IMG/VR virus record: IMGVR_UViG_3300044675_000972
Coordinates: 1 to 22,849 of that record
DNA: 22,849 nucleotides
Strand: one strand, 5' to 3'
Source: a virus
Part shown: positions 1 to 22,849 of the stretch, in pieces
How positions within the stretch are numbered: the stretch's first letter is position 1
How the letters are laid out: each line of letters begins with the position of its first letter
Program-made: the position numbers and the translations under genes
Notes under the pieces: model-generated
Told to the model about the DNA's origin: nothing
The model's database searches: none
What the model saw: only the letters and a program-made list of their open reading frames with translations

Positions 1-1
1 T

Positions 2-472
2 AAAGAACTACGATCCGAAATTACAGAAGAAAACTCAGAAGGTGGTGGATTTGGTTATGATCCAGTCCTACAATCCAAAGGAAGATCAGCGAATCCGGAT
101 GTTAAGCCAGTAAGCTATGATGATGAATTTGGTATGCATGCGATGAATGCATTCATTACTGCTTTTTGTGCCAAATCGTACATCGATCCACGATCTGCTT
201 TGTATCTCCTCCGAGCAAAGCTGAATCTAACAGGTATTGATTTTGATCTCAATAGAGCAAGTGAGTTATCCTTGAATACTCAATATCAATTCCCACTCAA
301 GCGATATGGTGGGACATTTGGAACATCTCCTAGCCATGATTTGAAAAATGGTTTTGAGGTTACCAATGGATTTAATGGTAAGAATTTTGTACTGAAATGC
401 ACGGTTACCGCCCCAACAGATGGCAATAAGTCTGGTGTGTTTATGATTAATGCTCACATAGAAGAAGTTTAA
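2..472 (+). CDS. Unknown phage protein, 5'-truncated by window edge
   Basis: The reading frame is open from base 2 to the TAA at 470-472, giving 156 visible residues. The true start lies upstream of the window, because the first in-frame ATG (134) is preceded by more than 40 open codons of ordinary composition. The visible part begins with a Gly-rich stretch (GGGFGYDP), continues with a predicted helical segment around MHAMNAFITAF, and ends in an alternating, beta-looking C-terminus. I see no signal peptide, membrane segment or catalytic motif. It is followed after 6 bases by the next gene on the same strand, so it belongs to the same plus-strand late cluster. I do not recognise the family; a small virion or assembly protein is a guess from position only. 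Confidence 0.75.
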   Translation, partial: KELRSEITEENSEGGGFGYDPVLQSKGRSANPDVKPVSYDDEFGMHAMNAFITAFCAKSYIDPRSALYLLRAKLNLTGIDFDLNRASELSLNTQYQFPLKRYGGTFGTSPSHDLKNGFEVTNGFNGKNFVLKCTVTAPTDGNKSGVFMINAHIEEV

Positions 473-478
473 TTATTA

Positions 479-859
479 ATGATTTTTGGACCTTTAAATG
501 ATGAAACCTTCACGATGTATGCCATGAAGGAATATGACAATCCTTTCTGTAAGGGATTAGCAGAATTCAATGAAGACATCAATCGTATAAAGTATGTTAA
601 AAGGCTCCTAAATCGATACGATAAGAAAAAGATTCTAAAAGAAAGATTGATTTTAAACCACATAATTATATTGAATAATGTATTTGGTAATGAAGCTTGC
701 TCTAGAATCTTGTTTTATAAAGTTTGTCCACATTTACATCCATACTTGAGATCTTTTTTAGATTATTTACAGATACTACCACGAAGAATTCCTGAAGTCG
801 ATTTGAATAAAACTCCAAGTGACCATAGGATAACAACAATTTTAAATGAGCTAAAATGA
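479..859 (+). CDS. Conserved hypothetical protein of T4-like phages
   Basis: This 126-aa, largely helical, basic protein has the segments NPFCKGLAEF, EDINRIKYVKRLL and ERLILNHIIILNNVFG. The pattern resembles a small uncharacterised protein that recurs in T4-like marine phages; I recall it from memory and cannot search. There is no signal peptide or membrane span. No clear Shine-Dalgarno sequence precedes the ATG, so translation may be coupled to the upstream gene, which ends 6 bases earlier. Its TGA overlaps the ATG of the next gene (ATGA at 856-859), which supports both reading frames. Function unknown. Confidence 0.85.
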   Translation: MIFGPLNDETFTMYAMKEYDNPFCKGLAEFNEDINRIKYVKRLLNRYDKKKILKERLILNHIIILNNVFGNEACSRILFYKVCPHLHPYLRSFLDYLQILPRRIPEVDLNKTPSDHRITTILNELK

Positions 860-2505
860 ATCTATCTTTTTCCGAAATCGTAACTAGTTTCACCGTCTGG
901 GAATTCTTGTCACAACTGGCAAAACCATTCAATCAGATGGATATTTACAGAGTAGGAATCATTGATGCTCGTGGTAAATTTCTAAAGGAACCAAAAGACT
1001 ATGAAACTGTTCGAGAGAGAACAGCTGGTAGTGCTTTTAATAGATTAGTTGTCATACTAAAACGTGCTCTGTTAACATCAGCTGATCCGGTTGTTCGCTA
1101 TACTGTAACAAATCCCACCGCAGCTCTTAATGCACTAGCAGAAGAAGTAGAATCGTTTGGTGGGAATGGTCAACAGTTTCTTGATAATGTGTCATACATC
1201 TTCGAAGATGGCATGTCAGTGGGTGGTGGTGGATTGGCTGGTGTGAGTAATATTAGTAACTTGGATGCTGAACCAGAGAATGCTGGGAATGTTGTGGTGT
1301 CTCCCAAATCGGCAGCAAAGTATAAGAAATCTGGTCCTAGACGAAGACGCATGTTTGAAGAACTGCTAGCAGAAGCAAAAGGTCGCGTTGTAGAGACTAC
1401 AGGACATATGACGCATCTTGGTGACTTTCTCTACTATGGTGCTCCAGATCACGCTATAAAGCACCTAGAAGCTGTCCACAGACGTTTTAGCACCGGAGCA
1501 TCAACACCTAACCATAAGATGTCGTTAAAAGCAGATGGTGGTATGAGTATTGTTCTTAAACGACATAAGGATGGAACTGCAGCTGTGGCATATAAGTCAG
1601 GAGCTGCTGAATATACTACTCCGGAACAAATTCATGCAACTGGAAAAGCCCATCTAATCAAAGAACTAATTCCAGCTCTAGACTTTACCAGAAGATCTTC
1701 GATAAAACCGGGAAGAGCCATCCAGGGCGATTTGATGTTTACTCAAGCTCATCCTGGCAGAATACAACCAAATGCCATTCATTATCATGCACCAGCTGAC
1801 GCATCATTTGGATTTGCTCCACACTCAGAATATACAACAGATGGCTTAAATCTTCGTAAAGTTTCTAGTCATCCAGATACGTCTGGATTGAAAGTCTCTG
1901 GTGCTTGGATTCCCGATTTGGCAATTACCAAACAGACCAAATTAGGTCTTCATCCAAAATTACATAAAACTGTTTCTTCATCTATCGCTGCTGCAAAGAA
2001 AATTCTAGCAAATAAAGATATAGCAAAGTTTGCAAAGACTTTACCAAGTGATACAAAGTTCCATAGAATGGTTCAGGAGTATTCAAATCATGCAGCAAGA
2101 ACAACCGGAGAACGAACAACTCAAGGGTTGAGAGAGTTCATTCCTGTTCATATGGCAAAATCCTCACAAAAAGGATTGTCTGACAAAACCAAGAAAACAA
2201 TGACAGATTCATTTCATTCTACAATAGATCAACACGGATCATCTATTGGTGGTTTATTTCAAGCACATGCACATATCAATAATGCCAAACATGCAATACT
2301 AGATCAGTTTAAAACACACTCCGATCAGTTTCCAGGCTTAAAAACTCACGCAGAAGAAGAACATGAAGGCTTTGTGTCTTCTATGGGAAAACCGGGAGTA
2401 TCAGAAACTCAAGCCAAATTTGTGCGAGAGGGTCCTGGTGGATTCCCAGCTAAGAACACAGAAAATGCCGCAAAAAGATTCGGTCCTGGCGCTACTACGT
2501 CATAA
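856..2505 (+). CDS. DUF6267-like phage protein with nucleotidyltransferase-like KxDG motif
   Basis: This 549-aa protein starts at the ATG overlapping the previous stop. Residues about 15-75 form an N-terminal block (FNQMDIYRVGIIDARGKFL, then NRLVVILKRALL) resembling the start of large uncharacterised proteins of T4-like cyanophages. Residues about 100-160 are a Gly/Ser-rich linker ending in a basic patch (PRRRR, 161-165). Residues about 182-330 resemble the DUF6267 core: HLGDFLYYG, then K225-A-D-G228, then VAYKSG (244-249), then IQGDLMFT (289-296) and QPNAIHYHAP. The C-terminal ~150 residues are helical and basic. KxDG followed by Lys-rich and GD/GE motifs recalls the covalent nucleotidyltransferase fold of DNA and RNA ligases, but this is an inference. 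It lies among late plus-strand genes, and its stop codon is part of the late promoter box of the next gene. Confidence 0.8.
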   Translation: MNLSFSEIVTSFTVWEFLSQLAKPFNQMDIYRVGIIDARGKFLKEPKDYETVRERTAGSAFNRLVVILKRALLTSADPVVRYTVTNPTAALNALAEEVESFGGNGQQFLDNVSYIFEDGMSVGGGGLAGVSNISNLDAEPENAGNVVVSPKSAAKYKKSGPRRRRMFEELLAEAKGRVVETTGHMTHLGDFLYYGAPDHAIKHLEAVHRRFSTGASTPNHKMSLKADGGMSIVLKRHKDGTAAVAYKSGAAEYTTPEQIHATGKAHLIKELIPALDFTRRSSIKPGRAIQGDLMFTQAHPGRIQPNAIHYHAPADASFGFAPHSEYTTDGLNLRKVSSHPDTSGLKVSGAWIPDLAITKQTKLGLHPKLHKTVSSSIAAAKKILANKDIAKFAKTLPSDTKFHRMVQEYSNHAARTTGERTTQGLREFIPVHMAKSSQKGLSDKTKKTMTDSFHSTIDQHGSSIGGLFQAHAHINNAKHAILDQFKTHSDQFPGLKTHAEEEHEGFVSSMGKPGVSETQAKFVREGPGGFPAKNTENAAKRFGPGATTS

Positions 2506-2508
2506 ATA
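2501..2508 (+). promoter_or_regulatory. T4-type late promoter box CATAAATA
   Basis: CATAAATA differs from the T4 late consensus TATAAATA at the first base only. With T4 spacing (box at -13 to -6) transcription would start near 2514, giving a 13-base leader that contains the GGAGG Shine-Dalgarno (2517-2521) of the gene starting at 2527. The box contains the TAA stop codon of the upstream gene (2503-2505). It would let the holin-like/lipoprotein pair be transcribed independently. Confidence 0.5.
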
Positions 2509-2526
2509 CTTACAACGGAGGTTATT

Positions 2527-2964
2527 ATGTTTTCACCCGAATTGATTAGCATGATTGCTGGTGGTGCTACTGGGTTTCTTTTTCGTTTTCTTGCTCAGAA
2601 GAGTCAAGACCAAAAAGAGATGTTCAGTCAGCTCATTCAAGCAAACAAGCAAACCACAGATAATCAAGACAAAGCAGTTGCAAGAGTATCAATTGATTCT
2701 GGCAAAGCTGTTCGTCAGATCATCGTACTTACAATACTGTTTGGTGCTTTTGCAGCACCCTTTATTCTTCCCTTCTTTGGTGTACCAACTTTCGTAGAAG
2801 TTGACACTACCAGCCCAGAAGGATTGTTTGGTTTGTTTCCACAGACCAGTAAGAAGTTCTTTGTAGAAATTAATGGATTTCTCTGGGCATCTGAAAATCG
2901 TCAAATCTTGCTGAGCATAGTAGGTTTCTACTTCGGTTCAGCTGCTGCAACCAACAAATCATAA
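2527..2964 (+). CDS. Putative holin-like membrane protein
   Basis: This 145-aa protein begins with a hydrophobic N-terminal segment (about residues 5-22, with GGATGFLF). A charged, Gln-rich helical stretch follows (about 23-60), then a clear transmembrane segment (about 63-85, IIVLTILFGAFAAPFILPFF) and a short C-terminal hydrophobic helix (about 127-140, LLSIVGFYFGSAAA). The size, up to three hydrophobic segments and the GFYFG C-terminus recall 3-TM holins of phages and gene-transfer agents, but I cannot confirm the family. GGAGG sits 5 bases before the ATG, the strongest ribosome site in this part. The next gene encodes a small lipoprotein, a common arrangement in lysis cassettes, although no endolysin is visible. 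It could instead be another inner-membrane protein. Confidence 0.7.
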   Translation: MFSPELISMIAGGATGFLFRFLAQKSQDQKEMFSQLIQANKQTTDNQDKAVARVSIDSGKAVRQIIVLTILFGAFAAPFILPFFGVPTFVEVDTTSPEGLFGLFPQTSKKFFVEINGFLWASENRQILLSIVGFYFGSAAATNKS

Positions 2965-2973
2965 GGAGTATCC

Positions 2974-3261
2974 ATGAGAATTATTTTACTAATCGGCATA
3001 TCATTACTCCTATTTGGTTGTAATGTTTCTCCAACTATTGTTCCAGACATGAGTGGCGACAGTGTAGTTATGATGCAACTAAAAGACCAGATCGCACAAG
3101 CGGGTGGAGTAAAAGCTTCATATGGTTGGGTTTTGTGGTATGCTCCCATCGCAGTTATAACTGCACTATGGGCATATAGAGAATTTGTTCGCAGACCTTT
3201 GTTGTGTGAAGATGGTCAACACAAAGATGAACCAGTAGTAAAACCAGATCAGCCAGTATAA
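2974..3261 (+). CDS. Small lipoprotein or membrane protein, possible lysis accessory
   Basis: This 95-aa protein begins with a basic residue and a hydrophobic stretch ending in a lipobox-like LLFGC with Cys16, as in bacterial lipoproteins. A 30-residue polar segment follows, then a second hydrophobic helix (about 50-67, WVLWYAPIAVITALWAY), a basic stop-transfer patch (EFVRRP) and an acidic/Pro tail. AAGGAG at 2963-2968 overlaps the previous stop codon and lies 5 bases before the ATG, so the two genes are tightly coupled. An outer-membrane spanin subunit is one option, but a classical o-spanin lacks an internal membrane helix, so the topology is unclear. A two-TM inner-membrane partner of the holin-like protein fits as well. 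Confidence 0.7.
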   Translation: MRIILLIGISLLLFGCNVSPTIVPDMSGDSVVMMQLKDQIAQAGGVKASYGWVLWYAPIAVITALWAYREFVRRPLLCEDGQHKDEPVVKPDQPV

Positions 3262-3286
3262 ACAAAAACATACCAGTGACGGTATG
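3260..3286 (-). terminator. Minus-strand intrinsic terminator
   Basis: On the minus strand, CATACC (3286-3281), loop GTCACT and GGTATG (3274-3269) form a perfect 6-bp stem. TTTTTGTTT follows (3268-3260). The T tract lies on the minus-strand side only, so it should stop leftward transcription immediately before it enters the convergent plus-strand genes. It closes either the ruvC-like transcription unit or the candidate RNA described at 3260-3483. Confidence 0.6.
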
Positions 3287-3401
3287 AGTTTGCTCTCGCG
3301 GGTACGAGATATTACAGAGAAAGGGATCATGCGAAAAAGGACTAAAATGATTTTACCGATGCACCCTCAATGTGAACTTTTCCAAAGGGGACCCCTATTA
3401 C

Positions 3402-3418
3402 AAGGAGGTGATCCAGCC
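3402..3418 (+). other. 17-bp match to the reverse complement of the 16S rRNA 3' end
   Basis: AAGGAGGTGATCCAGCC is the exact reverse complement of the 3'-terminal GGCTGGATCACCTCCTT found in many bacterial 16S rRNAs. It is much longer than any ordinary Shine-Dalgarno, and no ATG lies at a usable distance downstream (the next is 24 bases away). The flanks do not continue into helix 45 of 16S, so it is not a simple rRNA gene fragment. Confidence 0.85.
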
Positions 3419-3488
3419 ACGACACTTTGGGTAAATCCTCGAATGAGAGGAGCTGATAAGGTCAATCCCAATTCAACTGTTGGTAAGG

Positions 3489-3496
3489 TATTTATA
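3489..3496 (-). promoter_or_regulatory. Orphan T4-type late promoter TATAAATA
   Basis: This is a perfect TATAAATA octamer on the minus strand, in the gap after the ruvC-like stop codon (3526-3528). It points towards 3262, where no minus-strand protein gene exists before the terminator at 3260-3286. It therefore either drives a noncoding RNA or occurs by chance in AT-rich DNA. Confidence 0.45.
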
Positions 3497-3525
3497 CATT
3501 ACGCAGTTTGAATAAACAAATCATA

Positions 3526-4086
3526 CTAGTTTGAGGCAGAAATCTTCTGCCAAAGGCTCTTGCAGATGTAATAAGAGTCTACGATGTCGGAAACGGGGTT
3601 TCCGACATCTTTTTTATTGGGACTAACGATGTCTTTCAGCATCACGCCAGTTTCTAATACAAAAGACTCGTACATCTTCGTCTTGTCCGCGTTCCCCTTG
3701 CCCGTTGCGTTCTTCTTCACTACTGTTGGTGGGAATGTCTCTATTGGTATCATTTGTTGATACAGTTTGTATTTGAGAATACCCGTGTTCTCCGCTATAT
3801 GGAACACGCGGCCCTTGGCTGCGTAAGCGTAGTCTTCTATGCCAACCATCGTGCAACCTATTAGGTACTGCATCGCCCAATCCGAAATTGTGTCGTATCT
3901 TTTGCATTCGTGATCATAATCCTCAAAAGGTTCTCCGCGAACATTTCCTAGAAACAAAGTATGCATTTTCTTTACATCAGAAAGAAAATATATCATACAA
4001 TGTTCAAATATAAATTTACCAGATGCAGAGTTGTATATGCAAATGCTAGGTGAAGTTAAACTGTAATCTACACCTGCTATTATCAT
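3526..4086 (-). CDS. RuvC-like Holliday-junction resolvase (RNase H fold)
   Basis: This 186-aa protein has the acidic residues and layout of RuvC-type endonucleases: GVDYSL with D7 on strand 1, GIEDYAY with E84 (and D85), and C-terminal PVSDIVDSYY with D167 and D170. Between them are HIAENTGILKYKLYQQ and FPPTVVKKNATGKGNADK, matching the usual glycine/lysine substrate region. Such enzymes cut four-way or branched DNA during recombination and packaging; T4 uses the unrelated gp49. I chose the ATG at 4086 because MIIAGVDYS is a typical RuvC start; a TTG at 4125 would add 13 unlikely residues overlapping the micropeptide gene. No Shine-Dalgarno is visible. A CATAAATA box at 4099-4092 would place the transcript start on the A of this ATG. 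The 3' part contains a plus-strand terminator (3583-3615). Confidence 0.85.
   Translation of the reverse strand: MIIAGVDYSLTSPSICIYNSASGKFIFEHCMIYFLSDVKKMHTLFLGNVRGEPFEDYDHECKRYDTISDWAMQYLIGCTMVGIEDYAYAAKGRVFHIAENTGILKYKLYQQMIPIETFPPTVVKKNATGKGNADKTKMYESFVLETGVMLKDIVSPNKKDVGNPVSDIVDSYYICKSLWQKISASN
3583..3615 (+). terminator. Strong plus-strand terminator inside the ruvC-like coding region
   Basis: GATGTCGGAAAC (3583-3594) and GTTTCCGACATC (3598-3609) form a perfect 12-bp stem with loop GGG and are followed by TTTTTT (3610-3615). The T tract is on the plus strand, so it should end the rightward late transcripts that leave the lipoprotein gene at 3261. On the minus strand the arms are in codon register: one encodes D-V-G-N, the loop P, the other V-S-D-I, including putative catalytic D167. 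Confidence 0.8.
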
Positions 4087-4091
4087 ACAGG

Positions 4092-4099
4092 TATTTATG
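4092..4099 (-). promoter_or_regulatory. Late promoter box CATAAATA, leaderless start for the ruvC-like gene
   Basis: CATAAATA runs 4099-4092 on the minus strand and is followed by 5 bases (CCTGT) and then the ATG at 4086. With T4 late spacing the first transcribed base would be the A of the start codon. The gene has no Shine-Dalgarno, which agrees with a leaderless message. The first base of the box departs from consensus, so this is tentative. Confidence 0.4.
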
Positions 4100-4114
4100 G
4101 GTAATGTGTTAGGT

Positions 4115-4201
4115 TTATATTCCAATGATTCTGGCTAAAATGATTCCAATCAAAAAACCACAAGCAGCTACTAATCCACGCTGTATTTTGTTTAATTGCA
4201 T
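4115..4201 (-). CDS. 28-aa single-span membrane micropeptide
   Basis: The frame runs ATG 4201 to TAA 4115 and encodes MQLNKIQRGLVAACGFLIG followed by IILARIIGI. A short basic N-terminus precedes one hydrophobic helix of about 18 residues with small residues (AACG) that could mediate helix packing. GAGGAG lies 5 bases before the ATG, a better ribosome site than those of its neighbours. The start overlaps the last codons of the protease gene (shared bases 4192-4201), implying translational coupling. Its coding region crosses the alternative TTG start of the ruvC-like gene and favours the shorter ruvC start. The function is unknown; it may work with the protease lipoprotein in the envelope. Coding status is inferred from ribosome site, overlap and composition. 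Confidence 0.6.
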   Translation of the reverse strand: MQLNKIQRGLVAACGFLIGIILARIIGI

Positions 4202-4962
4202 ATAATCTCCTCTGTTTTTTCTATCCAATCAATCAATTCCGGAAGTCTGATTACATTATTTTCATACAAGCGTTCACGATAAACTAAAAGAGAAGATATG
4301 ATGCCAATTAGTAATCCATTCTCATCTACTATTGCACCACCAGAATCTCCAAACCACACACTACCAAATATTGGTAACATTTTAAAAGACCAAGGTTCTT
4401 CTATTGTGGTGCCAAAATAAGAAAAGGTGTCGGGATTGCTTTTCTTCTTGACTCCACCACCATAACCAATTGCACAAATAGATTGCAATTTTGTGTAGGT
4501 ATAAGTTTTAGGTACTAGTTGTAGTGGAGTAATTGTAGAAGGATACTTTAATAGAATTAAACCAACGTCTATTACTAATACATCTCCAATTTTATACATT
4601 GGGTGTAGAACAAAACTTTCCACTTCGTTTAACATTCCGCCAGCAATGAACCATTTTGCTTGTTGTCCATCTAAACAATGCCCTGCGGTAATTGCAATGT
4701 TTGGATGAATGAGAACAGCAGAACCTATAAGGTTTCCAGAATCGGTTGCTAAGAATCCAATAGCTGGGTCTTGAGTTTCCTCCAACAGCATAAAGCCCCG
4801 CAAGAATAATGGTGTCTCTTGCGGGGCTTCTGCTATTGGTTCAAGTTCCCCACACTTAGGTGGGGGTGCGCTAGGCGCATCGGTAGTGACGTTTGGTGTA
4901 CATGCTTGAAGCAAGACAAGTACAAGAAATATCCGAAGAGAATTTAAAACTCCTCTCTTCAT
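4192..4962 (-). CDS. Lipoprotein trypsin-like serine protease
   Basis: This 256-aa protein starts with a basic N-region (MKRG), a hydrophobic helix and a lipobox LLQAC with Cys21, followed by a Thr/Pro/Ala-rich linker to about residue 45. The rest matches the chymotrypsin/trypsin (S1) family. ITAGHC gives His95, VIDVGLILL gives Asp132, and GDSGGAIV gives Ser207 with the oxyanion glycines. LIGSAVLIHPNIAITAGH is the typical strand before the histidine, and a C-terminal helix (LPELIDWIEK) ends the domain. Triad order and spacing are intact, so an active enzyme is likely. By family logic it would be exported by Sec, lipidated at Cys21 and anchored in the periplasm-facing envelope. Exported proteases are unusual cargo for a T4-like phage; superinfection exclusion, envelope remodelling or lysis support are possible. 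No clear Shine-Dalgarno precedes the ATG. Confidence 0.9.
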   Translation of the reverse strand: MKRGVLNSLRIFLVLVLLQACTPNVTTDAPSAPPPKCGELEPIAEAPQETPLFLRGFMLLEETQDPAIGFLATDSGNLIGSAVLIHPNIAITAGHCLDGQQAKWFIAGGMLNEVESFVLHPMYKIGDVLVIDVGLILLKYPSTITPLQLVPKTYTYTKLQSICAIGYGGGVKKKSNPDTFSYFGTTIEEPWSFKMLPIFGSVWFGDSGGAIVDENGLLIGIISSLLVYRERLYENNVIRLPELIDWIEKTEEIICN

Positions 4963-4978
4963 ACCAATAATATGTATA

Positions 4979-4991
4979 TGGCATTATGCCA
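4979..4991. repeat. Short inverted repeat upstream of the protease gene
   Basis: TGGCATTATGCCA is a 13-bp odd-centred dyad in the 40-bp gap between the nrdJ stop (5003) and the protease start (4962). No T tract follows on either strand, so it is a poor terminator. It could be an operator or a small 5'-UTR hairpin of the protease message. Confidence 0.35.
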
Positions 4992-5002
4992 CTTTTATGA
5001 TA

Positions 5003-6925
5003 TTAACTAGTAAGATCTACTAACTCACACTTGTCTCCACTACATGCAAACTGTTGAGTTCCTGTAGTCTTGTCTTCCTTCTCATACTTGTGTAGATCTG
5101 ACCAATTCACATTCTTGGGCATCTTCTCAGTCAATGCTTCAAACTCTTCTTTAGAACATTCTTGATATGGTGCTTGACGATAACTATGATCGCTGTGTGG
5201 TAAGAAAGAAATACCACTGATCTCATCGAAGTGCTTATACACCCATGCACCAACTTCCATCCATTCGTTCTCACGAACAGTTACGGTGATGCTTGGTTTA
5301 TGCTCACACCAGAATCTTTGATATGTTAGCCAAAGACTCAGATGATCAAGCGCAGAAAGATCATTACGAGTTAAACATCCATCTGGCGACTTAGTTGGGA
5401 ATGAGAACACCATGACCGAATCTGGTTTCATCACGCACTTCTCGTGCGGAAATCCCATATCGATCATCATATTGCAAAGAGGATCTTTCTGATCTGCTCG
5501 AACAGTACGAATGTAGTATTCGCTGTGACGAGGATGAATACCAGAAGCAGCATCGACCAATTGTGAGACTGTGCCACTTGGTTTCACACAAGTAATTGCT
5601 GCAGCTGGATTGATTCCAAGCTTCTTAGCAAAATCCTTGTTTGTCTTAATGGCTAGTTCTCTGAGCTGGATCAACCCCTTCTCCAGATTGATGACATCAT
5701 TTGCCATATTCTCATTGTCAAGAATGCCAGTTAGAGATACACCCAACAATGCCTCTTCTTCACAGTTCTTCTTCCATTCACTGGATAGGTATGGGAAGTC
5801 TGTCAAAGACGCTTGGAATGTACCTAGGATCGTCGCTAAGCGAACCTTACGAGCAAGATCCTCAGCGGTGTCAGAAGCGCGTACAATGACTTCTGAGAGG
5901 TTACAGAACTGTCTGTCGCGTAGGATGATCTCCGAGCAAGGATTGGTTCCAAACTCGTATGTTGCGTCTCTACGATCACCCAGTTTTGCTACGGTTTTCT
6001 TGCAGGCTTCACGATTAAAGATGCCACGTTCGCCACTCTTGCTCTTATATAAAGACACCCATTCTTCCATAAAGACACCAATGTCTGGCTTTTCTTTGTA
6101 GACAACGGAATTGTTGGCAAGAGCACGCTGCGGATTTTCATTCCACCATGCTCCAGATTTGGCATCCCGCATTCTCTCATCAGTGAGATTGCTGAGAGAA
6201 ATAAGTGCGGATCGGCGCACACCTCCCACCACGACAACTTCTGCAACTTTACATACGATATCGTGACACTCAAGGGAAGTGAGTTTGCGGCCTGCACCTT
6301 TCTTAAAAGTATCAACAGTAAATCTAAAGAGATCTTCAAGCGGCCCCGGGCCACTAGCACGCCCACCAAAGGTTTTGAGTCGGGCGCCAGAAGGACGAAC
6401 CTTTGAGACATCCCACTTGGGAATTTGACCACCAATAAGTAGAGATACAAGCTCCCTATATGCTTTAGCCCAACCAGCTTTGCTATCTTGAACAACAATA
6501 GTGGTCTCACTGTTTGTGAATTCCTCTGCGATAGTTGGTAACTTTTCAACATATTGTCTTTCGACAGAGAATCCGACGCCGGTTCCACACATGAGTATAT
6601 AGAGAATCTCATCAAATGCCCGAACTCTATTAACAGCAACATAAGAACAATTATATCCGGCGGTGTTGTCGCGCTCTAAAGCTTCACCGGATGTCATCAA
6701 TGATCTCATTGAAGGCATGATTTCTAAAGTTAAAACTGCAGTCTCTAATTCTTTGCGAAGACTTCCGGAAAGTATAAACTTATTATTTTCCTTTAATTTA
6801 TTCTCAAAAAAATCAAAGTATCGCTTAACGGTTTCTTCCCATGTCTCGCGGCGGTTTTCGCTCTCAATCCATCGTGAGTAGCGCGAAAGGTGAATAAAGT
6901 CTTGATATAGATTTGGTAAACTCAT
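5003..6925 (-). CDS. nrdJ: Class II (adenosylcobalamin-dependent) ribonucleotide reductase
   Basis: This 640-aa enzyme reduces ribonucleotides to deoxyribonucleotides through a thiyl radical generated by adenosylcobalamin. The active site is N328-P-C330-S-E332 (thiyl Cys330 with Asn and Glu), and Cys341 follows 11 residues later, the same spacing as C408/C419 of Lactobacillus RTPR. Its redox partner is Cys93 in AGYNCSYV. GTGVGFSVE (114-122) and VKPSGT are other family signatures. The C-terminal CSGDKC is the shuttle pair that accepts electrons from thioredoxin or glutaredoxin. It is single-chain with no NrdB partner nearby, and somewhat shorter than the roughly 740-aa bacterial RTPR. AGGA precedes the ATG. 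It is last in the dut-to-nrdJ gene run, 28 bases after thyX. Dependence on host cobalamin is inferred. Confidence 0.93.
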   Translation of the reverse strand: MSLPNLYQDFIHLSRYSRWIESENRRETWEETVKRYFDFFENKLKENNKFILSGSLRKELETAVLTLEIMPSMRSLMTSGEALERDNTAGYNCSYVAVNRVRAFDEILYILMCGTGVGFSVERQYVEKLPTIAEEFTNSETTIVVQDSKAGWAKAYRELVSLLIGGQIPKWDVSKVRPSGARLKTFGGRASGPGPLEDLFRFTVDTFKKGAGRKLTSLECHDIVCKVAEVVVVGGVRRSALISLSNLTDERMRDAKSGAWWNENPQRALANNSVVYKEKPDIGVFMEEWVSLYKSKSGERGIFNREACKKTVAKLGDRRDATYEFGTNPCSEIILRDRQFCNLSEVIVRASDTAEDLARKVRLATILGTFQASLTDFPYLSSEWKKNCEEEALLGVSLTGILDNENMANDVINLEKGLIQLRELAIKTNKDFAKKLGINPAAAITCVKPSGTVSQLVDAASGIHPRHSEYYIRTVRADQKDPLCNMMIDMGFPHEKCVMKPDSVMVFSFPTKSPDGCLTRNDLSALDHLSLWLTYQRFWCEHKPSITVTVRENEWMEVGAWVYKHFDEISGISFLPHSDHSYRQAPYQECSKEEFEALTEKMPKNVNWSDLHKYEKEDKTTGTQQFACSGDKCELVDLTS

Positions 6926-6953
6926 AATAATGTTCCTAAACTTAGTGGGTGAT

Positions 6954-7628
6954 TTATGTAGTAACAGGGCACAGTGCTTGCCATGATTGTGGGTACAATT
7001 TTTGAATGATCTCTCCGATTGCTAATGCATACTGTTGAACTTCCCACTGTGCATGAGTATCGCTGCGTTGATGGAATACTCTAGAATATCCAATCAAAGA
7101 TCCTGTCCACCACCACTCAGTATATGTTCCTTGTGGCAAAACAGATCTTGCCTGTTCAGGAGCAACTCCCTTATCCAATAGCATTTGATATACTATTAGA
7201 CATTCTTGAGCTGCCATCATATATGCCCGATTACAATCACTAAATGAATCATCATATGCTTTGAATCCAGAAGATCCTTGCTTTGCTCCATCGGTTGGTG
7301 CATTTCTCCATTGTGGATAATATACTTCTGGCAAATGTGTAACATATCTGCGTGATACTTCGTTCTCTACAAATCCCACTTTATGTTTAAACAATTGTGT
7401 GCGAACAAATATTGGAGCTTTGATTCTCAAGGTAATCTGAGGATGTGCGAAAGGAGTCCAATGTTTATGTTTTGCTAAGTAATTTATTAATTTAGCATCA
7501 CGATCTTTGAACTCTGTACTTTCTACATTAAATGAAACACGAGCAGCATTCACTACCGTGAGATCATCTCCCATATGAGAAACATATTCAACATGACCTG
7601 TATTTAATACTGATATCTTTTCTGTCAT
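6954..7628 (-). CDS. thyX: FAD-dependent thymidylate synthase ThyX
   Basis: This 224-aa protein makes dTMP from dUMP using methylene-THF, FAD and NADPH. Residues 76-95 cover the ThyX signature region, with FKHKVGFVENEVSRRY in place of the usual RHRxxSxNExSxRY: the histidine, ENEVS serine (Ser92) and RRY are kept, while the flanking arginines are lysines and the first signature serine is absent. NAARVSFN and the C-terminal LPQGTYTEWWWTGSL and RSDTHAQWEVQQYA blocks are also typical. I start it at ATG 7628, which overlaps the primase stop (ATGA) and follows GGAAG; the longer frame needs a TTG at 7640. Together with dUTPase, which yields dUMP, it would supply dTTP during replication. Confidence 0.93.
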   Translation of the reverse strand: MTEKISVLNTGHVEYVSHMGDDLTVVNAARVSFNVESTEFKDRDAKLINYLAKHKHWTPFAHPQITLRIKAPIFVRTQLFKHKVGFVENEVSRRYVTHLPEVYYPQWRNAPTDGAKQGSSGFKAYDDSFSDCNRAYMMAAQECLIVYQMLLDKGVAPEQARSVLPQGTYTEWWWTGSLIGYSRVFHQRSDTHAQWEVQQYALAIGEIIQKLYPQSWQALCPVTT

Positions 7629-8641
7629 ACTTTCTTCCAATCATTTAACTTTAATTGTGCTTGTAATCCATTATAGGTATTTGCATTTAGAAGTGCAACT
7701 ACTTGCTCTGATGTTTTTCCTGATAGGATTATGTCGTTAATATCTTTTTCTTTAACAACCTTAGGCCATATCACTACATTAAACTTGTTGTCAATAAGAC
7801 CTTGAATATTATTTACAACATCTTTATTTCTTGGTTGATTGTCAATGACAAAGACTACACGCTTTCCATCGAAGGTATCAGGTAACTCCATAGAGTCATC
7901 CATACCAAGAGTAGCAACACCATTTGGTAGAAACAAAGAATCTAGTGGACCTTCAACAACATAAATCGGCTCATCTTTGACTCTTTCCAATCCATACCAA
8001 AGACGAGATTCTTTTTTAGTTTTTATGGTGATATATCTAATTGCTTTTTTACTAGTACCAAGATATCTTCCCTGTACTCCAATCAAAGAGCCAGATGAGT
8101 CATAGATTGGTATTACTAATCGCTTTTCTTTTACTAATCCTGTGTTGTCTGGATTGATTGAAACAGCAACAGAAGAAAAGTCTTCTGTGTAATACAATAG
8201 ATCTAGAGCTGTATCAGGAATCTTTCGAGAAAGAACATATTTCTTGCACTCATGAGAATCGTCTAGAGATCTCAAAGAAACACAATTCGCTAGTTCTTTC
8301 TTCTTTGCAAATACTGGTTTTTCAAAATGAATAACTGGTTTCTTGAAATTGGATTTACCATTTTCTCCATTCTTCCAACGCTGAAGGGCATACTCTTTGC
8401 ATATGTTAGGATCTACCTTTTCAAGTAGATTATACAAGTTACTGCTGAATCCACAGTTGTGGCACTTGAAGAAAAAGTCATTATTCTTTTGAAAGAAGAA
8501 TCCTCTTGCTTTATTCTTGTGCTTAGTAGAATCTCCACAAATAGGGCATCTGCAATTGGCTAGATTGTCTTTCTTCCAAGCAAACTTCTGAAGCTTACTT
8601 GAAATTATATTAATGAACATTTTATCAATGTATGTTGACAT
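7625..8641 (-). CDS. DNA primase, T4 gp61-like
   Basis: This 338-aa primase synthesises RNA primers for lagging-strand replication with the gp41-type helicase. A zinc-binding domain at residues about 30-65 has Cys32/Cys35 (CPICGDS) and Cys60/Cys63 (CHNCGF). The catalytic TOPRIM-type core follows, with VVEGPLDS (Glu230) and FVIDNQ (Asp267). Between them, IPIYDSSGSLIGVQGRYLG resembles the nucleotide-binding region of DnaG-type primases. The ATG at 8641 shares one base with the helicase TGA (TGATG), and GGAG lies about 11 bases upstream; a longer frame from 8653 is less natural. The helicase-primase gene order matches T4 (41, 61). Confidence 0.9.
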   Translation of the reverse strand: MSTYIDKMFINIISSKLQKFAWKKDNLANCRCPICGDSTKHKNKARGFFFQKNNDFFFKCHNCGFSSNLYNLLEKVDPNICKEYALQRWKNGENGKSNFKKPVIHFEKPVFAKKKELANCVSLRSLDDSHECKKYVLSRKIPDTALDLLYYTEDFSSVAVSINPDNTGLVKEKRLVIPIYDSSGSLIGVQGRYLGTSKKAIRYITIKTKKESRLWYGLERVKDEPIYVVEGPLDSLFLPNGVATLGMDDSMELPDTFDGKRVVFVIDNQPRNKDVVNNIQGLIDNKFNVVIWPKVVKEKDINDIILSGKTSEQVVALLNANTYNGLQAQLKLNDWKKV

Positions 8642-10050
8642 CAGAATTTCCACTCCCCGGAAGAATTAGTTTTCAACTTCTTAAAACTATCTCGCATGTC
8701 ATAGCCAGATCCTGCTTCTTGATCGTTAGTTTTGTTTCCAAGACTCAACATTGGCTGAGCAGCTGGCGCAACATCAAACAATTTCATCTTGGCACGATTC
8801 AATCCCACAACAAATTTCTTGTTAGTCATTCCATTGTTGTATCGATTCTTCAACTGCTTGATCATGATTTGATTTGCTTGTTCTAATTCTTCTGTTGAGA
8901 TTAGCGCAATCATAAAATCTGTTGTGGCAGGAAGACCGAATGATTCTGATGTATTCTCCAATCCGACATCAGTGTTTGTATATCCTTCTCGATTTGTCTG
9001 AGTCGCTGTCCAAATTGGAATATCTTTTTCTACTGCCAATGCTCGTAGTTCTTCTGCGATAGCTTTGATAATAGTGTATGAGTTTGCTGATCCATTCATC
9101 TTGATTCTAGAAGAAGAACAGATGTTCAGGTAGTCAATGAAAATAACATCTGGCTTGAATCCCTTCTTGATTACCAACTCATCAAGCAATGCGCGGAAAT
9201 GTGTTGAACCTGCACTTGATGTGGGGTATTCTTTGATAATCAACTTAGATGTGATATTACTACAGACAGTATTCATCTTCTTCATGTAAGATGAATGTGT
9301 TAGATCTTTGAGATCATCCATTGTAATATCTAAAAGATTGGCATCAATTCGTTCTGCGATTCTTTCTTCTGCCATCTCGCAGGTAATATACAGAACATTG
9401 TAATTCTGTACTAGACAATTGGCTGCATGATGACACAGAAACAAAGATTTGCCTACGCCAGTGCCAGCCATTACAACATTTAAAGTTTTGGTTGGGGTTC
9501 CACCAGCTGTGATGGTATTGAGGTATTCAATATCAAATGGAAGTTTCTTTTCCTTGATGTGATAGAACTCAAATCTCTGTTCCGCATCTTGTGTGTAGTC
9601 GTGTCCTACATGAGCATCAAAAGAAACAGCAAGAGCATTTGACAGCAATTCTGGAATGGCAGTCTTGTTTCTGCCTTTATCCTTACCATCAATGATCTGA
9701 ATTGATTCCATGATTGAATTGTAGATTGCTTTATCTTTGCAGAAATTCTCAGTCTCTACAACTATCCATTCGACATTTACTTTCTCTGCAAAGTCAAAGC
9801 TTTCTACTAATTCTAAACATTGAGTAAACTCAGTCTCTGATACACTCTTTAGTTTATCCAATGAAATAATCACCGCCTCCTTTGAGGGGACGGTGTTATA
9901 TTTCATAAAGAAGTCTTCGATGTCTTGAAAGATTAACTTCTCACACTTGTCGTGGAAGTATTCAGATTTCAGAAATGGGATCACCTTGCGACAAAAATCT
10001 TCGTTTGTCATCAATGTCCGTAATATCGTCCGTTCTATTCTCTGACTCAT
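8641..10050 (-). CDS. Replicative DNA helicase, DnaB family (T4 gp41-like)
   Basis: This 469-aa hexameric 5'-3' helicase would unwind the replication fork and recruit the primase. The N-terminal helical domain begins with SQRIERTILRTL and includes FLKSEYFHD. The RecA-like ATPase core has Walker A AGTGVGKS (about 195-202), an ITCEMAEERIAERIDANLL segment typical of DnaB proteins, Walker B VIFID (302-306) and a TATQTNREG motif. I use the ATG at 10050; a GTG at 10056 would add two residues. Its first 89 bases overlap the 3' end of the upstream small gene in another frame. The C-terminal ~35 residues are variable and polar. Confidence 0.93.
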   Translation of the reverse strand: MSQRIERTILRTLMTNEDFCRKVIPFLKSEYFHDKCEKLIFQDIEDFFMKYNTVPSKEAVIISLDKLKSVSETEFTQCLELVESFDFAEKVNVEWIVVETENFCKDKAIYNSIMESIQIIDGKDKGRNKTAIPELLSNALAVSFDAHVGHDYTQDAEQRFEFYHIKEKKLPFDIEYLNTITAGGTPTKTLNVVMAGTGVGKSLFLCHHAANCLVQNYNVLYITCEMAEERIAERIDANLLDITMDDLKDLTHSSYMKKMNTVCSNITSKLIIKEYPTSSAGSTHFRALLDELVIKKGFKPDVIFIDYLNICSSSRIKMNGSANSYTIIKAIAEELRALAVEKDIPIWTATQTNREGYTNTDVGLENTSESFGLPATTDFMIALISTEELEQANQIMIKQLKNRYNNGMTNKKFVVGLNRAKMKLFDVAPAAQPMLSLGNKTNDQEAGSGYDMRDSFKKLKTNSSGEWKF

Positions 10051-10324
10051 TAGCACTTTCTTCTAACCAATTATCTAAAAGTTCTATAACAATATCACCT
10101 GCAAGCATGTAAAATTCTTCCCCAATTATAACCTCTTTTGGGTTTTCCACAAGATTGATATTGAAGTTTAATCTGGCTGATTTCTTATCAATGCCTTCAT
10201 CCACAGATAACTTCTCGTAGGTGTATTCTACTCCTTCATACTCACCATGTTTAATTCTAATTACAACATAGCCATTATGTGTCTTTTCTGTGTATTCGTA
10301 TATTTTAGCTATCGAGTTTTCCAT
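9962..10324 (-). CDS. Conserved hypothetical protein between uvsX and helicase
   Basis: This 120-aa protein starts with MENSIAKIYEYTEKTHNGY, continues as alternating beta-looking segments (VVIRIKHGEYEGVEYTYEKL; RLNFNINLV; FYMLAGDIVIELL) and ends in a very acidic then basic tail (DDITDIDDKRR). AAAGGA sits about 7 bases before the ATG at 10324, inside the end of uvsX, and the two genes overlap by 20 bases. Its last ~29 codons overlap the helicase start by 89 bases in a different frame. I recall similar small proteins in this position in T4-like marine phages but no assigned function. A role in recombination or replication with its neighbours is a guess from position. Confidence 0.8.
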   Translation of the reverse strand: MENSIAKIYEYTEKTHNGYVVIRIKHGEYEGVEYTYEKLSVDEGIDKKSARLNFNINLVENPKEVIIGEEFYMLAGDIVIELLDNWLEESANESENRTDDITDIDDKRRFLSQGDPISEI

Positions 10325-11315
10325 ATTTAAATTCCTTTTGAATTCTTTCATCGAGTTGCTTTAGAACTTCATCAGTCAAATACTTCTCTGGCTCATCGTT
10401 GATATTCTTCATGAACACCTTTGAGCCATCTGGAAGTTCGATGCGAGTAGAAACACTCTTGAATATTCCATATTCAACTGCAAGATCAGCCAATCCATGA
10501 TAACGACTCAGACCGCTATCGTAGTTCAATCGTGTCTCTACTTTCATGTTCTCTTTGGCAAATCGATTCTTGTAATTCAAACAAGTTACAAAATTACCAA
10601 CGATGCCATCATCAGTCTTATCTTTCTTTTTGCTGAGAAAGAGAATGGTACTGGCAGCATACTTAACACCGCTACCACCGGACAAATCCTTGGTTGGAAC
10701 ATATGCGCCAATGACTTGATATGTGTGATTGGTTACTAGCATAGGAATCTTAGCTTTGCCTAGCTTAGCAGTAAGAACTCGGAAGGCACCCTTCACCAAC
10801 TGTGCTTTAGTCATATCTCGCACATTCTTTCCTTCTGCAGTATCATTCATCTCTTTCTCTGTTGAAAGCATTCCGAGAGAATCTAGAACCATAAGAAGAG
10901 GCTTACGTTTGCCTTCTTCTTCTGCAAGATATGAATTAACAATCTTCAGAGCTTGTGTCTTGAATTCTTCGATAGTAAGAACTGGAACAATTGCCAGACG
11001 AGTAATATCAATACCACGACCTTCTAACATATCACTAGTGATTGCATTTTCTGCATCAAAGTATAATACCATTGCATCTTTATTGCTGTCTAGAAAATTC
11101 TTACACACACCAAGAGCAAAGAAAGTCTTTCCTGTTGCTTGCTCTCCTGCCAAGCAAGTGATTCTATTATCTGCCAATCCTCCGTATATACTTCCACTGA
11201 GAAGGGCATTCAAAGAATATGAGCCAGTATCAATAAAGGTTGTAGTGTCTTGACTTTCCGCAGCGATGAATGCTTCCGCATTCCCAGTAGTTTTTAGTAG
11301 TGATTTAATATTCAT
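10305..11315 (-). CDS. uvsX: UvsX recombinase (RecA/Rad51 family)
   Basis: This 336-aa ATPase would coat ssDNA and catalyse strand exchange for recombination-dependent replication and repair. Walker A is GEQATGKT (57-64), the catalytic glutamate region is VLYFDAENAI (about 83-92), and Walker B is LLMVLDS (140-146). VTNHTYQVIGAYVPTKDLSG followed by GGSGVKYAA matches the DNA-binding loop region of UvsX proteins. I start at ATG 11315, 8 bases after the polymerase stop, with AAGGA overlapping that stop codon; upstream in-frame codons to 11369 lie inside polymerase. A UvsY mediator is not visible in the window. Confidence 0.94.
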   Translation of the reverse strand: MNIKSLLKTTGNAEAFIAAESQDTTTFIDTGSYSLNALLSGSIYGGLADNRITCLAGEQATGKTFFALGVCKNFLDSNKDAMVLYFDAENAITSDMLEGRGIDITRLAIVPVLTIEEFKTQALKIVNSYLAEEEGKRKPLLMVLDSLGMLSTEKEMNDTAEGKNVRDMTKAQLVKGAFRVLTAKLGKAKIPMLVTNHTYQVIGAYVPTKDLSGGSGVKYAASTILFLSKKKDKTDDGIVGNFVTCLNYKNRFAKENMKVETRLNYDSGLSRYHGLADLAVEYGIFKSVSTRIELPDGSKVFMKNINDEPEKYLTDEVLKQLDERIQKEFKYGKLDS

Positions 11316-11323
11316 ATAGTTCC

Positions 11324-13879
11324 TTATGTAAAAAAGCTTTCGAGTGTGTTGTGTTTTTCCGCATCCCAACCAATCACAGTAAGAATATTCATGAGAGGAT
11401 CTAGAAATGTCTTCTCAAACTGCATATCATAGTTAACATATTTATTCAAATCAAGCTCAATTGGTAAAGAATTATGAAATGTAATTACCATATCTTTACC
11501 ACTAGGACCACATATTGGATTGGGAGCCTTTAGATATACAAACTTGATCTTATCACCATCTGTGATGAGTTTGTATTTCTTTTCCAATTTTAATTTACGA
11601 ATGTGGTGATTGTGAAGCAATGCTCCCTTGACTGCAATTGGCGTAGATTTGCAATAGATTGTGGTGGGATGATGATATATCTTTAGCCCATTAACGCCAC
11701 GGGGAAATGCAATGTCTTCAACCGGAAGTGAGTAAAATACACTCTTGAACTCCGCAATGAAATTTATGAGAGTTTCTTGATCACCATTCATAATGATATC
11801 AATAGACTTCTTCAGCTTATCTCGCACAATCTGTGGAGTAGAACTACGAGAAGTCTCAATACCCTTTATCTTCAATTTTGCAGCACCATAACGAACTCCC
11901 TCGCTATCCCACACATTTAGCATGTAACGCTTCTTGGCAGTCCAAATTCCTTTACTTGCTATTACTTCGCGCTTCATATGCATTTGATTCACAGATGCAT
12001 TCATTAGATTTGCTAATTCTTTATACTTGGAATCGATGAAAGGTTCTATTATCTTACTGACAGACTTATCAAGAAATTCCACAATTTTAATATCATCTTT
12101 TTCATTCTTTAATACTTTCTTTACTAGGGATTCAAGACAGATGTAAATAGAATCTGTATCGCTTGCAATAATATAATCAACACCATCGGTGCTAAGAGTT
12201 TCATTCAAATATTTATTGAGAGATCGTTCAATCCAACGAATACTCAGCTGACCAGATAGAGTAATTGCTTCAGCCAGATCAGTGTCATAGTGTCTGAAGT
12301 ATTCATTTCCCAATGCACCATAAGCGGAATTCAGCTGAATCTTACGAACTAGCTGAAAGTTATTGTACTTAGATATCTCATAATCTAGACGAATCTTTTC
12401 AGCATCGTCTGTGCAGACTTCTCGTTTCTTCTCTGCTTCAATCATTAGATTCTTGAAGTGCTTACGCTCCTTATACATCTTCTCCATGAGAGCAGGGAAT
12501 ACACCCTGAACATCTTTTCGAAAAGTCACACCATTGGCAGCAACTGTTTCTTTTCTCTCTTTAGCATCCTTAAATACTTGCACACAATCAAGAAACGCAG
12601 TCACGGGTTTTCCGTCTTCTCGATCAAAAATTATATCAGGAGATAGAGTTCCAGGCTTTCCGTATGAAGTTTTAGTCTCAGGAGAAATGTTATATTGCAT
12701 AATCAAATGCGGATATAGACTATTCAAATCTAGAGAAACCACCCAATTATACAGACCGGGAACTGGTTCCTTGACATAAGCACCTGCATACTGCCGATCT
12801 TTGCTGTTCAGTTTCTTCGGGGGAATGACTATACCTTTATCATGCAAATGATGAAAGACTATAGCATCCCAAGTTCTGACTTGACTAAAGATATCCATGA
12901 GATTTACTTTAGCAGAATATGCCAAAGCAACTGCGAGTTCCATGAGTCGCAGTTTATCTTCTAGCTTTTTGATTAGAGTAACATCGTGTACATTGTATTC
13001 AATGAACTTCTGAAAGTCCTTTTTGTAGAAGTCATGAATACTTTCGAACTCAGAGTATGAAAGCTTACCTTCACCAAGTTCTATGTTTGCAATATTATCA
13101 AGTCGATATGAATCTTGATTTGTGTATGTAAAAGTCAGATACAATTCATAATAATCTAGTGTCGCAATTCCTGCGAGTTCATAAACAAGATGATCTTTGT
13201 TTCTGCGATTTACAGTCTTCTGATGTACAATATTCCAAAAGGAAAGTTTCTTTGCTTCCTTTTCTCCAAGAACCTTAGAGATACGAGAAAACAGATATGG
13301 AATATCAAAGAATCGAATATTCCACCCGGTGACTATATCAGGTGCTAGTGCTTGCCAGAAATTAAGAAAGTCTGTAAGAAGTTCCCCTTCGTCATCATAA
13401 CATTTAACATGATGATTTGGAAAAGCTTTGGTAAATGTATTCAATCCAAAAGTAAAATACTTGTCATCACATAAAATTGTGATTGCGTTCACCCGCTCCA
13501 CCGGATCATCCATGTTAGGAAATCCGGACTCACATTCTGTCTCAATATCAATGATTGCGACTTTCAACTTACTGTAGTCGTAATCAACTGTGCCAGGATA
13601 TTGTTCTGCCAAAAACGGATACACAAAATCCATGTTTCCAAAAACATCAAAGTTAGAAACATCATCATACTCCTTTGAGAATTCTCGTGCTTCAGACATA
13701 GACGAAAAATCTATCTCAGAAACGGGAACACCCATTAGTGTAGTATGTGTTGGATTGTTTCCTGACTTGATGTAAAGTTTTGGTTTGTAGGGAATCCTAT
13801 GAGACACCCTGCTGCCATTGCTTATCTCACGAACAAGAATATTGTTTCCGCAGACAAATGCATTTGTGTAGAAATTCAT
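11324..13879 (-). CDS. Family B DNA polymerase (T4 gp43-like)
   Basis: This 851-aa replicative polymerase has both domains intact. The 3'-5' exonuclease has ExoI D111-I-E113, ExoII with N187 and D192 (GWNIRFFDIPYL) and ExoIII with Y295 to D299 (YNVHD). The polymerase has motif A DLNSLYP (384-390), motif B KIQLNSAYG (513-521), motif C DTDS (574-577) and KKRY. The extreme C-terminus, LESFFT, resembles a clamp-binding peptide, as expected for docking on a gp45-type sliding clamp. It is slightly shorter than T4 gp43 (898 aa). The ATG overlaps the upstream gene's TGA (ATGA) with no strong Shine-Dalgarno, so translation is probably coupled. Confidence 0.96.
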   Translation of the reverse strand: MNFYTNAFVCGNNILVREISNGSRVSHRIPYKPKLYIKSGNNPTHTTLMGVPVSEIDFSSMSEAREFSKEYDDVSNFDVFGNMDFVYPFLAEQYPGTVDYDYSKLKVAIIDIETECESGFPNMDDPVERVNAITILCDDKYFTFGLNTFTKAFPNHHVKCYDDEGELLTDFLNFWQALAPDIVTGWNIRFFDIPYLFSRISKVLGEKEAKKLSFWNIVHQKTVNRRNKDHLVYELAGIATLDYYELYLTFTYTNQDSYRLDNIANIELGEGKLSYSEFESIHDFYKKDFQKFIEYNVHDVTLIKKLEDKLRLMELAVALAYSAKVNLMDIFSQVRTWDAIVFHHLHDKGIVIPPKKLNSKDRQYAGAYVKEPVPGLYNWVVSLDLNSLYPHLIMQYNISPETKTSYGKPGTLSPDIIFDREDGKPVTAFLDCVQVFKDAKERKETVAANGVTFRKDVQGVFPALMEKMYKERKHFKNLMIEAEKKREVCTDDAEKIRLDYEISKYNNFQLVRKIQLNSAYGALGNEYFRHYDTDLAEAITLSGQLSIRWIERSLNKYLNETLSTDGVDYIIASDTDSIYICLESLVKKVLKNEKDDIKIVEFLDKSVSKIIEPFIDSKYKELANLMNASVNQMHMKREVIASKGIWTAKKRYMLNVWDSEGVRYGAAKLKIKGIETSRSSTPQIVRDKLKKSIDIIMNGDQETLINFIAEFKSVFYSLPVEDIAFPRGVNGLKIYHHPTTIYCKSTPIAVKGALLHNHHIRKLKLEKKYKLITDGDKIKFVYLKAPNPICGPSGKDMVITFHNSLPIELDLNKYVNYDMQFEKTFLDPLMNILTVIGWDAEKHNTLESFFT

Positions 13880-14202
13880 TTATTAGATTTTGATTGTACA
13901 TAAGCAGAGAATAGAATGCAATAGTTAATTATGTCTAGAACTGCATCTTCGTGGCTTTCATTCTCTACTGCCAATTTGCCATCATTAGTAAATGTAGCTA
14001 GACGAGATAGCTTATCTGTAATTCGGAGAAGAATTCCAGCTTCGGTTGAGCACAGATTAAAGATCTCGCCCTTTCTAAAGTTTGCAAATGGATCATTGCC
14101 AGATGCGTAGTCATTATTTTTAGCTACTAATATATCAAATGCCTGTTGAGTCAGTTTCTTATGATGATCGAATAATTTCTGACGAGCGTTGCTATTTTCC
14201 AT
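13876..14202 (-). CDS. DUF1599/MazG-like small nucleotide-metabolism protein
   Basis: This 108-aa all-alpha protein has KNNDYASGNDPFANFR, then GILLRITDKLSRL, then ENESHEDAVLDIINYCILF. This acidic-helix pattern is that of the DUF1599 (nucleotide modification associated domain 1) group, distantly like the MazG/dUTPase-like NTP pyrophosphohydrolase fold. Conserved Glu and Asp residues (E53, D62, E79-D84 region) could bind metal. It lies between dut and the polymerase, starts 3 bases after the dut stop with an AGGA about 10 bases upstream, and ends in an ATGA overlap with polymerase. A role in dNTP-pool or modified-nucleotide chemistry is an inference from family and position. Confidence 0.8.
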   Translation of the reverse strand: MENSNARQKLFDHHKKLTQQAFDILVAKNNDYASGNDPFANFRKGEIFNLCSTEAGILLRITDKLSRLATFTNDGKLAVENESHEDAVLDIINYCILFSAYVQSKSNK

Positions 14203-14205
14203 AAA

Positions 14206-14643
14206 TTAAGATCCTATTCCTGTGCTACCAAACCCACCAACACGGTTAGTTTTCTGCACGGGAGCAGTATAACACTCTTCTATAGTATAGTCAAGATTTT
14301 TTACTAATTCTCCCTGAGCAATACGATCACCCGGATTTATCTCAAAGAATGTGCATATTTGTGTATTCCACACAAGTACCTTGAGTTCGTTGGTATAATC
14401 AGAATCGATGACTCCTTCTGCATTCTTCATAGTGATTCCATGTTTTAATGCAAGACCAGATCGTGGATGTAGTCTGATGGAATAGCCAAGAGGAATGTCA
14501 AAAATCAATCCTGTAGAAATAGCCATAGTTCCACCGGGAGCTATAATGTATGACTCAGAAGATGCAATATCAAAACATGCAGATTGTTCTGTGGCAAACT
14601 TAGGAAGTGTTGCTTTATCATTTAGTTTATAAACTTTTAACAT
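14206..14643 (-). CDS. dut: dUTPase (deoxyuridine triphosphatase)
   Basis: This 145-aa trimeric-type dUTPase converts dUTP to dUMP and pyrophosphate, keeping uracil out of DNA and feeding ThyX. All five motifs are present: I ACFDIAS (22-28), II PRSGLALKHGI (60-70), III NAEGVIDSDYTNEL (74-87, catalytic Asp80, Tyr83), IV PGDRIAQ (104-110), and V RVGGFGSTG (134-142). Motif V is the C-terminal arm that closes the active site. It is the first gene of the replication/nucleotide cluster. No Shine-Dalgarno precedes the ATG; a perfect TATAAT lies only 6 bases upstream, so the message may be leaderless. Confidence 0.95.
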   Translation of the reverse strand: MLKVYKLNDKATLPKFATEQSACFDIASSESYIIAPGGTMAISTGLIFDIPLGYSIRLHPRSGLALKHGITMKNAEGVIDSDYTNELKVLVWNTQICTFFEINPGDRIAQGELVKNLDYTIEECYTAPVQKTNRVGGFGSTGIGS

Positions 14644-14649
14644 ATCAAC

Positions 14650-14677
14650 ATTATAACACAGATCAAATTATAGTCAA
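14650..14677 (-). promoter_or_regulatory. Sigma70-type early promoter of the replication cluster
   Basis: On the minus strand, TTGACT (14677-14672), 16 bases, then TATAAT (14655-14650). The -10 box is perfect and the -35 box is 5 of 6. Six bases separate the -10 box from the dut ATG at 14643, so the start point would fall at or beside the A of ATG. It occupies the only gap between the fibre genes and the replication genes, and is the only such promoter I found ahead of this run of nine coupled genes. Confidence 0.65.
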
Positions 14678-14704
14678 GTTAAATTATTACCTTGAGTATT
14701 TGGT

Positions 14705-15106
14705 TTAGCCTCTGCCACCACTGATAACTTGGTATGCAACGCTTGCCAAAATTGTTCCTGTAGAACTATTTGAACGCAAGGATAAAGTTCCAGTACCTAC
14801 AACGGATCCCTTCATACCAATATGAATATACTCTCCATTGTTGATTTTTAATTCAATAGGAGTAGCAAACGCATTTGTTCCTGTAATCACAAAAAAAGGA
14901 TTTGCTGATGTGCTTGTAGTTTCTATTTGAACTGTAATGTTAGCATTCGTTGTTGTTACGAAAAATCTTTCACGCTTGTTTATGTTACCCATGAGAACAT
15001 ACCCCATCGTACCGTAATTGCCTACGCCTCTGCTCAAATTCCCAAGAGTACTGGTCAGCCTCGGAGTAAGAATAGAGGAGTGAAAACCTATCTTTGATGG
15101 AAACAT
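14705..15106 (-). CDS. Small virion structural protein
   Basis: This 133-aa beta-rich protein starts MFPSKIGFHSSILTPRL. The middle (FFVTTTNANITVQIETTSTS) and C-terminal (YIHIGMKGSVVGTGTLSL) parts alternate Thr/Val/Ser like other fibre or decoration proteins. The ATG overlaps the previous stop in TAATG (15108-15104), which I prefer to the longer frame from 15139. It is the last gene of the structural block before the early promoter. I do not recognise the family; role assigned from composition and neighbours. Confidence 0.7.
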   Translation of the reverse strand: MFPSKIGFHSSILTPRLTSTLGNLSRGVGNYGTMGYVLMGNINKRERFFVTTTNANITVQIETTSTSANPFFVITGTNAFATPIELKINNGEYIHIGMKGSVVGTGTLSLRSNSSTGTILASVAYQVISGGRG

Positions 15107-15906
15107 TAGAAATTCAGACCTCCAACAAATCCAAGCCAAGTAGTTCCACCATCATATGTCAGGAAGTTAAGAATATCTGTTTTGTTTGCAGTATTTGTTA
15201 GCGTTGGTGCAGATCCGCCAGACCACTTCACAGTTTTGGCTACTCCCGATACTTGTACAGAGAATGTTCCCGAAGTAAGTCCGTAAGGAGTTGCACCGTG
15301 CAGGAATATTAGAGTTGCGGATGTGCATTGTGTTGAGGTGGTGTTTATATTAGTAAAATTAACGGTGTTGACCACCGCACTAGGAACAAACTTCTGTGTG
15401 TTTCCTAAAGTAGCATCGAATGTTATGGTGTTTGTTGCCTGTGAAGCAGTGGCACCCGCTTCGGAGTATCCCCCATTCATATCAAGACGACCATTGAAAT
15501 CTCCATTACCAAAATTAGTAAGAGAAGAATTATTACCGTCTAAGTATCCAGCAGCAGCATTATAGAGTATGGCATATCCACTGTCTACAGTATTAGGATC
15601 ACCAATTATTACATCCCCATATGGGTTTGAAATATATAGAGTAGATGTACCGTCTCTTATAAACATAAAAGTAGAGTTGCCATTACTATCGAAGTCACCA
15701 AAAGCAACTCTACCACTTGCTGCGTTAGCAATATTTATTTGATTTCCTATGGCTTGTATATTATCAGTATACAATGTACTTTGAGCTGTCACATTACCTG
15801 AGAATGTTGCACCAACACCAGTAATATTGCCAATGGCATCAATCACAGCAGTTCCAGTGATTCCTGTTGAGTATCCACCTACGGCATTAAATCTTTGTAT
15901 AGCCAT
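15106..15906 (-). CDS. Tail-fibre-like structural protein
   Basis: This 266-aa protein opens with MAIQRFNAVGGYSTGITG and a GNITGVGATFSGNVTAQSTLYTD repeat typical of phage fibre shafts. Its C-terminal third (FSVQVSGVAKTVKWSGG, SAPTLTNTANKTDILNF, TYDGGTTWLGFVGGLNF) matches a C-terminal domain I recall from structural proteins of T4-like aquatic phages. It is rich in Gly, Asn, Ser and Thr, with no signal peptide. GAGGA lies 7 bases before the ATG. Probably part of the adsorption apparatus; the exact structure is not determined. Confidence 0.75.
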   Translation of the reverse strand: MAIQRFNAVGGYSTGITGTAVIDAIGNITGVGATFSGNVTAQSTLYTDNIQAIGNQINIANAASGRVAFGDFDSNGNSTFMFIRDGTSTLYISNPYGDVIIGDPNTVDSGYAILYNAAAGYLDGNNSSLTNFGNGDFNGRLDMNGGYSEAGATASQATNTITFDATLGNTQKFVPSAVVNTVNFTNINTTSTQCTSATLIFLHGATPYGLTSGTFSVQVSGVAKTVKWSGGSAPTLTNTANKTDILNFLTYDGGTTWLGFVGGLNF

Positions 15907-15908
15907 TA

Positions 15909-16691
15909 TTATTCCTCGGTGTTAGCACCATAGGATCCTTTTATAAGAGTAGCATAAGTATTAAATACCGTTGTGAATCCACCAGTTGGTGTTGCGTAGA
16001 TGATTACATCAAGACCAGATAATTCCGCAGTGTATGTTGCTAAATTTCCAGCAGTATTAACATTTCCATATTCTGTGTGGTTTATGCTTCCACCAGCATT
16101 ACTAACAACTAACATTTTTGTAATTTGTGAATTAGAATTAGTACCAGTAACATAAAAGTTAGCAGTAATAATTAAGTCAGCAAAAAATGTGTCTGCAACA
16201 TATATGGTGCCGGTAGCAGAAGTATATCTAAAAATCTCTTGTTTTGCTGTAGTGGTTGTCGTTTTGGAACCAGTTTTAACATAAGAATTAGATCCAATGT
16301 TCAATCTAGCACCTGCTGTTGCACCCATTACACCTACTGTACTAGCAGCATTACCAATATTTACAGTAGTTGCATTGGTGTTGTAAAGTGTTGCAGTGGC
16401 ACTTGTAGTAGTAATATCACCACCCTGAACAGCAATGTCACCTGCAAGAGTCACACCACCAGCAGCACTAATCCCCGCCGAGAATGATTGTAGCGCAGTA
16501 AATGTTTGTGCAATACCAAGACCAGCAATAGTCGTTGAAGTCGTGGGAAAGGTAACGGTGGCAGAACCCGAACCTGCAATGGTTACATCTCCACCAGTAA
16601 TACCCAGTTTTCTAACTGTAGTACCACCTGAGATGTCAAATCCATCTGCATTGTTCGTAATATCAAGATTGACTGATGATTGCTTTGCCAT
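15909..16691 (-). CDS. Tail-fibre-like structural protein with shared repeat module
   Basis: This 260-aa protein has an N-terminal beta-strand region (about 1-60) and a repetitive shaft. Around residues 83-140 it carries a module (GDIAVQGGDITTTSATATLY, then NATTVNIGNAAST) also found in the 719-aa protein at 18206-20365. The C-terminal half (about 145-260) is a globular-looking domain with FRYTSATGTIYVADTFFADL and IIYATPTGGFTTVFNTYATL, similar in style to small virion surface domains. A perfect TATAAATA lies at 16711-16704, just upstream. It ends 2 bases before the next gene. Assigned as a fibre or fibre-tip component from composition. Confidence 0.75.
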   Translation of the reverse strand: MAKQSSVNLDITNNADGFDISGGTTVRKLGITGGDVTIAGSGSATVTFPTTSTTIAGLGIAQTFTALQSFSAGISAAGGVTLAGDIAVQGGDITTTSATATLYNTNATTVNIGNAASTVGVMGATAGARLNIGSNSYVKTGSKTTTTTAKQEIFRYTSATGTIYVADTFFADLIITANFYVTGTNSNSQITKMLVVSNAGGSINHTEYGNVNTAGNLATYTAELSGLDVIIYATPTGGFTTVFNTYATLIKGSYGANTEE

Positions 16692-16703
16692 ATGTACTAC
16701 CTA

Positions 16704-16711
16704 TATTTATA
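16704..16711 (-). promoter_or_regulatory. T4-type late promoter TATAAATA
   Basis: This perfect minus-strand octamer would start transcription near 16698, 7 bases before the ATG at 16691. The box reuses the TAA stop codon (16709-16707) of the upstream lectin-like gene, so coding end and promoter are fused. Confidence 0.6.
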
Positions 16712-17441
16712 GTCCGTATCGACCACGAAGGGCGTTGAAGTTTTGTGTGATTTCACCATCACTCAATCCTCTATTATAGACAATAAATCCACCAAGTTTA
16801 GCATTCCAGGAAGAACTATTGCCACCATATTCGTTACTACTTCCCAAATCAACAGCAGTAGAGGAAAGATTTATATCAGTAGCAGCAGCAGTATTTGTGA
16901 CTAAAGTGGTTCCATTTTTACTAATAGACCTTGTAGAACTACTAGTAAATCTCCTAAAAGTCCAAATATTCCAAGTTTGAGAACCACCACTTGCTACATT
17001 TGTTCTTGTATCACTTCCGCAACAACCAGCCTGGTCAAAATAAACAACATCATCAGACCAAGTGCAGTGTGTAAAAATTCCTCTACCAGTAGTAGAAGTA
17101 TAAAACTTAAATGCGGAAGAAACAGCGAGTGCATTTTGCTCACAAATGAGAAATATCGTATATCCACTTGTGTTAGTTATACCAAATGAATCTGATGCTG
17201 GTCCTGTACATCTATTTCCTAGTGTTGAAAAATAAGGTCTTGAACCACTTGTAAAAGTAGGTGAAGATACCCAAGTAAAGTTTTTTCCATTGCCACTCAA
17301 GTCTGTCCAAGTAGTTCCCGATCCAGGATAACTTGCAGCATTTCCTGCATCAAGATGCAAGGCTAAACCAGATGAGACAATGCTATTGTTGCTAATGGTA
17401 CTCACACCCGTCATTGAAGATAGTCCTGTAAAGACACTCAT
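16707..17441 (-). CDS. LamG/concanavalin A-like lectin-domain fibre protein
   Basis: This 244-aa protein has a laminin G-like jelly-roll signature: GLALHLDAGNAASYPGSG then TTWTDLSGNGKNFTW near residues 25-57, and a C-terminal LGGFIVYNRGLSDGEITQNF then NALRGRYGL. These two ends are very typical of lectin-like domains in phage fibre and baseplate proteins, which bind surface glycans. An unusual cluster of cysteines (QAGCCGSD, plus HCTW and ICEQ) lies in the middle. The ATG overlaps the upstream stop (ATGA, 17441-17438). Host glycan binding is inferred from the fold, not shown. Confidence 0.85.
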   Translation of the reverse strand: MSVFTGLSSMTGVSTISNNSIVSSGLALHLDAGNAASYPGSGTTWTDLSGNGKNFTWVSSPTFTSGSRPYFSTLGNRCTGPASDSFGITNTSGYTIFLICEQNALAVSSAFKFYTSTTGRGIFTHCTWSDDVVYFDQAGCCGSDTRTNVASGGSQTWNIWTFRRFTSSSTRSISKNGTTLVTNTAAATDINLSSTAVDLGSSNEYGGNSSSWNAKLGGFIVYNRGLSDGEITQNFNALRGRYGL

Positions 17442-17947
17442 GCGATTGTTATATTTCCTACTGAACTAACAACATTCCATTCATTGTCTGCAACACAGCA
17501 AATCAATTCAACAGAATCTCTTGCCAAGGTACTTTGAATGTACCCACCAGTACCTACTGTGGTATCAGTTTTTCCGAAGTGAATTACTTCAGATGCATTT
17601 TGTGCAATCTTCCATAATCCGGCGTTCATTCCACTCACACGAATAACAGAACCAACGGCTGCTGTAGTTGGCAGAGTAATAGTAAGAAGCGTTCCTTTGT
17701 TGGCAAAATATCCTTTATTGATTACTGCGGTTTGATCTGCAGTAATGACTGACCAAGGAACAGCATCGGCAAGAACAGCACCTGTGAGTCCGTTGAATGA
17801 TGCAACACCACCGTCAGTATTTGTTAATAAAGCATTTCCGCCAGTGATTCCGATAAAAAGTTTTTTGTTTGTAGTATCGTATGCAAGTTCTCCGAATGTT
17901 AATCCGGAGGGAGTACCTGCACCTTTTTTTATCTTAATAGTCGTCAT
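17438..17947 (-). CDS. Fibre protein with Mtd-like N-terminal domain
   Basis: This 169-aa protein starts TTIKIKKGAGTPSGLTFGEL then AYDTTNKKLFIG, the pattern of the N-terminal domain of major-tropism-determinant-type fibre proteins. A FNGLTGAV linker (about 52-59) follows. The C-terminal domain contains INKGYFANKG, LTITLPTTAAVGSVIRVSG, WKIAQNASEVIHFG and CCVADNEWNVVSSVGN, a widespread phage receptor-binding-tip sequence. A TGTAAATA box (17966-17959) would start transcription 6 bases before the ATG. Likely a short fibre or fibre tip. Confidence 0.82.
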   Translation of the reverse strand: MTTIKIKKGAGTPSGLTFGELAYDTTNKKLFIGITGGNALLTNTDGGVASFNGLTGAVLADAVPWSVITADQTAVINKGYFANKGTLLTITLPTTAAVGSVIRVSGMNAGLWKIAQNASEVIHFGKTDTTVGTGGYIQSTLARDSVELICCVADNEWNVVSSVGNITIA

Positions 17948-17958
17948 TTAACTCACTT

Positions 17959-17966
17959 TATTTACA
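17959..17966 (-). promoter_or_regulatory. Weak late promoter box TGTAAATA
   Basis: It matches TATAAATA at 7 of 8 positions and lies 11 bases before the ATG at 17947 (predicted start 17953). The intergenic location and constant spacing relative to the other boxes support it; the mismatch at position 2 weakens it. Confidence 0.35.
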
Positions 17967-17989
17967 TGATAAACATCAATGTATTTTAT

Positions 17990-18196
17990 TTAGAATGTAT
18001 CGCCATCCAACTTTTCATTCTTTTTTTTCTTGTCTAACTTATTTAGTAGGATATTATACTTCTCTGTAAGATCAGCATTCTTTGCTCTCTCAATTAACAA
18101 ATTTGCCTCTAATATTAGATTAGTATTTGTTAAGTCTCTAAATTTATTCTGTAACAAAGGAATAACTATAGTCTCATTATAATTTGGTTCACTCAT
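17990..18196 (-). CDS. Small coiled-coil protein with DGDTF C-terminus
   Basis: This 68-aa protein is almost entirely helical with heptad-like spacing (LLQNKFRDLTNTNLILEANL, LIERAKNADLTEKYNILLNKL), then a Lys/Glu run and the ending LDGDTF. The ending resembles the C-termini of two neighbouring fibre proteins (DGGSF, DGGEF). AAGGA precedes the ATG and lies 9 bases or fewer after the upstream stop. A trimerising coiled coil or fibre-assembly factor would fit its place inside the fibre cluster. Family not recognised. Confidence 0.75.
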   Translation of the reverse strand: MSEPNYNETIVIPLLQNKFRDLTNTNLILEANLLIERAKNADLTEKYNILLNKLDKKKKNEKLDGDTF

Positions 18197-18205
18197 ACTT
18201 TTCCT

Positions 18206-20365
18206 TTAGAAAGATCCACCATCGATTAAGGTTGCAGAGAGTTCTCCAGATGTAACATCATATGTTAGTGCAGTTGCTGGAGTTGCGTTAACTAGTAGTC
18301 CTGTACTTGCAGAAGCTCCTGCAACACCAACAAGGAATATTGTTCCTGATGTCTGTTCTGTTGCAACTATATTGGTGGCAGTTGTTGCAACTGATGCAGT
18401 TCCTAAAAGATTTGCAGTAATTACTCCTGCTGCAAAATTACCAGTTCCGTCTCTTGCAACTATAGTACTATTACCAGCAAAAGCTGTAGCAGTAGTTGCA
18501 GAATTGGAAACTTTACCAGCAGTTGCTATTGTAGCAAGGTATGTGTCAGTAATAGCAGTACCGTTCCAAGTACCACTAGTAATTGTACCAACTTGTGTGA
18601 GAGAAGATCCTGTTACACCACTACCAAGAGCAGATGAACTTAATACAGAGGTTCCACCAATTTCATATACTTTGCCTGTTGCAAGATCAATATTAACTGA
18701 AGACTGCCAACCTTGACTTGTGGCATGATTATATGCAAATGTGATTCCTGTTCCTACGCCGATTCCAATACCAGCACCAGTACATTGAGTAGCACTTGTT
18801 AAAGTCAGACCCATTGTGATATTAAAATCTTCAACATTGAGTGTTGTGGTATTTAATGTAGTAGTAGTACCATTGACTGTCAAGTCCCCGGTTACTGTAA
18901 CATTACCAGCAAAAGTTGCAGTACTAGAGGCATTACCGATATTTAATGCAGTTGATGCACCACCTGCGAAGTTAATAGTAGTCGCAGTAGTATTAAGAAG
19001 ATCAAAACTTGAACTTGCAGTAAGAAGACTTGTTGTAATGGTTGGACTTGTTCCGAATACTAGTACACCACCACTACCACTACCAGTTTCATCCGTAAGT
19101 GCTGATGCAAGATTTGCACTCGAAGGAGTTGCCAGGAATGTAGCTACATTTGTACCTAGATTACCAGTGTAAAGAACTGTTCCACCAGCACCAAATGCCA
19201 CGGAAGATGCATCAGTACCTGTAAAAGTAAGAGTATTACTAGCAGTCAGAGTTTTTCCATCGGCGACTGTGATCGTAGATCCAGTCGCTGGAGCAGTAAG
19301 AGTTACTTTATTAATAGTGGTTGCAGAAGCTACCCCAAGGGTGGGAGTAACTAAGGTTGGGCTTGTTGCAAGAACATTACTACCAGTACCAGTATTTGCA
19401 GTTAGAGTTACTCCAGCGATTCTGAATACGTTTCCTGTTCCTGCAGTGTCAAAAGTCTTGTTAGTGAATATATCACTAGTTGCTTTACCAACAAGAGTAT
19501 CTGTTGCATGTGGAAGTGTTACAGTATAATCTGCTGCAGGATCACCAGCAGTTAATTTTAATTCATTAGTATTATCCGTTGTACCTTCGAATACTATATC
19601 AACACCAGCAACAGTACTGCTAGTAGTTTTAACACCAAGACGCAAATCTCCACCTTCAATATTGACAAATCCTACACCGATATTATCATTAATAACAATT
19701 TGTGCAGAAGAATCTCCTCCAACACCAGCACCACTATAATTCTTGGTAGTAAGTATAAGATTTCCATCATCTGCAAAAATTGTAGCAGTAACACCAGAAC
19801 TACCGACTGTTAGCGATGGATTTCGTATTCCAAAGTTACCAGTAACAGCACCCATAGTGATACCAGTGGCTGCGGAGCCTATGCTTAAAGCAGTTGCTGT
19901 TGCATTGAATATTGTGGCATTAGCAGAACTAGTATTAATATCCCCACCATTAACATCCAAATCTCCTGTCATTGTTAATGTAGAAAATAACGGATTGTAA
20001 GTTAAAGGCCCAGAGGTATCAACACCAAGAGTAACACCTGCACCAGCACCACTAGTGAATACTAAATATTTGGTTGCATTTGTATTATCCGCTGCAGTGG
20101 TAATTACATTACTACCAGAGATCTGAGTAGTAATTCTTTGATCAATGGCATATTGTGTTGCAAGAGATGTTCTTGCAGCGGTATCTGTCCATGTTCCAGT
20201 AGTTCCAATTTCTGCGCCAATCCAGACTGGACTACCACCAGAAATACCAATATAGAGTTGATCTGCGGTAAGACCGGTACCCTGCACAAATGCCATTTCA
20301 CCGAATGAAAGTCCAGCGGGTGGTAATGCGGTAGTCGAGCGTTTGATTGTAATTTTAGATGCCAT
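18206..20365 (-). CDS. Large repetitive tail-fibre protein
   Basis: This 719-aa protein has an Mtd-like N-terminal domain (ASKITIKRSTTALPPAGLSF, then GEMAF and LYIGISGG). A long beta-solenoid-like shaft follows, rich in Gly, Thr, Ser and Ala. Recognisable segments are GDLDVNGGDINTSSANATIF (repeat module), LVGKATSDIFTNKTFDTAGTG, SPTLVTPTLGVASATTINKV and VTGDLTVNGTTTTLNTTTLN, all common in phage fibre proteins. It ends in DGGSF. I prefer ATG 20365 with AGGAG 11 bases upstream; a TTG at 20374 is only 2 bases from that site. ACTAAATA at 20394-20387 would start the message exactly at the AGGAG. It probably forms a long trimeric fibre. Confidence 0.85.
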   Translation of the reverse strand: MASKITIKRSTTALPPAGLSFGEMAFVQGTGLTADQLYIGISGGSPVWIGAEIGTTGTWTDTAARTSLATQYAIDQRITTQISGSNVITTAADNTNATKYLVFTSGAGAGVTLGVDTSGPLTYNPLFSTLTMTGDLDVNGGDINTSSANATIFNATATALSIGSAATGITMGAVTGNFGIRNPSLTVGSSGVTATIFADDGNLILTTKNYSGAGVGGDSSAQIVINDNIGVGFVNIEGGDLRLGVKTTSSTVAGVDIVFEGTTDNTNELKLTAGDPAADYTVTLPHATDTLVGKATSDIFTNKTFDTAGTGNVFRIAGVTLTANTGTGSNVLATSPTLVTPTLGVASATTINKVTLTAPATGSTITVADGKTLTASNTLTFTGTDASSVAFGAGGTVLYTGNLGTNVATFLATPSSANLASALTDETGSGSGGVLVFGTSPTITTSLLTASSSFDLLNTTATTINFAGGASTALNIGNASSTATFAGNVTVTGDLTVNGTTTTLNTTTLNVEDFNITMGLTLTSATQCTGAGIGIGVGTGITFAYNHATSQGWQSSVNIDLATGKVYEIGGTSVLSSSALGSGVTGSSLTQVGTITSGTWNGTAITDTYLATIATAGKVSNSATTATAFAGNSTIVARDGTGNFAAGVITANLLGTASVATTATNIVATEQTSGTIFLVGVAGASASTGLLVNATPATALTYDVTSGELSATLIDGGSF

Positions 20366-20386
20366 TTTAAGCAATTCTCCTAATGC

Positions 20387-20394
20387 TATTTAGT
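20387..20394 (-). promoter_or_regulatory. Weak late promoter box ACTAAATA
   Basis: It matches the TAAATA core of the T4 late box. The predicted start at 20381 would yield a 16-base leader beginning AGGAG before the ATG at 20365. Two mismatches to TATAAATA keep confidence low. Confidence 0.3.
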
Positions 20395-20397
20395 CTT

Positions 20398-20910
20398 TTA
20401 GAACTCTCCGCCATCCATACTTAAATTATCCACAACTTCTATTGCCGCATTATAAGTTGCTCCAAACATTCCAGTTTCTGTTATTATTCTACCAGTTACG
20501 ATCAAATCTCCAATAATTTGAACATTACTAGAAAAAGTTGCACCGGATACGCTAATACCACCCAAAAAACTTTGTATTGGTGCAAATAAATTAGAAACTC
20601 CTGTAGTTACACCAGTTACTGCACCAGTTAGCCCGTTGAAAGATATTACATAATTTGTTGGTGTGGCATTAAAAGCAACAAGATCAATATCAGCAATACC
20701 ATTACCATACCAGTATTTGTATGATTCCCCGCCAACGATTAACCTAACTTCCATCGACTGAAAACGAACAGCACTTGGGATTGCTGCATTTGCTGCAGAA
20801 ATACCCGCAACAAGAGATCCTGCTGTAAATGGACCAGACCAAGCATCTACTGGTACTGGGTTTGTTGGTTGTATACCAAAGGGAAGTTCAAAGCCTGGAT
20901 TAATTGGCAT
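20398..20910 (-). CDS. Structural protein with NPVPVDAWSGP N-terminal domain
   Basis: This 170-aa protein begins MPINPGFELPFGIQPTNPVP then VDAWSGPF, followed by IPSAVRFQSMEVRLIVGGES and YWYGNGIADIDLV. The block is one I recall from phage fibre and baseplate-attached proteins. A FNGLTGAVTG linker leads to a short shaft (FLGGISVSGATFSSNVQIIG) and a C-terminus ending MDGGEF. It starts 1 base after the upstream stop. The N-terminal block may attach it to a partner, with the shaft continuing into a larger fibre; this is inference. Confidence 0.8.
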   Translation of the reverse strand: MPINPGFELPFGIQPTNPVPVDAWSGPFTAGSLVAGISAANAAIPSAVRFQSMEVRLIVGGESYKYWYGNGIADIDLVAFNATPTNYVISFNGLTGAVTGVTTGVSNLFAPIQSFLGGISVSGATFSSNVQIIGDLIVTGRIITETGMFGATYNAAIEVVDNLSMDGGEF

Positions 20911-20911
20911 G

Positions 20912-22294
20912 TTATGCTCTTGTTACCGAATGTTGATGATTTGCAGTATAAGCTATTGCAGGAGACATCGTATATACATTATATGAGGATGTAATTCCGG
21001 CATAATCTGCGATTCCAGTTAACCCAGTATTCAAAATATATTGAGTTGTGATATTTGCATTGGATGCATCAATATCAAAAACAGAACTAAGAGTTAGTGT
21101 TGATGGAAGAGCAACGGTAAAGTCGTTATACACAGATCCAGTATTCAAAATAAATGGATTGCTAGGATTTGATATACTTATATTTAATGACCTAGAAGGA
21201 AGAGAACGAATATTTGCAGAAGTGGTTGGGGCAGATGCAGTTGCACCATAGAAAATATAATTATAATAATTTATGGTACTAGAATCAGTAGTAACAGAAC
21301 TGGCAATTGAGTCCTGATATGCGTCTGTAACTTTTATACGATACGCAGCAGAAGAAACTGTATTTGCAGTTGAATGATTTACTGATCCAGTAGATATTGA
21401 TGATGGATTTGCTGTAATACCAGTTGCACTTTCAATACCAGTAAACCCACCTCCATTTTCTCGAACTTGTCTCTGCCAACTTGTAATAGCAACATTTGGA
21501 CTATTTCGAGTTATGACAGCACTAATAGTAGATGTAATATTTCCCTTTTCTCTACTTGTTGAGGTTTCTGGGCTACTAGTATTTGTTCCGGTGAGTGTAA
21601 TTGTTCGTGTTGGTGCAACATATGCAGTTGGAGTTATATTCAGAGTCGCTTCGCCGGTGGCACCAACACTATCTGTTACACGATAACGATAATTGAATGC
21701 TTGAGAATTAAAAGCACTGTCTGTTAAGCTATGAGTAAAACCAGTAATTCCTGTATTTGTAGAAAGGGTAGTATAACTGCCAACACCGTTTCTTCTCCAA
21801 TCTAAAGTAACACCACTTACTGTTGCACCAAGACTGTTTATAACATAAGAAAAATTCAATGCATTGCTTATTGCTGTTTGATTAAATGGTATAGTAGTCG
21901 AACTAGTCAATGAAACTGTAGGAGCAAGAGCAGCAACGAGAGCATCTTTAATTACTTCTACTGCGGTTTTTCCAATTGCAGGAATCACATCTCCTTGCAC
22001 ATATTTACCAAAAAACTTTCCAGATCCAAAGGCAGCAATAAGATCAGTATCAAAAACAGATGCAGTAGCACCACCACCAGAAGATGCAATAGTAATAGTA
22101 TTACCAACTGGAGTAAGTGTAATATTTGATCCAGCAGCAAGAGTTACGCCACCAGTTAAACCATTAAGTTTTGTTACAACATTACCATTTACAGTGCTAT
22201 AAACATCCCATGCAGTGCCGTTCCATTGCCATGAACGACCCTCATATGTGTAAATGTCATTTAGTGTTGGTGATGTAGGGAAATCTAGTGCCAT
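20912..22294 (-). CDS. Virion structural/fibre protein with Ig-like regions
   Basis: This 460-aa protein starts MALDFPTSPTLNDIYTYEGR then SWQWNGTAW, an N-terminal domain frequent in phage tail-fibre proteins. An LNGLTGGVTLAAGSNITLTP linker follows. Residues about 130-360 look like two or more Ig-like beta sandwiches (TVSLTSSTTIPFN, FNYRYRVTDSVGATGEATLN, TITLTGTNTSS, AAYRIKVTDAYQDSI). The C-terminus (about 360-460) has LPSTLTLSSVFDIDASNANI. There is no Shine-Dalgarno. CATAAATA (22309-22302) would start transcription 2 bases before the ATG. Probable role is adsorption or virion surface display. Confidence 0.8.
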   Translation of the reverse strand: MALDFPTSPTLNDIYTYEGRSWQWNGTAWDVYSTVNGNVVTKLNGLTGGVTLAAGSNITLTPVGNTITIASSGGGATASVFDTDLIAAFGSGKFFGKYVQGDVIPAIGKTAVEVIKDALVAALAPTVSLTSSTTIPFNQTAISNALNFSYVINSLGATVSGVTLDWRRNGVGSYTTLSTNTGITGFTHSLTDSAFNSQAFNYRYRVTDSVGATGEATLNITPTAYVAPTRTITLTGTNTSSPETSTSREKGNITSTISAVITRNSPNVAITSWQRQVRENGGGFTGIESATGITANPSSISTGSVNHSTANTVSSAAYRIKVTDAYQDSIASSVTTDSSTINYYNYIFYGATASAPTTSANIRSLPSRSLNISISNPSNPFILNTGSVYNDFTVALPSTLTLSSVFDIDASNANITTQYILNTGLTGIADYAGITSSYNVYTMSPAIAYTANHQHSVTRA

Positions 22295-22301
22295 GTGTTA
22301 A

Positions 22302-22309
22302 TATTTATG
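22302..22309 (-). promoter_or_regulatory. Late promoter box CATAAATA, near-leaderless start
   Basis: The box is followed by TTAAC, a predicted start at 22296 and the ATG at 22294. The downstream gene lacks a Shine-Dalgarno, which agrees with a 2-base leader. It sits in the 35-base gap between the 46-aa gene and the 460-aa gene. Confidence 0.45.
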
Positions 22310-22329
22310 TCAGATTTAAGTATCAAACA

Positions 22330-22470
22330 TCATCCAATGCTGATTCGTTCAGGTAAAGCCAATCTCAACTCAAACCAAGACCCGTCTGGTTCTAACTTAG
22401 ATACAGTTCCAATCTCTTGTATTGGCATATCAAGAAAAAAGTATGCGCTATAGAAAATGATATCATCCAT
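22330..22470 (-). CDS. Small 46-aa hypothetical protein
   Basis: The frame from ATG 22470 to TGA 22330 encodes 46 residues beginning MDDIIFYSAYFFLDMPIQEI and ending LALPERISIG. It begins one base after the TAA of the upstream gene and fills what would otherwise be a gap of about 180 bases in a tightly packed block. The composition is balanced and protein-like, with no membrane segment and no Gly/Thr-rich fibre character. No strong Shine-Dalgarno is present, so it would rely on translational coupling. Family not recognised; coding status is inferred from spacing and composition. Confidence 0.5.
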   Translation of the reverse strand: MDDIIFYSAYFFLDMPIQEIGTVSKLEPDGSWFELRLALPERISIG

Positions 22471-22471
22471 A

Positions 22472-22849
22472 TTATGCCTGTGTAAGAAGTGCGCGAACGG
22501 TTACTCCACTATATCCAAAACTAGTTGCTGTGTAGCGAATATAATTTCCTACCGTATCCTGTGCCGCATTCCAAGAACTCCAATTAGTTCCATCTGTCGA
22601 ATACTGCCATGTACCGTAGGAGGACAGAGTGACAGTATCATTCAATAGTTCATTGTTGTTGCTTGCATCATACAAACGAATTCTCATATTTGGGATATTT
22701 GATCCCCATGCAGCAACCTGTTTCCATGCGAATATCTTGCTTGCGGTAGAAGATTTTGACAGAGACGGCTGATAATGTGAATCCTGATTGGAGTCCTCAT
22801 ACAAACAAGCAATAGAGTATATGCGAGTGGGAACGCAGAGTTCGCCCAT
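22472..22849 (-). CDS. Structural protein, C-terminal part (truncated by window edge)
   Basis: The frame covers 125 residues up to the window edge, where an ATG happens to fall on the last three bases; the real start probably lies beyond. Visible are CLYEDSNQDSHYQPSLSKSS, WKQVAAWGSNIPNMRIRLYD and YGTWQYSTDGTNWSSWNA, a Trp/Ser/Asn-rich beta style seen in virion surface proteins. It is followed directly by the 46-aa gene. Family not recognised. Confidence 0.6.
   Translation of the reverse strand: MGELCVPTRIYSIACLYEDSNQDSHYQPSLSKSSTASKIFAWKQVAAWGSNIPNMRIRLYDASNNNELLNDTVTLSSYGTWQYSTDGTNWSSWNAAQDTVGNYIRYTATSFGYSGVTVRALLTQA

Follow-up and report, generated by a model that had tools for sequence, protein, structure and literature searches.

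Analysis of a 22.8-kb T4-like phage fragment from IMG/VR (the window, meaning the whole stretch of DNA analysed), whose polymerase is ~50% identical to those of cyanophages, revealed a conserved element of ~225 nt carrying an exact copy of the 3′ tail of 16S rRNA. We favour the reading that this element is expressed late from the minus strand as a structured non-coding RNA of ~224 nt which mimics the 16S 3′ tail, Era being its likeliest target, and we give this reading a probability of roughly 40%. Judged from sequence evidence, the element is very probably a real functional RNA and is probably made from the minus strand, the 16S match itself is reasonably likely to be functional, and the choice of Era as the target is tentative.

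Conservation and absence of coding constraint

The element was located between a small lipoprotein-like gene (2974–3261, plus strand) and a gene encoding a RuvC-like resolvase (3526–4086, minus strand); its features are given in Table 1. A search with the resolvase, together with pattern scans, gathered 26 IMG/VR contigs (14 distinct sequences) from one T4-like clade, in all of which the entire element was conserved and flanked by the same two genes. It was not found at the same gene junction in outgroup phages. More distant phages did not have the element after RuvC, and in many of them the lipoprotein gene followed directly, so that the element looks like a clade-specific insertion. No homologue was seen in known phages, and nothing was returned when the DNA of the region was searched directly; when 20 related long records were searched with a covariance model, neither a second copy nor a distant homologue was found, and an Rfam search with the element gave no match. 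Elsewhere in the window, 4192–4962 (minus strand) encoded a predicted lipoprotein with a trypsin-like protease domain, which is unusual in a phage, and 856–2505 (plus strand) encoded a 549-amino acid DUF6267 protein adjoining a DUF7207 protein, both families being of unknown function. The two small genes downstream of these were taken for lysis genes.

Table 1. Positions of the element's features in the window and of the related hairpin in other phages
Feature	Position	Strand	Comment
Late-promoter box TATAAATA	3489..3496	−	Invariant in 14/14 distinct sequences; transcription start expected near 3483
Proposed non-coding RNA, ~224 nt	3260..3483	−	Conserved at the nucleotide level without codon phase; folds better than column shuffles
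Intrinsic terminator CATACC-GUCACU-GGUAUG then UUUUUGUUU	3260..3286	−	Relatives retain a hairpin and T tract; stem sequence differs
16S rRNA 3′ tail copy GGCUGGAUCACCUCCUU	3402..3418	−	Exact match; 3404–3418 (15 nt) invariant in the family
AGGGGUCC	3389..3396	−	Invariant; in the consensus fold a possible partner of GGAUC-a-CCU in the copy, which would mask it
GAGGAUU arm of helix H3	3434..3440	−	Competes for GGUCC at 3389–3393; the copy then lies in a loop
CUCUCA arm of helix H2	3444..3449	−	Partner UGAGRG at 3364–3369
Hairpin H6	3294..3309	−	UCUCG/CGAGA here, UUCAA/UUGGA and UCCU/AGGA in relatives; double-sided changes, hand alignment
Open frame on the other strand	3347..3511 (also as 3284–3511)	+	Judged not a gene from codon-position counts and pN/pS
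Terminator of the plus-strand lysis transcript, inside the RuvC gene	3583..3615	+	Perfect 12-bp palindrome then T6
L143-type hairpin	L143/L144 2900–2995; L250–L256 near 1420–1480		Preceded by a gene encoding a product with a porin-like end

Alignment of the 14 distinct sequences showed the 15-mer GGCTGGATCACCTCC (minus strand) to be invariant in every one, and the late box was invariant in all 14 as well; the terminator hairpin and T tract were kept in relatives with differing stems. On the minus-strand RNA the invariant block reads GGCUGGAUCACCUCC. Its end fell precisely at CUCC, also where the two bases after it varied (the last two bases of the 17-nt match were CG instead of TT in the clade comprising L026, L027 and L035), and it reached upstream beyond the anti-Shine-Dalgarno sequence, GGCUGGAUCA being kept. 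An invariant run of 15 nt is only mildly unusual here, as most core columns of the element were invariant.

The original prediction had seen no credible gene in this stretch. An open frame does exist on the plus strand (3284–3511), and it behaved as non-coding rather than as a protein conserved through synonymous changes, in support of that view. Its variable columns were spread over the three codon positions as 22/22/23, with a pN/pS of 0.90 and a pS of only 0.22, whereas the flanking genes had a pS of 0.5–0.6: the adjacent RuvC gene showed 37/18/102 variable columns (pN/pS 0.19, pS 0.52) and the adjacent lipoprotein gene 59/45/82 (pN/pS 0.48, pS 0.60). The element had neither the third-position excess nor the low pN/pS of a protein gene. 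Its core showed no codon phase on either strand; the constraint acts on nucleotides.

Promoter, terminator and predicted fold

The late box was found 74–78 nt upstream of the copy on the minus strand, and the hairpin CATACCGTCACTGGTATG followed by TTTTTGTTT lies at the other end of the element. The sequence NATAAATA is a published cyanophage late promoter (PMC2984593), and a box of this type stands at the start of the proposed RNA, as in T4-like late transcripts. In a 75-kb relative, no 7-mer was more enriched upstream of ORFs than ATAAATA, with 10 occurrences where 0.95 were expected; the full 8-mer TATAAATA showed no genome-wide enrichment over its reversed control. Within the window, ATAAATA also occurred shortly upstream of gene starts at 22308, 16710 and 4098 (minus strand) and at 2502 (plus strand), and three further sites fell inside genes. 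Because the late box and terminator are conserved, ATAAATA is enriched and the element behaves as non-coding, we interpret it as a probable late non-coding RNA of the minus strand. The perfect T4 late box, the minus-strand hairpin with its T tract and the late RNA of ~224 nt between them, carrying the 16S tail sequence, had all been put forward in the original prediction; both signals were found as described, and the RNA is supported at the sequence level by these signals, by conservation and by the non-coding behaviour. On the plus strand, the palindrome and T6 that cover the RuvC codons for DVGNPVSDI can serve as a terminator for a converging transcript, and plus-strand transcripts may read through the element to that point.

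The alignment folded better than column shuffles on both strands (z −8.0 for minus and −6.9 for plus); these scores and the counts of double-sided changes rest on an alignment in which two 3′ hairpins were aligned by hand. Double-sided changes were seen in hairpin H6, and neither covariation nor wobble counts separated the strands. As covariation left the strand undecided, the minus strand was chosen because the promoter and terminator lie on it. A first count of G-U asymmetry, made on helices from the minus-strand fold, had favoured minus; this was dropped as strand evidence because a symmetric re-test, using each strand's own consensus fold, gave no separation. The double-sided counts of the terminator stem were not relied on since they are partly due to register choices in AC repeats. 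One pair of helix H3 changed between A-U and G-C, but was A.C in three sequences. Short possible stems precede the copy and showed no covariation.

Two competing pairings were predicted for the invariant GGUCC, one with GAGGAUU (H3), which places the copy in a large apical loop, and one with the copy itself, which hides it. The copy may thus be masked, as predicted folds often pair part of it with AGGGGUCC; depending on the clade, the base-pair probabilities for this pairing lay anywhere between about 0 and 0.9. The competing pairings around the copy could be a switch.

Rarity and recurrence of the 16S tail match

The plus-strand sequence AAGGAGGTGATCCAGCC, which is GGCTGGATCACCTCCTT on the minus strand, is the exact reverse complement of a 16S rRNA 3′ end of the latter type; the 16S tail is GAUCACCUCCUUA (PMC6107228). 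This 17-bp match, on which the original prediction was built, was recovered as the single exact match in the window. The accompanying claim was that a 17-mer match would not be expected by chance in a window of this size; in the window, two sites with three or fewer mismatches were found against 0.07 expected from shuffles. The exact 17-mer was present in 32 of 2.9 million viral contigs, 23 of which belonged to this T4-like family and nine of which were unrelated; the latter were mostly coding sequence, and one of the nine had a 16S-like context at the contig end. Chance 17-mer matches do arise across the whole viral collection, and the window was chosen for study because of its 16S match. The match alone is weak proof because matches of the same length recur several times in the collection without this element; it gains weight because it is conserved inside a non-coding element bracketed by a promoter and a terminator.

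Searches of known phages with the 16S tail returned rRNA contaminants, a coding match in a Klebsiella phage, an intergenic site in PhiPA3 with two mismatches and an RBS complement. Additionally, 101 matches from a pattern scan of genome contigs were judged, as a set, to be chance. A site within the ribonucleotide reductase gene (5664–5680), whose mRNA could base-pair with the copy at 14 of its 17 positions and form wobble pairs in addition, was rejected as an mRNA target; it is probably due to chance because it lies mid-gene and is not kept in the close relative L016, which has no such site within three mismatches.

A second occurrence was found in a distant marine-type T4-like group (L143, L144 and L250–L256), where GCUGGAUCACCUCC lies inside a stem-loop before a terminator. 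The copy, GCTGGATCACCTCC, is in a hairpin closed by CATTAAAT/ATTTAATG, beside a strong terminator upstream of RuvC, and ends at CTCC; the predicted fold pairs part of it within the hairpin. A relative with 92% identity retained it and one with 73% identity lacked it; it is absent from L257. The chance of such a 14-mer in the loci searched was estimated at several per cent, and we therefore regard this copy as support, short of proof.

Alternative readings and the proposed target

Era is an essential assembly GTPase. According to PMC10582724, which cites Tu et al. 2009 and 2011, it recognises GAUCA together with CCUCC beside helix 45, and the ten bases recognised by its KH domain are GAUCACCUCC. 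This site was present and invariant in the family, the invariant block spanning the end of the helix 45 strand and all ten bases. The proposed transcript is sense to the 16S tail and has the same 15 nt, including the full Era site, as the 16S 3′ end that Era recognises, whereas helix 45 and the GGAACC loop of the Era-bound form are not demonstrated in the phage RNA. The rest of the phage RNA we take to be unrelated in sequence to the 16S region around the Era site. Among 14 related records, no phage-encoded bS21 that might link the element to the tail was found.

The original prediction had proposed that the RNA could pair with Shine-Dalgarno sites. Repression of host or phage mRNAs by such pairing through CCUCC(UU) now appears unlikely, even though CCUCC is present and conserved in the element and sRNAs with ultraconserved anti-Shine-Dalgarno loop motifs, the alpha-r14/cuckoo family, are known (PMC10746234). 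Such pairing needs only CCUCC(UU), yet GGCUGGAUCA is inside the invariant block; the L026/L027/L035 clade has lost the 3′ UU expected to pair with AAGGAGG; and none of the gene starts of the 75-kb relative and the window (phage genes only) had an extended complement of at least 9 nt, which argues against tuned mRNA pairing. A decoy of the tail is favoured over an mRNA antisense because the block extends past the anti-Shine-Dalgarno sequence, matches the Era site and has no extended complement at gene starts. The alpha-r14/cuckoo sRNAs of alphaproteobacteria are, like the phage RNA, small and structured with an ultraconserved anti-Shine-Dalgarno-type motif, in their case in unpaired regions (PMC10746234). 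They are, however, bacterial and have several hairpins each with CCUCCUCCC, whereas the phage RNA has one motif that is different, longer and identical to the 16S tail; CCUCCUCCC was absent from the phage element, which contains one CCUCC.

It is equally improbable that a real conserved element, for example a DNA site or an RNA antisense to the late lysis transcript at its 3′ end, matches the 16S tail by coincidence. Scattered 17-mer matches elsewhere and the selection of the window for its match speak for coincidence, and the lysis transcript of the plus strand probably runs across the entire element, its nearest strong terminator being the one within RuvC; the fact that the matching block is unchanged across 14 distinct sequences and the separate L143-type copy speak against it.

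We consider it more doubtful still that read-through from the lysis operon displays AAGGAGGUGAUCCAGCC, which is complementary to the whole 16S tail, and so captures 30S subunits without initiation. A late box precedes the lysis genes (2502), a strong plus-strand terminator lies beyond the element and extended Shine-Dalgarno sequences of the same sequence precede start codons in other, unrelated phages. Against this, no start codon follows AAGGAGGUGAUCCAGCC at usable spacing in any clade, no dedicated plus-strand promoter was seen for the element, the bracketing promoter and terminator point the other way and the L143-type copy is sense to 16S rRNA on the strand of its terminator. The extended Shine-Dalgarno sequences of phage genes (the L264-type nucleotidyltransferase-like gene and Lacticaseibacillus phage R9.1) share the string (A)AGGAGGTGATCC(A) on one strand, but they directly precede the start codon of a gene, whereas the element has neither a start codon nor coding constraint. 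In L264, L271, L274, L276, L277, L297, L306, L309 and L314, TAGGAGGTGATCCAGCC-ATG was observed directly before a gene with the FGRFQPPTSGH nucleotidyltransferase-like motif; TAGGAGGTGATCCAGCC is an extended Shine-Dalgarno sequence complementary to ~16 nt of the 16S tail and was kept across several variants.

A small plus-strand protein gene (MVLPKH...GPLLQGGDPA.TLW.NP.MRGVDKVNP...), with the 16S match as a by-product of its codons, had looked plausible because the frame is open in every clade, and it has an AAGGA-like motif 5–7 nt before the ATG at 3347 and one indel of 3 nt, but it was ruled out to a very small residual probability by the codon-position test, by a frameshift near its end in one clade, by zero synonymous changes in GGA GGT GAT CCA GCC in any clade and by a product with no protein family match and no tblastn match in phages.

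Under the favoured reading of an RNA that mimics the 16S tail, transcription late in infection from the minus strand would present the exact copy of the tail, and the KH domain of Era, which binds GAUCACCUCC just after helix 45, would be captured by it. Titration of Era or of another tail-binding factor would then slow the assembly of new 30S subunits or the maturation of the tail. What the sequences show directly is the copy and its conservation, together with the late box, the terminator and the absence of protein constraint; from these we infer that the RNA is transcribed and from which strand, that its copy of the tail is accessible and what it targets. The fullest form of the proposal, that such a decoy shuts off the assembly of new host ribosomes in late infection and was invented independently at least twice among T4-like phages, is speculative and, on balance, somewhat unlikely. 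The papers searched described no phage strategy of RNA mimicry acting on ribosome assembly. Should the RNA prove to be expressed and to bind a factor of the 16S tail, the phage would be using RNA mimicry as a takeover device directed at ribosome assembly, and the RNA would offer a natural probe of the conserved interaction between Era and the tail. Even with mRNA targets, a late phage RNA with an invariant copy of the 16S tail would represent a testable form of RNA-level translation control in metagenomic T4-like phages.
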